Assembly (NCBI RefSeq): GCF_020531985.1
Contig: NZ_JAJAVQ010000006.1
Coordinates: 1 to 64,000, forward strand
From: Rheinheimera aquimaris
GTDB lineage: Bacteria; Pseudomonadota; Gammaproteobacteria; Enterobacterales; Alteromonadaceae
Length of the DNA: 64,000 nucleotides
Direction of reading: 5' to 3'
Under the pieces are notes generated by a model, which had not been told where the DNA came from, did no database searches, and saw only the letters and a program-made list of their open reading frames with translations. The translations under genes were made by a program, and so were the position numbers. How positions within the stretch are numbered: the stretch's first letter is position 1; the number at the start of each line of letters is the position of its first letter. Below are positions 1-64,000 of this stretch, piece by piece.

Positions 1-288
1 TAACCAGCCCAGTGCGGCCATCGTAAAAGGTTTAACCAACCAGTTCATCACCAGCGTAAGAACGATGCCTTTTGGCTTTTTGCCTACGTCCTGAATTGCG
101 CCGAAGTCTATCTGCACCATCATGGGATAAATCATTAACCAAATCAGCAGCGCCACCACTAAGTTAATTTGGCTGTATTCAATCGCCGCTATGGCTTGAA
201 ACACACCCTGCATCAGGTTGCCAAGCACTACACCGGCAATAATACATAACGCCACCCATACTGATAAATACCGCTCAAAAATACCCAT
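1..288 (-). CDS. acr3: ACR3-family arsenite efflux permease (partial, 3' end outside window)
   Basis: The first 96 codons of a membrane protein are visible, beginning [16 protein letters not shown] and continuing with hydrophobic segments and the stretch [14 protein letters not shown], typical of the N-terminus of ACR3 (BASS superfamily) arsenite/H+ antiporters, which extrude As(III) across the inner membrane. I chose the ATG at 288 because GAGAG lies about 9 bases upstream. An in-frame ATG at 318 would add ten residues and overlap the end of arsO by 8 bases. It is the last visible gene of an arsR-arsC-arsO-acr3 operon, which supports the call. The C-terminal three quarters lie outside the window. 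Confidence 0.88.
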
Positions 289-310
289 TAACTGCACTCT
301 CTTAATATTG

Positions 311-1387
311 CTATTCATTACTTCGCTGAGTTATCTCAGTTAGAAATCCCAGCATCGCAGGTACATTCTCTCTTGCACTACGCCCGGCACCTATCAGGGT
401 TGCCGAACCGGGACTGGCCCAATCGCCATATCCAAACAACCATAGGCGAGGCTCTTTTACCGCTTGCCCGTTCACAACCTGTACCTTGCCATCGCTTTCC
501 ACTAAATTAAGTGGTGTTAAGTGCGCCAGTTCTGCTTTAAAGCCTGTGCACCAGATCACTGCATCTACCTGCTCTTCGTTACCGTCAGGCCAGATAACGC
601 CGTTATCGGTAAAACCGCTGAACATGGGTTGTGAAGTTAGCAAACCTTTATCGAGTGCAGCTTTTACCGGCGGCACCATCACGATATCGCCAATACCACC
701 AACTGGAGCATCGCCATCATTGCCATTAATGCGGGCGGTGGCACGCTCAAACAGCACCCGGCCATCTACCTCATCTGGTAAAAACAGCGGCGGTCCGCGG
801 GTTATCCAACTGGCATTGGCCACTTCAGCTAGCTCGGCATAGATTTGCGCACCGGAGTTGCCGCCACCGACGATTAGCACGCGCTTGCCACGATAGTGCT
901 CAACTCCGGCATAGTGTGCTGAATGACACTGCTCGCCGGTAAATGCCTGATGACCTTCTATTTCAGGTATCTGCGGGTTGCTCCAAGTGCCGGTGGCACT
1001 GACGACCGTTTTTGCCAGCCAGCTATATTTGCCATCGCTTACTTTTAAGCAGTTATGCACAGTATCGCGCTCAACACTTTGTACCTGATGCGGCCTGTAG
1101 ATCGGCAGTTGATAATGACGCTCATACTCGGCCAGATAGCTCAGCACCTCATTACGATGCGGATACTGGCCCTCCTTGGCCTTGGGCATCAATTTACCCG
1201 GCAAGGAACTCATTAAAGCCGGAGAGAATAAACGCAGGGACGGCCAAGTATGCAGCCAAGCACCGCCGCTTTGTGTTTGGTTGTCGAGAATAATAAAATC
1301 TACATCTGCACGTTTAAGATAGTAGCCAACAGAAAGGCCAGCCTGACCGGCACCAATAACAATTACATCAAAAATTTTTGCTGCCAT
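311..1387 (-). CDS. arsO: ArsO-type flavin-dependent monooxygenase of the ars operon
   Basis: This 358-residue protein has an N-terminal FAD-binding Rossmann motif ([17 protein letters not shown], about residues 8-24) and a second dinucleotide-binding motif ([17 protein letters not shown], about 170-186), the arrangement of NAD(P)H-dependent flavin monooxygenases. Family members found in ars operons are called ArsO; their exact substrate is not well established, and a role in arsenic or organoarsenical redox chemistry is inferred from context. The start ATG overlaps the arsC stop as TAATG, indicating translational coupling. The protein is probably soluble and cytoplasmic, since no signal peptide is visible. 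Confidence 0.85.
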
Positions 1388-1803
1388 TAGTCCGCCTTTG
1401 ATAGCGACTCAGCCAATTGCAATATGTGCTGCTTAATCTCATCTCTGGCGATACGAAAACCCTGCAATAGCTGCTCTGGTGTTTCCCGGCCTGCGGACGG
1501 CTCATTAATTGGCCAGTGCAACCGCTGCACTTTGCCCAGAAAAACCGGGCATACCTCTTCAGCGCACAAGGTGATTACCGCATCCACGGTACGGCTGTCG
1601 AGATCCTCAACCGCTTTTGAATAATGCGTACTGATATCAATACCCAGCTCTGCCATCGCCTTAACCGCATAGCGGTTAAGGGACGAAGGTTGAGAGCCAG
1701 CACTTTGTACGACGATATCCGCTGACAGGTAATGTCTGGCTAATCCTTCGGCCATCTGACTACGAGCTGAGTTTGCCACGCACAGAAAGAGAATGTTCTT
1801 CAT
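1387..1803 (-). CDS. arsC: Arsenate reductase, low-molecular-weight phosphatase type
   Basis: The 138-residue protein begins [20 protein letters not shown]. This contains the CX5R phosphate-binding loop (Cys8 to Arg14) of the low-molecular-weight tyrosine phosphatase fold used by thiol-linked arsenate reductases to convert arsenate to arsenite. A second cysteine pair in the segment [10 protein letters not shown] is in the position expected for the disulfide relay of this class. The open frame continues upstream to 1884, but that extension overlaps arsR and lacks family similarity, so the ATG at 1803 is preferred. It lies 10 bases after arsR and supplies As(III) to the downstream ACR3 pump. 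Confidence 0.93.
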
Positions 1804-1813
1804 GGTTGCACCG

Positions 1814-2164
1814 TTATTTACACACCATTTTGTCGTTTGTTGAAACACAGCACGCTTCATCATTGGTAACCTGGCTGCTGGCAACTCGTTGTAACAAATC
1901 CAGTAGCGGCAATAGCTTTTCAGGATTAAGGCTGTAACACACCCGCGGGTGTTCTATTTCACCGGTAACGATTTCAGCTGCTTTTAATATGCGTAAGTGC
2001 TCCGACACGGTTGATTGAGCAAGGCCAACTTCGCTGGTGATTTCACCACCAATGCAGGAAGGTTTACTCAGCAGCAGACGAATAATTTGTATGCGGGCGG
2101 GATGCGCAATTGCTTTAGCGATAGCGGCCAGTTGTTCATTTGAGACTAAATTGAGAGCGTTCAT
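1814..2164 (-). CDS. arsR: ArsR-family metalloid-responsive repressor
   Basis: The 116-residue winged-helix protein has a clear ArsR/SmtB helix-turn-helix ([20 protein letters not shown]). It lacks the ELCVCDL metal site of the E. coli plasmid type. It carries Cys105, Cys106 and Cys115 at the C-terminus, resembling the C-terminal Cys triad described for the Acidithiobacillus-type ArsR, so As(III) is probably sensed there; that is inference. The start at 2164 ([11 protein letters not shown]) fits the family length; the open frame extends 22 codons further upstream through the putative operator and is probably untranslated there. It is the first gene of the operon and probably autoregulates through the dyads at 2175-2198. 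Confidence 0.93.
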
Positions 2165-2174
2165 AAATATCACT

Positions 2175-2198
2175 ATCGTTATTCGACGATTTACGAAT
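2175..2198 (-). promoter_or_regulatory. Putative ArsR operator (two nested inverted repeats)
   Basis: Two overlapping dyads lie 11-34 bases upstream of the arsR start. ATCGT-N6-ACGAT spans 2175-2190 and ATTCG-N8-CGAAT spans 2181-2198. Position and symmetry fit an autoregulatory ArsR site. Binding is inferred, not shown. Confidence 0.6.
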
Positions 2199-2230
2199 CT
2201 AGGGGAAAGTAAGGCACGAGTCAAGTTCAA

Positions 2231-2822
2231 AATGTTGTTATTGAGTTAGAAAGAAAACCTATTTACTTTACACCAGAGCGGAAAGCTCCCCTTTAGAATA
2301 GGTAAAACTAAGTGATTCGTTGCATTTTTGCCAAAAATTAAGCTTTCAAATAGTCATTAAACTCGTTTTGTATTACCAATGTTTTTATTTGGTTGTTACC
2401 AAATAGGCTTACTCTAGCCGCATAATGTGGTTTAGCTTGTTACCTTTGCCCCTATCTAATAACTGACGAAAATATCTCCACTTACCTTTTGTAACAGCTG
2501 TTTGACTGAGCGGGTATGTGCTTTTGTACTCATTGAGCAGTGATTAATGCTCCATGCCAATCAAGCTTGCATTTAGTAACCAATGCTTACACTAACCTGT
2601 CCTAACTCTGTCAAAATATTGGTTGACAAATTGGCAATAAATAAATAGCTTTATTGGCATGCCGAGTGGTAAGTTGTTTGCTTTGGTGAAGCAATTTTCG
2701 GCCGGTACTATTCGGTTCTACAACAGCATTTGAAAGTTGCATGAATGCAACAGCAGATGGCTTTGTGGCGTACAAAAGTTTTTTAGCACCGTTCTAAGTG
2801 CAGCAATAATTAGGGGTTAACA
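2231..2822. promoter_or_regulatory. Control region between ars operon and alginate operon, with operator-like repeats
   Basis: This 592-bp gap contains no convincing gene. It holds a perfect inverted repeat with 7-bp arms and a 4-bp spacer (ATTTGGTTGTTACCAAAT, 2387-2404), a TTACCAAT half-site just upstream (2373-2380), and a TATTG...CAATA dyad at 2617-2639 that encloses a consensus -35 hexamer TTGACA (2623-2628). No good -10 is obvious at standard spacing. The half-sites match the ATTGGTAA element seen elsewhere in this locus and the general TTGGT/ACCAA pattern of FadR-subfamily GntR operators, so this is probably the regulated promoter region of the alginate operon. Confidence 0.5.
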
Positions 2823-3701
2823 ATGTCAAAACCAGCAATCGGTTTTATCGGCCTCGGCCTTATGGGCGGCAACATGGTCGAGAATCTACAGAAGAAAGGC
2901 TATCAGCTGACTGTAATGGATCTTAACAAAGACGCTGTTGCAGCTTGTGTTGCCAGAGGTGCATCAACTGCTAGCTCGGCGAAGGAGCTGGCAGCATCTG
3001 TCGATATCGTTATGCTCTGTCTGACCACCTCCGCTATTGTTGAAAAAGTGGTTTACGGTGAAGACGGTATTCTCGCTGGTATCAAAGAAGGCGCAGTGTT
3101 GGTGGATTTTGGTACCTCTATTCCTGCCTCAACACAGAAAATCGGTGCCGATCTTGCCAAGAAAGGTGCCGGTATGATCGACGCTCCGCTGGGCCGTACA
3201 CCGGCTCATGCAAAAGACGGATTACTGAATATTATGGCGGCCGGTGATCTGGAGACATTCAATAAAGTGAAACCAGTGTTGCAAGATCAAGGTGAGAACG
3301 TGTTTTATCTGGGCAAGTTGGGTGCTGGGCATACAACAAAACTTATCAACAACTTCGTTGGTATGACGACCGTTTGCGCCATGTCGCAGGCATTTGCCAT
3401 TGCTGACCGTGCCGGTGTTGATCGGCAACAACTGTTCGACATTATGTCGACCGGACCTTCCAGTTCGCCTTTTATGAAGTTTTGCAAGAACTATGCAGTC
3501 GACAACGTCAGCGACCTCGGTTTCTCACTGGCAAATGCTAACAAAGACTTGGGCTATTTCCTCAAAATGGTTGAAGACCTTGGCAGCGAGTCAAAAATTG
3601 CCAAGGGATCATCTGCCGACTTGCAAGCCGCATTCGATGCCGGTATGGGCAACGGCAACGTGCCAGAGATATTCGATTATTACCGCACGCTTGGCAAATA
3701 G
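2823..3701 (+). CDS. Beta-hydroxyacid dehydrogenase, probable DEH reductase of alginate catabolism
   Basis: This 292-residue enzyme has the N-terminal dinucleotide motif GFIGLGLMGGNM (residues 7-18), the DAP substrate signature near 120, and the catalytic lysine motif GAGHTTKLINN with Lys173 and Asn177. These are hallmarks of the 3-hydroxyisobutyrate / tartronate-semialdehyde reductase family. As first gene of an alginate operon it most likely reduces 4-deoxy-L-erythro-5-hexoseulose uronate (DEH) to 2-keto-3-deoxygluconate, the role assigned to DehR of Vibrio splendidus. The sequence alone cannot exclude tartronate-semialdehyde reductase activity. It lies 155 bp upstream of the PL6 lyase. Confidence 0.8.
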   Translation: MSKPAIGFIGLGLMGGNMVENLQKKGYQLTVMDLNKDAVAACVARGASTASSAKELAASVDIVMLCLTTSAIVEKVVYGEDGILAGIKEGAVLVDFGTSIPASTQKIGADLAKKGAGMIDAPLGRTPAHAKDGLLNIMAAGDLETFNKVKPVLQDQGENVFYLGKLGAGHTTKLINNFVGMTTVCAMSQAFAIADRAGVDRQQLFDIMSTGPSSSPFMKFCKNYAVDNVSDLGFSLANANKDLGYFLKMVEDLGSESKIAKGSSADLQAAFDAGMGNGNVPEIFDYYRTLGK

Positions 3702-3721
3702 AGCGGTTTGTCAGCCAGTCC

Positions 3722-3856
3722 TGGAGTGTTAGAGAAGAGCCGGCTGGTGGCTCCGGTGCCAGAGAGATGGAGTTTATTGGCACCGGAGCTAACCCCTTCG
3801 CTTTACGTGCCGACAGCAATAAAGTGATTATCAGTAGTGAGGTCAAAAAACCATAA
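3722..3856 (+). pseudogene. Coding-like remnant whose stop overlaps the PL6 start codon
   Basis: Between the dehydrogenase and the PL6 lyase one frame reads as plausible protein (WSVREEPAGGSGAREME, then FIGTGANPFALRADSNKV, then a short basic tail) and ends in TAA at 3854-3856. That TAA overlaps the PL6 ATG as TAATG, the arrangement of translationally coupled genes. No start codon with a ribosome site is evident, so it may be the C-terminal scar of a deleted upstream gene. I do not recognise the family. Confidence 0.35.
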
Positions 3857-6126
3857 TGCGTTTATTCAAAGGTTATCTGCGAAACATTTGCCTTGCTCTG
3901 TTATTGGCGCCAATGTCAGTTACTGCGCTCGCTACTGAATATTTTGTAGCGAGTAAAGAAGACTACGAGGCGATTTCATCGAAACTGATCGCCGGTGACA
4001 CGATCATCCTGAAAAACGGGGTCTGGACAGACTTTGAGATAGTGCTGGAGGGGCAGGGACGTGCTGATGAACCCATAACACTGAGGGCAGAAACCAAAGG
4101 GCAAGTGATACTTTCTGGTTTGTCTAATCTTCGGTTGGCAGGAAAGTATCTTACCGTTTCAGGCCTGGTATTTAAAAACGGCTATACCCCCAGTAGTGCC
4201 GTTATTGAGTTTCGCAAAAGCAGTAGTCAGCTTGCCTTCCATTCACGGGTGACGGAAGTCGTTATTGATAACTACAACAATCCGGATAAACAGGAATCGG
4301 ATTATTGGGTCGCTTTATATGGGCAGCACAATCGCTTAGACCACAGCCATTTTGTCGGTAAACGTAATAAAGGCGTCACCATTGCTGTCAGGTTAAACAG
4401 CGAACAGAGTCAGCAAAACTATCACCGCATTGACCATAACTACTTCGGTTATCGCCCAACTTTTGGCTCTAATGGTGGCGAAACACTGCGTATTGGCACC
4501 AGCCATTATTCACTCACCGATTCGTATACGCTGGTAGAAAACAATTATTTTGAACACACCAACGGTGAAGTCGAAATTATCTCGGTAAAGTCCGGCAAAA
4601 ATACTCTGCGCGGAAACCTGTTCTTTGAAGCACGTGGCACGCTGACGCTGCGCCATGGCAACGGAAATATCGTCGAGCAGAACATATTTTTGGGTAATGG
4701 CGTGGAACACACCGGTGGCATACGTGTGATCAACAAAGACCAGGTTATCCGCAATAATTATCTGCAAGGCTTGAAAGGTTACCGATTTGGCAGTGGTTTT
4801 ACTGTGATGAATGGGGTGCCTGACTCGTCAATCAACCGTTATCATCAGGTAGAAAACGCCCTTATAGTCAACAATAGCTTTATTGACGTCGACCACATTC
4901 AGCTGGCAGCCGGTAGCGATGCCGAGCGCACAGCGGTACCCATAGACTCAGTTTTTAAAGACAACCTGATAATCAATAGCAATAAACAGCAGCCTTTTAG
5001 CCTGTTTGATGATGTAAGCGGGATAAAGCTATCCGGAAACCTTGCCAATACCCAGGTGCCAGCAGCACTGGGCTATGGTGTAAAACGCCAGGACATCGCT
5101 GTTAAAAAAGCTAAAAACAGCCTGCTCTATCCTGAGTCTGACAAGCTGAGTGCAGGTGCGACACGAGAGTTGAAAGTACTGTCCAAACAAGACACTGGTG
5201 TTAGTTGGTATCCGAAATTGCCTGGCTTGGTAGCATTTGATTCAGGTCAAACACATCGGGTTGAGAGCGGAGCAGAGGCTTTATTAGCAGCAATAGACAA
5301 CGCTGCTGATGGAGACATTGTTGTGCTGGCCAATGGTCAATATGATGTTTCAAAGCTTATCCAGATCGACAAAACCCTAACCATCAAAGCGGCACAGGCA
5401 GGCCAGGCCCGGTTGACTTTTGAACGTTCTGCCTTGTTTGAAATCCGGGATGGTGGCAGTTTGAAACTTGACGGCTTAACTATCTCAGGAGCAAACAGCC
5501 CTGACGCCGCTGCTAACAATGTCGTTCGAACGCAAAAATGGGGCATGGTTGAAAACTACCGCTTTGTGATGCTGAACTCACACATCTTGCAGCTGGATAT
5601 CAACCATTCGTTTGATTTCTTTGCAACTGGCAAGGGTGCTTTTGCCGATGAGATCAGCCTGATTGGCAATACTTTCGACGATATAACTGGCGACGTGCTG
5701 CGTTTAAATACTGAAAGTGAGGATTTGGGCATTTATAACGCTGAGTATGTCAGGGTAAAGGACAATAGCTTCAACCAGGTGCAGGGTGCCGTGGTGAAAC
5801 TTTATCGTGGTGGTACCGATGAAAGTACATTCGGGCCGCATTTGGTAATGGCAGGCAACAAGTTAAATCAGGTTGGCCATGGCAAACGCAACAAGAATAA
5901 ATCCAGTCTGTATCTGCACGGTGTTCAGGTTGCCGACATTCTTCAGAACACGCTAGTGACGTCAGCGCCAATAATCATTGAGCATACAATAGGAGAGCCA
6001 ATAACGCTGATCAAGGGCAATCTTTTTGATATGACCCAGCCACCGGCGGTGACTGAGCTTAATGTTAAAGGGCCGCATACGGCAGTGATTGAAGATAACA
6101 AAACAGTTAATACTGAGAAGAGGTAG
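3856..6126 (+). CDS. Alginate lyase, polysaccharide lyase family 6 (AlyGC-like, two beta-helix domains)
   Basis: The 756-residue exported protein has a signal peptide (cleavage near ALA-TEYF, residue 27) and two successive parallel beta-helix regions, about 28-400 and 460-750, as in AlyGC of Paraglaciecola (751 residues). The catalytic pair of AlyGC, Lys220 and Arg241, aligns with Lys245 in EIISVKSGKN and Arg266 in LTLRHGNGN; the separation of 21 residues is identical. The metal-site region NGGETLRIGTS is also present. It should cleave alginate by beta-elimination in the periplasm or outside the cell. The next gene, PL17, follows 6 bases after the stop. Confidence 0.93.
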   Translation: MRLFKGYLRNICLALLLAPMSVTALATEYFVASKEDYEAISSKLIAGDTIILKNGVWTDFEIVLEGQGRADEPITLRAETKGQVILSGLSNLRLAGKYLTVSGLVFKNGYTPSSAVIEFRKSSSQLAFHSRVTEVVIDNYNNPDKQESDYWVALYGQHNRLDHSHFVGKRNKGVTIAVRLNSEQSQQNYHRIDHNYFGYRPTFGSNGGETLRIGTSHYSLTDSYTLVENNYFEHTNGEVEIISVKSGKNTLRGNLFFEARGTLTLRHGNGNIVEQNIFLGNGVEHTGGIRVINKDQVIRNNYLQGLKGYRFGSGFTVMNGVPDSSINRYHQVENALIVNNSFIDVDHIQLAAGSDAERTAVPIDSVFKDNLIINSNKQQPFSLFDDVSGIKLSGNLANTQVPAALGYGVKRQDIAVKKAKNSLLYPESDKLSAGATRELKVLSKQDTGVSWYPKLPGLVAFDSGQTHRVESGAEALLAAIDNAADGDIVVLANGQYDVSKLIQIDKTLTIKAAQAGQARLTFERSALFEIRDGGSLKLDGLTISGANSPDAAANNVVRTQKWGMVENYRFVMLNSHILQLDINHSFDFFATGKGAFADEISLIGNTFDDITGDVLRLNTESEDLGIYNAEYVRVKDNSFNQVQGAVVKLYRGGTDESTFGPHLVMAGNKLNQVGHGKRNKNKSSLYLHGVQVADILQNTLVTSAPIIIEHTIGEPITLIKGNLFDMTQPPAVTELNVKGPHTAVIEDNKTVNTEKR

Positions 6127-6132
6127 CCTCAG

Positions 6133-8340
6133 ATGAATACTCCATTTCTCCTGCAAAAACTAAAGTTACTGACGTTGACTATCTTCACTCTGCTATTGTC
6201 ATGCAGCGTACAGGCGTCTCATCCAAATTTAGTCATTACGCAATCCGATGTGCTCGACATGCGCAAAGCGATTACTGAGCAGGGAAGGTTTGCCAGTGCT
6301 TATGAAAAGCTGAAAGCCAACGTCGATTTACAAATGGCATTACCTATTGAAGTGCCAATTCCCAAAGACGGAGGCGGCGGTTACACCCACGAGCGTCATA
6401 AAAAAAATTATCAGTTGATGTATGACGCCGGCATTCTTTTTCAGCTAAGTCAGGATAAAGCTTATGCAGACTATGTACGCGACATGTTGCTGGCATATGC
6501 CCAGTTATATCCGACACTGGATTTGCACCCGGCACGAAAAGTGAAGTCACAAAATGCCGGCAAGCTGTTTTGGCAAAGCTTGAATGAGGCTGTGTGGTTG
6601 GTACATACCATCCAGGCTTACGATTTAGTTTACAGTGCACTTAGCGCGCAAGACATCATTAGCATCGAAACAAAGCTGCTAAAGCCAGTCGCGCTGTTTC
6701 TGTCTGAAGGGCAACCCTCTACGTTTAACAAAGTGCATAACCATGGTACCTGGGCAACCGCCGGTGTTGGTATGGCCGGTTATGTGATGAACGAGCCTGA
6801 GTGGGTCGACAAAGCCCTGTATGATCTGCAAAAGTCGGGAAAAGGTGGTTTTCTAAAGCAACTGGATGAACTGTTCTCTCCTCAGGGTTACTACAATGAA
6901 GGACCTTATTATCAGCGTTACGCGCTATTACCTTTCGTCACTTTTGCTAAAGCTATTGCGAATAACGAACCGCAGCGCAAGATTTTTCAGTACCGGGATG
7001 GGATCCTATTAAAAGCCATAGATACGACTATTCAGTTGAGTTATGACGGTTTGTTCTTCCCCATCAACGATGCGATAAAAAGTAAGGGCATTGATACCAT
7101 AGAGTTGGTGCACGGTGTTGCTCTGGCCTACAACCTCACTGATGCTGCTGGCTATCTGGATATCGCCAGACAACAGGATCATATTATTCTTTCCGGCGAT
7201 GGTTTGAAGGTGGCGCAGGCCCTCGACAACGGTCTGGCCGAACCTTATGCATTCAGATCAGTTGCCTTTGGTGATGGTAGTGATGGCAAACAAGGGGCGC
7301 TGGTGATAATGCGAAGCCAGTTGGCGGGTGATCAGGCACTGCTGTTTAAACCTGCAGCCCAAGGCCTGGATCACGGCCACTTTGACAAGCTTACCTGGCA
7401 GTTTTATGACCAGGCGAAAGAGATCGTCTCTGACTATGGTGCGGCGCGTTTTCTCAATGTTGAAGCCAAGTTTGGTGGCCGCTATCTGCCGGAAAACGAA
7501 AGCTATGCCAAGCAAACGGTTGCGCACAATACTGTAGTAGTGGATGAAACCAGTCACTTTGACGGCGACGTTGAGGTAGGCAATCAAAACGCGCCGGTAC
7601 TTAATTACTTCGAAACGAGTCCGCTTGGCACAGTTGCCAGCGCAAAAATTGATACGGCTTATCAGGGTGTTGAGCTAAAACGCACTATTGCTTTGGTTAA
7701 TCTGGCTGAACTGGAGAAAACCATAGTGCTGGACCTGTTTAATGTTGCCGCATCCGGTGAGCATCAACTGGATCTGCCGCTACATTACCAGGGCCAGCTA
7801 ATCGACACGAACTTTGCCTTGTCGGTGAGTACCAATCAGCTGTCGGCTCTGGGTACTAAAAATGGCTATCACCATCTATGGCTTAAAGGCCGTGGTCTGC
7901 CAAAACATCGGCTGGCAAAGGTTTCCTGGTTGAATGAGAACGGACGTTTCTACACCCATACCAGCTTGGTAAATGGACAGGAAGAATTTTTGTTCACTCA
8001 GTTAGGCGCCAACGATCCTCACTTTAATCTGCGTAATGAACAGGCTTTTGTCCGCAGAGTAACGAACAAGAACCAACACCAGTTCATCTCGGTACTTGAA
8101 CCTCACGGTGAATACAATCCTGGCAAGGAATTCACTCTGGAGGCCGAAAGTCAGCTGACAGAGCTTGGTTATAGCCAACAAGGTAACGTGATGCTGGTCG
8201 ATATCACTATCGCCGGTGTTTCATACCTGATAGCGATCAACCAGGCGCCAGAAGCTTCAATCAAACAAGATTTTCAATATCAAGATCAATCTTTTTCCGC
8301 TAACGGCCGACTGGCCGTTTTTGCGCTGAACGACCATTAG
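6133..8340 (+). CDS. Oligoalginate lyase, polysaccharide lyase family 17 (Alg17C-like)
   Basis: This 735-residue protein matches Alg17C of Saccharophagus (736 residues) in length and layout: an alpha/alpha toroid (about 35-380) followed by a heparinase II/III-like beta-sheet domain. The proposed catalytic residues of Alg17C, Asn201/His202 and Tyr258, correspond to Asn203/His204 (VHNHGTW) and Tyr260 (YNEGPYYQRY). PL17 enzymes act exolytically on oligoalginate, releasing unsaturated monouronate that becomes DEH. An N-terminal signal is present; LLSCSVQA could be read as a lipobox at Cys24 or a plain signal cleaved after QA. It is a probable periplasmic enzyme in the same operon as PL6 and kdgF. 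Confidence 0.93.
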   Translation: MNTPFLLQKLKLLTLTIFTLLLSCSVQASHPNLVITQSDVLDMRKAITEQGRFASAYEKLKANVDLQMALPIEVPIPKDGGGGYTHERHKKNYQLMYDAGILFQLSQDKAYADYVRDMLLAYAQLYPTLDLHPARKVKSQNAGKLFWQSLNEAVWLVHTIQAYDLVYSALSAQDIISIETKLLKPVALFLSEGQPSTFNKVHNHGTWATAGVGMAGYVMNEPEWVDKALYDLQKSGKGGFLKQLDELFSPQGYYNEGPYYQRYALLPFVTFAKAIANNEPQRKIFQYRDGILLKAIDTTIQLSYDGLFFPINDAIKSKGIDTIELVHGVALAYNLTDAAGYLDIARQQDHIILSGDGLKVAQALDNGLAEPYAFRSVAFGDGSDGKQGALVIMRSQLAGDQALLFKPAAQGLDHGHFDKLTWQFYDQAKEIVSDYGAARFLNVEAKFGGRYLPENESYAKQTVAHNTVVVDETSHFDGDVEVGNQNAPVLNYFETSPLGTVASAKIDTAYQGVELKRTIALVNLAELEKTIVLDLFNVAASGEHQLDLPLHYQGQLIDTNFALSVSTNQLSALGTKNGYHHLWLKGRGLPKHRLAKVSWLNENGRFYTHTSLVNGQEEFLFTQLGANDPHFNLRNEQAFVRRVTNKNQHQFISVLEPHGEYNPGKEFTLEAESQLTELGYSQQGNVMLVDITIAGVSYLIAINQAPEASIKQDFQYQDQSFSANGRLAVFALNDH

Positions 8341-8351
8341 GAGTAAATCAT

Positions 8352-8696
8352 ATGAGTAAGCAAAGTAGCCATTTTATCTCTGGTACTGAAGCAGAGATTG
8401 TAGATCTGGGTGGTGGCTTAAAACGTCAGATGCTGGGTTATAACCACGAGCTCATGATGGTCAAAGTGTGGTTTGCCAAAGGAGCCGAAGGCTATGTGCA
8501 CAAGCATCGTCATTCACAGGTGACCTATGTGGAAGAGGGCGAATTTCACTTCAATATCGGCGGGGAAATAAAAGTGCTGAAACCTGGGGACAGTTGCTTA
8601 ATTCCACCCTTTGTGGAGCACGGTGCGGTGTGCCCGACCGGAGGTATTTTGATTGACACCTTCAGCCCTGCCAGAGAAGACTTTCTTGAGGACTAA
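8352..8696 (+). CDS. kdgF: KdgF-like cupin, unsaturated uronate ring-opening enzyme
   Basis: The 114-residue single-domain cupin has the metal-binding pattern HKHRHSQ (His50, His52, Gln56) and His90. IDTF places Asp102 and Phe104 near the substrate, at positions resembling those reported for Yersinia KdgF. KdgF accelerates conversion of 4,5-unsaturated monouronates released by PL enzymes into linear DEH or DKI. Its place directly after the PL17 exolyase and before the uronate transporter fits this job. A good ribosome site (TAGGAG) precedes the ATG. No signal peptide is seen, so it is cytoplasmic. Confidence 0.92.
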   Translation: MSKQSSHFISGTEAEIVDLGGGLKRQMLGYNHELMMVKVWFAKGAEGYVHKHRHSQVTYVEEGEFHFNIGGEIKVLKPGDSCLIPPFVEHGAVCPTGGILIDTFSPAREDFLED

Positions 8697-8698
8697 TT

Positions 8699-10018
8699 AT
8701 GAAAATTAAAGGCTTACGCTGGTGGGTGGTGACGTTGATCGCGCTGGCGACCATCATCAACTACATTGACCGTCAATCGCTCAGTGTGCTCTGGCCAGCT
8801 GTTGTAGAGGATTTGTTCCCAGACAAGTCGGCGCTGGAACGTAAGCAAATCTACGCCAACATCTCAGTGGTGTTCGTGTTTGCCTATGCCTTTGGTCAGG
8901 CGATCTTCGGTAAGATTTTTGATTGGGTGGGTACGAGAATTGGTTTCGTCCTCTCCATCGGTGTCTGGTCATTGGCCACCATCGCTCATGCCTTCGCTCA
9001 AGGCATCCTTAGCTTCAGTATTTTCAGGGCGATACTTGGGGTTGCAGAGGCAGGTAACTGGCCAGGTGCAACGAAGGGTAATGCCGAGTGGTTTCCGATC
9101 AAGGAGCGCGCCTTAGCTCAGGGAGTTTTTAACTCAGGTGCGGCGATCGGTGGCATAGTCTCTATCCCGTTAATTGCGTTTCTTACCGTTTATTTCAGTT
9201 GGCAAATGGTGTTTGTGATTGTTGGTGTGATGGGCTTTCTCTGGCTGATACCATGGCTGGTTTTGGTAAAAGCGCCACCGGCCATGCATTCATGGATCAC
9301 CGAAGAAGAACGTGACTATATTCTGACCGGTCAAAAACGGCAACAGACTCCGGAGCAAGCGTCTCAGCCGGAGGAAGAAGAATATAACCCCACGACTGCT
9401 GAGCTGCTGTCCCGCAAGCAAAGCTGGGGGGTCATTATTGCCTCTGCAGCTATCGACCCGATTTGGTGGTTGTTTGTATTCTGGATCCCTATTTACCTGA
9501 ATGAAGTTTATGGTATGGATGTTCAGTCCATCGGTTTATACGGCTGGGTACCTTATGTCGGCGCGATGTTTGGTGCCTGGTTTGGTGGATTGCTGGCCCA
9601 AAACAGACTGAAAGCGGGTTGGAGTGCTGATAAAACCCGTAAACTTACCATCACGTTAGGCTGCTTTATTATGTTGCCATCATTACTTGCGATGGCTAAT
9701 CCGGGAGCACCAGTCACTGCCGTGCTAATCATGGCTGTCATTTTGTTTGGTTTTCAAACGGCTATTGGTAACGTGCAAACGCTTCCCAGTGATCTCTTTG
9801 GCAAGAGTGCGGTGGGTACCCTGGCAGGATTTTCCGGTATGGCGGCGAAGCTAGGCGCAGTAGGGCTGACCTCTTTGGTTCCTTACCTTACCGCTGACGG
9901 AAATTATACACCAGCGTTTGTTATCGGCGCGTCGCTGGCGATCACTGCCGCCGCTGCGGTGTGGATATTGATCCCCACCATCGAACCCTTAAAGAAACCT
10001 TTAAAGAAAACTGAGTAA
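8699..10018 (+). CDS. MFS transporter, hexuronate/DEH uptake (ExuT-like)
   Basis: This 439-residue integral membrane protein has about 12 hydrophobic segments and the opening LRWWVVTLIALATIINYIDRQSLSVLWP, characteristic of the anion:cation symporter (ExuT/GarP) branch of the major facilitator superfamily. The N- and C-terminal halves are separated by a hydrophilic stretch around 215-240. In alginate loci this family carries unsaturated monouronates or DEH across the inner membrane. It sits 2 bases after kdgF, with GAGGA as ribosome site, and 3 bases before kdgK. Substrate is inferred from context. Confidence 0.88.
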   Translation: MKIKGLRWWVVTLIALATIINYIDRQSLSVLWPAVVEDLFPDKSALERKQIYANISVVFVFAYAFGQAIFGKIFDWVGTRIGFVLSIGVWSLATIAHAFAQGILSFSIFRAILGVAEAGNWPGATKGNAEWFPIKERALAQGVFNSGAAIGGIVSIPLIAFLTVYFSWQMVFVIVGVMGFLWLIPWLVLVKAPPAMHSWITEEERDYILTGQKRQQTPEQASQPEEEEYNPTTAELLSRKQSWGVIIASAAIDPIWWLFVFWIPIYLNEVYGMDVQSIGLYGWVPYVGAMFGAWFGGLLAQNRLKAGWSADKTRKLTITLGCFIMLPSLLAMANPGAPVTAVLIMAVILFGFQTAIGNVQTLPSDLFGKSAVGTLAGFSGMAAKLGAVGLTSLVPYLTADGNYTPAFVIGASLAITAAAAVWILIPTIEPLKKPLKKTE

Positions 10019-10021
10019 AAC

Positions 10022-10954
10022 ATGACGAAGATATTTTTTCTCGGTGAGTGCATGGTTGAACTCAGAGAATTGGATGATGCCACTATGGGGCAGTCGTTTG
10101 CCGGTGATGTATATAACTCAGCGGTTTATATGAAACGCTGCTATCCCAAATTAGCAGTAGCAATGATCACGGCCATTGGCCGTGATCGGCTCAGTGAAAA
10201 AATGCTTAGCCGATTTAACAGTGAGGATTTAGATACACAGTTTGTGTTTCAGCATCCAAGCAAAGTGTCGGGAATGTATTTTATTGAGACAGATAGCGCG
10301 GGTGAGCGGCGTTTCACCTACTGGCGTAATGATTCCGCAGCCAAGAAAGTTGTCCAATTTCTTAACGATGACGTGGTTGAACAATTAACCTCTGCAGACA
10401 TGCTTTTTTTCTCAGGCATTCCACTGGCGATTATTGAGCAAGACAGCCGGGTCGCGTTTTGGCAAAAGCTTGAACATTTAAAGCTGGCCGGCGTAAAGCT
10501 GGTGTTTGATCCAAATTATCGGGCGCAGCTTTGGGCGAACAAAGCCGATGCAATAGAGCAATTTAACAAAGCCTTTCAAATAAGTGATATCGCCTTACCA
10601 GGCATTGAAGATCTGAATGTACTGTACGGCATTAGCTCTGCGGCGGAGGCGATTGACTTTTTCCAGCAATATCAACTGGAAGAACTTGTCATTAAAGATG
10701 GACCGAAGTCTGTTGTTACACTTACTGGCACAGATCTGCAGAGCCATAAGATCATCCCCGTCACCAATGTTGTGGACACCACGTCTGCCGGCGATGCATT
10801 CAACGGTGTTTATCTTGGGGCGCGTTTGTCAGGAAGAACGGTTTCTGAAGCGGTGCAACTAGGAGCCAAAGCGGCAGGTACGGTAATACAACACCCTGGT
10901 GCGATAGCACCTTTGGCGGCTTTTAAACAGGCTATGTCTGAAGCTGGACTATAG
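10022..10954 (+). CDS. kdgK: 2-keto-3-deoxygluconate kinase
   Basis: The 310-residue PfkB/ribokinase-fold sugar kinase has the N-terminal substrate motif FAGDVYNSAVYM (about 26-37) and the PfkB signature DTTSAGDAF (252-260), in which Asp258 is the expected catalytic base. It phosphorylates KDG to KDPG with ATP. Length matches KdgK proteins, and the gene lies between the uronate transporter and KDPG aldolase, giving the full lower pathway in one operon. Confidence 0.92.
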   Translation: MTKIFFLGECMVELRELDDATMGQSFAGDVYNSAVYMKRCYPKLAVAMITAIGRDRLSEKMLSRFNSEDLDTQFVFQHPSKVSGMYFIETDSAGERRFTYWRNDSAAKKVVQFLNDDVVEQLTSADMLFFSGIPLAIIEQDSRVAFWQKLEHLKLAGVKLVFDPNYRAQLWANKADAIEQFNKAFQISDIALPGIEDLNVLYGISSAAEAIDFFQQYQLEELVIKDGPKSVVTLTGTDLQSHKIIPVTNVVDTTSAGDAFNGVYLGARLSGRTVSEAVQLGAKAAGTVIQHPGAIAPLAAFKQAMSEAGL

Positions 10955-11004
10955 CTGATATTGCATAGCAACCCACCCAATATTAATTGAAGAGAAATTT
11001 AGAC

Positions 11005-11622
11005 ATGACGCGTTTTTCTAAACTGATGTCAGGACAGACTTTGTTACCTATTATTCAAGCAGACTCGGCCAGGCAAGGTGTTCAAATCGCCCAGGCCATG
11101 GCCGATGGCGGCCTGACTCTGGTAGAAGTGGTATTGAGAACAAACGCATCTCTTGCTGCATTAAAGGCGATTAAAAAAGAAGTCCCTCAACTCAAAGTCG
11201 GCGCTGGCACAGTGCTTGATGCCCGGATCCTGGAGCAGGCACTTGAAGCCGGAGCGGATTTCATTGTAACGCCGGCAATCTCAAAGGTACTGTTGGCTGA
11301 ATTGACTGGCTGTGGTTTGCCGGTATTACCGGGGGTTTCCAATACCGGTGATATTTTGCTGGCCTATGAGCATGGCTATTCAGAGTTGAAACTTTTTCCT
11401 GCTTCCTTGTCGGGCGGAGCTGCCTTTCTGCGGGCTGTGTCTTCGGTTTTCCAGTCGATTCGTTTTTGTCCAACGGGTGGCGTCAATCAGCAAAATATGC
11501 AGGACTATTTGGCATTGAGCAATGTGTTTGCTGTGGGTGGAACCTGGGTTGCCCCCGCTGAGTGGGTTGAACAGGGGAATTGGCGGGCCATTACCACCGC
11601 CTGTCATCAAGCACTTAATTAA
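11005..11622 (+). CDS. eda: KDPG aldolase (2-dehydro-3-deoxyphosphogluconate aldolase)
   Basis: The 205-residue class I aldolase has the catalytic glutamate in LVEVVLRT (Glu41) and the Schiff-base lysine in ELKLFPAS (Lys129). These correspond to E. coli Eda Glu45 and Lys133. It splits KDPG into pyruvate and glyceraldehyde 3-phosphate. The open frame starts at a TTG at 10987, but the ATG at 11005 preceded by GAAGAGA matches the family N-terminus better and is used here. Confidence 0.93.
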   Translation: MTRFSKLMSGQTLLPIIQADSARQGVQIAQAMADGGLTLVEVVLRTNASLAALKAIKKEVPQLKVGAGTVLDARILEQALEAGADFIVTPAISKVLLAELTGCGLPVLPGVSNTGDILLAYEHGYSELKLFPASLSGGAAFLRAVSSVFQSIRFCPTGGVNQQNMQDYLALSNVFAVGGTWVAPAEWVEQGNWRAITTACHQALN

Positions 11623-11696
11623 CCCGCGGCAAAAATACCCTGTTTAGTTACTCCGATCCAAGCAGGCGTCGTCTTGGCTGAGCAAAAGGAATAACG

Positions 11697-12692
11697 ATGA
11701 AAACTATAACAGTCATGCTGGCACTGTGCTTAATGTTGTTGACCGTATTCGTCAGTCACGCAAATGACAATGACGAGAATGAAACAAACCATGTGCTGCC
11801 AGTATCCCATCAACAACTAGGGCAAGGCGTGTTACTTGGTAGTTTTGCTCAGTTGGATCCCGCGAAAAAGCCCGGTGAAAATTTTGACCTGCTGGATTGG
11901 AGTCTAACCCTGCCGACGGATCTTAACCAAGATCAAAAAGCAGACACGGTTTATGAGCGGGCACTGGCCGACGGTTTTGAACTCAAACCGTTGTTTTACA
12001 CCGCTGAGGATGGCGGTATGGTGTTCGCCTGTCCCAATGAAGGCGCTAAAACGTCGGGCAATACCAAGTACGCCAGAACGGAATTGCGCGAAATGCTCAG
12101 GCGCGGCAAAACTCAGATAAAGACGCAAGGCGTAACCAAGAACAATTGGGTGTTCAGTCAAGCACATGGTTCGGTCAAGCGACAGGCTGGCGCAATTGAA
12201 GGCAGCCTGGAAGCAACGCTTGCCGTTAACAGAGTGTCGGTAACAGGCGATGAGAAACAAGTCGGTAGGGTGATCATTGGTCAGATCCATGCAACAGACG
12301 ATGAGCCGATACGTCTTTACTACCGTAAACTCCCTAACGATGAAAAGGGCTCGATTTATTTTGCTCACGAGATCAATGGCGGCGACGACGTCTGGATCAA
12401 TATTATCGGCTCACGCTCCCATACACTTGCAGATCCTGAAGATGGCATTCGATTGGATGAGAAGTTCAGTTATAAAATAACGGTTGAGAACAGTGTTTTG
12501 TTTGTCACCATAATTCGTGCTGGCAAAGCTAATATCACTAAATCCCTTGATATGAGCCAGAGTGGTTACAACAGCAATAATCAATACATGTACTTTAAAG
12601 CGGGTGTGTATAACCAAAACAACAGCGGCGATCCCCGGGATTATGTACAGGCCACTTTCTATCATATTGATAACCAGCACTATGGTCAGTAA
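11697..12692 (+). CDS. Alginate lyase, polysaccharide lyase family 7
   Basis: This 331-residue exported protein has a signal peptide (residues 1-22, cleavage near SHA-NDN) and one beta-jelly-roll PL7 domain. All three PL7 signatures are visible: RTELR (127-131), QIH (196-198) and YFKAGVYNQ (299-307), containing the catalytic Arg, Gln, His and Tyr. QIH rather than QVH is often associated with polyG or broad specificity, a tendency only. It is the last gene of the alginate operon, 74 bp after eda with its own strong AAGGA ribosome site, and ends just before a palindromic terminator. It probably provides endolytic cleavage that feeds the PL6 and PL17 enzymes. Confidence 0.95.
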   Translation: MKTITVMLALCLMLLTVFVSHANDNDENETNHVLPVSHQQLGQGVLLGSFAQLDPAKKPGENFDLLDWSLTLPTDLNQDQKADTVYERALADGFELKPLFYTAEDGGMVFACPNEGAKTSGNTKYARTELREMLRRGKTQIKTQGVTKNNWVFSQAHGSVKRQAGAIEGSLEATLAVNRVSVTGDEKQVGRVIIGQIHATDDEPIRLYYRKLPNDEKGSIYFAHEINGGDDVWINIIGSRSHTLADPEDGIRLDEKFSYKITVENSVLFVTIIRAGKANITKSLDMSQSGYNSNNQYMYFKAGVYNQNNSGDPRDYVQATFYHIDNQHYGQ

Positions 12693-12720
12693 TTTTAGTT
12701 AAATTCCCGTCCCCTAAAAC

Positions 12721-12760
12721 ATAAAAAGCACATACTGGTTAACCAATATGTGCTTTTTAT
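12721..12760 (+). terminator. 40-bp near-perfect palindrome, rho-independent terminator of the alginate operon
   Basis: The arms ATAAAAAGCACATA (12721-12734) and TATGTGCTTTTTAT (12747-12760) are exactly complementary. The centre is the perfect palindrome TGGTTAACCA (12736-12745); only one base pair of the whole element (12735/12746) mismatches. The 3' arm ends in a U run, as in an intrinsic terminator, and the structure could work on both strands. Confidence 0.85.
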
Positions 12761-12810
12761 GGCGTTTCTATTAGCTTTTCCCTGAGCTGTAATTTGTCAA
12801 TTCTGATTCA

Positions 12811-12882
12811 CTGGTAATTTTTATTGGTAATATATCATAGTAATAATTGGTTGATATGTTGGTTTTGGTTGGTTATATTTCA
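12811..12882. promoter_or_regulatory. Cluster of TTGGT half-sites upstream of the first alginate TonB receptor
   Basis: Within about 70 bp there are CTGGTAA (12811), ATTGGTAA (12823-12830), ATTGGTTG (12847) and the stretch GTTGGTTTTGGTTGGTTAT just after it. These are the same half-sites found upstream of the other transcription units of this locus and near gntR. They probably form a multi-site operator for the GntR-type regulator; no -35/-10 pair can be assigned with confidence. Confidence 0.45.
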
Positions 12883-12959
12883 AACGGCAGGTGTATTGCT
12901 TAAATATAAAAGATAATCCTAACTACATGCTCGCGAAAAAGAACAACGGGGAATTAGAA

Positions 12960-15900
12960 ATGCCGCTTATATTGGATAATGACGCAGACTCAAGCAAACA
13001 ACATGTGCAATTCAGGCTCTCGCCTGTTGCAAGATTGGTAAAAATAGCCGTAATCGTCTCGCTGACCAGTTCTTTTGCCTTTTCTGCTCACGCGCAGGAG
13101 GCGAATACTGAATCTGAACTTGAAGCAGATGATATTGAACTGATTGAGGTTGTGGGTACCCGTAAAACAATCCAGGACCAAATTTCGATAAAACGCGAAG
13201 CGACTTCAGTTGTTGATGGCTTATCTGCTACAGATATCGGTGATTTGCCTGCACTTTCAATTGGTGAAGCCTTAGAGTCGATTACGGGCGCGGCGTCTCA
13301 CCGTGAGAATGGCGGTGCGACAGAAATTACCATCCGGGGCTTAGGGCCCTTCTTGAGCGCCACCCACATTAATGGTCGTGAAGCATCTAATGGAAGTGGT
13401 GACCGCTCGGTTAACTTCTCTCAATTTCCGTCGGAGTTAATGCAAAAGGTCGCTATTTATAAAACTCAGGACGCATCACTGATCGAAGGTGGTGTGGCCG
13501 GCGTCATCACCCTGGAAACGCTTAAGCCTCTGGACTACGGCAAGCAACAAATTCAGGGGGAATTGAAACTCAACTATAACCCTGATGAAGCCAATATTGA
13601 TAACTCATTACATGGTAAGGTGGGGGGACGGGCGACATTCAGCATTGTTGACCAATTTGAGTTTGCCAGTGGTCAGTCCTTAGGGGTTTCTTTTGGTGTG
13701 CAACGTCAGGATATCAGCCAACCTGAAGCTGAGTACCGGGGTTCAAGCCCTACCGGTTCTTCTTTATGGGCATGTTTAAACGACCCCACTAACAGTAATG
13801 AAGGTTTTTTCCGAAGTTCAGCCGGAGATTGCGAAGATCAGGTGACTGGTAGCAGTAATCAGGGGTATCAGACAGCTATTGACCCTGCGACGGGTGAAGC
13901 ACAAAGTGCTGGCACGCCTTACGCCTGGACCGGCAGTAGTCGTAGTTATCGGCAAAACGAAACCTCTGATGAGCGTGATGCAATGTTTCTTGCGTTGCAA
14001 TATCGGCCTTCAGATGCTTGGGATATCAACTTTGACGCGCAAATCTCGGATCGTACTCAGGCAGAAGCGCGTCATGACTTACTGTTCTTGCAAAAGCGTG
14101 TTACGCCAGGTGTAACTGGCCAGAATCTCATTACCAATGACGTAGGCGGCATTCTTCATTGGGAAGGTGAAGAGCGCTTTGAATCAGTAGGTGAGCAGTT
14201 TACCCGTGAAGAAAATTATGTCGGATACGGTCTCAACATCGAACACTTCTTCAGTGACCGCTTAACGATTACTGCTGATTTCGGTTACTCGCAAACAAAA
14301 CGTGAAGAGCTGCAAATTTCTAACCGGGGCAGAACGCCTGGCCGCCCTTTCTTGACGTGGGATATGGGGGAGCATATCCCGCATATTACTGTCACTGATT
14401 TTGATGTGACTGATATCTCTAATTTCACAGACAGCTTACGCACCCTGCTTGATCGTGAAAATGTGCGTGAAAACGAGATTATTTCAGCCCGTCTGGACTT
14501 TAATTATGCGCTGGATGGCAGTGTGTTCAGCAGTGTGCAAGGTGGATTAAGAGCTTCCGAACTCAGCTTTGTGCAGTTTGGTGGCAACCAGGGTAGTGGT
14601 TCCCGAACTGAAGTGTTGCTGGATGAGAGTGCAAAATCCGCATTAGACGTGTTGCAGCAATGTCAAATCAACTTCCCGGAGTCCAACTTTTTATCCTCAG
14701 TGTCTGATGGCAATATTATTACCCATGTAGACAGTAACGGTAATGTTGTTGCCAGTGGTACGGGTTCATCATGGGCTACTTACGATAACATCTGTTTCTC
14801 AAAAGCGCTCGTGGCGTCAGTCGGTGGGGATTTTGCCTATCCGCAAGTTGAGTATCAAAATACCGGGACTCAGGATGTCACGGAGAAAACCCTGTCGGCC
14901 TATATTATGGCCAACTACGATACTGAAATGCTGGGTAAGTTTGTTCGCGGTAACTTTGGCGTGCGCCTGGTGGATACCGACGTAACTTCAATTGGTTTCA
15001 GAAACAGCTTTGATGTTGTCGTCAATGAATTAGGGGTGCTGAGCCTGGTAACGGGGGATTCTTTAGAGTCCATTACCGGCGGCGGCGGTTATACCGAAAT
15101 ACTCCCCAGTTTTAATCTGGTAGTGGATTACAGTGACGACATTCTGCTGCGAGCCGGCATTTACCGCGGCATGTCACGTGCAAATCCCAGTGATATGAGT
15201 TACAGCCGCACATTTCAAACTGATGAAGATGTTTCTCCAACAACGTTGGCAGATTTATTTGTCGGCGTAAATGGCTCTGGTAACCCAAATATTAAGCCAC
15301 TGATGTCGTGGAATTACGACGTTGCATTGGAATGGTATCCGAACGAAGATTCAATCTTCGCCGTGAGCTTCTACTACAAACAATTTCAGGGTGGCTTCCA
15401 ACAGCAGACAGAATTGGAAGACTTTATTGTTGACGGTCAGACAGTGAAGTTGCCTATTACCAATTCGGTCACGACAGAAAACGAAAGTGAACTGTATGGC
15501 TTGGAAGCCTCGGTGGCTTATCGGTGGGACAACGGTATTGGTATTAAGCTTGGTTACAACTACGCCGACACTGACTTCGAGTTTGAAGACAGTTTATACG
15601 GCGATACCTTTGTCACAGATTTAGACGGCACGACGCGTCAATTGACTGAGGGCATTGTGCCACCGGGCTCGGTGCCTGGTTTTTCTGAACATGTATTCAG
15701 CGGTCAAATTTACTATCAGATCGGCGATTTTGATACCGCACTTATCTACAAGTATCGCAGTGAATACTTCCAGCCCTATACAAACAACGGCACCAGACTG
15801 CGTTATGTCGATGAGGTTGGGGTATGGGAAGCTCGCGCCTCTTACAAAATTAACAACAATATCCGGCTAAAAGTGGAAGCGATTAACCTGTTCAGTGCGC

Positions 15901-15992
15901 CCAAGTCACAGGATTTCTTTGTGCAGGGCAACCTGGGAGAGGTTAACGACTATGGCCCACGTATATTTGCCGGTATTAGCCTGAAGTACTAA
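12960..15992 (+). CDS. TonB-dependent receptor, probable alginate-oligosaccharide transporter
   Basis: The 1010-residue outer-membrane receptor has a long signal peptide (cleavage near AHA-QEANT), a plug domain (about 50-200, with IELIEVVGTRKTI and ITIRGLGPF) and a C-terminal 22-strand barrel ending in the aromatic tail ISLKY. It belongs to the large Xanthomonas/Caulobacter-type TonB receptor family that often imports glycans. The frame is open from a GTG at 12891, but the ATG at 12960 with GGGGAA seven bases upstream gives a normal export signal and is preferred. It is followed after 123 bp by the surface lipoprotein and is likely the outer-membrane gate for alginate oligomers. Confidence 0.88.
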   Translation: MPLILDNDADSSKQHVQFRLSPVARLVKIAVIVSLTSSFAFSAHAQEANTESELEADDIELIEVVGTRKTIQDQISIKREATSVVDGLSATDIGDLPALSIGEALESITGAASHRENGGATEITIRGLGPFLSATHINGREASNGSGDRSVNFSQFPSELMQKVAIYKTQDASLIEGGVAGVITLETLKPLDYGKQQIQGELKLNYNPDEANIDNSLHGKVGGRATFSIVDQFEFASGQSLGVSFGVQRQDISQPEAEYRGSSPTGSSLWACLNDPTNSNEGFFRSSAGDCEDQVTGSSNQGYQTAIDPATGEAQSAGTPYAWTGSSRSYRQNETSDERDAMFLALQYRPSDAWDINFDAQISDRTQAEARHDLLFLQKRVTPGVTGQNLITNDVGGILHWEGEERFESVGEQFTREENYVGYGLNIEHFFSDRLTITADFGYSQTKREELQISNRGRTPGRPFLTWDMGEHIPHITVTDFDVTDISNFTDSLRTLLDRENVRENEIISARLDFNYALDGSVFSSVQGGLRASELSFVQFGGNQGSGSRTEVLLDESAKSALDVLQQCQINFPESNFLSSVSDGNIITHVDSNGNVVASGTGSSWATYDNICFSKALVASVGGDFAYPQVEYQNTGTQDVTEKTLSAYIMANYDTEMLGKFVRGNFGVRLVDTDVTSIGFRNSFDVVVNELGVLSLVTGDSLESITGGGGYTEILPSFNLVVDYSDDILLRAGIYRGMSRANPSDMSYSRTFQTDEDVSPTTLADLFVGVNGSGNPNIKPLMSWNYDVALEWYPNEDSIFAVSFYYKQFQGGFQQQTELEDFIVDGQTVKLPITNSVTTENESELYGLEASVAYRWDNGIGIKLGYNYADTDFEFEDSLYGDTFVTDLDGTTRQLTEGIVPPGSVPGFSEHVFSGQIYYQIGDFDTALIYKYRSEYFQPYTNNGTRLRYVDEVGVWEARASYKINNNIRLKVEAINLFSAPKSQDFFVQGNLGEVNDYGPRIFAGISLKY

Positions 15993-16115
15993 TCGATTCA
16001 CGTGAGAGCTGGATCAGGATGCGGGAAAAGTCGAAGCCCGCAAGTGTTTACATATATCACTTTTGTTCAGTAACGAAACAACGTTTAAACACTGAACCTA
16101 TTAGGAGCAGAACGC

Positions 16116-19109
16116 ATGGTTAAGCAGTCTCTGATACCGATCATCCTCGCAACCGTTTTAGTCGGTTGTAGTGGTGGTGATAAAGACGAACTGGATGGCA
16201 ATAGCAGAGGAAGTATCACAATCACCGGTGGTGAGTTAATCGCGGGCACCACACTGTCTGCATCGGTTAGTGATGCAGACGGCATAAGAAGCGACACCCT
16301 GGTTTACGCGTGGTCAACCGGGGCGACAGGTTCATCCTACACCATCACTGAAGCCGATGAAGGTTCTGTAATATCGGTGTCTGCCAGATATACGGATGAA
16401 GCCGGTTTCACAGAAGGTGTAGGCGCTTCGACGTCAATGATACTGCCAACTCTGGATGTGACAGCAACTGTGGTAAAAGGGCCGGTAAGCGGCGCGAATT
16501 GTGAAATATTTGCCATTACTGACACGGGCGCAGCGGTGATGCCGGCTCAGGCTTCGGCGATTTCCAGCAGTATGGGCAGTATCACTTTTACTGGGGTTCA
16601 TTTTGAAGGCGCGGGTTTAATCTCGTGTTCGGGCGGTACCTACAAAGATGAGTCAACCGGCCTGATGCTTGAAGCGCCAGCTTTACGGGCGGTGGTGAAT
16701 GTTGTTGAAGGAAGCGCAGACACGCCTGCACCATCTTATGTCGTGTCTCCTTTGACTGAAATGGCAGTACAGGCTGCGGGTTCAGATCTGGGCACCTTTG
16801 CAGACCATGCTGAAGCAATAAATGCCCGCTTTGGAATACGTTTTGACATTACTACTGTTTTACCGACTGAGGTAGGCGTTGTAGCTCTTGGTGCTGAAGG
16901 CGCAGTAAATGCTGATCGCTATGGCTCTGTATTAGCGCTTTTGTCGCAGCTCGACGCCGACAACGCTGACAAAAATATGGCGATGCTAATTGCCGAAATC
17001 GCTGCTGATTTAGCTGACGGTGCGTTTTCACAGGCCCTGTTAGATGCCTTTGAAACGGCCCAAACTAATTTACAAACTGTGTCAGTCGTTGCCAATGATG
17101 TAGATGTTTCTTTACTTGATATTATTGGCTCTGCGATTGGCTACAACAATACCCCTGTCGGTGCAATTATTGAAGGGATGTTGAGCGCAACCGTGCAACA
17201 TACTGCCACCGACCCGTTAACGGGTTCTGTTACTGTGATTGACCCGAACTTTGGCGAAGATGAAATTCTGGCTCAAACTGACGTGCTTCTCGACTATGGT
17301 ACCTTCAGTATCAGTGCTCAGGGCAATTGGTCATACACTGTAGATGTTAACAATGAAACGGTCGCAAACCTTGCGGTGGGCAACTCTGTTAATGACACGG
17401 TGACTATCACATCGATTGACGGAACAACTACCGAGATCGTCATTCGCATTGCAGCACTGACGCAGTTAGTAAAGATATCGGATACCGGTAATGACACTGG
17501 CGAAATTAGATTTACTGTTAATAACTTACGCCAGGGTAAGCTCAGTGCTGCGTTTTCTAAAGAAGAAACTTTGGGCAGCGATGGCAATGTTAAAGATGCC
17601 TACATTACACTGTATGGTTCTTCCGGTAGCTCAAGTGAGGCATTAATTGATTTGCGTATTCAAGGTACGCAAACGGACGGTAATGGTATTACCATCACCC
17701 CGCGTTTCTTGGTACGAAACACTGAGAGCGACTCTTATCCAGGCGTTATTGTTACTGCCCCCTTTGTTGAAGAGCAATTCTATACCGTTGAAATTGCCTG
17801 GGATCTGGATGCCGCCGAACAATTAACCCTTACTATTAACGATGAAGTTATTGGTGGCGGGGCATTTGCTACTGCGGCGGTAGTGGATCCCGATTTCACG
17901 GATATTAATCAGTGGTTCGCCGATGGCATTCAATCAATTCAATTCAGGTTGGGTGACAACGATAGAACGATACCTTTTGGATCTTTTTATGTAGACGATA
18001 TTGCTGTCTATTCCGATGTTGTTGGCACAACCAGCGTATTCGAAGATGATTTCGAAAGCTACGCAGAGGGCGATACTCTGGATGGTGACAACAGCCTTTA
18101 CAGCTTAGCAATCTATTCTGAGGTAGTGGTATTTGATGTTGAGGATGGCGCTAACGAGCCTACACCTGCGGCGTTCTTTGACTTAACTGCGTCTATGCCA
18201 AGCAATGCGACTCAAGCATTGACCGGAACCGTCAATGTTGTAGATCCGGATGAAGGTGAAGCTTTTATTGTGCCTGCCTCGTTCCGCAGCAGATTTGGCG
18301 CCTTCGCCATCCAGGAAGACGGTTCCTGGAGCTATTTGCTTGATACCACCAACGCTGTTATTGCTGCTCTGGTAAGCGGTGAGCGTGAAACAGATGCAAT
18401 CACAATTGGATCTGTCGATGGCACTACCGCTGAACTGGTGATTACCATTACCGGTGTTGGCGGGGACTCTGGTGGCGCCAATAATGTCGCGGTTATTATT
18501 GATACCGATCCAACTGATACCGGGGAGCTGCGTTATGCGCTTGGCGACAATGGCCCACTGGCACAAGGTCGAATTACCGTATCGGTTAAGCGTTTAGATG
18601 ATGAGTTAGGTGACGGTGATGCATTTATCACGCTATTCAACTCTGCAACCAATAACGATGGGGCGATTTTAGATCTGCGTATCAAAGACGATAGCTTTGA
18701 GGTTCGCAGCCCAAGTGGTGTAGATACCTCGGCGGCCACCGTATTGCTAGATGAATTTATGGATGTTGTCATCACCTGGGAATATCCCAATGGCAACTTA
18801 GAGGTTACACCATTGGTTACGGTTGAAGTCGATGGTGTCAGTTTTGTCGCTGAAGGCTTCACCCCAGCTAACAATGCTATCGGTGGTGTGACGCATGTGT
18901 CGTTCCGGTTTGGTGACAATAGTGGTGTACGAGCAGAGACAGGTAAATTTACTGTTGATGACTTAGTCATATACTCTGATACGGCCGGAGGTAGAGTCGT
19001 ATTTTCTGACGATTTTGAATCCTATGCACAGGGTGACTCCCTGGATACAGACAACCCAGTATCACCTTATAACTCAGCAACGTCTGAGGCTTTCGTAGCA
19101 ATTGAATAA
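16116..19109 (+). CDS. Large modular lipoprotein with two tandem VCBS-like + jelly-roll units
   Basis: This 997-residue lipoprotein has a lipobox LVGC with Cys18 and Ser at +2, predicting outer-membrane anchoring. Residues 33-110 look Ig-like and 113-340 hold a domain with two cysteines (129, 171). Two homologous modules follow: a VCBS-like strand-rich domain (355-447, with LTGSVTVIDPNFGE and WSYTVD) plus a beta-sandwich (450-675), then a second copy (686-781 with LTGTVNVVDPDEGE and WSYLLD, and 790-997). Both sandwiches end in DDFESYA-GD-LD-DN. No lyase motif is visible. It lies between two TonB receptors in the alginate locus, so surface capture of alginate, like a SusD or CBM partner, is likely but inferred. 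Confidence 0.75.
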   Translation: MVKQSLIPIILATVLVGCSGGDKDELDGNSRGSITITGGELIAGTTLSASVSDADGIRSDTLVYAWSTGATGSSYTITEADEGSVISVSARYTDEAGFTEGVGASTSMILPTLDVTATVVKGPVSGANCEIFAITDTGAAVMPAQASAISSSMGSITFTGVHFEGAGLISCSGGTYKDESTGLMLEAPALRAVVNVVEGSADTPAPSYVVSPLTEMAVQAAGSDLGTFADHAEAINARFGIRFDITTVLPTEVGVVALGAEGAVNADRYGSVLALLSQLDADNADKNMAMLIAEIAADLADGAFSQALLDAFETAQTNLQTVSVVANDVDVSLLDIIGSAIGYNNTPVGAIIEGMLSATVQHTATDPLTGSVTVIDPNFGEDEILAQTDVLLDYGTFSISAQGNWSYTVDVNNETVANLAVGNSVNDTVTITSIDGTTTEIVIRIAALTQLVKISDTGNDTGEIRFTVNNLRQGKLSAAFSKEETLGSDGNVKDAYITLYGSSGSSSEALIDLRIQGTQTDGNGITITPRFLVRNTESDSYPGVIVTAPFVEEQFYTVEIAWDLDAAEQLTLTINDEVIGGGAFATAAVVDPDFTDINQWFADGIQSIQFRLGDNDRTIPFGSFYVDDIAVYSDVVGTTSVFEDDFESYAEGDTLDGDNSLYSLAIYSEVVVFDVEDGANEPTPAAFFDLTASMPSNATQALTGTVNVVDPDEGEAFIVPASFRSRFGAFAIQEDGSWSYLLDTTNAVIAALVSGERETDAITIGSVDGTTAELVITITGVGGDSGGANNVAVIIDTDPTDTGELRYALGDNGPLAQGRITVSVKRLDDELGDGDAFITLFNSATNNDGAILDLRIKDDSFEVRSPSGVDTSAATVLLDEFMDVVITWEYPNGNLEVTPLVTVEVDGVSFVAEGFTPANNAIGGVTHVSFRFGDNSGVRAETGKFTVDDLVIYSDTAGGRVVFSDDFESYAQGDSLDTDNPVSPYNSATSEAFVAIE

Positions 19110-19712
19110 CACCATATATCCTCTGTTGAGTGATCGCTAAGACATAAAAGGAGTATATGTAAGAGGACGGCGGGAGTGAACCCGCGTCCTACTTGCATCT
19201 CACTTCGTCCATCACTTCATTTCCCACTAGTATGAATAATAGATGCTGGTGTGCATCTGGCTTTATGGTGAGATTGGTCTCACTTTCTGCATGAATAAAG
19301 GTGACCAGTTTAAAATAATTGGTTGGCCAATTAACTTTCTTGTTGGATGCGGATTTCACTTTTCAACTTACCTGCCTTTGAAAGCTCTTATGAGCCCACT
19401 CACCGTAATAGCTTCTTAAGATACTCAGAACAGTTATTAAAATTATTATAAAACAATGCAGTATGTTTTCTTTTTGTTTTTTCAATCTTGATGCTGGTTT
19501 TTTCTTCTTATTGGTAATAGTAATTTGTCAGCCAAAAAGTTAACCTGTGGGTTGACCAGTAGCTTAACTGGGTGTAAACATAAAGCAATATAATAAAACT
19601 GCCGGTAGTTGTTCTTTGCAGAATATTGGCATTCAGGCTCGGGGAGGGAAATTTGAGGTCGCAGTTTTGGCCTCAAATTTAATTTGTGTTTAATTTCAGA
19701 CGGGGAATAAGG
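19110..19712. promoter_or_regulatory. Intergenic region upstream of second TonB receptor: operator-like repeats and 5' hairpin
   Basis: No gene is evident in this 603-bp gap. It contains a 7-bp-arm inverted repeat TAATTGG-TTGG-CCAATTA (19316-19333), an ATTGGTAA half-site (19510-19517), and a perfect 10-bp stem AAATTTGAGG/CCTCAAATTT (19649-19658 with 19671-19680) that ends 32 bases before the receptor ATG and so should lie in the 5' leader. The first two fit the regulatory motif shared across the alginate locus. Confidence 0.5.
19164..19190 (+). terminator. GC-rich hairpin after the modular lipoprotein gene
   Basis: AGGAC-G-GCGGG pairs with CCCGC-GTCCT around a 6-base loop, giving a 10-bp stem with one bulge, 55 bases after the lipoprotein stop codon. 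There is no U run, so it may be a transcript-stabilising or rho-assisted 3' end rather than a classical intrinsic terminator. Confidence 0.45.
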
Positions 19713-22649
19713 ATGAGGCACACACTATCAAAAATAAGCTTGGCAATACTATCTACAACGGCGCTGAGTATCGCGTCCACAGCTAAAGCCCAACAGTCAG
19801 ACATAGAACCGGACGACATCGAAATCATTGAGGTGTCGGGGATCAGAAGCTCTTTAACAAATGCGTTGGCAGAAAAACGCTATGCGGCCAGCTTAGTTGA
19901 AGTTATTCAAGCAGAAGATATCGGTAAGCTACCCGATCAAAATCTGGCAGAAGTACTTGAAAATATTACTGGTATCCAGATTACGCGCTCAGCGGGGGTT
20001 GGTACTGGAGTACAAATTCGCGGTACTGATGCAAACCGTACTGAAATTAATGGTGTATCTACGGTGGGGTCGGGAGCAGGTCGCAGTGGTATTGACTTTG
20101 AAGATGTTTCTGCATCGATTATTGCGGGTGTAGAAGTAACAAAGGCGCCACAAGCAAAAACGATTGAAGGCTCTGTAGGCGGTACAATTAACTTGAGAAC
20201 CATTCGCCCCCTTGAGTTAAATGAAACGCTGGCAGCATTCAGAGTTCAAGGTGAAGACAGCAGTTTATCCACCGATGGCGTAAAGCCGCGCTTGTCAGGA
20301 ACCTTTGGTGATAATTGGGAAAATGACTTTGGTAAGTTTGGTGTTGTCGTTAGTGGGAGCTACGCTGAACAAGATGTCACAGCATTTCGCCCTAGAGCTG
20401 ACCGTGACAATCTGGTGCGTTCTGACAGTGGTTTAGCCAGCGCACAAAGTTTCCATTATCTGCCCATTCAGTTTCTAATCCAAGATTACGATAATTTCGA
20501 ATATGAGACGAAGAATTTTGCTGGTTCTTTTGAGTGGGCACCAAACAGCAACAACAAATTTTGGTTTGATGCGATTATAAATGATCAGGATCGCCGGGAG
20601 GAGAGTTCCAGGGTTCAAGCGTCGGGGGTGAGTGATCTTATTGGTGTATCGGTTCCCACTGAATTTGAAACAATTAATTTTGGCTCTTTAGATGGTGTCG
20701 ATCTTGGTAGCATCCAAGCCGCGCTTAAAGGCATCATTCCGGTTCAGTCTGACGGTTCAGACGGCAATTTACGCATGTCCAGTGACACCAGTTCCCGGTC
20801 CACCAAGAGCAAAATATTCCGGCTAGGTGGCGAACACCAGGGGGATAATTTTAGAATAAGCGCCGAGATATCCTCATCTACATCTGATTCTTCGACCCCC
20901 AGAATTGATACCACACTTAACTTTGTCAATCCCAATGCGGCAATTGGTTCTGCTAACGACAACGGTGTACCGTTTGAGTATGATTTAAGTGGTGGTGCCC
21001 TGGCCTTCGGGATTGCATTTGGCGCAGCGAATGCGCCTGCACCGGCTGATTTGCTCGACCCGGGCAACTACAGGTTGCAAGCGGTAGCACTAGCAAATAC
21101 TATCAACGAAAATACCGAAGATGCTGCGCGTATTGATTTTAGCTACGATTTGAATATGTCAATTTTTACGACGCTTGACGCAGGCTACCGTTATAACAAA
21201 ACGTCCAGTGTGTCCAACGTAGTGGGCTCAAATCTCAGTTTGTCTACTATGGCGGATTCTCCCAGTGGCGATATGTTTGCTGATATCCTGACAGCCGGGC
21301 CGGATAACTTTAATGCTGCAGATGGCAGAACGCTTTATATTAAAGATTTTCTGCTGGTGGATCCGGCGCTGGTAGGCTCTGATCCTGATCGGGTATTTAC
21401 TGCATTGGCTGACGCAATTACTGCCCATGGCGGTTCAAAGCCACTGAATACACCAACGTCATCGGTTGCAGCTTTTTATGATATCAGTGAGTCAACCAAC
21501 GCATTGTATGCTCAGGCAAATTTTGAAACGGGCATTTTCCGCGGTAATCTTGGTGTGCGCTATATACAAACCGATCTGGATTCAACTGGCAACCGCAGCG
21601 TTAACGGAGACGTTGTCGCAGAAACCACCTCAAGTGATTACAGTTTTGTGTTGCCGCGGATTAACCTGGCCGCCGATGTAACCGACGATGTGGTGCTGCG
21701 CGCAGCTTATGGTAAGGATATTCGCCGTCCGAATTTTAGCGACCTTTCAAGTTCTTACACATTCAGCACCAGCCCCAATCCGCCGGTAGCCGGTGGTAAC
21801 CCTTACTTAAAACCCGAAGTGGTCACCTCTTTTGATATTTCTGCCGATTGGTATTTTGCTGAGGCCGCAGTTGTCAGTATCGGGTATTTCCACAAGACAC
21901 GTAAGGATGTACACGTAGGGCAACAAGACGATCCTTATTCAGAGCCTGTCACAGGGTATCGTGACATTGTTGGTCCGGTGTGCGAGCAAGGCGGTATCTG
22001 GAATCCTATTGCGCTGATCAACGTGTTTGGTCCGGTGAGCTCTGACGTCGGTGTTTGTGTACCATTCTCCAGTATCATTAATGACACTAAAGACACCACG
22101 CAAAAAGGCATTGAAATGGCATTCCAGTATGACCTTTCAGCTTTTGAAGACGAGCTGGGCTGGGCATCTGGTTTTGGTGTGGTGGCAAACTATACCATTC
22201 AGGAGTTCTCTGGTGGTGAGGCGGTTAATACCTCGGCCAGTCGTCCTAGTCAGGTCTTTGCTGCGTCAACAGGTGGTACAGGCTCACTGGAGGTTACTGC
22301 GGTACAGGGCTTACTTAATTTATCTGAAAATGCCTACAACTTTACCTTGTATTACGAAAAATTTGGCTTGTCTGCCCGGATGCGTTACACCTGGCGTGAA
22401 GGGTTTCGCTCAAACGATTTTGGCAGCACATCAAGTTATCCCTGGGGCTTCCCTGTTGTACAGGAAGACAGAGGTCAGCTCAATGCCAGTATCAGTTATG
22501 ACGTAAACGAGCAGCTCAATATTGGCATTGAAGCCGTTAACCTGACGGAATCTGAGGTTACTCAATCTTGTGTTAATGAAGGCGCACTGCTTTGCTTCCA
22601 GGGCTTAACAGACCGTCGGATAACCTTTGGCGCCAGCTACAGGTTCTAA
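19713..22649 (+). CDS. TonB-dependent receptor (second receptor of the alginate locus)
   Basis: The 978-residue receptor has a signal peptide (cleavage near AKA-QQSD), a plug with EIIEVSGIRSSL and DQNLAEVLENITGIQITR (about 60-85), and a C-terminal barrel ending in FGASYRF. The motifs VEVTKAPQAK and GTINLRTIRPLEL place it in the same Xanthomonas/Caulobacter-type family as the first receptor, but the two are clearly divergent in the barrel. The frame opens at a GTG at 19686; the ATG at 19713, after GGGGAA, gives the expected start. The context suggests uptake of a different alginate fraction (for example other length or M/G composition), which is inference. Confidence 0.87.
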   Translation: MRHTLSKISLAILSTTALSIASTAKAQQSDIEPDDIEIIEVSGIRSSLTNALAEKRYAASLVEVIQAEDIGKLPDQNLAEVLENITGIQITRSAGVGTGVQIRGTDANRTEINGVSTVGSGAGRSGIDFEDVSASIIAGVEVTKAPQAKTIEGSVGGTINLRTIRPLELNETLAAFRVQGEDSSLSTDGVKPRLSGTFGDNWENDFGKFGVVVSGSYAEQDVTAFRPRADRDNLVRSDSGLASAQSFHYLPIQFLIQDYDNFEYETKNFAGSFEWAPNSNNKFWFDAIINDQDRREESSRVQASGVSDLIGVSVPTEFETINFGSLDGVDLGSIQAALKGIIPVQSDGSDGNLRMSSDTSSRSTKSKIFRLGGEHQGDNFRISAEISSSTSDSSTPRIDTTLNFVNPNAAIGSANDNGVPFEYDLSGGALAFGIAFGAANAPAPADLLDPGNYRLQAVALANTINENTEDAARIDFSYDLNMSIFTTLDAGYRYNKTSSVSNVVGSNLSLSTMADSPSGDMFADILTAGPDNFNAADGRTLYIKDFLLVDPALVGSDPDRVFTALADAITAHGGSKPLNTPTSSVAAFYDISESTNALYAQANFETGIFRGNLGVRYIQTDLDSTGNRSVNGDVVAETTSSDYSFVLPRINLAADVTDDVVLRAAYGKDIRRPNFSDLSSSYTFSTSPNPPVAGGNPYLKPEVVTSFDISADWYFAEAAVVSIGYFHKTRKDVHVGQQDDPYSEPVTGYRDIVGPVCEQGGIWNPIALINVFGPVSSDVGVCVPFSSIINDTKDTTQKGIEMAFQYDLSAFEDELGWASGFGVVANYTIQEFSGGEAVNTSASRPSQVFAASTGGTGSLEVTAVQGLLNLSENAYNFTLYYEKFGLSARMRYTWREGFRSNDFGSTSSYPWGFPVVQEDRGQLNASISYDVNEQLNIGIEAVNLTESEVTQSCVNEGALLCFQGLTDRRITFGASYRF

Positions 22650-22720
22650 TGCTAATGGCCAGGGGCTGGTTGTCTAAGATAACCGGTCCTGGCAATCACA
22701 AAGTAAAAGCAATTGTTGAA

Positions 22721-22745
22721 GCAAGCCTGATGGCTTGCTCTTTTT
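22721..22745 (+). terminator. Rho-independent terminator of the second TonB receptor gene
   Basis: GCAAGCC-TGAT-GGCTTGC (22721-22738) is followed by TCTTTTT. The perfect 7-bp stem (8 with the flanking A/T) plus U run is a classical intrinsic terminator about 70 bases after the stop codon. Confidence 0.85.
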
Positions 22746-22764
22746 GCATGTGGCAAGATAAAAA

Positions 22765-22789
22765 AACAGGCTCTGTGTCAGAGCCTGTT
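22765..22789 (-). terminator. Rho-independent terminator of the GntR gene
   Basis: AACAGGCTCTG-TGT-CAGAGCCTGTT is a perfect 11-bp hairpin flanked on the plus strand by a run of A, which becomes a U run on the minus strand. It lies about 50 bases beyond the stop of the convergent gntR-type gene. Confidence 0.85.
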
Positions 22790-22840
22790 GTCAGGTATAT
22801 AAAGCAGTTCCAGATGCGGAATGATTTACGTAGACCGTTG

Positions 22841-23581
22841 TTACTTATTCAGGTGGGAAATAGAATACAAACCCCGGGTCTCATCCGTTTTACGTTTGAT
22901 CTCCTCTAACGCTTTCGCTTCGCTGGCCTCGAACAAGGCGTTGATAAGACGGTTAAAGTGATTGTGCATGGCTTTTCTTGCCGCTGATGAGTCACGTTTG
23001 GCAATAGCGTCATAAATGGCGGTATGCTCTTTGATGCGTTGCTCAATACCATGCGAGCATACATCTTTATAAGCGGCAATCACTTGCGGCTCATTACGTC
23101 TGATTTTCCAAAGGTTATTAATAGACATAACAATGGCATTATTACGCGTTGCTCTGGAAATGATCTCGTGGAATCTTTGATCGGCCTCATCTGCCTTATC
23201 TGCCTTTTCTGCTGACGACATCTCATCCAGCGCCTGCTTGAGGGCTGAAAGCTCTGATTCCCGGATGGTTGCTGCGGCCAACGCTGCTGCTTCTGCTTCT
23301 ACTAATGCCCTGGCCTGGGTAAGTTCAAATGCGCTGATGGACTTAAATGAAGGGTCTGAACCAGCAAAATCAGTGACATATACGCCTGAGCCCGTTTTTA
23401 CTTCCACTCTCTCTCTGACTTCCAGTGCAATAATAGCTTCGCGTATGGTTGGACGGCTTACATCATAAGCCTCGGCAAGCTCTCGTTCAGCTGGAAGGCG
23501 GCTTCCTGCAGGATAAACCCCTTTGTCTATTAAAGCTTCTAACTTTTCAACAACTGTCCAGAAACGTCTGCGTTTCTTCAT
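22841..23581 (-). CDS. GntR/FadR-family transcriptional regulator of the alginate locus
   Basis: This 246-residue regulator has an N-terminal winged helix-turn-helix (SRLPAERELAEAYDVSRPTIREAI) and an all-helical C-terminal FCD ligand-binding domain, the FadR subfamily layout. The ATG at 23581 is preceded by AGGGA at good spacing; an in-frame ATG at 23608 would add nine residues. It is the only DNA-binding regulator in the alginate locus, and family relatives in uronate loci respond to KDG-type or related pathway intermediates. It most likely binds the ATTGGTAA-type sites found around its own promoter and upstream of the operon and both receptors. Ligand and target assignment are inferred. Confidence 0.88.
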   Translation of the reverse strand: MKKRRRFWTVVEKLEALIDKGVYPAGSRLPAERELAEAYDVSRPTIREAIIALEVRERVEVKTGSGVYVTDFAGSDPSFKSISAFELTQARALVEAEAAALAAATIRESELSALKQALDEMSSAEKADKADEADQRFHEIISRATRNNAIVMSINNLWKIRRNEPQVIAAYKDVCSHGIEQRIKEHTAIYDAIAKRDSSAARKAMHNHFNRLINALFEASEAKALEEIKRKTDETRGLYSISHLNK

Positions 23582-23582
23582 G

Positions 23583-23880
23583 ATTGGTATCCCTTTAAGT
23601 CTTGCCATTGGTAAAACATGTACTTGTGCCGATTGTAGCCCGAACCTATAGAACTGTGCAAAAGACCGGTATCTTGTTTAGCTATGATAACGCTCAATAT
23701 TGAAAAGTTCTAATTGGTAATTAATTTAAACCTTAATTGGTAAGATACAATTGATTTAGTTGGTTTTCAAATTGGTTTTTTTAGGAAAGTAAGGTATTTA
23801 TCGATTAATGAAAACTTTAGGGAGGCCATAACTCTTACTGCTGGAGATTCGATGGATACCGTGTTTGGTCACCGTTGGTA
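23583..23880. promoter_or_regulatory. gntR upstream region with phased ATTGGTA(A) repeats
   Basis: The gap between gntR and the tRNA holds repeated half-sites: ATTGGTA at 23583 and 23607 (24 bp apart), TAATTGGTAA at 23711-23720 and again at 23734-23743 (23 bp apart), TTGGTTTT twice near 23760-23780, and TTGGTAA near 23875. Spacing of two helical turns suggests cooperative binding on one DNA face and autoregulation. From 23881 to 23990 I see nothing else convincing. Confidence 0.5.
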
Positions 23881-23990
23881 AATTGTAAGCATAATACCGA
23901 TAGCGAGGGGAGGGAGCTAGATGCTGAGTCTGTTTAATTTTTTAAAGCTATTGCTTAACAAAGCACTTTTATTTCATATGGTTAATAAAC

Positions 23991-24019
23991 AAAAAAGCCG
24001 CTCAATGAGCGGCTTTTTT
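23991..24019. terminator. Bidirectional rho-independent terminator downstream of tRNA-Val
   Basis: AAAAAAGCCGCTC and GAGCGGCTTTTTT are perfectly complementary with a 3-base loop. A run on one side and T run on the other make it functional on both strands. It lies 12 bases from the 3' end of the tRNA gene and should end that transcript. Confidence 0.9.
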
Positions 24020-24030
24020 GTTGGAATTTT

Positions 24031-24107
24031 TGGTGCGTCCTAGTGGACTCGAACCACCGACCCCCACCATGTCAAGGTGGTGCTCTAACCAGCTGAGCTA
24101 AGGACGC
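24031..24107 (-). tRNA. tRNA-Val (anticodon GAC)
   Basis: The minus strand reads a complete 77-base cloverleaf with 3' CCA encoded. The acceptor pairs GCGTCCT with AGGACGC, the D arm contains AGCTCAGCTGGTTAGAGC, the anticodon stem/loop is CCACC-TTGACAT-GGTGG with GAC in the loop, and the T arm contains GGTTCGAGTCC. The sequence is almost identical to enterobacterial tRNA-Val(GAC), which reads GUC and GUU. Confidence 0.97.
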
Positions 24108-24144
24108 ACACTTTGGTTGTAGCGCAGTAGCGACAACGGCGGCT

Positions 24145-24173
24145 ATGTTATTGTGCAGATGCCACCTTGGCAA
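24145..24173 (-). promoter_or_regulatory. Probable sigma-70 promoter of tRNA-Val
   Basis: On the minus strand TTGCCA (24173-24168) and TAACAT (24150-24145) are separated by exactly 17 bases. The -10 ends 38 bases upstream of the mature tRNA. The match is 5/6 for the -35 and 4/6 for the -10. Confidence 0.55.
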
Positions 24174-24234
24174 GTGTTTTTACTGCTAAAACGCGAGTTT
24201 GCTGCATTTTTAGCCGTAAAAACGTAGCAGGGTG

Positions 24235-25242
24235 TTAACTTCTGGAAGCCAGTTGCAGCGGGCACTGGCTATTAAGAGTCTGCCACCAGCGTACATGTTC
24301 AGCCAGTTCGGCACGCATTTGCTGTAAGGTGGTGTCAAAACGCTGTGTTAGCGCAGCGTGTAATGGCGTATCGGCATACAGCGTTTCAAGCAGTGGCCAT
24401 AGCTGCTGTTGGTAACTTTGCAGGTTAACGGTGTATTGCTGTACTTCAGCAATAAAAAACTTGTTGAAAATATTCGCCAGTATCTCCAGTTGTTGTTTAT
24501 CCGGCCTTGGCTGGCACAGCTGTTCAGGACTGATATCTGTCAGCATCTGATTCACCTGCGACAGCTGATGAGTACTCTGACGCAGGCTGTACTGCAAACG
24601 GCCCAGAGTATTGTAGCGGTACAGCACTTGTAGTTGGTGCTCTATATCAACGTTACTGGCGGCCTGCCAGTTTTGCTCTGAGATAAATTGCTGTAGCAGC
24701 GTAAGTTCAGTTAATGCCTGCCAGGTTTCACTAATGCCGGTCGCGCTGTTAACCGGTAAGGTTTTACTTACACCCAAAAGCTCTTTACGCAGGGTGTCGT
24801 CGGTCAGCAGCATATTGTTAAAGGCTATATTAATGCTGTGTTGTTTTTGCTGATACACCTGTTGTAGCTGATTAAGCAGGGCGGTGTTATCCCAGCTCTT
24901 GCTCAGGCATAGCTGCAACTGACTAAGAAAGCGCAGCTCGTAACTGAGCTGCTTACTGGCACTATACACCTTACCAAGGCTGGAGTTGCGTTCACCTATT
25001 AAGGTATCCAGGCTGCAGCGGCGGGTGGCGTAAGCATCGGTAATGTCCAGCCGCAAATCGGGCAGGGGTTGTTTTAAATCGCGTTGTTCGACTAATTTTG
25101 CTGCGGCTGGCAAGCTGCTGTCTGGCGCAGTGGTATCCAGCACCCTGGCTAATCGCTGCTGATAATTGGTCAGTGCTTTATCGCCGTTATAACCGCTGCA
25201 AGCTGTTAAACTCAGCAGCAGCGGTAGCAGCCAGAGCTTCAT
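24235..25242 (-). CDS. Lipoprotein of unknown function, DUF3080-like
   Basis: This 335-residue lipoprotein starts MKLWLLPLLLSLTACSGYNGD, with a lipobox LTAC at Cys15, followed by a Gln- and Leu-rich, mostly helical body with conserved-looking stretches such as LRLDITDAYATRRCSLDTLIG and LLGVSKTLPV. The overall sequence resembles the DUF3080 family common in Alteromonadales, whose function is unknown. It starts 3 bases after the NorM-like transporter stop and so is probably co-transcribed with it. I cannot assign a role beyond an envelope lipoprotein. Confidence 0.68.
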   Translation of the reverse strand: MKLWLLPLLLSLTACSGYNGDKALTNYQQRLARVLDTTAPDSSLPAAAKLVEQRDLKQPLPDLRLDITDAYATRRCSLDTLIGERNSSLGKVYSASKQLSYELRFLSQLQLCLSKSWDNTALLNQLQQVYQQKQHSINIAFNNMLLTDDTLRKELLGVSKTLPVNSATGISETWQALTELTLLQQFISEQNWQAASNVDIEHQLQVLYRYNTLGRLQYSLRQSTHQLSQVNQMLTDISPEQLCQPRPDKQQLEILANIFNKFFIAEVQQYTVNLQSYQQQLWPLLETLYADTPLHAALTQRFDTTLQQMRAELAEHVRWWQTLNSQCPLQLASRS

Positions 25243-25245
25243 ATG

Positions 25246-26604
25246 TTACGCCGCCTTATGTTCCAGTTTATGTAAAGTACGTTTTAAGATCATAGCCAGC
25301 ATCAATGCAGCTACGCTTAAACCGGCAATAATACCAATCCAGAAACCATGGGGGCCCATGGGTTCTACCAGCCAGTCTGTTAAACCCAATACGGCGCCAA
25401 GGCCAAAGCCGATTGGCCAGTAAGCAATAAAGGTGATAAAAAATACCGGTTTAGTCACTTTCATACCCCGCAGTGCGCAAGCAGAAACCACCTGAATGGC
25501 ATCGGATACCTGATAAAAACAGGCCAGAATGAGCAGGGACGCGGCAAGCGCAATAACACTGGCATCGGCAGAATACAGTGATGCTATGGTGCCACGCAGT
25601 AAAAAAGTCAGGCTGGCAATGATAAATGACATCATCACTGCAAGCACTATTGCTGTCGATATGGCTTTTTTCAGTTCAGTAAGGCTTTGCTGGCCCACTA
25701 AATGGCCAACGCGGATAGTTGTCGCCATACCGAGGCTAAGCGGCAGCATAAACACTATACCGCTGTAGTTTTGCGCGATCTGGTGCCCAGCTACCATGAT
25801 AGGGCCAAGATGCACTATGGCCAGCGGAATGCAGGCAAATAAGGTCACTTCAAAAAAGATTGAGAAGGCGATAGGGGTGCCGATGCTGACAATTTGCCAG
25901 CAGTCTTTCAGGTTTAGCCGGTAACTGTCGGGGTTAGTTTTGTAGCGCTGTGTGGTACGGCTAAACCAGCCGTATACCAGGATGGCAATAAACATGGCAA
26001 CAAATACCAGGCTGGTTGCTATGCCACAGCCCGCGCCACCAAGGGCGGGCATGCCCAGTTTGCCGTAAATAAACACATAGTTAGCCGGGATATTAACCAA
26101 TATACCAACAAAGCTTATCCACATACTGGCTTTGGTGTTGCCAATGCCTTCAAACATACTACGGATAACCATATAGCCAGCCGCGGGAAACAGGCCGAAG
26201 CTGACATAATATAGGTAGTCCAGGGTTTTTTGCCTGAGCTCACTTTCCATCTGCAACAGATCAATTGGAGCCTGCACGTATAACATCAGAATAAACAAGG
26301 CCGCGGCCAGCGCCATCGCCAGATACATTGCCTGCACGGTAAAGTGGGTTACAGGCTTTACCTGTTTGCCGCCATAATACTGGGCCACTATAGGCGTCAG
26401 GGCCAGCAGCAAACCTTGCATGGTCATCACCACCGGAAACCACAGGCCGGATGCAACAGCAATGGCCGCCATATCAACAGCACTGTAGCGGCCGGCCATC
26501 ACAGTGTCGACAAAGTACATCAGCGTCTGGGTAAGTTGTGCCAGCACTATGGGGCCAGAAAGTTTCAGTATGGTTCTGGCTTCGAAGCGGGAAAAAGGTA
26601 ACAT
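25246..26604 (-). CDS. norM: MATE-family multidrug efflux transporter (NorM/MdtK-like)
   Basis: The 452-residue membrane protein has about 12 transmembrane segments and opens with RFEARTILKLSGPIVLAQLTQTLMYFVDTVMAGRYSAVDMAAI, the usual start of NorM-type MATE proteins. The MATE repeat is seen in both halves. MATE transporters expel cationic drugs in exchange for Na+ or H+. The gene is divergent from ribE, exactly as mdtK and ribE (ribC) are in E. coli, which supports orthology. Confidence 0.9.
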   Translation of the reverse strand: MLPFSRFEARTILKLSGPIVLAQLTQTLMYFVDTVMAGRYSAVDMAAIAVASGLWFPVVMTMQGLLLALTPIVAQYYGGKQVKPVTHFTVQAMYLAMALAAALFILMLYVQAPIDLLQMESELRQKTLDYLYYVSFGLFPAAGYMVIRSMFEGIGNTKASMWISFVGILVNIPANYVFIYGKLGMPALGGAGCGIATSLVFVAMFIAILVYGWFSRTTQRYKTNPDSYRLNLKDCWQIVSIGTPIAFSIFFEVTLFACIPLAIVHLGPIMVAGHQIAQNYSGIVFMLPLSLGMATTIRVGHLVGQQSLTELKKAISTAIVLAVMMSFIIASLTFLLRGTIASLYSADASVIALAASLLILACFYQVSDAIQVVSACALRGMKVTKPVFFITFIAYWPIGFGLGAVLGLTDWLVEPMGPHGFWIGIIAGLSVAALMLAMILKRTLHKLEHKAA

Positions 26605-26663
26605 AGCGGGTCTGTTGTATCAGCAGCGTGCAATGGCGCGCAATGTAGCACAATTGGGGGCTT

Positions 26664-27296
26664 ATGTTTACCGGAATAGTTCAGACCAAAGCTGTGATAA
26701 CACAAATTCGTGACGAAGTGGCGCTGCGGCGTTTGACCATAAAACCCGGTGCTGAATTTTTGCGCGATTTAAATCGTGGCGCCAGTATTGCCATTAACGG
26801 TGTGTGTTTAACGGTTACTGATTTTGATAGCGCAGCAGGTTGGGTTAACTTTGATGTGATTACCGAGACATTAGCTAAAACCAACTTAGGCAAGCTTATC
26901 GTTGGAGATGACGTTAATTTTGAGCGCTCGCTTACATTTGGCAGTGAACTTGGAGGCCATATTGTATCTGGCCATATCCAGACTACAGCGAATATTGTGG
27001 CTGTACACAGACAAGGCAATGATTGCTCTTTGCAGTTGGCTCTGGCACCGGAGCATATGCGTTATGTGCTTAGTAAAGGTTTTATTACTGTGGAAGGTTG
27101 CAGCTTAACCGTGGGGGAAACCCTGACAGATGGCTTTATGCTGTACCTGATCCCCGAAACACTGGCAATCACTACCTTAGGGCAAAAACAGGCCGGCGAC
27201 ATACTGAACATTGAACTCGATCAGCAAACTCAAACCATAGTGCAAACCGTCGAGCGGATTATGGCTGAACGGTTTGCACGTCAGGCAGATCAGTAA
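26664..27296 (+). CDS. ribE: Riboflavin synthase alpha subunit
   Basis: This 210-residue enzyme begins with the invariant MFTGIVQ and consists of two homologous beta-barrel repeats (about 1-97 and 98-190), each with a lumazine-binding signature (AINGVCLTV and TVEGCSLTV). It dismutates two 6,7-dimethyl-8-ribityllumazine molecules to riboflavin. The 59-bp divergent spacer to norM is too short for an FMN riboswitch. The stop codon overlaps the convergent CPXCG gene by 7 bases. Confidence 0.95.
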   Translation: MFTGIVQTKAVITQIRDEVALRRLTIKPGAEFLRDLNRGASIAINGVCLTVTDFDSAAGWVNFDVITETLAKTNLGKLIVGDDVNFERSLTFGSELGGHIVSGHIQTTANIVAVHRQGNDCSLQLALAPEHMRYVLSKGFITVEGCSLTVGETLTDGFMLYLIPETLAITTLGQKQAGDILNIELDQQTQTIVQTVERIMAERFARQADQ

Positions 27297-27490
27297 TACT
27301 GTTCATCATCGGCATCTATAAACAGCTGCACACTGTGGTGCAGCTCGTCTTTATGCACCCTGATGTGAATAGGGTTACAGCAATTCGTGCAATCTTCAGT
27401 GTAATCCTGATCATCATCGGTCACTTCAACACTCAGGTGCATAGCATGACCACAAAACGGACATTCGATGGTTTTACTCAGTAAGTTCAT
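27290..27490 (-). CDS. CPXCG-motif cysteine-rich small protein
   Basis: The preferred product is 66 residues from the ATG at 27490, preceded by CGGAG seven bases upstream. It has CPFCG at residues 10-14 and a second cysteine cluster (CTNCC), forming a probable zinc ribbon, then an acidic tail. The open frame goes back to 27541 but that extension is not needed and would overlap the pteridine reductase. Proteins with this CPXCG layout are widespread in gammaproteobacteria and have no assigned function. Confidence 0.85.
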   Translation of the reverse strand: MNLLSKTIECPFCGHAMHLSVEVTDDDQDYTEDCTNCCNPIHIRVHKDELHHSVQLFIDADDEQYY

Positions 27491-27521
27491 TATGTCTCCG
27501 TCTGGTTGCGTAAGCCTTTGC

Positions 27522-28283
27522 TCAGGCTTTGGTTTGACCACCTAAACTGCGCCCACCGTCTACCGCTATAACTTGTCCGGTAATGTAAGGCGATTGCAGC
27601 AAAAACAATAGTGTTTGCGCTATGTCCTCTGGCGTGCCTAATTGCTGCATTGGAATTTGTGCCAGTATGGCGGCTTTCTCCTGCTCTTTAAGCACGACAG
27701 ACTGCTCCGGCGGCCATAAAATCGCGCCAGGCGCAATAGCATTGACTCTAATTGTAGGCGCTAATTCCCGGGCAAGAGATTTTGTCATCATTAAAAGAGC
27801 GGCCTTTGCCATACAGTAAATACTGTGCTGCGCCAGCGGTTGCTGTGCATGTATATCAACCATATTTACTATGGCACCCTGACGCTGACTAAGTTCAGGC
27901 ACCAGGGCACGGCTTAGAAAGTATGGTGCTTTGACATTGGAGCCAAATAAGTCCTGCCAGTCATCCAGCGAGGCTTTCGCAACCGGCGTTGCATAAAAGC
28001 TGGACGCATTGTTCACCAGTACATCCAGCCTGTTAAAACAAGCCAGCACCTGTTGCACCAGTTCAGGCCAGTAGGCTTCGTTTAATAAATCTGCTTGCAC
28101 GACAGTGGCACTGTGCTGCCGTTGCAGGTTCAATGACTGTGCGAGTTCGTCTGCGTCAGCGCGTGACTGATTACAGTGAATAATAACTCGGTAACCTTGG
28201 CTGTGTAGAGTTTGTATCATTTGACGGCCAAGCCGTTTAGCGCTGCCAGTAATCAATGCCACTGGCTGTTCAGAGGTAAGCAT
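27522..28283 (-). CDS. folM: Pteridine reductase, FolM-like short-chain dehydrogenase
   Basis: The 253-residue Rossmann-fold SDR has an N-terminal NADPH motif in the form GSAKRLGR and the NNASSF element, and a catalytic segment VDIHAQQPLAQHSIYCMAKAAL in which Asp replaces the usual SDR serine ahead of the Tyr-x-x-x-Lys. That substitution and the basic cofactor motif are typical of pteridine reductases (PTR1/FolM), which reduce dihydromonapterin or dihydrofolate. It lies 31 bases upstream of the CPXCG gene on the same strand. The assignment to dihydromonapterin reductase is by similarity only. Confidence 0.85.
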   Translation of the reverse strand: MLTSEQPVALITGSAKRLGRQMIQTLHSQGYRVIIHCNQSRADADELAQSLNLQRQHSATVVQADLLNEAYWPELVQQVLACFNRLDVLVNNASSFYATPVAKASLDDWQDLFGSNVKAPYFLSRALVPELSQRQGAIVNMVDIHAQQPLAQHSIYCMAKAALLMMTKSLARELAPTIRVNAIAPGAILWPPEQSVVLKEQEKAAILAQIPMQQLGTPEDIAQTLLFLLQSPYITGQVIAVDGGRSLGGQTKA

Positions 28284-28377
28284 TATTAAGTTTCCGTGAA
28301 GTTAAGCGCGAAAGTGTTGTATCTCTGTCCGGTTCACAGCATATACGGTCGTAGTATTTTTTTGATCACTGTGCGGG

Positions 28378-29238
28378 TCAGCTAAACAGTTGTTTAATCA
28401 TCTCTTGTGCTTGTACCAGATAAGCCCCACGAAATAAATACGCATGGTTTAGCACATGATAAAGATTATAAAGATCTTTACGTTCGGTGTACGCTTTATC
28501 CAGCGGGTAAAGTTCCTGGTAGGCTTTGTAAAAGTGTTCAGGAAAGCGCCCGAATAACGTGGTATAGGCCAGATCTGCTTCCCGGTCACCGTAGTAACAG
28601 GCGGGATCGAACACGGCGGGGCTATCGCTGACAAAGCCAATGTTACCCCGCCACAAATCACCATGCAGCAAGCTTGGAAGCGGTTGATAATGCTGCAGAC
28701 GTTGCCGGCATTGCTCTACCAGATAATCAATTTTACCAAACCCGAAGCCTTGTTCTAACAACAGTTGTAACTGCCAGCCAAGCCGCTGTTCAGAAAAAAA
28801 GCTGCTCCAGTTTGCCTGCCATTTATTCGGTTGTGGCGTGGTGCCCAGGCTGTTGTCCCAATCAAAGCCGTACATGGCCTGATCATGCTGTTTGTGTAGT
28901 AATGCCAGTTGCTGGGCCAGATGTTGCCAGCCTTGCACCGTTTCCCCACTGAATGGCATGTATTCCAGAACCAGAAAGGCTTTGTCTATAGTCTGGCCGG
29001 CGCAAATTACCTTCGGAACTCGGATGCAATGGGCTTGTTGTAAGGCATGCAGGCTTAACACTTCGGTTTCAAACTGTTCTGCCTGCTCGCGTTGGTTTAG
29101 TTTGACAAAAAACTGCTGGCCTTTACCGCTTACCCGCCAGGCCAGATTAATGCTGCCACCGGTCAACTGAGCTTTGCTTTCAATCTCAAAATCACTGTCC
29201 AGTTCACTGTTAATATGTTCAGCAATAGCCTGCCACAT
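28378..29238 (-). CDS. Fructosamine kinase family protein (YniA-like)
   Basis: This 286-residue protein has a kinase-like fold: AQLTGGSINLAWRVSG and FFVKLNQ (glycine-rich region and Lys), LVLEYMPF, and the catalytic-loop motif LLHGDLWRGNIGF followed by FDPACYYGDREADLAY. These are signatures of the fructosamine/ketosamine-3-kinase family, which phosphorylates protein-bound fructosamines for repair. YniA also lies near thrS-infC in E. coli. The substrate here is unproven. Confidence 0.9.
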   Translation of the reverse strand: MWQAIAEHINSELDSDFEIESKAQLTGGSINLAWRVSGKGQQFFVKLNQREQAEQFETEVLSLHALQQAHCIRVPKVICAGQTIDKAFLVLEYMPFSGETVQGWQHLAQQLALLHKQHDQAMYGFDWDNSLGTTPQPNKWQANWSSFFSEQRLGWQLQLLLEQGFGFGKIDYLVEQCRQRLQHYQPLPSLLHGDLWRGNIGFVSDSPAVFDPACYYGDREADLAYTTLFGRFPEHFYKAYQELYPLDKAYTERKDLYNLYHVLNHAYLFRGAYLVQAQEMIKQLFS

Positions 29239-29505
29239 GCGTGCTCTCCTTATCTGCGCCGTGCTTTGAAGTATGGCCGATAAAGCAGAAATTTCACGGT
29301 GAATCTTACGTCAATTCGCGCTATGATAGCCGCCGCTTTGCAACGCGGAATGTATAATAAGCCGCTAGCGTAAGCAGCGTACCACGTTGTGTACCACACA
29401 GGCTTTAGTGAAGTCTGTCGACTGCCACGCAAGGTACGTGCACAAATGACAATTATATTTAACAAGTGTCCCTTGGTGTGGGCCACCACTGTATAAGGAT
29501 TTATC
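29239..29505 (+). promoter_or_regulatory. thrS promoter and leader region
   Basis: A consensus -10 hexamer TATAAT lies near 29351, about 155 bases before the thrS ATG, although its -35 is poor. The leader that would follow has several short hairpins (for example TGGTG/CACCA about 25 bases before the ATG) and a good AAGGA ribosome site. E. coli thrS is autoregulated through a tRNA-like leader; a similar role is possible here but I cannot fold it reliably by eye. Confidence 0.4.
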
Positions 29506-31416
29506 ATGCCAGTTATTACTCTGCCTGATGGCAGCCAGCGCGCTTTTGATCATGCTGTTTCCGTTATGGATGTTGCCAAAGACATTGGCCCCGGTCTAGC
29601 TAAAGCCACCATCGCCGGTAAGGTGAATGGCCAGTTAGTCGATGCCTGCGATCCTATTGAAACTGATGCCAGCTTAAGCATTATTACCAGCAAAGATCAG
29701 GAAGGGCTGGAAATTATCCGCCATTCTTGTGCGCACTTATTAGGTCACGCCATTAAACAGCTGTGGCCAAATGTGAAGATGGCTATCGGTCCGGTTATCG
29801 ATAAAGGTTTTTATTATGATGTCGATTTGGATCACCCAATCAGTGCCGAAGATTTAGCTGCACTTGAAGAGCGTATGCACGCGCTGGCGAAGACCGAATA
29901 CGACGTTATTAAAAAGAAAGTCAGCTGGCAGCAAGCGTTTGATACCTTTAAAGCGCGTGGCGAAAGCTACAAGATGGAAATTCTGGAGCAAAATGTCGCC
30001 AAAGACGACCAGCCTGGCTTATACCATCACGAAGAATATATTGATATGTGCCGTGGCCCGCATGTACCAAACATGCGTTTTTGCCAGCACTTCAAAATTA
30101 TGAAAGTGGCTGGTGCTTACTGGCGCGGCGACTCAAAAAATAAAATGCTGCAGCGTGTATATGGCACAGCGTGGGCAGATAAAAAGCAACTGGCTGCTTA
30201 CTTACTGCAGCTGGAAGAAGCCGAAAAACGTGACCACCGTAAAATCGGTAAAGCACTGGATTTATTCCACTGGCAGGAAGAAGCGCCTGGCATGGTGTTT
30301 TGGCACAATGACGGCTGGACTATTTATACCGAACTTGAAAAGTTCGTGCGTGAAAAACTGCGCAACTTCGATTATGACGAAGTAAAAGGTCCACTAATGA
30401 TGGACCGCAGTCTGTGGGAGAAATCAGGCCACTGGGATAAGTTTGCTGGCGGCATGTTTACCACTGAATCCGAAAAGCGTGAGTACGCCATCAAGCCGAT
30501 GAACTGCCCGGGTCATGTGCAGATTTTTAATCAGGGGTTAAAGTCATACCGTGATTTGCCATTGCGTATGGCTGAGTTTGGTTGCTGTCACCGTAATGAG
30601 CCTTCAGGTGCGCTGCATGGTTTGATGCGGGTTCGTGGCTTTACCCAGGACGATGCGCATATTTTCTGTACTGAAGATCAAATCACTGCTGAAGTCAGTG
30701 GTTGTATCGATATGGTGTATGAAACCTATAAAACTTTCGGTTTTGATAAAATCGTGGTCAAGCTGTCAACCCGGCCGGAAAAGCGTGTTGGGTCAGATGA
30801 AATCTGGGACAAGGCGGAAAAAGCGCTGGCGGATGTGTTACAGGATAAAGGTATTGAGTTTGAATACCTGCATGGTGAAGGCGCGTTCTATGGCCCGAAA
30901 ATTGAGTTCACCTTGCATGACTGTTTAGACCGTGCCTGGCAGTGCGGCACGGTGCAGCTGGATTTCTCGATGCCAGCACGTTTAGGTGCATCTTATATTG
31001 CAGAAAGTGGCGAACGGCAGATCCCGGTGATGATTCACCGTGCCATTTTAGGTTCACTGGAGCGTTTTATCGGTATTCTGATTGAAGAATATGCCGGTCA
31101 ATTCCCAACCTGGCTGGCACCGCATCAGGTCGTGGTGATGAATATTACCGATAATCAGGCCGAATATGTACAGAATTTAGTAAAAACTTTCAAATCTCAC
31201 GGTATTAGGGTCATAAGTGACTTGAGAAATGAGAAGATAGGCTTTAAAATTCGCGAGCACACGCTTAAGCGCATTCCTTACCTTGTTGTCGTTGGTGATA
31301 AAGAAATGGAAGCCGGTGATATTGCACTGAGAACGCGCAAGGGTGAAGACTTGGGTAAAATGGCTGTAGAAGCTTTTGTAGAAAAGCTGACTGCAGAAAT
31401 TAAAGACCGCGTCTGA
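29506..31416 (+). CDS. thrS: Threonine-tRNA ligase
   Basis: The 636-residue enzyme has the N-terminal TGS domain ([15 protein letters not shown]), a zinc-dependent editing domain (about 65-225, with [10 protein letters not shown]), a class II catalytic core (motif around [10 protein letters not shown] and [17 protein letters not shown]) and a C-terminal anticodon-binding domain. It charges tRNA-Thr. Length is near the usual 640. It heads the conserved thrS-infC-rpmI-rplT cluster. Confidence 0.98.
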
Positions 31417-31455
31417 GCCATTTAAGCGAAAGATTAATTTTCGGAGGAACATACT

Positions 31456-31998
31456 ATTAAAGTAGGAAAGAAAACATTACCTGCAAACCGTCCTAACAGG
31501 ATCAATGAAGAAATAACAGTACCAGAAGTACGGTTAATTGGTTTGGAAGGTGAGCAGCTGGGTGTAGTACGTATCGCTGACGCCATTACCATGGCAGAAG
31601 AAACCGGAGCCGATTTAGTAGAGATTAGCCCGACAGCCGAACCGCCAGTTTGTAAGTTGATGGACTACGGTAAGTTCCTGTTCGAAAAGAGTAAAGCTCT
31701 GAAAGAGCAGAAGAAGAAGCAAAAACAGATCCAGATTAAGGAAATTAAATTCCGGCCTGGAACTGATGAAGGCGATTACCAGGTAAAACTACGCAACCTG
31801 CGTCGCTTCATTGAAGAGGGTGACAAAGCTAAAGTAACGTTACGTTATCGTGGTCGTGAAATGGCGCATCTTGACATCGGTATTGATATGTTAAATCGGA
31901 TTAAAGAAGATTTAGCTGACATTGCCGTGTGCGAATCTTTCCCTTCACGGGTGGAAGGTCGCCAGATGATCATGATGCTGGCCCCAAATAAGAAGTAA
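31456..31998 (+). CDS. infC: Translation initiation factor IF-3 (AUU start)
   Basis: The 180-residue IF-3 matches the E. coli protein along its whole length, for example VDLVEISP-like [40 protein letters not shown] and [21 protein letters not shown] place the start at ATT (31456), because the reading [17 protein letters not shown] matches the N-terminus of other IF-3 proteins and GGAGGA lies just upstream. No ATG exists before codon 46, which would remove the N-terminal domain. The rare AUU start is the conserved device by which IF-3 represses its own translation. Confidence 0.97.
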
Positions 31999-32017
31999 TA
32001 AGTGCTTTCAAGTGTAA

Positions 32018-32039
32018 CCCTGCGCTGCAAAGGGCAGGG
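32018..32039 (+). promoter_or_regulatory. Hairpin in the infC-rpmI intergenic region
   Basis: CCCTGC pairs with GCAGGG across a 10-base loop, 47 bases before rpmI. In E. coli ribosomal protein L20 represses rpmI-rplT by binding structured RNA in this intercistronic region. This hairpin could be part of such a site; that is inference. Confidence 0.35.
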
Positions 32040-32086
32040 ATAACGCCTTATTATTCGTTGTAATTTAACAATGCGAGTTTTTAACT

Positions 32087-32284
32087 ATGCCAAAGATGAA
32101 AACCAATAAAGGTGCTGCGAAGCGTTTCAAAAAAACCGCTTCAGGTAGCTTTAAACGTAAGCAATCACACCTTCGCCACATCCTGACGAAGAAGACCTCT
32201 AAGCGTAAGCGTCAGTTAGGTCCAAAAACCTTAGTCGCTAAAGTAGACATCGCCGGCTTAGTCCGTTGCATGCCTTACGCATAA
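32087..32284 (+). CDS. rpmI: 50S ribosomal protein L35
   Basis: The 65-residue, highly basic protein [20 protein letters not shown] and its C-terminus ([10 protein letters not shown]) are unmistakable L35. Length is standard. It lies between infC and rplT in the usual order and is probably translated under L20 autocontrol. Confidence 0.98.
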
Positions 32285-32301
32285 TTAATTAGGAGTCTGA
32301 C

Positions 32302-32661
32302 ATGCCAAGAGTTAAACGTGGTGTAACGGCGCGCGCGCGTCATAAGAAGGTGTTAAACCAGGCTAAAGGTTACTACGGTGCCCGCAGTCGTGTTTATCGT
32401 GTTGCTTTCCAGGCTGTAATTAAAGCCGGCCAATATGCTTACCGTGACCGTCGTCAGCGTAAGCGTCAATTCCGTCAACTGTGGATCGCGCGTATCAACG
32501 CTGCGTCACGTATGAACGGTTTATCTTACAGCCGTTTCATTGATGGCCTGAAAAAAGCCTCAGTAGAAATCGACCGTAAGATCCTGGCTGACATCGCCGT
32601 ATTCGACAAAGCAGCCTTTACTGCTTTAGTTGCTAAAGCGAAACAAGCGTTAGCAGCGTAA
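32302..32661 (+). CDS. rplT: 50S ribosomal protein L20
   Basis: The 119-residue protein begins [20 protein letters not shown] and ends KAKQALAA, with the [19 protein letters not shown] signature of L20. It binds 23S rRNA early in 50S assembly and, in relatives, represses its own operon. It is followed by a strong terminator. Confidence 0.98.
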
Positions 32662-32679
32662 TTTACGCGCTAAAGAAAC

Positions 32680-32703
32680 AGCCACCTTAGGGTGGCTTTT
32701 TTT
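32680..32703 (+). terminator. Rho-independent terminator of the thrS-rplT operon
   Basis: AGCCACC-TTAG-GGTGGCT is followed by a run of seven T. It lies 18 bases after the rplT stop. Confidence 0.92.
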
Positions 32704-32731
32704 ATGCCTTGATTTTCCGGCAATGAGTAAT

Positions 32732-32763
32732 AAAAAACGCCTGCTTTAAGCAGGCGTTTTTTA
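32732..32763. terminator. Bidirectional terminator between rplT and the NlpE/META lipoprotein gene
   Basis: AAAAAACGCCTGC and GCAGGCGTTTTTT form a perfect stem flanked by A and T runs. It sits between convergent transcription units and probably mainly serves the minus-strand lipoprotein gene. Confidence 0.9.
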
Positions 32764-32779
32764 TTTGTAGTACTGGTAA

Positions 32780-33886
32780 TCAGTTTATGGCTGGTTTGAA
32801 CTGCAGGATAAGTTGATTGTTTTTGAACAGCTGCAAGGTATCGCCGTTTACTTCGACGCGGTCAGCAGATTGCAAAGACTGGGTAAACTGCTGTTCCAGC
32901 TCACTGCTATCGGCACAAAATTTACGGGTGCTTACCAGCGGTTGCACACTTAACTGGCTGGAGCGCTGTTTATAGCTGCCATTGAAGTTATTACAACCCG
33001 CAAAGCCATACAAACGCTCATTAGGCTCGAAAATTACCCGGACATTGAGTTGCTGTGGTACATACCGGTTGGCCAGCTTCTCAGCACGCCAGACGATACC
33101 CTGCATTTTGCCAGGTTGTAATTGATCCGGGCAGGCTGCGCCTGGCCAGAACTGTTCAAACTTGTCGATAAACAGCGTATTGGCCTGATCATCCTGACCT
33201 CTGCGCCCGAGTAGCGTAACGATAACATTATTGCCTTTTAGCCGTTCGTCCTGCTGGTATTGGCGCATTACCGGCAAATGGTGCTGGGTATTAGCGACCG
33301 TCAGGGTTTCACCGCTGGCGCAGCTGGTAAAGCTAGCCTGACTATCGTTTAGTGTGTACAGCCCCAGCATGGCCTGCCGTGTATCCAGTTTTCTAAACTC
33401 TGCTTCACGTTGCAGCTGGTAATTCGTATTAGACGTAATAGGTTTACCGCTCAGGTCAAGCATGGCCAGTTGGGTGTTTGACAAAAAGTGGAATGCTGGC
33501 AGGGTTTGCTGCTGATTCACTAAATGCAGACTACGCTTTTCCAGCAGCCAAATGCCTCTGATAATACTTATCTGGTTGCGCTCCAGATATTCCTGTCGTA
33601 CCGCAAAGCGTCCATCACGGAACAGGTTAATGTGATATGAAATGCCGGGGCAATCGGCGCACGGTAAGGTACCGCTGAACGTCATATCAGTATCGACGAA
33701 GATATGCTCAAAATCTGTTGCTAATGACTCTGCAACGGCGTCGTTTTCAACAACAACTTCTTCCGGTTCTGAAGGTTTAATTTCTTCTGCCGGAACAGCC
33801 AGGGTTTCAACTTCTGCTTTGCGCTCATCAGGCAACTGACTACAGGCAGACAACAGCATTGCAACAACAAGTAGGCGCTTTTTCAT
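32780..33886 (-). CDS. Lipoprotein with NlpE-like and META (HslJ-like) domains
   Basis: The 368-residue lipoprotein starts MKKRLLVVAMLLSACSQLPD (lipobox LSAC, Cys15), then has an acidic, Pro/Glu-rich linker (20-60). An NlpE N-terminal domain follows with the TFSGTLPCADCPGI motif (CADC at 76-79), then a middle domain (about 165-255) and a C-terminal META domain with the signature GCNNFNGSY (296-304). NlpE senses envelope stress and surface contact in E. coli; META domains occur in HslJ. The NlpE/META combination suggests an envelope-stress role. It stands alone between terminators. Confidence 0.85.
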   Translation of the reverse strand: MKKRLLVVAMLLSACSQLPDERKAEVETLAVPAEEIKPSEPEEVVVENDAVAESLATDFEHIFVDTDMTFSGTLPCADCPGISYHINLFRDGRFAVRQEYLERNQISIIRGIWLLEKRSLHLVNQQQTLPAFHFLSNTQLAMLDLSGKPITSNTNYQLQREAEFRKLDTRQAMLGLYTLNDSQASFTSCASGETLTVANTQHHLPVMRQYQQDERLKGNNVIVTLLGRRGQDDQANTLFIDKFEQFWPGAACPDQLQPGKMQGIVWRAEKLANRYVPQQLNVRVIFEPNERLYGFAGCNNFNGSYKQRSSQLSVQPLVSTRKFCADSSELEQQFTQSLQSADRVEVNGDTLQLFKNNQLILQFKPAIN

Positions 33887-33946
33887 CCGGAGTTCCAGGT
33901 TAAAAATTTTCGCTATTATAGCGGAATTCTTAACTGGCTTTAACAG

Positions 33947-34840
33947 CTATTTCAGCGGTGAATTCAGTTCGCTTATCGCAGTTTTAACATAAATAGCAGC
34001 TTGCTCCGGCTGCTCTTGCATAAAGCAGTGTCCTCCTTTAACTTCTGTAACACTGACGGCCTTATTACACCTCTGCCATTTGCTTAAGGATTTAGCAATA
34101 AAAGGATAGCTTTTATCGCCATAAAATACCTTTACCGGTGCGCAATGGCGTGCAAGCTGTTGCCAGAGCTTGTGTGGGTACGAGGCGAAAATATCCGCTT
34201 CCCGCTGCGGTAAACATTTAAGGCTTAGTCCATGCTCACTGGGTTTTAAGGCATGGTCGATATAGGCCGCTAACGCATCCGGATGCCAGTTAGCAAACAT
34301 GCCGCGGTTTGTAAGATAGTCGACGGCGCTTTGTTTGTCTGGCCAATGCTGGCGACGACGCAGTGCTGCCCTGGCCATTGGGTTTTTATGATACAGCCGG
34401 ATACCGCTAAGGGCACTGATAGCCGTTAGCATGGTTGGCGTAAATAATACTGGGTCGAGCAATACTATACCGTGAAAAGGGCTAGCTGGGCTGGTATGGA
34501 TAAGCGACGTTAATACGCCACCGAAGCTATGTCCGATCCCGTATACCGGCATAGCATGGTATAGGTGCTGATGGGCAGCCCATGCTTGAGCGGCCAGTTC
34601 TGCACTTTTGTTCCAGCCAACAAAAGCACCGCCATGGTCACTGTCGCCGTGGCCCTGGGCGTCGGACAGAAATAAGTCATAGTCAGCAGCAAGCCGCTGC
34701 AGCATTGGCTGGTACATCCTGCTGCAAAAACCATTACCGTGCAGCATATGTAAAACAGCTTTGCCGCTTGCTTCAGTGCGGTACCCGCGCAGGGTGAAGC
34801 CCTGCGCGGTTTGATAAGACCAGGGTACTAACTGCAACAT
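33947..34840 (-). CDS. Alpha/beta hydrolase
   Basis: This 297-residue protein has the alpha/beta-hydrolase fold: an oxyanion-hole element HGNGFCS (34-40), the nucleophile elbow GHSFGG with Ser105, a later Asp in VFYGDKS and a His in KGGHCFMQ. No signal peptide is apparent, so it is cytoplasmic. The family covers esterases, lipases and other hydrolases; the sequence gives no clear substrate. It lies 67 bases downstream of upp on the same strand. Confidence 0.85.
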   Translation of the reverse strand: MLQLVPWSYQTAQGFTLRGYRTEASGKAVLHMLHGNGFCSRMYQPMLQRLAADYDLFLSDAQGHGDSDHGGAFVGWNKSAELAAQAWAAHQHLYHAMPVYGIGHSFGGVLTSLIHTSPASPFHGIVLLDPVLFTPTMLTAISALSGIRLYHKNPMARAALRRRQHWPDKQSAVDYLTNRGMFANWHPDALAAYIDHALKPSEHGLSLKCLPQREADIFASYPHKLWQQLARHCAPVKVFYGDKSYPFIAKSLSKWQRCNKAVSVTEVKGGHCFMQEQPEQAAIYVKTAISELNSPLK

Positions 34841-34907
34841 TGTGTCCTTTAGTTATTTTTCAGCTAAAGGTGCCATGACAAGCAGTGCAGAGCAAGCCTG
34901 AAGCGTG

Positions 34908-35534
34908 CTATTTAGTGCCAAACAGTTTGTCGCCTGCATCCCCTAGGCCCGGTAAAATATAGCCGTGCTCATTTAAGCAGCGGTCTGTTGCTGCGGTATA
35001 GAGGTCTACATCAGGATGAGCCTGTTGCAAGGCTGCTATGCCCTCAGGTGCTGCAACCAATACCAGGGCTTTAATACGGTTTGCACCGTGTTTTTTCAGC
35101 AGATCTATTGTCGCAATCATAGAGCCGCCGGTTGCCAGCATGGGGTCAACGACTATCGCCAGGCGCTGGTCTAAATCGGAGGCGAGTTTTTGAAAATACG
35201 GTACCGGCTGTAAACTCTCTTCATCGCGGTACATGCCAACAACACTGATTCTGGCGCTTGGCAGTAGCTCTAACACACCGTCAAGCATACCCAGGCCAGC
35301 CCGCAATATAGGGACTATTGTTACTTTCTTGCCCTGAATTTGTTCAACCGCAACAGGTCCACTCCAGGTGTCGATGGTCACTGTTTCGGTCGCCAGGTCT
35401 TGTGTTGCCTCGTAAGTTAATAAACTGCCAAGCTCCGCTGCAAGCTGGCGAAATTGCCTGGTGCTGATATCAGCTGCGCGCAATAAACCAATTTTATGCT
35501 TTACCAACGGATGGCTAAGCTGATGTACTGTCAT
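34908..35534 (-). CDS. upp: Uracil phosphoribosyltransferase
   Basis: The 208-residue enzyme is the same length as E. coli Upp and carries the PRPP-binding motif [12 protein letters not shown] and the conserved [12 protein letters not shown] tail. It salvages uracil to UMP using PRPP. No uraA permease gene follows it in this window. Confidence 0.96.
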
Positions 35535-35648
35535 AAGTTATTCCTCTGTTTAACGCAGCTAAGCATAACGCAATCTGCTTTTACTTGCAGTTTCTGCTCA
35601 GGCGTTATAAAAACAGTGCCATTTATTCAGCGATAACAGGATTAAGCT

Positions 35649-37868
35649 ATGCGGATTAAGATGCCAGCGCAGTTACTGGCAATATGTTTATGTTTCGGCG
35701 GAGGGGCTATGGCGCAGGCAAAACAACTTGAATTAGAACGTTTGTTCGCTGATCCGGCGCTGAGCGGGGCAACACCAAGGGCGTTAGCAATGGCGCCGGA
35801 TGGTAGCCGTGTCACCTACCTCAAAGGCAAGGCTGAGGATGCCAACCGGCTGGATTTATGGGAATTCAATATAAAAGCCGCTAAGCATCGTTTATTGGTG
35901 GATGCCGACAGTTTAGTCAGTGGTGCTGAAGTACTATCAGATGAAGAAAAAGCCCGCCGTGAGCGTATGCGGTTATTTGCCTCAGGTATTATCAGCTACA
36001 GCTGGGCCAAAAACAGTGATGCGTTGTTGTTTCCGTTAAATGGCGATTTATATTACTACCAGCTAAAAACACAGTCAGCGAAAAAGCTCACTGATACTGC
36101 AGCGTTTGAAACTGATGCAACCATCTCGCCCAACGGTCGCTATGTTGCCTTCATTCGTGAGCAGAACCTGTTTGTGCTGGAAATCGCCACCGGTAAAGAA
36201 ACCCAGCTTACGTTTGATGGCGGTGGCGTTATCAAAAACGGTATGGCCGAATTTGTCGCCCAGGAAGAAATGGGCCGCATGACCGGTTACTGGTGGGCGC
36301 CGGATGACAGTAAGATTGCCTTTACCCGTACCGACGAAAGCGGCGTGGCTGAAGTCGTGCGTAATGAAATTTATGCCGAAGAAATTAAGTTGTTTAATCA
36401 GCGCTACCCATACACTGGCACTGCTAACGCAAAAATACAGCTGGGAGTGGTTAGCGTTGCCGACGGCAAAATTAACTGGCTGCCACACGGCGACAATGAT
36501 GATATTTATCTGCCGCGGGTAGAGTGGACGAAAAATGCACGTTATTTAAGCTATCAGTGGCAAAGCCGCGATCAGCATAAGCTGGAGTTGCGCTTGGTCG
36601 ACCTGAGCAATAACCAGCAAAAAGTACTGCTTACTGAAACAAGCAACACCTGGCTGAATTTGCATGATGACTTACATTTTCTGAAAGATGATAAGGGTTT
36701 CATCTGGGCATCAGAGCGTGATGGTTATAAGCATCTGTATTACTACGATTTCGACGGTAAATTACAGCGCCAGTTAACTCAGGGAGCCTGGGTGGTAGAT
36801 GAACTGGACGCAGTCAATGAAAAGCAAGGCATGGTGTATTTTACTGCGCGTAAAGATACACCGCTCGAGCGTCATCTTTATCAGGTCAGTCTCAAGGGCG
36901 GTGATATCAAACGCCTGACAGCACCAAACTACGACCATGCCCTGGTTATGGCCAAAGATGGCAGCAGTTTTATCGATAGTTTCTCGAATGTCACTACGCC
37001 GAATAAAGTGGCGCTGCGCGCACTGGATGGCACCGTATTAACCTGGCTTGAGCAAAACGAGCTGGACAAAACACACCCGCTGACAGCTTATCATTCACAG
37101 CTGAAAGCGCCGCGCTTTGGTACGATAAACGCTGAAGATGGCCAGGTCATGCATTACCGGATGTTTGAGCCCGCCGCGCTTGAACCCGGCAAGAAATACC
37201 CGGTGATTGTCAGTGTATATGGTGGACCACATGCACAACGGGTAACCAACAGTTGGAGCGCACGCGATCTGTATCTGCATTATCTGGTGCAGCAGGGGTA
37301 TCTGGTGTTCCAATTGGATAACCGTGGTTCATATAACCGCGGCAAGGCATTTGAAGATCCTATCTACAAAAAATTAGGCGTTGCTGAGATTGCCGACCAG
37401 ATTACAGGTGTCGAGTATCTGCGCAGTCTGCCATATGTTGATGCCGGTAAAATTGCCATTTATGGCCACAGCTATGGTGGTTATATGGCGATCATGGCAA
37501 TGTTTAAAGCGTCTGATTATTTTGCTGCCGGCGTATCGGGAGCCCCGGTGACCGATTGGGCATTGTACGACACGCATTATACAGAACGTTATCTTGGTCA
37601 TCCGGATGATAACGCCGCAGGATATGAAGCCAGTGCAGTGTTCCCCTATGCTGATGGTTTAAAAGGTAAACTGCTTATTTATCATGGGATGGCGGATGAC
37701 AATGTGCTTTTCACCCATAGTACTAAGCTTTACAAGCAGTTGCAGGATAAAGGCCTGCTGTTTGATATGATAAATTACCCGGGGAGCAAACATTCTATGT
37801 TTGGTCAGCCGGTGCAAACACATTTGCATAAAAGTATTACCCGTTTCTTTGATGAACATCTGAAGTAA
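35649..37868 (+). CDS. Dipeptidyl peptidase IV, S9 family
   Basis: The 739-residue exported serine peptidase has a signal peptide (cleavage near MAQA-KQ), an eight-bladed beta-propeller domain and a C-terminal alpha/beta-hydrolase domain. The catalytic triad is Ser608 (GHSYGGYM), Asp684 (GMADDNV) and His715 (KHSMFGQ). Glu206-Glu207 in AQEEMGR matches the double-Glu motif that fixes the free N-terminus in human DPP IV (Glu205/206). It should release X-Pro dipeptides in the periplasm, serving peptide nutrition. Confidence 0.93.
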   Translation: MRIKMPAQLLAICLCFGGGAMAQAKQLELERLFADPALSGATPRALAMAPDGSRVTYLKGKAEDANRLDLWEFNIKAAKHRLLVDADSLVSGAEVLSDEEKARRERMRLFASGIISYSWAKNSDALLFPLNGDLYYYQLKTQSAKKLTDTAAFETDATISPNGRYVAFIREQNLFVLEIATGKETQLTFDGGGVIKNGMAEFVAQEEMGRMTGYWWAPDDSKIAFTRTDESGVAEVVRNEIYAEEIKLFNQRYPYTGTANAKIQLGVVSVADGKINWLPHGDNDDIYLPRVEWTKNARYLSYQWQSRDQHKLELRLVDLSNNQQKVLLTETSNTWLNLHDDLHFLKDDKGFIWASERDGYKHLYYYDFDGKLQRQLTQGAWVVDELDAVNEKQGMVYFTARKDTPLERHLYQVSLKGGDIKRLTAPNYDHALVMAKDGSSFIDSFSNVTTPNKVALRALDGTVLTWLEQNELDKTHPLTAYHSQLKAPRFGTINAEDGQVMHYRMFEPAALEPGKKYPVIVSVYGGPHAQRVTNSWSARDLYLHYLVQQGYLVFQLDNRGSYNRGKAFEDPIYKKLGVAEIADQITGVEYLRSLPYVDAGKIAIYGHSYGGYMAIMAMFKASDYFAAGVSGAPVTDWALYDTHYTERYLGHPDDNAAGYEASAVFPYADGLKGKLLIYHGMADDNVLFTHSTKLYKQLQDKGLLFDMINYPGSKHSMFGQPVQTHLHKSITRFFDEHLK

Positions 37869-37869
37869 C

Positions 37870-37900
37870 AAAAAAGCCGGTACAGTGTACCGGCTTTTTT
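37870..37900. terminator. Bidirectional terminator between DPP IV and HD-GYP genes
   Basis: AAAAAAGCCGGTACA and TGTACCGGCTTTTTT form a perfect 15-bp stem around a central G. A and T runs on either side serve both convergent genes. Confidence 0.93.
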
Positions 37901-37912
37901 ATCTTTCCCATC

Positions 37913-39169
37913 TCAGCTGTTACCCTGGATATGATAGCTGACTTGCGCCCGGGGATTCAGGTATTCAGCAACCTGTTGTGGCAGCGCCTGAATTTTTATC
38001 ACTTTACTGATGCTGAGTTTGTCTGGCTCCAAAGTCAGAATGGGGGCCTCCAGTCTTGGTACGTCGGCGTCATATACCAGCACATTCGGGCACAACAAAT
38101 TTTCACTGTTCACAGACATGACGATACCAATACGTTGATCAGATAGCTGTACTATAGTGCCGGGTGGATACACTCCCATCATCTTGATCATTACTTTCAT
38201 TTCACGATCAGCCAGCTTGCCTTTCATTGTCCTGTACATATACGACAGTGCGTGGTGTGGCGAACGTGATTTACTGATATCAAGTGGATGGCACAGATTG
38301 TCAAACTCGTTGACAACGGCAACAATTTTCGCCAATGCGTCGATGCTGTTCTCTTTCAGCCCCTTAGGGTAGCCGCTGCCATCAATGTATTCGTGGTGTT
38401 GTTCTACAATTGGCCAGGCCTCAAGTGGAAAGTTATCTGTCAGCCCAACCAGATCGACACCGTACTTAGTGTGCAGTTTCAGAAGGTTTTGTTCTGGTGT
38501 TGTCAGCGGCGTGGTTTTTCGCAAAATTTGGCTTGGGATCTTAATTTTGCCAATATCATGAAACAGTGCGCCTATACCGACAGTTTTAATTTGCTCTGCA
38601 CTTAAATTTAGGTTCTTAGCCAGCATCATCGATAAAGTTGCGACATTAAGTGAGTGATAATAAAGGCCTTCTTGCTCTTTGTTTGCAGCAGAAATCAGGT
38701 GCAGTACCAGCGAGTCGGCATTTAGCAGTACATCAGTCATCGCGCCTATCAGGCTGCTGGCATCGTCAATAGCATTCAATGGCCTGCTGCTAAGCTTACT
38801 CATTATGCTTCTGACTTGCAGTAGAGACTGTGCAAATGCTTTTTCGGTGCGCTGAATATCCCGCCGGTGCGCTTTTGCCTGTTCAATACGCTGCATTTTA
38901 TCTTGCTGCATTTTAATTTGCGCTTCACTGGCTGCCATATTGAAGCTTGCCGCATCTTCATCGTTAAGTTCAGGCGGCATGTCTATTTTCTTGCTTTTAT
39001 CCGGGTAAAACAGCACGTACTCTATATCAAGCGAGCGGATAATTTGCAGTTGTTGCATATTTTCAATAATCATATTGCCGGACAGGAACGGATGTTTCAT
39101 CCAGGCACCAGGCAGTTTTACCGCATAGCCCAGTTTTAAATCAGCAGGTTTAACTTTTAGTACAGACAA
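37913..39169 (-). CDS. HD-GYP domain protein, probable cyclic-di-GMP phosphodiesterase (TTG start)
   Basis: The protein of 418 residues has an N-terminal DUF3391-like segment (VKPADLKLGYAVKLPGAW), a coiled linker rich in Gln/Lys/Arg, and an HD-GYP domain with HDIGK and the HHEYIDGSGYPKG signature. HD-GYP proteins hydrolyse c-di-GMP and promote motility over biofilm. The frame is open back to an ATG at 39274, but that start lies beyond the terminator of the neighbouring receptor gene and adds a non-family stretch. TTG at 39169 with GGAG eight bases upstream fits the family start. That start is inferred. Confidence 0.85.
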   Translation of the reverse strand: MSVLKVKPADLKLGYAVKLPGAWMKHPFLSGNMIIENMQQLQIIRSLDIEYVLFYPDKSKKIDMPPELNDEDAASFNMAASEAQIKMQQDKMQRIEQAKAHRRDIQRTEKAFAQSLLQVRSIMSKLSSRPLNAIDDASSLIGAMTDVLLNADSLVLHLISAANKEQEGLYYHSLNVATLSMMLAKNLNLSAEQIKTVGIGALFHDIGKIKIPSQILRKTTPLTTPEQNLLKLHTKYGVDLVGLTDNFPLEAWPIVEQHHEYIDGSGYPKGLKENSIDALAKIVAVVNEFDNLCHPLDISKSRSPHHALSYMYRTMKGKLADREMKVMIKMMGVYPPGTIVQLSDQRIGIVMSVNSENLLCPNVLVYDADVPRLEAPILTLEPDKLSISKVIKIQALPQQVAEYLNPRAQVSYHIQGNS

Positions 39170-39240
39170 CCACAGTACTCCGCATTCGTTCAATCTAGTT
39201 AGTTTAAGCTTGTTAACTGACAATACCAGTGACACAGAAC

Positions 39241-39267
39241 AAAAAAAGGCCAGAAAATTCTGGCCTT
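39241..39267 (-). terminator. Rho-independent terminator of the TonB receptor gene
   Basis: Read on the minus strand, AAGGCCAGAA and TTCTGGCCTT pair around AA and are followed by a run of seven T. It lies 18 bases past the receptor stop and upstream of the HD-GYP gene. Confidence 0.92.
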
Positions 39268-39284
39268 GTTCCATTCATCTGATA

Positions 39285-41882
39285 TCAGAAGCGTATAGTG
39301 TACCGCACTGTCCACAAGCGGCCAATCCAGTCGTGTACTGAACTGGCGTAACCGTTGGTAGGTGATGATGCATATGGCGGCTCTTTGTCTGTCAGATTAC
39401 GCACCGACAACAATAACGATTGGTTATCATTTATGTCATAGCCCAGGCTGCCGCTGAATATCAGCCAGGAGTCGACGGTTTCATTATCAAATTTAAAGTC
39501 GCCATCTCCGAGTGAGCTTATGTAATGTGCTGACAAGCTGGCAGACCAGTTGGCCATGGCCCAATCAGCACCAAAGTCAGCAACTAACTCAGGACGGGCT
39601 ATTTCAGCTGCGCCGCTTAACTTACCGAGTAAATCCTGTCTCGGGCTGTCGGCAGTGATCTGACGCTCGTAAGAGAATGTCTTGGTCGCGTTAGCGAATA
39701 GATCAAAGCTACCGGCGCGGCCGGCATCCAGCCGGTAATTGACTTTAACGTCGACACCGTCAGTTTCCTGGCTGCCTACGTTGAAAAAGCCGGTGCGTAA
39801 AAACACCAGATCATTGCCGCTGTCAATGACGCAGCCAAAAGCGCCAGCCAGTTCGGCTTCACTACTAACAACCGGGGCACTGCCGCTGACACAGGCCCGA
39901 AGAGTTGTGTTCGCGTCAACATCAACGATATCAGTGTGCTCGTAGCGCCAGTAATCTACAGTCAATTGCAGATTATTGGTCAGGTTCCAGGATGCGCCCA
40001 CGTTAACAGCTTCGGAGTTTTCTGCGTCCAGGCCAGTATTGCCAAGTGTTTCCTGATCGAACTCAAGCTCGCCAAATTGTGCACCGAAGTCACCACAAAG
40101 GCCGTTAAATGGCTGGTCAGTACCGCAATCTATGTAGTTTGCGGTCAACGATGTGCCCGCGCCAAGCTGAGACAGGGAAGGGGCTCTGAAGCCGGTGCTC
40201 CAGGAAGCGCGAAGGATCAGATCATCTGTCGCGCGATAACGCAGGGACAGTTTTGGATTAACGTCGCCACCAAAGTCACTGTAATGATCGTAACGCATAG
40301 CAGCTATCGCATCCAGGCTGTCAGTGATCGGCACATTGAATTCACCATATACCGCATACTGATTACGGTCTGCTTTAGCGTCTGATGCGCCAAGGCCGTA
40401 AATGCCGTCGCTTTGCGCCACGGCTGCAGGGTTATCGGAGATTTCTTCGCTACGGAACTCGCCGCCGAATACCGCACTGACAGCGCCGGCCGGCAATTCA
40501 ATAGCCAGATTGCCAGCAATGTTGAAATCCAGCGACATCACTTCTGATTCGCCTTTACGTGGTGCCAGTTCACGAACCGATGCCAGTACAGCATCGCTAT
40601 TATCACGGCCTAAATTAAACGGATTGTAACTGCCATCTGCTATCGCAGCATCTAATTTATCTTTGCCGATGTAGCCAGAAACATGGGTAATTTCATTGTC
40701 AGTTTTACCGTAAACCGCTGCAGTTTCCCACGACCAGTCAGCAAGTTCACCTCTTAACCCCGCCAAAACACGGTAAGACGTGGTGTCGTAATCCTGAATG
40801 CGGCGCTCGGGAAAACGTGAACGTACACGAATACTGTCAATGCTGCCATCCTGCGCATTTGCCTGTGCGAAACGTTCAGGCACAAAGGCTGAGTCGCCCG
40901 CGATATCAATATCAAATGATGCCGCTGAATCGTAGGCAGAACCGGTGTTATGCTGATACATCGCTTCAGCGAAGAATTCTTTGCCATCATTGAGGCGGTA
41001 CACGTGGTTCAGCGTAGTGCCAAAAGCCGAGGTATCGGGTTGAATAGCGCGTTGTATAACATAATCAAAGTTACAGCGTCCGCCGTTGTTGCGGGTATCA
41101 TCGCCACACCAGTCTTCGGCATAGTCAACGCCGTCAACAGTCACCCGGGTGTTTGATTTGAACGTAACATCAATTGGTCTGTCACTGTTGAACAACGCTT
41201 TACGGTCGAAATAGTCCACTACCAGAGTGGTGTTGCTGTTGGTGGTGTTAAAACCGCCGACATAAGTCAGGTTATAGCGGCCAAAGTCGCTGTCTTTCGT
41301 ATCATCACCATAAGATGCCGATATTTCGTGACCTTCGACATCTTTACGTAAGATAAAATTCACCACACCTGCTATGGCATCAGAGCCATAAACCGATGAC
41401 GCACCGTCGGTAAGAATTTCTACCCGCTCCAGTGCGGACATGGGGATAGCATTGACGTTAACAAAAGAATCGAAACCATTAGTAAATGAATCTACAGCTA
41501 CCCGGCGGCCATTTACCAGCACCAGTGTTGAGCTGCTGCCCAAACCGCGTAAGCTGACACCTGCAGAGCCTGCCGGGCTGCCATCGTTGCCACCAACACC
41601 ACCATTTTCTGTAAAGGTGCCGGCACTGGAGGCTTGCGGTAAATCACGCAGGAAGTCACTTAGCGTATTGTAACCGCGGGAGGTTAAATCATCCCGGTCA
41701 AAGATCTGCACCGGGTTGGCGCCTTCAAGGTCCACGCCTTTTAAGCGTGACCCCGTGACCTGAATTTTTTCGATGTCTTTTTCTTTAGCATCGTCTTCAA
41801 CAGACTGGGCCTGGGCGCCAGACATGGCAAGTAACATGGCAATACTCAGGGTGGATAGCTTCATTTTTGCTTTAATAAACAT
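39285..41882 (-). CDS. TonB-dependent receptor
   Basis: The 865-residue outer-membrane receptor has a signal peptide (cleavage near AQA-QSVED), a plug domain with IEKIQVTGSRLKGVDLEG, SLRGLGSSSTLVLVNGRR and ERVEILTDGASSVYGSDAIAGVVN, and a barrel ending in WTVRYTIRF. This type is common in Alteromonadales and may import peptides, siderophores or other ligands; the sequence does not tell which. Of three nearby ATGs, the one at 41882 lies six bases after AGAGGA and is preferred. The gene is preceded by a long leader with a mini-ORF. Confidence 0.88.
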   Translation of the reverse strand: MFIKAKMKLSTLSIAMLLAMSGAQAQSVEDDAKEKDIEKIQVTGSRLKGVDLEGANPVQIFDRDDLTSRGYNTLSDFLRDLPQASSAGTFTENGGVGGNDGSPAGSAGVSLRGLGSSSTLVLVNGRRVAVDSFTNGFDSFVNVNAIPMSALERVEILTDGASSVYGSDAIAGVVNFILRKDVEGHEISASYGDDTKDSDFGRYNLTYVGGFNTTNSNTTLVVDYFDRKALFNSDRPIDVTFKSNTRVTVDGVDYAEDWCGDDTRNNGGRCNFDYVIQRAIQPDTSAFGTTLNHVYRLNDGKEFFAEAMYQHNTGSAYDSAASFDIDIAGDSAFVPERFAQANAQDGSIDSIRVRSRFPERRIQDYDTTSYRVLAGLRGELADWSWETAAVYGKTDNEITHVSGYIGKDKLDAAIADGSYNPFNLGRDNSDAVLASVRELAPRKGESEVMSLDFNIAGNLAIELPAGAVSAVFGGEFRSEEISDNPAAVAQSDGIYGLGASDAKADRNQYAVYGEFNVPITDSLDAIAAMRYDHYSDFGGDVNPKLSLRYRATDDLILRASWSTGFRAPSLSQLGAGTSLTANYIDCGTDQPFNGLCGDFGAQFGELEFDQETLGNTGLDAENSEAVNVGASWNLTNNLQLTVDYWRYEHTDIVDVDANTTLRACVSGSAPVVSSEAELAGAFGCVIDSGNDLVFLRTGFFNVGSQETDGVDVKVNYRLDAGRAGSFDLFANATKTFSYERQITADSPRQDLLGKLSGAAEIARPELVADFGADWAMANWSASLSAHYISSLGDGDFKFDNETVDSWLIFSGSLGYDINDNQSLLLSVRNLTDKEPPYASSPTNGYASSVHDWIGRLWTVRYTIRF

Positions 41883-41906
41883 ACACATTCCTCTGGATAG
41901 TAAACG

Positions 41907-41922
41907 CCGCCTTATAAGGCGG
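41907..41922 (-). promoter_or_regulatory. 16-bp perfect palindrome just upstream of the receptor ribosome site
   Basis: CCGCCTTATAAGGCGG is a perfect palindrome ending about 15 bases upstream of the AGAGGA ribosome site. As RNA it can form a short hairpin in the 5' leader; as DNA it could be an operator. Another hairpin, CTCTGC-CTGAC-GCAGAG, lies at 42040-42056 between it and the mini-ORF. Confidence 0.4.
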
Positions 41923-42062
41923 TCTGATTAAAAAGCAGTAAAATGCGTCGAAGCAAAGTCAAAGCAGCATAGGCATAGCAGATGCCACAAGCGTTATCGC
42001 AAGCTGGCAACGGTCAAGATTAGGCTGAAAACAACAGATCTCTGCCTGACGCAGAGGGAGAA

Positions 42063-42137
42063 CTAATTATTAAACCACTCGGACAAGTAGTAAGGAGAGA
42101 CGTAATAGCCGTAATGATTGACAGCGCATTTTTGCAT
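42063..42137 (-). CDS. 24-residue Tyr-rich mini-ORF, possible leader peptide of the TonB receptor
   Basis: An ATG at 42137 is preceded by AGGAGA at ideal spacing and opens a 24-codon frame ending in TAG. The peptide contains YGYYVSPYY: five of 24 residues are Tyr, with one Trp, one Phe and one Cys. It lies upstream of the receptor on the same strand, about 180 bases from its start. The ribosome site GGAGACGTAA is complementary, apart from a 2-base bulge, to TTACGTCTCTCC inside the mini-ORF. A sequestering hairpin is therefore likely, a pattern of translational or transcriptional attenuation. Function is unknown; a RiPP precursor is an alternative. Confidence 0.5.
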   Translation of the reverse strand: MQKCAVNHYGYYVSPYYLSEWFNN

Positions 42138-42315
42138 CGTTACGTCTCCTGTGATGATAAAGCGGATGAAGTAGCAGTTAAATTCCAGCATCTGAGAGTT
42201 TCTGTCAAGCTTTTTTCTGTTGCAGTAGCAAATGTACCTTATTTGGTTCAGAGCGTGCGGCAGGTAAGACCAGCTGTTGATTTGTCTCTTGACACTTTTT
42301 AAATTCAAACGTACA

Positions 42316-42334
42316 TTTCAAACACCTGTTTAAA
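42316..42334 (+). promoter_or_regulatory. PsrA-box-like inverted repeat upstream of the TetR gene
   Basis: CAAAC-ACCT-GTTTA (42319-42332) within TTTCAAACACCTGTTTAAA resembles the (C/G)AAAC-N2-4-GTTT(G/C) site reported for PsrA-type fatty-acid regulators. It lies 16 bases before the regulator ATG, in position for autoregulation. Confidence 0.5.
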
Positions 42335-42347
42335 TTGTGGTAAGGTT

Positions 42348-43034
42348 ATGCCAAATAAACACAGCACTCAGTATAAAATTCTTGATGCGGCGCAGAGTTT
42401 ATTTGCCGAGACCGGCTTTAATGATACCTCTTTGCGGCAGATCACCAGCCTGGCGGAAGTGAACCTGGCATCGGTTAACTATCACTTTGGTTCAAAAAAA
42501 GAGCTTATTCAGGCTGTCTTGCAGCGATATTTGATAGTGCTGATGCCAAGGCTGGACCAGGAGTTCACCCGTTTACTGGCGGCACAGCAGCCTAACAACC
42601 TGAATCAGGTGTTGACGGTATTTGTCAAACCGCTGCTTGAACTGAATAAAGTAAACCAAAATGGCACCCGTATTTTTTTGCAGCTTTTAGGTCGTGGCTA
42701 TGCCGATGTGCAAGGCCATTTACGCTGGTTCTTTAATCACCATTATGGGCGGGTGCTGGATAAGCTGGTATTGCTGGTCCAGCAGGCATGCCCGGATTTA
42801 CCACCTGGTGAACTGTTTTGGCGTTTGCATTTTTCACTTGGCACCGTCGTATTTACGATGGCGTCAAACGAGGCTCTGGCCGAAATTGCGCAGGCCGACT
42901 TTAATGAAAAAGTCGATATTGAAGGGGTGATTTTACGCCTGATACCGTACTTGTCTGCAGCTATAGCTGCGCCTGTACCAACCGTTTCTCAAATAAGTCA
43001 AACCGCGCCCATGCTGGCGAGTGAAGGAAGGTAA
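42348..43034 (+). CDS. TetR-family regulator, PsrA-like, of fatty-acid oxidation
   Basis: This 228-residue regulator has an N-terminal TetR helix-turn-helix (TSLRQITSLAEVNLASVNYHFGSKKELI) and a C-terminal ligand-binding helical domain resembling PsrA of Pseudomonas and Shewanella, which senses long-chain acyl-CoA. It lies one base before fadE, so it is co-transcribed with its probable target. The PsrA-like dyad in its promoter supports autoregulation. Ligand is inferred. Confidence 0.85.
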   Translation: MPNKHSTQYKILDAAQSLFAETGFNDTSLRQITSLAEVNLASVNYHFGSKKELIQAVLQRYLIVLMPRLDQEFTRLLAAQQPNNLNQVLTVFVKPLLELNKVNQNGTRIFLQLLGRGYADVQGHLRWFFNHHYGRVLDKLVLLVQQACPDLPPGELFWRLHFSLGTVVFTMASNEALAEIAQADFNEKVDIEGVILRLIPYLSAAIAAPVPTVSQISQTAPMLASEGR

Positions 43035-43035
43035 T

Positions 43036-45345
43036 ATGTTAGTCCTGTTAATATTGGTTGTTACCCTGGCGGTGGTGTTCGGCGTGACGGATATCCGCCG
43101 TAACCTGATCACCAAACCTATTTTTGCGGTATTCAAGAAAATCCTGCCGCCGCTGTCTGATACAGAGCGTGAGGCAATGGAAGCCGGTGATGTTTGGTGG
43201 GACGGTGAGCTGTTTAAAGGTAAACCAGACTGGCAAAAGCTGCACAGTTTTCCAAAAGCAGAGCTGAATGAAGATGAACAGGCATTTTTAGACAATCAGG
43301 TTGAAACCCTGCTGCAAATGCTGGACGACTATAAAATAGTGCAGGAACAGCGTGATTTACCGCAGAAAGTCTGGTCGTTTTTAAAGCGTGAAGGCTTCTT
43401 TGCGATGATTATTCCCAAATCGTATGGTGGCCGTGAGTTTTCAGCGATAGCTAACTCTACGATTGTGTCACGTATTGCAACCCGCAGTTTAACCGCGGCA
43501 GTGACGGTGATGGTGCCAAACTCTCTCGGTCCGGGTGAGCTGTTAATGCACTATGGTACACAAGAGCAAAAAGACCGCTGGCTACCAAACCTGGCCAACG
43601 GCACTGATGTGCCGTGTTTTGCGCTGACAGGCCCGGAGGCGGGCTCTGATGCGGGCGGCATCCCTGATACCGGCGTAGTGTGTAAAGGCGAGTTTGAAGG
43701 CAAAGAAGTGGTTGGTATCCGCCTGAACTGGGATAAACGTTATATCACGTTGGCGCCGGTTGCAACGGTGCTGGGCCTGGCGTTTAAATTGTACGATCCT
43801 GAGAATTTACTTGGTGATAAAGAAGAGTTAGGTATTACTTGTGCTCTGATCCCAACCAGCCATCAAGGTGTGCAGATCGGTGATCGTCACTTCCCGATGA
43901 ATATGGCATTTATGAACGGTACAACCTACGGTCGGGATGTGTTTATTCCGCTGGAGTGGATCATCGGCGGCCCGGATTACGCAGGTCGCGGCTGGCGCAT
44001 GCTGGTAGAATGTTTATCAGCGGGTCGTGGTATCAGTTTACCTGCATTGGCCACGGCTACCGGCCACCTGGCTGCACGCATGACAGGTGCCTATGGTTAT
44101 GTGCGTCAGCAGTTTGGCATGTCTATCGGCAAGTTTGAAGGTGTGCAGGAATCTCTGGCCCGCATCGGTGGCCTGACATATAGCCTTGAAGCGATGCGGG
44201 TGATGACTGCGGGCGCTATTGATATGAATTTAAGCCCGAGTGTGGTTACTGCCATTGCCAAATACCATATGACAGAAATGTCCCGGACGTTGATGAATGA
44301 TGCGTTTGATATTCACGCTGGCCGCGCTATTCAGGTAGGTCCGAAAAACTATCTGGCGCATGGTTATATGGGCATTCCGATCTCAATCACGGTCGAGGGC
44401 GCAAATATTCTGACCCGCAATCTGATGATTTTCGGTCAGGGTGCGACGCGTTGCCACCCTTATGTGTTAGCAGAGCTGGAAGCTGCAGCTAACCCGGATG
44501 CAGAAGAAGGCTTAAAGCAATTTGATAAGCTGTTGATGAAGCACGTCGGCTTTGCGGTGGGTAATACCTTTGGCGCTTTATGGCAAGGCTTGACGGCTGG
44601 GGCCTTTAACAGCGCGCCGGTATCAGGTGAAACAGCGAAATACTATAAGCAGTTAAGCCGTATGAGCCGCGGTTTAGCACTGAGTGCCGATTTTTCAATG
44701 CTGATTTTAGGCGGCGAGTTAAAGCGGCGTGAAATGTTATCAGCCCGGTTAGGCGATGTGTTAAGCCAGCTTTATATTGCATCAGCAGTACTTAAGTTCT
44801 ACGAAGATAATGGTCGTCAGCAGTGTGACTTGCCATTTGTGCATTACAGTCTGCAGCGCGCTTTGTTTGAAATAGGGCGTGCCTTTGACGGTTTCTTTGC
44901 AAACTTCCCGAACCGCTTCGTCGCAGGTTTGCTACGTACTTTGGTATTCCCATTCGGTATTGGCTATAAGATGCCTGCAGATGACATTGCTGTTCAGATT
45001 TGCGATGCCATGTCGAAGCCGGGTGTCGTTCGCGACAGATTAACGCACCTTTGTTACATAGGTGAAGGTGAAAACGACGCTACCGGTTTGATGGAAGGTG
45101 CCTTTGTTTCAATGTATGAAGCCCAGCCATTGATGAAGAAAATTTATCAGGCGCAGCGCAGTGGTCAGTTACCGCGTAAGCAGCCGTTGGAGCACACCAT
45201 AGTACAGGCACAGGATGCTGGTATTATCAGTGCTGAAGAGGCCCAGCAGTTAAACAGAATGAACGAGTTGCGTTTCAGTGCTATCAGTGTTGACAGTTTT
45301 GCTGCTGGTACGCTCGAAGCAATGGCGATAACGCCAGCCAGCTGA
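43036..45345 (+). CDS. fadE: Acyl-CoA dehydrogenase FadE
   Basis: The 769-residue flavoenzyme begins with an N-terminal hydrophobic helix (MLVLLILVVTLAVVFGV), then an acyl-CoA dehydrogenase core (for example CFALTGPEAGSDAGGIPDTG and YGRDVFIPLEWIIGG) and a C-terminal FadE-specific domain, the layout of E. coli FadE. It catalyses the first step of fatty-acid beta-oxidation. The frame opens with a GTG at 43021 inside the regulator gene; the ATG at 43036 after GAAGGAAGG is preferred. Confidence 0.93.
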   Translation: MLVLLILVVTLAVVFGVTDIRRNLITKPIFAVFKKILPPLSDTEREAMEAGDVWWDGELFKGKPDWQKLHSFPKAELNEDEQAFLDNQVETLLQMLDDYKIVQEQRDLPQKVWSFLKREGFFAMIIPKSYGGREFSAIANSTIVSRIATRSLTAAVTVMVPNSLGPGELLMHYGTQEQKDRWLPNLANGTDVPCFALTGPEAGSDAGGIPDTGVVCKGEFEGKEVVGIRLNWDKRYITLAPVATVLGLAFKLYDPENLLGDKEELGITCALIPTSHQGVQIGDRHFPMNMAFMNGTTYGRDVFIPLEWIIGGPDYAGRGWRMLVECLSAGRGISLPALATATGHLAARMTGAYGYVRQQFGMSIGKFEGVQESLARIGGLTYSLEAMRVMTAGAIDMNLSPSVVTAIAKYHMTEMSRTLMNDAFDIHAGRAIQVGPKNYLAHGYMGIPISITVEGANILTRNLMIFGQGATRCHPYVLAELEAAANPDAEEGLKQFDKLLMKHVGFAVGNTFGALWQGLTAGAFNSAPVSGETAKYYKQLSRMSRGLALSADFSMLILGGELKRREMLSARLGDVLSQLYIASAVLKFYEDNGRQQCDLPFVHYSLQRALFEIGRAFDGFFANFPNRFVAGLLRTLVFPFGIGYKMPADDIAVQICDAMSKPGVVRDRLTHLCYIGEGENDATGLMEGAFVSMYEAQPLMKKIYQAQRSGQLPRKQPLEHTIVQAQDAGIISAEEAQQLNRMNELRFSAISVDSFAAGTLEAMAITPAS

Positions 45346-45373
45346 CGGCAGCACTACAACTTGTTACACTTGG

Positions 45374-45411
45374 AAACCGGCAGAGCCTGTGCTCTGCCGG
45401 TTTTATTTTTT
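45374..45411 (+). terminator. Rho-independent terminator of the regulator-fadE operon
   Basis: AAACCGGCAGAGC-CTGT-GCTCTGCCGGTTT is a perfect 13-bp stem followed by a T-rich tract. It ends only about a dozen bases before the next gene, whose own promoter must therefore lie within or upstream of it, or which relies on readthrough. Confidence 0.9.
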
Positions 45412-45423
45412 GGGGAGTGACAG

Positions 45424-45912
45424 ATGACCACAGATATTAATATCCGGCTGGCGACGCCGGAGGATGTGCCTACCATACTGGCGTTTATTCAGGGGCTGGC
45501 CGAATATGAGAAACTGGCCGATCAGGTGGTAGCGACGGAAGATAATTTAAAACACACGTTATTCGGTGACAAACGCTATGCAGAAGTGGTTATCGCTGAA
45601 TATAACCAGCAGGCCGCCGGGTTTGCGTTGTTTTTCCACAATTACTCTACCTTTTTAGCAAAACCCGGTATTTACCTGGAAGATTTGTTCGTCTTACCAG
45701 ATTTTCGCGGCAAGGGCTTGGGTAAAGTGCTACTCAGTTATCTGGCAAAGCTGGCGGTCGAGCGGGATTGTGGCCGGCTGGAGTGGTCAGTGCTTGACTG
45801 GAACCAGCCTGCAATAGACTTCTACCAGGCACAGGGCGCTACGATGCTGCATGACTGGCGGATAAACCGGGTGACTGGTGAAAACCTCAAAGCGCTGGCA
45901 CAGAGCGTCTGA
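45424..45912 (+). CDS. GNAT-family N-acetyltransferase
   Basis: The 162-residue protein has a single GNAT fold with the acetyl-CoA-binding element VLPDFRGKGLGKVLLSYLAKLA and the later motif DWNQPAIDFYQAQGA. The layout is similar to the diamine (spermidine/spermine-type) acetyltransferase group. Its substrate cannot be read from sequence. A good ribosome site (GGGGAG) precedes the ATG. Confidence 0.88.
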   Translation: MTTDINIRLATPEDVPTILAFIQGLAEYEKLADQVVATEDNLKHTLFGDKRYAEVVIAEYNQQAAGFALFFHNYSTFLAKPGIYLEDLFVLPDFRGKGLGKVLLSYLAKLAVERDCGRLEWSVLDWNQPAIDFYQAQGATMLHDWRINRVTGENLKALAQSV

Positions 45913-45916
45913 ATAA

Positions 45917-45952
45917 TGCTAACTGCTGTGCATGAGTGCACTGCAGTTAGCA
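45917..45952. terminator. Long inverted repeat between GNAT and prsK (convergent 3' ends)
   Basis: TGCTAACTGCTGTGCA and TGCACTGCAGTTAGCA form a 16-bp stem with one mismatch around TGAG. No U run is present on either side, so it may act as a roadblock or mRNA 3' protecting hairpin rather than a classical terminator. Confidence 0.5.
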
Positions 45953-45963
45953 GGCACCAGCTG

Positions 45964-48021
45964 TTATTCTTTTGTATCGTCAGTGACGGGTAAGGTTAGC
46001 GTAAAACAGCTGCCTTCGCCCTCAACACTGCTGACCGTCAACTGGCCATTATGCTGCTGAGCAAACTGCAACGCGTCATAAGCACCAATGCCCATTCCTG
46101 AGTTGCCCTTAGTGGTGTCAAATGGCTTGAACAGGCGTTGCTGAATAAATTGCTCGCTCATGCCGCAGCCGGTATCCGTAATATTAATCTGTAATACAGT
46201 TGAAGCGACATCAGTTTTGACATCAACGGTGATCTCTACTTTGCCCGTTTCTTCGGTAGCATGCTGGGCATTATCGATAAGGTGATAAAGCACGCTGCTA
46301 AAACGTTCTTTGTCTAAAGACAACATGCAATTGTTTAATACATGCAGGGTAGGCAGCGGTTTTCTCACCGCACACTTGTGTTTAATGACCTGCTCCAGCT
46401 CTTGCGCCACGGAAAACTTGCTGCTGCTGTTTGAGTCAGTGCGTTTATCTGTTAGTTGTGACAGCATGTTACCAAGCCGTTGCTGCATCGCCTCCAGAGT
46501 GTCGAAGCTGTCTTTGATAAACTCGGGGTTCTGCATATGTTTTTTACTGTTGTTCAGCATCAGATCTAACTGGGCTTTCACATTCTTTAAATCGTGTACG
46601 ACAAAGGCCGACATTCTGCTAAAAGCGGCAAACTGAGCATTTTCACTCAGCGCTTTACTGGCCAGCGTAAGCAATAAATAGCTGCTTATCTGTTCGGTAA
46701 TAATCATCAGATAGTCTCTGAGCTCCCAGTTCAGCTTCAGCCGCTCTGCTGTTGGGGTATTGAGAATACACAGGCCCCACAGCTGCTGCTCATCAAAAAC
46801 CGGGATAATCAGGTGGCCGTCTATTTTCAACGTATCACCTTTAAATTGCACAAAACTATCATTCTGATCAGATAAATCTGTGATCCAGCCCGGTCTGGCA
46901 TGATGCTGACAATAATGTTGCAACAGATTAAGCTCATCAGCGGTCACTGATACCCGGCCCAGGCAGGCAACAGCGTGCAGCTGTGATGGAGTAAAAGCAC
47001 GTATCAGCGCACCTCTTTGATAGCCTGTAGCGGTGAGCCAGGCGTTGAGATAGGCCTGATAGTCTACGTCCTGCTGCAGTTTCAGTGACTTCAGATACTG
47101 TGTCAGGCTTAGCCACTTGGTACGGTAATCAAATTTATTGGCGTAAAAGTTTTTCTCAATATACACCTTAAATCTGCGTCTGACTTTGCCTGATAAGGCG
47201 ACAACAGCAAACAGCAAACAGCCTGCAGCAATCAGTATCGCCTGCAGCAGGCCTGTCCAGCTAAGATCAAATAACTTAATGGAAAAACCGGCGACCGCCA
47301 GCACACTCAGGTAAATGCCAGCCAGCAACACTATAGTGCTGTTAACAACAATTTCTCTGGAAACATACACACTGATGGCCCATGAGCGGATACGGCGAAT
47401 AGCGACGACTAACAGCGGTAGTACCAGGGCTGCAATGAAACCACGGGCAGCCCAAAGTTGCGGATCTATCCGGCTGAATAGCGCTGCTTCAGCCAACAGA
47501 ATAAAGTCGAATAGAATTTGTAACCCAAGCCCAAGCACTAAAGGCTTGAACTGCCAGACAACAGGCCCGGCACGGCGATAAAGCGCTTCAAGCAGCGCTA
47601 GCTGGCCAATGCACAATAGCAAGTTGATGCTGAATATAATGTTGTTACTTACCGGAACAAAGACATTTACCAGCGCCAAGCAAAATACAATTGGAATAAC
47701 GAGCTTAACCGCACCTTGTGCCAGAAAAGACCACCAGCGTATCTCGCTGCTACTGAGACAGGAAAATAACAGCAAAAATAACAGTATGTGGCGAAGAGCC
47801 TCAACAATAACTGAGTCGGCACTGATAAAAGGCTGTGTACTGAACAGCAGATAGAACACTGCCCAGAACACCTGTACTGCAGCAAATGCCAGCAGCAGGT
47901 TTTTGGTTCTGTTGGCAGCTTTGTCTGTTAATAACAGCAGGAACAAAAAAGCGTAACAACATATTGCCAGCACGAAACCAGCTGAACTGATGGTAAAAAC
48001 CAGGCTAACGCTGTCTTGCAT
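45964..48021 (-). CDS. prsK: PEP-CTERM/exosortase-system sensor histidine kinase PrsK
   Basis: This 685-residue kinase has an N-terminal region of about eight to ten transmembrane segments (1-275), a GAF-like middle (about 300-440), a phosphoacceptor segment SAFVVHDLKNVKAQLD with His476, and an HATPase domain with ITDTGCGMSEQFIQQRLFKPF and GMGIGAYDALQFAQQH. This layout is that of PrsK, which with PrsR and RpoN controls PEP-CTERM and exopolysaccharide genes. The ATG at 48021 overlaps the protease stop (TGATG). No PrsR gene is adjacent in the window. Confidence 0.9.
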   Translation of the reverse strand: MQDSVSLVFTISSAGFVLAICCYAFLFLLLLTDKAANRTKNLLLAFAAVQVFWAVFYLLFSTQPFISADSVIVEALRHILLFLLLFSCLSSSEIRWWSFLAQGAVKLVIPIVFCLALVNVFVPVSNNIIFSINLLLCIGQLALLEALYRRAGPVVWQFKPLVLGLGLQILFDFILLAEAALFSRIDPQLWAARGFIAALVLPLLVVAIRRIRSWAISVYVSREIVVNSTIVLLAGIYLSVLAVAGFSIKLFDLSWTGLLQAILIAAGCLLFAVVALSGKVRRRFKVYIEKNFYANKFDYRTKWLSLTQYLKSLKLQQDVDYQAYLNAWLTATGYQRGALIRAFTPSQLHAVACLGRVSVTADELNLLQHYCQHHARPGWITDLSDQNDSFVQFKGDTLKIDGHLIIPVFDEQQLWGLCILNTPTAERLKLNWELRDYLMIITEQISSYLLLTLASKALSENAQFAAFSRMSAFVVHDLKNVKAQLDLMLNNSKKHMQNPEFIKDSFDTLEAMQQRLGNMLSQLTDKRTDSNSSSKFSVAQELEQVIKHKCAVRKPLPTLHVLNNCMLSLDKERFSSVLYHLIDNAQHATEETGKVEITVDVKTDVASTVLQINITDTGCGMSEQFIQQRLFKPFDTTKGNSGMGIGAYDALQFAQQHNGQLTVSSVEGEGSCFTLTLPVTDDTKE

Positions 48022-48782
48022 CAAGGGGCTGTTCCGGCATTAAGCAAGTTAAGCAGATGAACAACCGGAATAGCGTAGGTGATACCGCTGGGGTCTGACA
48101 ATACGGCCTCTTTGGTTGATTTAACGTGTACGCGATTAATAATACCGATAACAGTACCGTCAACCATAGAAAATAACGGGCTGCCGCTGTTGCCGGGGTA
48201 AGCTGTTGCGTCCAGCTGATATACCAGATAAGGCTGTTTTAATGCCCGGATAGCCTTTGTTTGCAGCTGCTGTGAGTTTTGTGCCGGAATAACAACAGGT
48301 GTGTGTGCGGCAATAATACCGGTATGCGTAGCGGGGTATAACCCCAACACTGAGGTGATAGGGTAGCCCGTCAGGCTGACAGTATTGCCCTCTGCCAGCA
48401 TTTTTTCATTCGACAATTTAAGGGCCGGCATTGTCTGCTCTATGCTAAGCACCGCAATGTCGTGCGCCAAATCTTCTGCCACATGCAAAATTTTATGCAC
48501 TTCAACTTTTTCGCCCTGACCCGACAATACAACATACTGCTCTAATGTCGAAGGATCTGTCGGCCGGGCGATAATATGATAATTCGTTGCTATCTGCTTA
48601 CCGTTACCCGTGACAAAACCTGTGCCGAGCAGGGTAATGCGCGGGGAGGCTGTCGGGTTTAATAAACCGATAGCGACGATAGAGGGCTTTATACGTGATA
48701 TATGTTCTGGCAGATTGACAGTGCCGGCTGCCAGGCTCCATTGACTCAGTAGCAGCGCTGTCAGGCAGAATAAAACTCGCAT
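48021..48782 (-). CDS. Exported trypsin-like serine protease coupled to prsK
   Basis: The 253-residue protein has a signal peptide (cleavage near SLAA-GTV) and a chymotrypsin-fold domain with the triad His69 (ATNYHII), Asp108 (AHDIAVL) and Ser199 (YPGNSGSPLF). There is no PDZ domain, so it is not a DegP-type protease. Its stop overlaps the prsK start by one base, so the two are translationally coupled and probably act together in envelope or surface-protein processing. Its target is unknown. Confidence 0.87.
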   Translation of the reverse strand: MRVLFCLTALLLSQWSLAAGTVNLPEHISRIKPSIVAIGLLNPTASPRITLLGTGFVTGNGKQIATNYHIIARPTDPSTLEQYVVLSGQGEKVEVHKILHVAEDLAHDIAVLSIEQTMPALKLSNEKMLAEGNTVSLTGYPITSVLGLYPATHTGIIAAHTPVVIPAQNSQQLQTKAIRALKQPYLVYQLDATAYPGNSGSPLFSMVDGTVIGIINRVHVKSTKEAVLSDPSGITYAIPVVHLLNLLNAGTAP

Positions 48783-48786
48783 AAGG

Positions 48787-49794
48787 CTATCCCTGCGGTT
48801 GATGAGTAAATCTGTCCAGCTCTGCCGGACGTGCTATTGCAGCCGGATCGGACAACGGATTCCAAACCGGTTTGATCAGGGTTTTTAGTTTTGCCACGAC
48901 ACGCACAACTTTATTGCTGACAGAGATAGGCAGATGCAACCAACGACAGACCAAAAACACTTTACGGCGAAATACCCAGTGATACATAGCGTGCTCTGCA
49001 TAAAAGTTGTAGTGCCAGCGCTGCTCAAATAATCTGGATGAGGTGTAGGTCAGTTTTGGATCCCAGCGATAGAAGAAAAAGCGCATATCGAACCAGCTCA
49101 TGCGTGTGCCCAGATTATCGAAAATAATGACAGACTCTGGTTGGCTGAGTAATTTGTAGCCCAGCTTACGCAGTTGAATACCAATATCGATATGTTCGCG
49201 GATCACCATCGACGGTAATTCGATCTGTTGTAATGCTTTGGTCAGAAACAGCACGCCATGCAACTCAAACATCTCACTGTCAGCTACCTGCTGCGGAATA
49301 TCCTGCGGCAGAGCGCGGCGATATGATTTGTGCTCGATCAGATACTCTTTACCTTCGACATCGACGACTTGTATTGCGTTGGTGTACAAATGGTTGCGTA
49401 GCGTTGCGCCTTCATCTACGCCTTCTTTTTCCAGTGTCAGCGGGTTTACTACTGCAGCACCGCTGCTTTGGGCTGTGTCGAGTAATGGTGGCAGCCAACC
49501 GGGAGTCACGTTAGAGTCGTTATCCAGCAGCATGGTATAAGGTGTCGTGATACTGTCGCGGATTTTACTGACGGCATCCATTGGGATCATCAGCCCCAGC
49601 TCGACTATCTCTGCGTTAGTTTTGTTTTGCAGCAAGGCTTTAAGTTGCTGTTTTATATGAGCCGGGTAATCCAGATCCAGCACTTTTAATAAAAACGGTT
49701 CTGGGGTACAACGGTACAGATTTTCAATGCATGCAATGATGCCTGAGTAGCGATCGCGTGGGCTGATAACTACCGTTACGCTAGCTTGCGTCAT
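48787..49794 (-). CDS. Glycosyltransferase family 2
   Basis: The 335-residue protein has a GT-A type family 2 domain: TVVISPRDRYSGIIACIENLY at the N-terminus and the nucleotide/metal motif MLLDNDSNVTPGWL. No transmembrane segment is clear. It overlaps the upstream GT4 gene by 14 bases and ends 4 bases before the protease gene, so all are one operon leading to prsK. It probably adds a sugar in exopolysaccharide synthesis. Confidence 0.85.
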   Translation of the reverse strand: MTQASVTVVISPRDRYSGIIACIENLYRCTPEPFLLKVLDLDYPAHIKQQLKALLQNKTNAEIVELGLMIPMDAVSKIRDSITTPYTMLLDNDSNVTPGWLPPLLDTAQSSGAAVVNPLTLEKEGVDEGATLRNHLYTNAIQVVDVEGKEYLIEHKSYRRALPQDIPQQVADSEMFELHGVLFLTKALQQIELPSMVIREHIDIGIQLRKLGYKLLSQPESVIIFDNLGTRMSWFDMRFFFYRWDPKLTYTSSRLFEQRWHYNFYAEHAMYHWVFRRKVFLVCRWLHLPISVSNKVVRVVAKLKTLIKPVWNPLSDPAAIARPAELDRFTHQPQG

Positions 49795-50935
49795 GATAAG
49801 ATCCTTCTTTTAGCATAAGTTTTTGAAAAATTTTAAGATACTGCGTTGTCATCGCTTCAACGGAAAAAGTTTGTTGCACGCGATCGAAGCCTGCGTTGCC
49901 CATGCTCTGGCATGAATCAGCATCATTAAGCAATTTTTGCATACTTTCAGCCAATTGCTGCGCGCAAGCCGGGGCAACTAAAAAGCCGGTCAGGCTGTGC
50001 ATAATAATCTCTTTTATGCCTCCCACATGGGTAGCAATAACAGGCCTTCGCCGCGCTCCTGCTTCAATAAACACCAGACCAAAAGCTTCTTCATGCGACG
50101 GTTGTACAAAGATATCACAGGCATCCAGCCACAAGGCCGGGTCGCTAATCTGGCCCAGAAACCTTACCTGATGTTGCAGTTGAAGTGATTGCGCTAAATC
50201 AACGAGTGTGTTTTTTTCTGCTTCAGTGCCTGTGCCGGCAATGAATAACTGCACACCCGCATCATCTAACAACGCCAGCGCCTGCAATGTATCCTGATGT
50301 CCTTTTATTGCGCCGAGATGACCGATACTGAGCAGTATTTTACTGTCGGCTTCCAGGCCGAGTTCAGCTCTGGCCTGCTGTTTAGTTCGCGCGGGCACCG
50401 ACAACAGCGAAGTTCCGCCATACACTACACTGCAGTCGCTACCACGCAGGCCCATATTATTGGTCAAAAGCCGCATCCGATCTTTTGATACCGCAACAAA
50501 ATGTGACAGCGCAAAGCGGATAAAACGGTTACTTACTGAGGGGTTATAGCATTCCAGTCTGGAGCGGTGAAAAGTGCCAACGGCAGGTATACGGCAGAGT
50601 TTAGCTGCAAGCCCGGCATAGAGTTGGCTGGACTCGCAATGCGCATGTACCAGCTGTATATTGTGTTTTTTTATCAGTTTAGCTAACTGCCAGATCAGGC
50701 CAAACTTTTTACCGGATATCTGCGGCAGAGCAATATTATGTTCAGCGTCTGTAGGTTTATCAAAAGGGCCGAAGCACACTGCTACAACCTGATGGCCGGA
50801 CTGACACAGTGCGTTTACCGTGTCATGGAACCTTACCGTTCTGCCACCTTTTTCGAGACTTTGCACCACTTCCATAATGCGTAATGTTGCTGTTGCGGTC
50901 ACCCGGATATCCTTCCCTGACATACCAATGAACAT
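49781..50935 (-). CDS. Glycosyltransferase family 4
   Basis: This 384-residue GT-B enzyme has a glycine-rich start (VVQSLEKGGRTV), the acceptor-domain HAHCES element, and the C-terminal donor motif HEEAFGLVFIEAGARRRPVIATHVGG with the EX7E glutamates. Such retaining enzymes transfer sugars from nucleotide-sugar donors. It is the first gene of the minus-strand run GT4-GT2-protease-prsK and is divergent from another GT4 gene. Confidence 0.87.
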   Translation of the reverse strand: MFIGMSGKDIRVTATATLRIMEVVQSLEKGGRTVRFHDTVNALCQSGHQVVAVCFGPFDKPTDAEHNIALPQISGKKFGLIWQLAKLIKKHNIQLVHAHCESSQLYAGLAAKLCRIPAVGTFHRSRLECYNPSVSNRFIRFALSHFVAVSKDRMRLLTNNMGLRGSDCSVVYGGTSLLSVPARTKQQARAELGLEADSKILLSIGHLGAIKGHQDTLQALALLDDAGVQLFIAGTGTEAEKNTLVDLAQSLQLQHQVRFLGQISDPALWLDACDIFVQPSHEEAFGLVFIEAGARRRPVIATHVGGIKEIIMHSLTGFLVAPACAQQLAESMQKLLNDADSCQSMGNAGFDRVQQTFSVEAMTTQYLKIFQKLMLKEGSYHDAS

Positions 50936-51026
50936 ATTTATCTTTCAAACTATATCACGTACAGTCTACCATGTAGGGCGTAAAAATATATAATTCACCA
51001 GATCTTTGACATCATAAGGAATTGAT

Positions 51027-52106
51027 ATGTCAACTACCGGTAGGCAGTCGGTAATTCATGTTGTAAGTAGTTTAAAAGTCGGGGGGGCAGAACGTTTTGT
51101 TATCGACTTATGCCAGGAGCAGGTCGGGCAGGGGTTAAACGTTGCTATTTTATCTTTCGGCCTTGCAGAAGACACCCTGGTGTCGGTGTGCCACGAACAT
51201 CAAATTCCGCTGACGATTACAAACGGTAAAGGCTGGCGCGCGCAGAAACAAAGGTTACAGCTGTTAACACGCTTTGATGTCATTCATGTTCATTCTCCGG
51301 CCGCACTTAAGAGCCTGGTATTTCATCTGTTTTTGCTAAAGCATAAAAAACTGATATATACCCGCCACGGCGCCGCACCTTTAAATAAACCACACTGGAT
51401 ACGTCTACACCGTTTTGCCCGCAGTTTTATTCACGCAGTTACTTTTGTGTCAGCAGAAGCTAAACACAGCTTTGCCCACCATGGCTGGCATAAAGTGCCA
51501 CAGTATATTATCGATAATGGTGTCAGATTGCCGTCCCAAGCGTTAACAGATGATAAAAACACTGCGCACAATGGTGTGCTCAGGCTCGGATCTGTTGGCA
51601 GAATGGTGAAATTGAAAAGTCAGTTAAGCCTGTTACAAACAGTATCACAGATGGATAGCGACAGCCAGAATCAGCTCGAGTTGCATTTCTTTGGTGATGG
51701 TGAATTGCGATCACAGTTAGAAACATTTCATCAGCAACACAGTGGGATCCGTGCGGTTTTTCATGGCGTGGAAATTGACCGGCAAAATATTTATCCTCAT
51801 ATTGATATGCTGGTTGTCACATCGAGTACCGAGGGACTGTCGATGGTAATCCTGGAGGCTATGGCGTACGGCAAACCCGTTATAGCAACCAACGTTGGCG
51901 GAAATCCAATGCTTGTGAAATCAGGTGAAACCGGCTTTCTTTATGAGTTCAACGATATAGATGAACTAAAATCTGTTATCTCAGGTGTGCTGCAAAATGC
52001 TGAGATAAGAGTCAAACTAGGCAGACAGGCCCGCAGTTGGGTTGAGCAGCAGTATTCTTTGACTAAGACGGCCGCACTTTACCGGGAACTGTATAATGCC
52101 AAATAG
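51027..52106 (+). CDS. Glycosyltransferase family 4
   Basis: The 359-residue GT-B enzyme begins VIHVVSSLKVGGAERFVIDL, a typical family 4 start, and has the donor-site motif SSTEGLSMVILEAMAYGKPVIATNVGG with the EX7E pair. It begins a plus-strand run and overlaps the next gene by 11 bases. It is not closely similar to the divergent GT4, so it likely adds a different sugar. Confidence 0.88.
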   Translation: MSTTGRQSVIHVVSSLKVGGAERFVIDLCQEQVGQGLNVAILSFGLAEDTLVSVCHEHQIPLTITNGKGWRAQKQRLQLLTRFDVIHVHSPAALKSLVFHLFLLKHKKLIYTRHGAAPLNKPHWIRLHRFARSFIHAVTFVSAEAKHSFAHHGWHKVPQYIIDNGVRLPSQALTDDKNTAHNGVLRLGSVGRMVKLKSQLSLLQTVSQMDSDSQNQLELHFFGDGELRSQLETFHQQHSGIRAVFHGVEIDRQNIYPHIDMLVVTSSTEGLSMVILEAMAYGKPVIATNVGGNPMLVKSGETGFLYEFNDIDELKSVISGVLQNAEIRVKLGRQARSWVEQQYSLTKTAALYRELYNAK

Positions 52107-53064
52107 TTCATGGCGTGCCTGGCGCAGCGCACGTATTGTTGCGCTGGTTTTTGCACTATTGTTATCACTGGTATCTTACTGGCCTAAATGGCAGTGGTTG
52201 CAGTGGCTTAGTTTGCTGGTGCTTTATTCTCCTTCCTGGTTGTTTTTAGGTCTGTTTGTGCCTTGGCTGCTTGGGTGGAAATCACTTACTCGCTGGCAAT
52301 GCCTGATGCTGGTTCCTATGCTGTTTGTCGCAGCAAAAATACTTGATGTTAGCTGGCCTGTAAGCCGCAGCGCACAAGACACAAACTTTGTTTTGTTGTC
52401 TGCCAATCTAGGTAATATGGCAAATACAGAACAGCTTGCGCAGTTAATGACACAGCATAAGGTGTCAGTTGCTATATTTCAGGAAGCGAGGTTGGAAAAA
52501 TTAACGGCGCTAGACGCCGACAATTGGCAAACCCACTGCGATGCAGGCCTATGTATTGTCAGTAAATTCCCTTTTGACGTTGAGCAAACTCTGTCCCGCA
52601 GTCTGTTTCAGGGCTATGGTAATTTTGCTGTGTTCTATCGACTTAATTTACCTGAGCGTCATTTATTGCTGGCGAATGTTCACTTTGAAACACCAAGACC
52701 TGCGCTGGAATCCCTAATTAAGTTAAGTCCTGATAATACCGCTATGCAGGTGAGGCAGCAGGACAGAGAACTACAGGCGACAATCATTGCCGACTGGGCG
52801 CACTCTCAAGAAGAAGCACTGGTGATTGGCGGTGATTTTAACATGCCGGTTTTATCACCAATATACCAGCACTACTTTTCTTCTCTGGGGAATGCATTAT
52901 CTGAGCGACCAACGCAAATAGTGCGTTACACCAAGTACACACGCTGGCATGGTATTCGAATTGACCATCAGCTTTATCGCGGCGATTTAATGCCGCTTGA
53001 AGCTGGTGTGCTACAACTAAGCAGTGGCGACCACCGGCCTGTTCTTGTCAAATGGAGGATATAA
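52096..53064 (+). CDS. Membrane-anchored endonuclease/exonuclease/phosphatase-fold protein
   Basis: The 322-residue protein has two to three N-terminal transmembrane helices (about 10-100) followed by an EEP domain with the expected catalytic elements: SANLGN, FQEARLE (metal-binding Glu), NVHFETPR, GGDFNMP, RIDHQLY and SGDHRPV. EEP proteins hydrolyse phosphodiesters or phosphomonoesters. In an exopolysaccharide operon it may act on a polyprenyl-phosphate or phospho-sugar, but this is inference. It is translationally coupled to the GT4 gene before it. Confidence 0.85.
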   Translation: MPNSSWRAWRSARIVALVFALLLSLVSYWPKWQWLQWLSLLVLYSPSWLFLGLFVPWLLGWKSLTRWQCLMLVPMLFVAAKILDVSWPVSRSAQDTNFVLLSANLGNMANTEQLAQLMTQHKVSVAIFQEARLEKLTALDADNWQTHCDAGLCIVSKFPFDVEQTLSRSLFQGYGNFAVFYRLNLPERHLLLANVHFETPRPALESLIKLSPDNTAMQVRQQDRELQATIIADWAHSQEEALVIGGDFNMPVLSPIYQHYFSSLGNALSERPTQIVRYTKYTRWHGIRIDHQLYRGDLMPLEAGVLQLSSGDHRPVLVKWRI

Positions 53065-53065
53065 T

Positions 53066-54223
53066 ATGCGTTTTTCTCATATTAGTGTCTTACTGTTAAT
53101 ATTTTTGCCAGTGGCGCAAGCCATTACTCAGCCCGGCTTGTGGGGGCCGGGTCATGAAACTGAAAACATTGATACCAGTTGGTACGTAAACCCGATGATA
53201 CGCTACGCCAACTATGTGACAGATGCTGAGTTGCTGCAGAAAGACAAAATCACTGCGGATAAAGCCAGCCAGTATTTGTACGACAGGCCAAGAGCGTTAA
53301 CACAATTGTTTTTGCTAACCGGGGATCCTAAGTGGAAACAAGAAGCTATAGCGGCAAGTCAGTTTTATCTGGCCAGAGTGGCAGACGATGGTTATTTTTC
53401 ACTGGTCGATAAAAAAGACGTTAAATACCTGATGCCACGGGGCTTGCTGTATTACTATCAGCTGACCAGTGATGAGTCGGCCAGACGCGCTATTAACCGT
53501 ATTTATCTGGCTTCTCTGGATTGGAACCCTGAATACCGTAACCGGGGGTTTTGGACAGAAAGGAATCAGGCCGCAGCGCTTGAATCCGCCTTAAGTTATT
53601 ACGAATTGACGAATGATGCGAATGCACTGCAACGAATTGAGCAGATCCTGAATGCGACCTTAGACATGGTAGTCTCACCGGCCAACGGCTGGCCGCAGCG
53701 TGGCTGCCCACAGCATAGTTTTAAAGCGCATGAAGGCGGGACAGATGAATCAGCTGTTTGCTCTCCTTGGATGTTAGCGCTGCTGGCTGATCCTATCTGG
53801 CGTTTTTATCAATTGACTCAGTCTGAGAAGGCTGAGAAATTATTGCGGCTATTCGGCCGTTTTATCCTGGAGCATGGTACTTACCCTGGTAAAGATAAGT
53901 TTGAAGGTCAGCAGTTGCCTAAGTATCTGGTGGTATTTGATAACGCGCAGATGGAGGATATAAATCCATGGAACGATATGCAGCATAGCTGTGACGTAGC
54001 TGCTCTGCTTGGGAAGGCGCTGTACTTTGAACCACAGATTTCCCGGCAATCTGCCGAAACCTTTTTTGCTTTACTAGCCCCTTGTAAAAATAAAGCCAGC
54101 CGGCTGAAGGACAAGAAACCATATTGGCGTGTACGTCCGCCGCGGAAGTTTGGCTGGGAGTATTCCACTACCAGCGACTTACCCTGGCTTGAACAGATCG
54201 TTATTCAGCGTCAGAGTAAATAG
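53066..54223 (+). CDS. Exported protein of unknown function, probable alpha/alpha-barrel
   Basis: This 385-residue protein has a signal peptide (cleavage near AQA-ITQP) and a helical body rich in Trp and Tyr with repeated helix pairs, for example YLYDRPRALTQLFLLTGDP and WTERNQAAALESALSYYELT. The pattern recalls the six-hairpin (alpha/alpha) barrel of glycosidases and lyases. It also has DMQHSCDVAALLGKAL. I cannot assign a family. The ATG at 53066 follows GGAGG and starts just after the EEP stop, so the two are coupled; the open frame extends 14 codons further but overlaps the EEP gene. Confidence 0.65.
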   Translation: MRFSHISVLLLIFLPVAQAITQPGLWGPGHETENIDTSWYVNPMIRYANYVTDAELLQKDKITADKASQYLYDRPRALTQLFLLTGDPKWKQEAIAASQFYLARVADDGYFSLVDKKDVKYLMPRGLLYYYQLTSDESARRAINRIYLASLDWNPEYRNRGFWTERNQAAALESALSYYELTNDANALQRIEQILNATLDMVVSPANGWPQRGCPQHSFKAHEGGTDESAVCSPWMLALLADPIWRFYQLTQSEKAEKLLRLFGRFILEHGTYPGKDKFEGQQLPKYLVVFDNAQMEDINPWNDMQHSCDVAALLGKALYFEPQISRQSAETFFALLAPCKNKASRLKDKKPYWRVRPPRKFGWEYSTTSDLPWLEQIVIQRQSK

Positions 54224-54271
54224 CGAAAAAAGTCAGCAACCTTAGTTATAAAAAGTAAACGGTTATTCATG

Positions 54272-54330
54272 TAACGTTAAGCAAGGCGCATAGCCTGAAC
54301 ACAAAAGCACAAATATTGTGCTAACGTTAA
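54272..54330. promoter_or_regulatory. Paired TAACGTTAA sites and GCACAA/TTGTGC dyad upstream of the acyltransferase
   Basis: The 9-mer TAACGTTAA occurs at 54272-54280 and again at 54322-54330, exactly 50 bp apart. AGCACAA-ATA-TTGTGCT (54306-54322) is a perfect 7-bp dyad between them. This is a plausible operator pair for the acyltransferase operon. No regulator is assigned. Confidence 0.45.
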
Positions 54331-54391
54331 TTCACATAATTATCAGCCAAAAACGACTGATTTTTGGTAGACGTAGTATCGCAGGTGAAAA

Positions 54392-55255
54392 ATGAAACAT
54401 TTAAAGTTCATGCAGAAGATTCCTGTGGTGAAACACCTTGTCAACAAGGCTATTTCCCGGTTGGCGAGTAATGACGCCAGTGCCATCGCCAATCACTTTT
54501 CGCAGTTTCTGAAAGTTGAGCTGGCCAATACGGACGAGCTCAAATCTGAGGTTTTCAATGTCAGGCATCAGGTTTATTGTGAGGAATTGCATTTTGAGGA
54601 CGAGCGAAATAACCGGCTGGAACAGGACGAATTTGACAGTCATTCATTTCATAGCCTGATACGTCATGTTACGACAGGCAGAGTCGCTGGTACCGTGCGG
54701 TTAATTACATCAGAACAGACCGGCGACATGCTGCCTATAGAAGTGCATTGTATGCACGCCATTACAGACCCTGATATTAAACCTTCTGCCTTTCCCAGAA
54801 GTGAAATTTGTGAAATCTCCCGACTGGCGGTGCCGGAGACATTTCGCCGGCGTAAATTCGACCAGTACAAAGGGGCAGCAACCGGTGTCATCAATGAAGT
54901 ATTCTTTTCTGAAAAAGAACTGCGCTGCTTTCCTTATATCGCGATATGTTTATATTTGTCAGCCGCTTTAATGGCACTACATAACAATAAAAAACACGTT
55001 TTTGTAATGATGGAACCCCGTTTGGCCAGAAGTCTCACTTTTGTTGGTATTGTTTTTAAACAACTCGGTGAACCGGTGGAGTACCACGGCAAGCGGGCAG
55101 CATATTATATTAACCCCGAAATGTTCAGAAAAAACCTGTCGATTGGTTATGTGAAGTTGCTCGAGTCCGTTGAGAGAGAGCTTTATCCAAATGAAAAGCC
55201 CCGTCCTATCAAGCGTAAATTTCCGAAATTAGGCTGGGGTGTTCGTTACAGTTAA
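54392..55255 (+). CDS. PEP-CTERM/exosortase-associated acyltransferase (N-acyl amino acid synthase-like)
   Basis: The 287-residue protein has the VRHQVYCEELHFEDE motif and the PRSEICEISRLAVPETFRRRK segment typical of the exosortase-system acyltransferases, which belong to the LuxI-like/FeeM group. Members of this group have been shown to make long-chain N-acyl amino acids, such as N-acyl tyrosine, and are genetically linked to PEP-CTERM loci. It is followed 19 bases later by a flavoenzyme. Substrate is inferred; N-acyl tyrosine is favoured by the neighbour. Confidence 0.87.
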   Translation: MKHLKFMQKIPVVKHLVNKAISRLASNDASAIANHFSQFLKVELANTDELKSEVFNVRHQVYCEELHFEDERNNRLEQDEFDSHSFHSLIRHVTTGRVAGTVRLITSEQTGDMLPIEVHCMHAITDPDIKPSAFPRSEICEISRLAVPETFRRRKFDQYKGAATGVINEVFFSEKELRCFPYIAICLYLSAALMALHNNKKHVFVMMEPRLARSLTFVGIVFKQLGEPVEYHGKRAAYYINPEMFRKNLSIGYVKLLESVERELYPNEKPRPIKRKFPKLGWGVRYS

Positions 55256-55274
55256 CGACAATTGAGACTTTTTT

Positions 55275-56900
55275 ATGCCCTCAAATGGCTTTAGCAGCGC
55301 ATTATCTGCGTGGAAGCAGCTACTGGCTGACGATCAGGTTATTGATGACACAGCCAGCTTAACGGATGCGCAAAAGGCGACTTTTGCATATAGCGCTAAA
55401 GTGCTGGCAATTCTTCACCCGGAAAAAGATCAGTTAGCAGAATGTCTCAGCATAGCCCGCCAGCATAAGCAGAAACTCTATACGGTGAGCTCAGGGAAAA
55501 ACTGGGGATATGGCTCGCAGTTACCGGTAAGCGGGGACAGCGTGATTCTTAACCTTGGCCGGCTTAAAAAAATAAGTAATTATGATAAGAAAAACGGTGT
55601 TGTAACCGTTGAAGCTGGTGTAACGCAAGCAGAGCTTGCGACTTTTTTAAGACAGCAAGGTGACCATCACTGGATGGATTGCACAGGCTCCAGTGCCAGC
55701 TGCAGTGTCGTGGGGAATACTGTTGAGCGGGGGTTTGGCCATACCGCTTATGGTGAACATGTTAAATATGTATGCGGCCTGGAGGTAATGTTAATTGATG
55801 GACGGGTTATCAAAACTGGTCTACATCGCTTTGGTAGCGCTAAAGCAGCCGGCGTTTATCAACCAGGTTTAGGGCCAGCGCTGGACGGCTTGTTTTTCCA
55901 GTCTAATCTGGGCGTGGTGCTGAGCATTACCCTGTGGCTAATGCCAAAACCAGAGAACTTTCTGGCATTCTATATTTCCACAGAACAAGACATGCTGGAG
56001 GATATAGTTGAAAGCCTCAGCAAATTGAAGCGGCAGGGGTATCTGACAAGCCTGCCACATATCGCTAATCCATTCAGGGTATTGCCAGGCTTGCAGCAAT
56101 ATCCTGCAGAAGATGCTGCGAGTTCCATTTATCCGCTTGCTCCTAAAAGACTGCAGCAGTTGCGTAACCATTGGCAGGTTGGCGTGTGGAATGTATCCGG
56201 TGCGTTATATGGCACCAAGGAACAGGTAAAGCTGGCAAAGTCAGCATTAAAAAAACAATTTCGCCACTTCAAAGCAACCCAGCTAAATTTCGTCAGTGAC
56301 TCTTTGTTGCAAGCTATTGAAAAATATCAATGGTTGCTATCGAAATTATTGCGTCGAGACATGGCGCGTGTGTTAGCAGTGTTAAAGCCTGTGCATCTGA
56401 TGATGAAAGGGCAGCCCAGTGATAGTTTTCTGGCTAGTGCGTATTGGCGGATGCCTGAACTACCAGAGAACGAGTACCGGCTAGATCAGGATGGCGTTGG
56501 TTTGATTTGGTGTGCCGTCGTTGCTCCGGCAGAAGGTGAACATGCGCGGCGTATTGAGAAAACAGTAACTGACACACTGACGTCATTCGATTTTGAAGGC
56601 GGTATAACCTTTACTTTGCTAAGTGAGCGCTGCCTGGATGCAGTTATCAGTATCAGCTTTAACCGACATTCAACGGATAACATTGACTGGGACCAAAAAG
56701 CAATAGCATGTCGCAGCCAGTTATATAAAAGCTTGCTGCAAGATGGGTATTTCCCATACCGGCTTGATATCAGCATGATGCAATATTTAGCAGAGCATAG
56801 CTGCCCTGAATACGAGCAGGTATTACAGGAGTTGAAACATATATTTGATGCGAATAACTTGCTGTCTCCTGGCCGCTATATTACCCATCGGAAAGTGTAG
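55275..56900 (+). CDS. FAD-linked oxidase of the VAO / 4-cresol dehydrogenase type
   Basis: This 541-residue flavoprotein has the PCMH-type FAD-binding domain: KLYTVSSGKNWGYGSQLPVS, VVTVEAGVTQAELATFL and DCTGSSASCSVVGNTVERG (about 70-170). A substrate-binding cap follows. The first motif resembles 4-cresol dehydrogenase and vanillyl-alcohol oxidase, which oxidise para-substituted phenols through a quinone methide. Because it is co-transcribed with an N-acyl amino acid synthase, oxidation of an N-acyl tyrosine (to the dehydro form) is attractive but inferred. No cytochrome partner is adjacent, so it may use oxygen or an unknown acceptor. Confidence 0.8.
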   Translation: MPSNGFSSALSAWKQLLADDQVIDDTASLTDAQKATFAYSAKVLAILHPEKDQLAECLSIARQHKQKLYTVSSGKNWGYGSQLPVSGDSVILNLGRLKKISNYDKKNGVVTVEAGVTQAELATFLRQQGDHHWMDCTGSSASCSVVGNTVERGFGHTAYGEHVKYVCGLEVMLIDGRVIKTGLHRFGSAKAAGVYQPGLGPALDGLFFQSNLGVVLSITLWLMPKPENFLAFYISTEQDMLEDIVESLSKLKRQGYLTSLPHIANPFRVLPGLQQYPAEDAASSIYPLAPKRLQQLRNHWQVGVWNVSGALYGTKEQVKLAKSALKKQFRHFKATQLNFVSDSLLQAIEKYQWLLSKLLRRDMARVLAVLKPVHLMMKGQPSDSFLASAYWRMPELPENEYRLDQDGVGLIWCAVVAPAEGEHARRIEKTVTDTLTSFDFEGGITFTLLSERCLDAVISISFNRHSTDNIDWDQKAIACRSQLYKSLLQDGYFPYRLDISMMQYLAEHSCPEYEQVLQELKHIFDANNLLSPGRYITHRKV

Positions 56901-56973
56901 GAATTTTTTACACTCAATTATGCTTCTACGCTCGAGCATTCATTAAGTTGTTGTTTTTAATTTGAATTAAAGG

Positions 56974-56990
56974 TTGGCACAATAACTGCT
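56974..56990 (+). promoter_or_regulatory. Probable sigma-54 promoter of the first PEP-CTERM gene
   Basis: TTGGCACAATAACTGCT has the invariant GG and GC separated by ten bases and a TGGCAC -24 element, an excellent -24/-12 match. It lies about 70 bases upstream of the ATG. This fits control by RpoN with the PrsK/PrsR pair. Confidence 0.7.
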
Positions 56991-57060
56991 TGTTCCTGTT
57001 CGTGATGTAGCAGTTGTTGCCGCATGCATAAACAGCAGTCGAAGTAAAAATGGAGGCGTC

Positions 57061-57888
57061 ATGAAATCAGGATTAGGTTTTTTGGTAGCGGCACTTGGAA
57101 GTGCAGTATTATTTGCGGGTAGTGCAGCAGCTGCACCACTTAGTCTTACTTTTGAAACATCCAGCGGTTGGTTAGCTGATGGTTTAAATTATAACGGTTA
57201 TGCCCCTCAGACCCGTCATCGCAACGGCGTAGAGACAGTATATGATTGCGCAGCTGGAGCAACTAAAGCTGCAAATGGTTGTGGTCTGGAGTTTTACAAT
57301 GCTGCAGATGGCATTGCTCAGGGTTATACATCTGTAGACTGGGGTAACCCTCTGGTTGCTGGTCAGTACAGTGGTTTAGACATTGCGTCATACGATGGTG
57401 TGTTAGAAGCTGATGCAGGTTGGGTAGACACCGGTATGATCACTCACCGTAACCGCATGGTCAGAAGCGGTAGCGTAACTTTGGCCGAGTTAAACCTGTT
57501 CACAGTGTTTGATATTGTGAGCCCGTTTGTTGCTCAGGCAAGTTCAGCTTTTGGTATCAGTTTTACAGAAACAGTAAATAACCCTTATGGTTACTGTGAC
57601 GCTGATATTCAGTTCTCTGATGTACCATGTGACGACTACTTCAATATCTCTGGTATCCCTCTACCAATCGAGTTTACCTTTGAAGGTCGTAAATACGTCA
57701 TCGAGTTCCGTTTATGGGGTGATGCGGATTCAGGTTTCTTAATCGAAGACAACTTGCTGCGCACTGCTGAGAACTCTGACAATGATTTATTTGTGCAGGC
57801 TCGTTTAGTATCTGTTCCTGAGCCTGCGACTATCGCTGTGCTGGGTATGGGCCTGTTAATGCTGAGCTTACGCCGGCAGAAAGTGTAA
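57061..57888 (+). CDS. THxN-family PEP-CTERM sorting-domain protein 1
   Basis: The 275-residue exported protein has a signal peptide (cleavage near AAA-APLS), a beta-rich body with SSGWLADG and the ITHRN motif (Thr128-Asn131), paired cysteines, and a C-terminal PEP-CTERM tripartite tail: VPEPA (PEP at 253-255), a hydrophobic helix (IAVLGMGLLMLSL) and a basic end (RRQKV). An exosortase should cleave at this tail and anchor or release the protein at the surface. It is a paralog of the protein at 59274. GGAGGCG is its ribosome site. Confidence 0.92.
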   Translation: MKSGLGFLVAALGSAVLFAGSAAAAPLSLTFETSSGWLADGLNYNGYAPQTRHRNGVETVYDCAAGATKAANGCGLEFYNAADGIAQGYTSVDWGNPLVAGQYSGLDIASYDGVLEADAGWVDTGMITHRNRMVRSGSVTLAELNLFTVFDIVSPFVAQASSAFGISFTETVNNPYGYCDADIQFSDVPCDDYFNISGIPLPIEFTFEGRKYVIEFRLWGDADSGFLIEDNLLRTAENSDNDLFVQARLVSVPEPATIAVLGMGLLMLSLRRQKV

Positions 57889-57904
57889 TTTAGTGTCTTA
57901 AAAG

Positions 57905-57930
57905 AAAGCCAGCGGTATGCTGGCTTTTTT
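57905..57930 (+). terminator. Rho-independent terminator of the first PEP-CTERM gene
   Basis: AAAGCCAGC-GGTAT-GCTGGCTTT is a perfect 9-bp stem ending in a T run, 17 bases after the stop. The next gene must have its own promoter or depend on readthrough. Confidence 0.9.
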
Positions 57931-57997
57931 ATGTCCGTATATGGCAATGTGAGCTAGTCGTGAAGGGGTAGTTGATTTAGCAAAAAGGATTTCTGAA

Positions 57998-59101
57998 ATG
58001 GAGTTGTCTGCGCTAAAAATAGAGAATGATAATAACGGTGTGCTGATGAGCTGGCATGCCGATAACCGGGCTCTTAGACTTAAGTTCAGCGGTGATGCTA
58101 TCAAATTGCCCGCAGCGGCTGATGCCGCATTTACCAGCTGTTTAATGCCAGCCATGCTGCTTGACGAAACGTTAAGTGTTGACAGCAGTTTTACCCTTAG
58201 CCGTGACCTGATTAAAAACCTGACGAAGTTCCAGCAAATTTTTTCAGGTTGGTTCGATGATCTGCAGTCTGTCAATCTGGACATAACCGAGCAGAGCTTA
58301 CATGATTCTCTATTCAAACCAGACGGTAATGCTGTGTTTTACTCTGGTGGAGTGGATGCGAGCTATTCGTTTTTTGAGCTACAGGATGATATCGATTACC
58401 TGATTTTTTGTCTTGGCCTCGATATTCAACTGCACGAGAAAGAGCGCTGTGATAAGGCCTTGGAGAGTGCCCGCAAGTTTGCTGAGCATTACGGTAAACG
58501 CCTTATCGTCATGGAAACTAACTTCAGAGAAGCCTTTCCTGAGCTATCTGCCCAAAGGTGTCAGGTCGTACTGCTGATCAGTTACAGTCTGGCTTTAGGG
58601 TTAAGATGCCTTTTTGTTCCGGCAAGCCACGATGTACTGGAGTTGGAGCCTTTTATTACGCACCCAATGACAGACCCTCTGTTAACCAATGGCGTGACTG
58701 AAGTGGTACATCACGGTATGGTCAGCCGGGTTAAAAAAACCATAGCGATTGCCCGCTCAGAGCAGGCATTAGCATTTCTGCGCGTATGTAATGCCTCAGA
58801 CCAATTTAACTGTGGTAAGTGTGAGAAATGCCTGCGTACCATGGCAACATTGGCTGCAATAGGCGGTAGCTCTCCTGCATTGCCAGCTCTGACAGATTTT
58901 AAGCAGTTACGGGAAGCAAAAATATGGACGCCGGGCAAATACCATATGTGGCATGATATTTACCTTTGCGCGAAGCAAAATAATGCACTGCGCCTGGCTG
59001 AAGCCGTTAACAAACTTTGCCGGCGATATGAATGGAAGCAACTGCTGAAATTACTCAAGGTACAAAGCCTCAAGTTGCTAAATGACATGATACAACGCTA
59101 G
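57998..59101 (+). CDS. QueC-like N-type ATP-pyrophosphatase of unknown substrate
   Basis: This 367-residue cytoplasmic protein has a P-loop-like pyrophosphatase motif FYSGGVDAS (SGGVDAS at 116-122) and a zinc ligand set Cys264, Cys272, Cys275, Cys278 in RVCNASDQFNCGKCEKC. That cysteine spacing closely follows the zinc site of QueC (7-cyano-7-deazaguanine synthase). N-type ATP-PPases adenylate a carboxyl or carbonyl and add a nitrogen or sulfur nucleophile. The N-terminal 100 residues are distinct from QueC and unrecognised. It lies between two PEP-CTERM paralogs. A role in modifying an exopolysaccharide sugar or small molecule is possible; a true queuosine role is unlikely. Confidence 0.7.
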   Translation: MELSALKIENDNNGVLMSWHADNRALRLKFSGDAIKLPAAADAAFTSCLMPAMLLDETLSVDSSFTLSRDLIKNLTKFQQIFSGWFDDLQSVNLDITEQSLHDSLFKPDGNAVFYSGGVDASYSFFELQDDIDYLIFCLGLDIQLHEKERCDKALESARKFAEHYGKRLIVMETNFREAFPELSAQRCQVVLLISYSLALGLRCLFVPASHDVLELEPFITHPMTDPLLTNGVTEVVHHGMVSRVKKTIAIARSEQALAFLRVCNASDQFNCGKCEKCLRTMATLAAIGGSSPALPALTDFKQLREAKIWTPGKYHMWHDIYLCAKQNNALRLAEAVNKLCRRYEWKQLLKLLKVQSLKLLNDMIQR

Positions 59102-59185
59102 TGTGATGTCTGTTTTTTTTACAATTCGAGTTTTTCATTTCATAATTTTTTTACTAAACATCTAAAAAATAAAGGCAAAGTAAAT

Positions 59186-59202
59186 CTGGCCTGGTATATG
59201 CA
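59186..59202 (+). promoter_or_regulatory. Probable sigma-54 promoter of the second PEP-CTERM gene
   Basis: CTGGCCTGGTATATGCA has GG and GC ten bases apart and ends in TGCA. It differs from the consensus at one or two less-conserved bases. It lies 72 bases upstream of the ATG, nearly the same distance as for the first PEP-CTERM gene. Confidence 0.65.
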
Positions 59203-59273
59203 CCCATTTTATCGTCCCAGTCAGCTGAGCGCAGTAGGTGGCTGGCATAGACCCAATAACAAATGGAGGCGTT

Positions 59274-60068
59274 ATGAAAAGCAAGAAAACGTTGCTCGCA
59301 GCCGTTGGAGGTTTAGCATTACTCACCGGCAGCGCGCAGGCAGCACTGATAGCTTCGTTCGATTTTGATACAGCCAGTGGTTGGTTAGCTGATGGTTCAG
59401 CACAAACCCGTAACTCAGCTGATAACTCGATTATTAATTGCGCGGCGGGTGCTCTGCCAGGCACTAATGGTTGCGGATTAACTTTCTCTGGAGCGCAGGA
59501 AGTTACAGATGGTTATAACACTGTAGACTGGTTTAGTAATGGCGGTGTCGGGCCAAGCGGTTTGGATATCGTATCATTATCCGGCACCTTAATTACCGGC
59601 GGTGCGTGGGTCGACACAGGTATTATTACCCACAGGAACTTTATATTACCGTCTCCGGCTACTACGCTGCACACTTTGGATCTGATGTCTGAATTTAGCA
59701 TTACGTCGCCACTGTTGCTTGGTCCGGCGTCTGATACTTTCGACATTAGTTTTGTTGAAACACCAAACCAGGGTGGTTGCCCACCACCAAATCCACTTGG
59801 TTCCTCTTGTGACGATGCATTCACCATTGATGGCTTACCTGAAGCTATCGTATTCGAAATTGATGGCATTACCTATACCATCGAGTTTCGTCTGTTCGGC
59901 GGTGACGGATTTATCGTTGCAGATAATACGTTATATACCAGAGAGGATGAAGAAAATACCTTATTTGTGCAGGCCCGAGTTACTGCACGTCAGGTACCAG
60001 AGCCTGCTACTTTGGGTATTCTGGGGTTAGGTTTGCTGCTGTTAAATCGTCGTAAACTGATGAAGTAG
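59274..60068 (+). CDS. THxN-family PEP-CTERM sorting-domain protein 2
   Basis: The 264-residue exported protein has a signal peptide (cleavage near AQA-ALIA), the SGWLADG and ITHRN motifs (Thr119-Asn122) shared with the first paralog, and a PEP-CTERM tail: VPEPA (PEP at 242-244), a hydrophobic helix (LGILGLGLLLL) and a basic end (NRRKLMK). Both proteins also share CDDxF, EFRL and LFVQAR near the C-terminus. The ATG at 59274 after GGAGGCG is preferred to 59238. Confidence 0.92.
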   Translation: MKSKKTLLAAVGGLALLTGSAQAALIASFDFDTASGWLADGSAQTRNSADNSIINCAAGALPGTNGCGLTFSGAQEVTDGYNTVDWFSNGGVGPSGLDIVSLSGTLITGGAWVDTGIITHRNFILPSPATTLHTLDLMSEFSITSPLLLGPASDTFDISFVETPNQGGCPPPNPLGSSCDDAFTIDGLPEAIVFEIDGITYTIEFRLFGGDGFIVADNTLYTREDEENTLFVQARVTARQVPEPATLGILGLGLLLLNRRKLMK

Positions 60069-60080
60069 AAATGCAAAATC

Positions 60081-60110
60081 AAAAAAAGCTGGCAACCGCC
60101 AGCTTTTTTT
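60081..60110. terminator. Bidirectional terminator between PEP-CTERM protein 2 and prsT
   Basis: AAAAAAAGCTGGC-AACC-GCCAGCTTTTTTT is a perfect 13-bp stem with A and T runs on the two sides, serving both convergent genes. Confidence 0.93.
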
Positions 60111-60128
60111 ATCAGCTAGGCTGCGGCT

Positions 60129-62894
60129 TTAATCTTCCAATCCCAGCTCAGCCATTAAAGCTTTGGCCTGAGCTGCTACTTCCTGATTGTCTGCAAGCTG
60201 CTCTAATACTGACCGGGCTTTTTCCTTGCTTCCCGTTTTTACCAATGCCTCGGCATAATGTAATTGCACTTGTGACGCATCAGGTCTGACGTTTAGCGAC
60301 GCTTCAAACATTTCTTTTGCCTTTGTTGCATCACCTGTAGCCAATAAAACTTTGCCGTAAGTGTCCAGGATGTCCGGATGCTTCGGCTGTAGCTCGTGTG
60401 CTTTTTTAGCATGTGTCAGCGCCACAGAGAGATTGCCTTTTTCCAGCATTAACCAAGCCAGATTGTTAAGTGCCAGCACATTATCGGGTTGCTCCTGAAG
60501 CATGGTCTGATAAGTTTGAACCGCCCGATCAGCATCAGTGTTTAATGACAGCTGCGCCAGCATCGCCTGTATTGTCGGCGTACTGCCTTGTGTTGCTATA
60601 TGTTTCTCCAATAATGCAATGCCTTTGTCGGTTGATCCGAGCCTGTTATGTAATTCGGCAAGAAGTAAGGCGGTCTTGACGTTGGCTTGCTTGGCGTAGC
60701 TTTGAGACAATGTCTGTACAGCGTCGGAATACTTTTGTTCTTTTGTCAGGGCTTTGCCAACGAAGAACTGTGTTTCTGGCTTCTGTTGTATATCATCCGG
60801 TAACGCGCGCACGAACTCCAATAACTGTTGACTGCGCTCAGCCTCATCAAGAATTTGCAGTTTTATGTTGATAAAGCGGGTATGCCCCGGCTGAGCAGCC
60901 AATAGTTGCTCAACAAGTTTGAGTGCACCTATATAATCTTTGTTAGCGTATAGCGCCTGCATATAGGCTTGGGTAGCCATATTAGATGCGGGCTGTAGGG
61001 TGTGCCAGCTCTGGGCGCTTTGCAGCGCTTGTGCTGGTGCGTTTAATCTTAGCTGTGTATCAATCAGGTAGGCCCAATGCATAGGCAGCCATTCACGTTG
61101 CTCGGTTTTGATGCTATTTAGTAGCTCCAGTGCCTCATTATAGGCGCCATCGTTATGCTTAAAGCTAGCTAGCATCAACGTCAGATTATAGTCCTGAGGA
61201 GCTGCTTTTTGTGCTTTAGTCAGGCGCTGTAATGCATCTGTTTTATCACCTGTGCCGTGGCTGAGCGCTATATATTGTTCAAGCGCCTGAATATTTTGTG
61301 GCTCATCGTCCAGTAACGCCTGAAAACGTTGTTTTGCCAGCGTCGTATCGCCCTTAGCGGCTGCCAAAGAGGCATTTAGCAGACGAGCCAGACTGTTCTT
61401 AGGCTCCTTTGTTAATACCAGTTCTATATGTTCAGCAGCGATGTCTGGCTGTTCACTGACCAAAGCAACATAAGCTTTCATATTATGGCCGGCGTTGCTT
61501 CGCTCAGCACTGGCAATCCATTCGTCGGCCAAAGCCATAGCTTTATCGTATTCCTGCTGCCTGATGTAAGCGGTTAGCAGTAACACACGGGCCTGATCGG
61601 CTGCCGGGTCTAATTGCAAAGCTTGTTCCAGCGAACGTATCGCAGTATCACGCTGACCGGGCATTTTAAGTTGTATAGCGCCCAGCGTTAGTAACTCCCT
61701 TGCCGAAAAAGGCTCGTCTGATTTGTACTGTGCCAATAGGTTTTGAGCGGCTTCAGTGCTGCCTTGTTTGGTCAACTCAAACGCTGTCGCTGCCAGTAGC
61801 TGGATGTCAGATTGTTGCAACTCTTTTCCTGACAACAGTTGTTGTGCTACTTCCGTATTACCAGCTTTTAGCATCAGTTGGGCGTAAAGCATTTCAGCTT
61901 CAGGGTAGTGTTTCAGAATGTCTTTAATGACTTCGAGGTGGCTTAAGGCGACATTTTCTAACTTCAGGTTAACTGCGATCAATGCCGCTAGAATGCGCGC
62001 TTGTGCCGAGTTAAATCCGCCGCCTATCGCTGTATCTATGTTTATTCTTGCTTGTTCAAAGTCTTTTTTATCGTAAGCAATAATAGCGGCGAAATAATTT
62101 GCCAACGGCTGCTGCGGTACTTTCTTCAGCAATGGCTGCAGTATTGCATCTGCCAGCTGTAGCTGCTCTGTTTTTACGTAAGACTGCGCCAGTAACAATT
62201 GCGGTAATAAATGATAAGGGTTCTGTGCCACATACGCTTTTAGCAGGTTGATCGCTGTGGTTGTGTCGTTCTCTGCAAGGGCAATCTTACTTCTGACATA
62301 CAGTGACTGGTGATACAGTGCAGAAGACTCTGGAATTTGCATGAGCTTCTGCTTCACATCAGCAAGATCTGACTTCGCCAGTGCCTGAAAAGCCGCCGCA
62401 AAGTCTGCTACATCCGTCTGGCTGGACGCAGAAAGCTGCTTAAATAAAGCCTCAGCATTTTCAGTACCACCCAGTTCGGCTTCTGCCAGCGCTTTAAACG
62501 TTAGCAGATAATCCTGTTCAGGTTGAGCGTAAGCGGAAGTATCTTCCAGCAATGTTAAGATATCGCTGTAGTTACCGTTCAGGTACAACACCTTGACATA
62601 ATCCTGAACGAAGGCGGAGTTATCTGCACTGTACTGATCTGCACGCTGATATTCTTTTACCGCGTCATCTAATGCCCCCACTTTTACATACAGCTGCGCC
62701 AGAGCCAGACGGTAGTCAGCCCGTTCCGGGTCTTTTTGCAAGGCAGACTTCAGCTCGACCAGTGCACTGTTGAACTGGTCGTTTGCCAGAAAAGTCTGGG
62801 CTGCTTCAAAGTGCTCATCGCTACTTTTCTGGCCACATGCGGTAAGCGTCAAACCTATAATGACTGCCGTACTGACTCTGGTGAAGCTTTTCAT
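60129..62894 (-). CDS. prsT: PEP-CTERM-system TPR-repeat lipoprotein PrsT
   Basis: The 921-residue lipoprotein starts MKSFTRVSTAVIIGLTLTAC (lipobox LTAC, Cys20) and then consists almost wholly of tetratricopeptide repeats, for example FNSALVELKSALQKDPERADY and KAHELQPKHPDILDTYGKVL. This size, repeat content and lipid anchor fit PrsT, a marker of exosortase/PEP-CTERM exopolysaccharide loci. It probably scaffolds export at the outer membrane. It starts 24 bases after wecC on the same strand. Confidence 0.9.
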   Translation of the reverse strand: MKSFTRVSTAVIIGLTLTACGQKSSDEHFEAAQTFLANDQFNSALVELKSALQKDPERADYRLALAQLYVKVGALDDAVKEYQRADQYSADNSAFVQDYVKVLYLNGNYSDILTLLEDTSAYAQPEQDYLLTFKALAEAELGGTENAEALFKQLSASSQTDVADFAAAFQALAKSDLADVKQKLMQIPESSALYHQSLYVRSKIALAENDTTTAINLLKAYVAQNPYHLLPQLLLAQSYVKTEQLQLADAILQPLLKKVPQQPLANYFAAIIAYDKKDFEQARINIDTAIGGGFNSAQARILAALIAVNLKLENVALSHLEVIKDILKHYPEAEMLYAQLMLKAGNTEVAQQLLSGKELQQSDIQLLAATAFELTKQGSTEAAQNLLAQYKSDEPFSARELLTLGAIQLKMPGQRDTAIRSLEQALQLDPAADQARVLLLTAYIRQQEYDKAMALADEWIASAERSNAGHNMKAYVALVSEQPDIAAEHIELVLTKEPKNSLARLLNASLAAAKGDTTLAKQRFQALLDDEPQNIQALEQYIALSHGTGDKTDALQRLTKAQKAAPQDYNLTLMLASFKHNDGAYNEALELLNSIKTEQREWLPMHWAYLIDTQLRLNAPAQALQSAQSWHTLQPASNMATQAYMQALYANKDYIGALKLVEQLLAAQPGHTRFINIKLQILDEAERSQQLLEFVRALPDDIQQKPETQFFVGKALTKEQKYSDAVQTLSQSYAKQANVKTALLLAELHNRLGSTDKGIALLEKHIATQGSTPTIQAMLAQLSLNTDADRAVQTYQTMLQEQPDNVLALNNLAWLMLEKGNLSVALTHAKKAHELQPKHPDILDTYGKVLLATGDATKAKEMFEASLNVRPDASQVQLHYAEALVKTGSKEKARSVLEQLADNQEVAAQAKALMAELGLED

Positions 62895-62918
62895 ATCCCA
62901 ATCCTTGTGTTGATATAT

Positions 62919-64000
62919 TTATCCAAATATCCCTCTGGTATCGATAACAATTTTACGGGCAACTTCGGAAAGACTAAGTGCTTTAAACTGTTTATGGTCA
63001 ACCAGAATGAGTAAAATGTTTGCTTTTTCAATCGCTTCTGGCAGTGACACCAGATTTGGTTTCAGCTCTGACAATGAAGCGGGTAAAGCTTTAATATTAG
63101 GTTCAACAACTAAAATTTCGCCAATATTTTGCTGCTTTAATGCCAGCGTGATATTAACCGCCGGGCTCTCGCGCAAGTCATCAATGTCTGCTTTAAACGC
63201 TAGTCCAAGGCAGGCGATGACTGGACGTTTAAATTCATCAGCAGCCTTGATCACTTTATCCATCACATAGTGAGGTTTGTAGTCGTTTATTTCCCTGGCC
63301 AGCCTTATCATGTTGGCTTGCTCTGGCGCAGAGTCAACGATAAACCATGGATCGACTGCGATACAATGGCCACCAACACCCGGGCCAGGTGACAAAATGT
63401 TTACCCTGGGGTGACGGTTTGCCAGCTTGATAAGTTCCCACACATTAATTTTTAATGTGTCACAAATCATCGACAGCTCGTTGGCGAAGGCAATATTGAC
63501 GTCTCGAAAAGAGTTTTCAGTCAATTTTGTCATTTCAGCAGTTCTTGAGCTTGTTTGCAGACATTCACCACGTACAAACTGCAAATACAAAGATGTTGCT
63601 ATTTCTGCGCAGCGAGGGGTAATACCGCCAATAATTCTGTCATTACTTACCAGCTCCTGCAGAATGCGTCCCGGCAATACCCGTTCCGGGCAGTGAGCAA
63701 CATACAGCTGTGCATTGTCCGGATCCTGATGAGGTAAGACTAAATCAGTGCGTAACTCTGCCAACCAACGGGAAATTTTCTCTGTGGTGCCGACCGGGGA
63801 GGTTGATTCGAGAATAATCAGATCGCCCGCTTTCAAAAATGGAGCAATGCTTTTTACCGCAGCTTCGATAAATGATAGGTCTGGCTTTTTGTCTTCTTTA
63901 AATGGGGTAGGCACGGCGAGAATGAAAGCGTCGGCAGTATCTGGCACAGTTGCAGCTTTTAGCTTGCCAGTCATCACTGCGGCCTGAACCAACATATCCA
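62919..64000 (-). CDS. wecC: UDP-N-acetyl-D-mannosamine dehydrogenase (partial, 5' end outside window)
   Basis: About 360 residues are visible; the first 60 or so, with the NAD-binding Rossmann start, lie beyond the window. Matches to E. coli WecC include AVPTPFK, LIILESTSPVGTTEKI, AHCPERVLPG, SRTAEMTKLTENSFRDVNIA, ANRHPRVNILSPGPGVGGHC and LAFKADIDDLRESPAVNI; the Cys in GGHCIAVDPW is catalytic. It oxidises UDP-ManNAc to UDP-ManNAcA. It supplies a uronic-acid sugar for the exopolysaccharide. Confidence 0.92.
   Translation of the reverse strand, partial: DMLVQAAVMTGKLKAATVPDTADAFILAVPTPFKEDKKPDLSFIEAAVKSIAPFLKAGDLIILESTSPVGTTEKISRWLAELRTDLVLPHQDPDNAQLYVAHCPERVLPGRILQELVSNDRIIGGITPRCAEIATSLYLQFVRGECLQTSSRTAEMTKLTENSFRDVNIAFANELSMICDTLKINVWELIKLANRHPRVNILSPGPGVGGHCIAVDPWFIVDSAPEQANMIRLAREINDYKPHYVMDKVIKAADEFKRPVIACLGLAFKADIDDLRESPAVNITLALKQQNIGEILVVEPNIKALPASLSELKPNLVSLPEAIEKANILLILVDHKQFKALSLSEVARKIVIDTRGIFG

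Follow-up and report, generated by a model that had tools for sequence, protein, structure and literature searches.

In the acyl-oxazolone pathway, represented by OxzAB from Pseudoalteromonas rubra, by TyzACB and by TrzAS from M. tuberculosis, an N-acyl amino acid synthase (NAS) acts first and partner enzymes then finish the N-acyl amino acid (PMC12856293, PMC10404671). A common NAS-based N-acyl tyrosine metabolism is described in PMC12479983 for the N-acyl dehydrotyrosine clusters of the thalassotalic acids, kyonggic acids and stieleriacines, two of the three found in Pseudomonadota; unlike the gene pair analyzed here, these clusters have a ThiF and a nitroreductase. A further described system is FeeM/FeeG from soil eDNA, in which FeeM is an NAS and FeeG is described as oxidatively decarboxylating N-acyl tyrosines (PMC8762209). 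The published chemistry of FeeG and the chondrochloren oxidative decarboxylase is an FAD-dependent oxidation in which N-acyl tyrosine passes through a quinone methide and loses CO2 (PMC3039461, PMC8762209).

The fate and role of exosortase-linked N-acyl amino acids is the question on which the present gene pair bears. It lies in a stretch of 64,000 nucleotides from Rheinheimera aquimaris (hereafter the window) and consists of an NAS gene like FeeM, followed by a gene for a flavoenzyme of the vanillyl alcohol oxidase (VAO)/4-cresol dehydrogenase (PCMH) type. A literature search, outside which most subscription journals lay and whose silence is therefore weak evidence, found, among the papers listed, none joining VAO/4-cresol dehydrogenase with N-acyl tyrosine or exosortase. 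Findings of this analysis are the PEP-CTERM setting of the flavoenzyme and its exchange with ThiF, the exchange being the new one.

Results

Gene pair and PEP-CTERM neighborhood

The two genes are separated by 19 bp, with no terminator-like site seen in that gap, and the ends of both open reading frames are exactly those given in the earlier note (Table 1). The pair is set among PEP-CTERM genes, as had been claimed from the sequence alone, with two PEP-CTERM proteins as well as PrsT and PrsK encoded in the window; this arrangement links it to PEP-CTERM at the genomic level. Unlike 4-cresol dehydrogenase proper, the flavoenzyme has no cytochrome c gene among the 12 window neighbors scanned, nor was an aldehyde dehydrogenase gene found among these.

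Table 1 Features of the window around the NAS-flavoenzyme pair
Feature	Position	Strand	Details
XrtA/PEP-CTERM system histidine kinase PrsK	45964..48024	-	TIGR02916 524.6 bits, cut-off 300
Gene 1, NAS, exosortase-associated	54392..55255	+	287 aa, ATG start
Gene 2, VAO/4-cresol-dehydrogenase-type flavoenzyme, conserved NAS partner	55275..56900	+	541 aa, ATG start
Tyr79 codon, putative phenolate-binding Tyr	55509..55511	+	Alignment to 4-cresol dehydrogenase
Tyr495-Arg496 codons, putative phenolate-binding pair	56757..56762	+	Alignment to 4-cresol dehydrogenase
THxN family PEP-CTERM protein	57061..57888	+	NF038125 120.3 bits, cut-off 85
Unknown-family protein between the two PEP-CTERM genes	57998..59101	+	No NCBIfam match; weak DUF6395, E 3.2e-4, below cut-off
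Second THxN family PEP-CTERM protein	59238..60068	+	NF038125 162.5 bits, cut-off 85
XrtA/PEP-CTERM system TPR protein PrsT	60129..62894	-	TIGR02917 482.5 bits, cut-off 312.2

Families of the two enzymes

Gene 1 scored 241.4 bits against TIGR03694 (PEP-CTERM/exosortase system-associated acyltransferase; curated cut-off 111.95) and 29.0 against the Pfam FeeM family PF21926 (cut-off 27), which bears out its earlier description as an exosortase-associated, FeeM-related acyltransferase; PF13444 was also above cut-off. Judged by its family, the enzyme would N-acylate an amino acid, most likely tyrosine, with a long acyl chain.

Gene 2 carries the Pfam domain FAD_binding_4 (PF01565), and its homology to the 4-phenol oxidase/dehydrogenase branch is well above that to other FAD_binding_4 enzymes. 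Its closest solved relatives are 4-phenol oxidases/dehydrogenases (9fge, 2.3e-55; 1wve, 4-cresol dehydrogenase, 7.3e-55) and the profile match reached 1.2e-94, whereas lactate, hydroxyglutarate and glycolate enzymes gave only 1.9e-10 to 5.9e-06. Solved-structure and profile scores thus agree on the VAO/4-cresol dehydrogenase type named in the earlier note; by these scores the grouping with sugar or lactate oxidases that the note had named as a refutation is absent, and a lactate, glycolate or sugar oxidase is ruled out. The NCBIfam matches, to GlcD and lactone oxidase, were all below cut-off. A predicted fold was unusable (mean pLDDT 38.5, from an alignment of the window protein and that of Rheinheimera baltica L032 only).

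Over most of its length gene 2 is homologous to 4-cresol dehydrogenase, eugenol oxidase and vanillyl alcohol oxidase, and it shares with them the triad Tyr79, Tyr495 and Arg496, which we take to be the phenolate-binding Tyr-Tyr-Arg of the VAO/PCMH branch. Tyr79 is kept in 40/40 aligned rows that have a residue there and Tyr495 and Arg496 in 41/41 each, which supports the para-phenol substrate suggested earlier. In specific-type flavoenzymes (defined by E < 1e-150), neither the aligned flavin-side Asp/Glu position (Gly138) nor the aligned Glu position of 4-cresol dehydrogenase (Thr/Ser445) holds an acid (41/41 rows each); we take these two positions to be those of the flavin-side and water-activating acids. 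Their flavin-side pair, Gly138 and Ser/Ala139, differs from the pairs named for 4-cresol dehydrogenase, eugenol oxidase and vanillyl alcohol oxidase in PMC7617285. Unlike the oxidases of the VAO group, gene 2 has Leu410 in place of the FAD-linking His (Leu in 41/41 rows; His in 10 of the 17 generic rows), which does not exclude it from the VAO/PCMH branch because that branch includes an enzyme whose FAD is not covalently bound (PMC7617285). At aligned position 402, that of the FAD-linking Tyr of dehydrogenases, Tyr occurs in 0/41 rows in a poorly aligned loop where 13 of the 17 generic rows are gapped; Tyr401 is adjacent in the window protein. A single clade of the flavoenzymes was neither demonstrated nor rejected, and two recruitments may have occurred.

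Conservation of the pairing

Among 147 genomes of the window's family (Alteromonadaceae), 32 of the 36 flavoenzyme genes lie ≤10 kb from an NAS gene and 21 lie ≤1 kb from it; the other 15 are more than 1 kb away or unlinked, with some copies 1–9 kb off. An NAS open reading frame was found ≤1.5 kb from the flavoenzyme in 20/30 genome loci and in R. baltica L032, with none so near in the other 10. The adjacency is above chance, and the pair is conserved together, a point on which the earlier note had let its reading depend. In a survey of 397 genomes of the phylum, 13 had a specific-type flavoenzyme, and an NAS over cut-off was present in 12 of these, in 11 of them ≤10 kb away and in either gene order; G420 has the specific flavoenzyme and no NAS over cut-off. 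Nine of the 397 genomes had generic VAO-type enzymes only, and NAS was over cut-off in 0/9.

Exchange with a ThiF-type cyclase

NAS genes that lack the flavoenzyme are mostly accompanied by a ThiF-type cyclase, either by itself or together with a nitroreductase-like oxidase, which is the oxazolone-type module already known. In the window's family, ThiF-type and ThiF-oxidase fusion partners sit next to the NAS in the position that the flavoenzyme otherwise takes. Partners in the 106 NAS-positive family genomes were the flavoenzyme only (31), ThiF only (69), both (3) or neither (3), and two of the remaining 41 family genomes had either partner. At the level of loci, the 126 NAS genes were accompanied by the flavoenzyme (38), ThiF (56), ThiF plus oxidase (18) or none of these (14), with no mixed case and ThiF in 0/38 flavoenzyme loci; the oxidase was thus present in the examined stretch for 18/74 ThiF-bearing NAS cases and not found there for 56/74. 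Both partner types are carried by G040 and G043, the latter with a single NAS over cut-off.

The NAS tree, quickly built, long-branched and with many of its forks left open, gave 18 partner changes by parsimony, of which the starred branches force at least 8, and changes also occur within genera. Its oxidase labels come from a lower count (14/74), which leaves the comparison of flavoenzyme and ThiF unaffected. The flavoenzyme-partnered NAS of G069 shares 96% identity with the NAS of G130, a member of the same genus, whose partner is ThiF. The flavoenzyme holds a slot otherwise filled by ThiF and excludes ThiF; the two have replaced each other repeatedly beside an NAS that was retained. No column of the NAS alignment told the two partner types apart (largest frequency difference 0.35), and the idea of a partner-predicting residue in the NAS was dropped.

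Unlike the acyl-oxazolone producers, the window's own genome has one VAO-type flavoenzyme and no ThiF of this type (no NF006077 match at E ≤ 1e-40); for a nitroreductase-like oxidase it gave no match to a single query at E ≤ 1e-12, in a search that missed the known fusion in G017. Leftovers of a replaced partner gene were sought in both directions and none was found; neither the window nor the 36 flavoenzyme loci showed relics of ThiF (E ≤ 0.01), and the window showed none of the oxidase.

Discussion

One slot beside the NAS, filled by two unrelated chemistries and exchanged repeatedly even within a genus, implies that these cells depend on a particular step after the NAS, and closely matched natural pairs such as G069 and G130 are at hand for finding that step. 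The reading that we favor, with moderate confidence, is a two-enzyme lipid-tailoring module in which the NAS would supply N-acyl tyrosine and the flavoenzyme would convert it to N-acyl-4-hydroxystyrylamine. From homology and the kept residues, Tyr79, Tyr495 and Arg496 would bind the phenolate of the substrate, and removal of a hydride at the benzylic carbon would give a para-quinone methide. With its carboxylate free, this intermediate would most likely lose CO2 to yield the neutral enamide, the main alternative being loss of the alpha proton to give N-acyl dehydrotyrosine. We prefer CO2 loss because there is published precedent for a free carboxylate (PMC3039461, PMC8762209); gene 2 is likened to FeeG and the chondrochloren enzyme by described chemistry. 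Flavoenzyme and ThiF would, in our interpretation, complete the same N-acyl amino acid through different chemistry, ThiF using ATP on the carboxyl and the flavoenzyme acting via the para-phenol without need for ThiF or a nitroreductase-like oxidase. If the flavoenzyme works as we infer, one enzyme would serve as an alternative to the two of the ThiF/oxidase route. The repeated swap makes this little-understood lipid pathway directly testable, the prediction being a neutral N-acyl enamide lipid whose exact mass can be searched for in wild-type extract. For a C16 acyl chain the calculated neutral masses are 373.298 for this enamide, 419.304 for N-acyl tyrosine, 417.288 for the dehydrotyrosine and 435.299 for the beta-hydroxy form.

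Loss of the alpha proton corresponds to the proposal of the earlier note, in which N-acyl tyrosine is desaturated by the flavoenzyme to N-acyl dehydrotyrosine; the enzyme would then replace the ThiF and nitroreductase route to thalassotalic-acid-like compounds. We regard this as a credible but rather unlikely outcome. In its favor, the missing acids at positions 138 and 445, given their presumed roles, speak against hydroxylation. N-acyl dehydrotyrosines are, moreover, known from marine bacteria and tied to NAS, ThiF and nitroreductase (PMC12479983), the module for which the flavoenzyme stands in for 18/74 ThiF-bearing NAS cases. On the other side, neither ThiF nor the nitroreductase was found in the window's genome (the oxidase by a single-query search), and PMC3039461 describes CO2 loss from a tyrosine quinone methide whose carboxyl is free. 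Since no oxidase was found in the examined stretch for 56/74 ThiF cases, the flavoenzyme would stand in for ThiF rather than a desaturase.

It is improbable that the substrate is something other than the NAS product, such as an envelope phenol or a catabolic 4-alkylphenol, with the two genes linked only through their common PEP-CTERM locus. The copies 1–9 kb from the NAS, the L066 gene between two PrsT-like genes and the catabolic-looking generic relatives on plasmids would fit such a substrate. Against it stand the fact that the flavoenzyme and ThiF exclude each other, known relatives of ThiF being enzymes that work on what the NAS makes (PMC12856293), the 0/9 genomes with generic VAO-type enzymes that have an NAS over cut-off, and the 12 scanned window neighbors free of cytochrome c and aldehyde dehydrogenase genes. 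The last two findings also disfavor generic lignin or cresol catabolism for gene 2. Trapping of the quinone methide by water or the amide oxygen, giving beta-hydroxy-N-acyl tyrosine or an oxazoline, is very improbable given that neither of the two aligned positions presumed to be flavin-side or water-activating holds an acid, even though in the general scheme for enzymes of the 4-cresol dehydrogenase type the quinone methide is hydrated (PMC7617285).

Beyond the favored decarboxylation, a broader and quite speculative view is that the partner slot caps an anionic N-acyl amino acid, turning it into a neutral or electrophilic surface lipid of the PEP-CTERM system, the chemistry being free to change provided that the carboxylate is taken care of. 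ThiF cyclization and flavin-driven quinone-methide chemistry would then be alternative routes, and the product could, for example, anchor exosortase-processed proteins or exopolysaccharide or offer them a reactive group.

In L066 the flavoenzyme gene is flanked by two PrsT-like genes. Generic VAO-type relatives on plasmids look catabolic, their neighbors including genes for cytochrome c or aldehyde dehydrogenase, and a cytochrome c gene lies beside the comparators L177 and L178.

A conserved synthase-flavoenzyme pair

The N-acyl amino acid synthase (NAS) gene and the flavoenzyme gene behind it lie exactly where the earlier note had placed them (gene 1 and gene 2 in the table), with a gap of 19 bp in which a terminator-like site was looked for and none was seen. 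Gene 1 is an NAS by TIGR03694, with a score over the cut-off, and also has a FeeM-type Pfam match. The proposed placement of gene 2 in the VAO/PCMH branch was borne out by a single-sequence search (7.3e-55 to 4-cresol dehydrogenase versus 1.9e-10 for the best match outside the branch), and a profile built from 31 relatives gave 1.2e-94. Neighbours of the pair in the window include two THxN PEP-CTERM proteins, PrsT and PrsK. Craig et al. in 2011 reportedly tied NAS genes to the exosortase system.

Among 147 genomes of the window's family, NAS over the cut-off was found in 106 and relatives of gene 2 (counted at E <= 1e-20) in 36. The earlier note had looked to conserved adjacency of the two genes, and by coordinates an NAS indeed lies within 10 kb of 32 of these 36 flavoenzyme genes and within 1 kb of 21. 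The exceptions are G019, where 392 kb separate the two; G080 and G040, which have no NAS over the cut-off and flavoenzyme contigs of 3.3 and 17.5 kb; and G009, with a partial and weak flavoenzyme match (E 3.6e-21). Where the flavoenzyme gene was retrieved together with 1.5 kb on either side (30 loci), an NAS reading frame adjoins it in 20, and does so likewise in Rheinheimera baltica, source of the named relative nearest to gene 2 (71% identical). Across 397 genomes of the phylum, flavoenzymes of the specific type (E < 1e-150) occur in 13, all from the window's class; 12 of these have NAS over the cut-off, in 11 within 10 kb, and in 3 cases NAS lies downstream of the flavoenzyme. Generic VAO-type enzymes alone (E 1e-51 to 1e-79) were found in 9 phylum genomes, none with NAS over the cut-off.

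Several other genes recur around NAS. In three loci the pair is followed at once by two THxN PEP-CTERM paralogues that enclose a gene without a known family, the order being identical in all three. A divergent HtrA-like protease is a frequent near neighbour of NAS with either partner (relatives near NAS in 76 loci), as is a patatin-like gene (55 loci). The window's own genome has a second NAS over the cut-off, adjoined by a MarR-family gene; ThiF, oxidase and flavoenzyme were all absent from the 17 kb fetched there.

Coordinates of the gene pair and of associated features in the window and in fetched loci (L numbers)
Feature	Location	Position	Strand
Gene 1, NAS	window	54392-55255	+
Gene 2, flavoenzyme	window	55275-56900	+
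Unknown-family gene between THxN paralogues	window	57998-59101	
Unknown-family gene between THxN paralogues	L032	4069-5193	
Unknown-family gene between THxN paralogues	L061	4605-5717	
Divergent HtrA-like protease	window	48021-48782	
Second NAS of own genome	L080	8146-8955 (C11:304217-304864)	
Divergent flavoenzyme	L066 (G030)	8896-10530	

Exchange of the flavoenzyme with ThiF

Ordinary as it looks, the pair probably represents one of two alternative routes, exchangeable for each other, by which an exosortase-linked N-acyl amino acid is finished. A further 80 NAS loci, mostly picked because the flavoenzyme is missing there, were fetched from genomes of the family, plus 15 extra stretches; the usual gene after NAS here encodes a ThiF/MoeB-like adenylyltransferase of ~288 aa (ThiF; NF006077, E 1e-116), in some loci followed by, or fused to, a nitroreductase-like flavin oxidase. 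The same enzyme types are described for the acyl-oxazolone pathways OxzAB, TyzACB and TrzAS (PMC12856293, PMC10404671) and for N-acyl dehydrotyrosine clusters (PMC12479983).

The 106 NAS-positive genomes divide into 31 with the flavoenzyme alone, 69 with ThiF alone, 3 with both and 3 with neither (G076, G116, G136), and either partner occurs in 2 of the 41 remaining family genomes (G040, G080); Fisher's p for exclusion is 6e-20, which is not a true probability as the genomes are related. Both partner types are held by G009, with its doubtful flavoenzyme match, by G129, where two NAS genes each stand beside a different partner, by G043, with ThiF on a separate contig, and by G040, outside the NAS-positive set. 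Beside 126 NAS genes in the fetched stretches we found the flavoenzyme in 38 cases, ThiF in 56, ThiF plus oxidase in 18 and none in 14. Because most ThiF loci were picked from flavoenzyme-free genomes, the informative half of this count is the occurrence of ThiF or oxidase in 0 of 38 flavoenzyme loci versus 74 of 88. Relics of the missing partner were searched for in 36 flavoenzyme loci, the window and 69 ThiF loci, and none were found.

The two partners have been swapped repeatedly. When 124 NAS proteins on a quickly built tree are labelled by partner, flavoenzyme or ThiF, 18 label changes are required, and strongly supported branches by themselves demand at least 8 for the flavoenzyme label; both kinds are present within at least 9 genera of the sample. 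Gene order around NAS is common to both sides of the swap, for example in L063 and L150, L071 and L115, and L070 and L127. The NAS of G069, which lies 3.3 kb from a flavoenzyme, and the NAS of G130, a ThiF-bearing genome of the same genus, share 96% identity. The window's genus has three partner kinds: G000 and G097 carry the window-type flavoenzyme, G126 and G146 the main type, and G017 and G063 a fusion of ThiF with the oxidase. The flavoenzyme of L066 is divergent and its gene, at a distance of 4.3 kb from NAS, has a PrsT-like gene on each side; this enzyme and that of L165 group on a long branch apart from the others.

Active site and probable product

In an alignment of 41 specific-type rows (L039, L045, L170 and L175 without NAS in their own stretch), Tyr79 is kept in all 40 rows having a residue there, and Tyr495 and Arg496 in 41/41. 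The first Tyr is not kept by fold alone, since 3 of 17 generic rows have lost it. The flavin-side pair is, by alignment, Gly138 (41/41) and Ala (33) or Ser (8) at position 139, which is neither of the pairs given in PMC7617285: Leu plus an acid in oxidases, Pro/Ile plus a small residue in dehydrogenases. Leu410 (41/41 rows) occupies the site of the FAD-linking His, which is present in 10 of 17 generic rows, and gene 2 has a Tyr one position off the poorly aligning site of the dehydrogenase-type FAD-linking Tyr. Position 445 is Thr/Ser in 41/41, and Glu in three 4-cresol-dehydrogenase-like rows. An acid is thus missing at both the flavin-side pair and position 445, which would speak against water addition by the flavoenzyme, given the presumed roles of these acids. 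No gene for a cytochrome c that might serve as electron acceptor was found among 12 window neighbours scanned.

In one group of VAO-type proteins (L053, L054, L176), one member of which sits on a Candidatus Megaera plasmid, Leu or Met replaces the first phenol-binding Tyr, so that the substrate may not be a phenol.

The flavoenzyme chemistry has precedent; searches of an incomplete set of the literature turned up no publication on a dedicated, repeatedly exchanged NAS-flavoenzyme module of PEP-CTERM loci. Quinone-methide formation is standard for the VAO/PCMH branch (PMC7617285). The chondrochloren enzyme is described in PMC3039461 as an FAD-dependent oxidative decarboxylase of acyl-tyrosine whose quinone methide loses CO2 when the carboxyl is free and yields dehydrotyrosine when it is blocked, and FeeG is said in PMC8762209 to decarboxylate N-acyl tyrosines oxidatively in the same way. 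On these precedents, N-acyl-4-hydroxystyrylamine would be favoured as the product of gene 2 over the N-acyl dehydrotyrosine that the earlier note proposed.

The pattern of exchange leans the same way. For 56 of 74 ThiF-bearing NAS cases (loci L081-L160), unlike the described oxazolone modules, the nitroreductase-like oxidase was not found in the fetched stretch, so the flavoenzyme would usually replace the carboxylate-consuming ThiF rather than the desaturase. The oxidase could in these cases lie elsewhere in the genome; a genome-wide search with one query, which has at least one known miss (the fusion in G017), was positive in 14 of 147 genomes. In L146, L148 and L149, two or three consecutive NAS genes are accompanied by a single ThiF gene.
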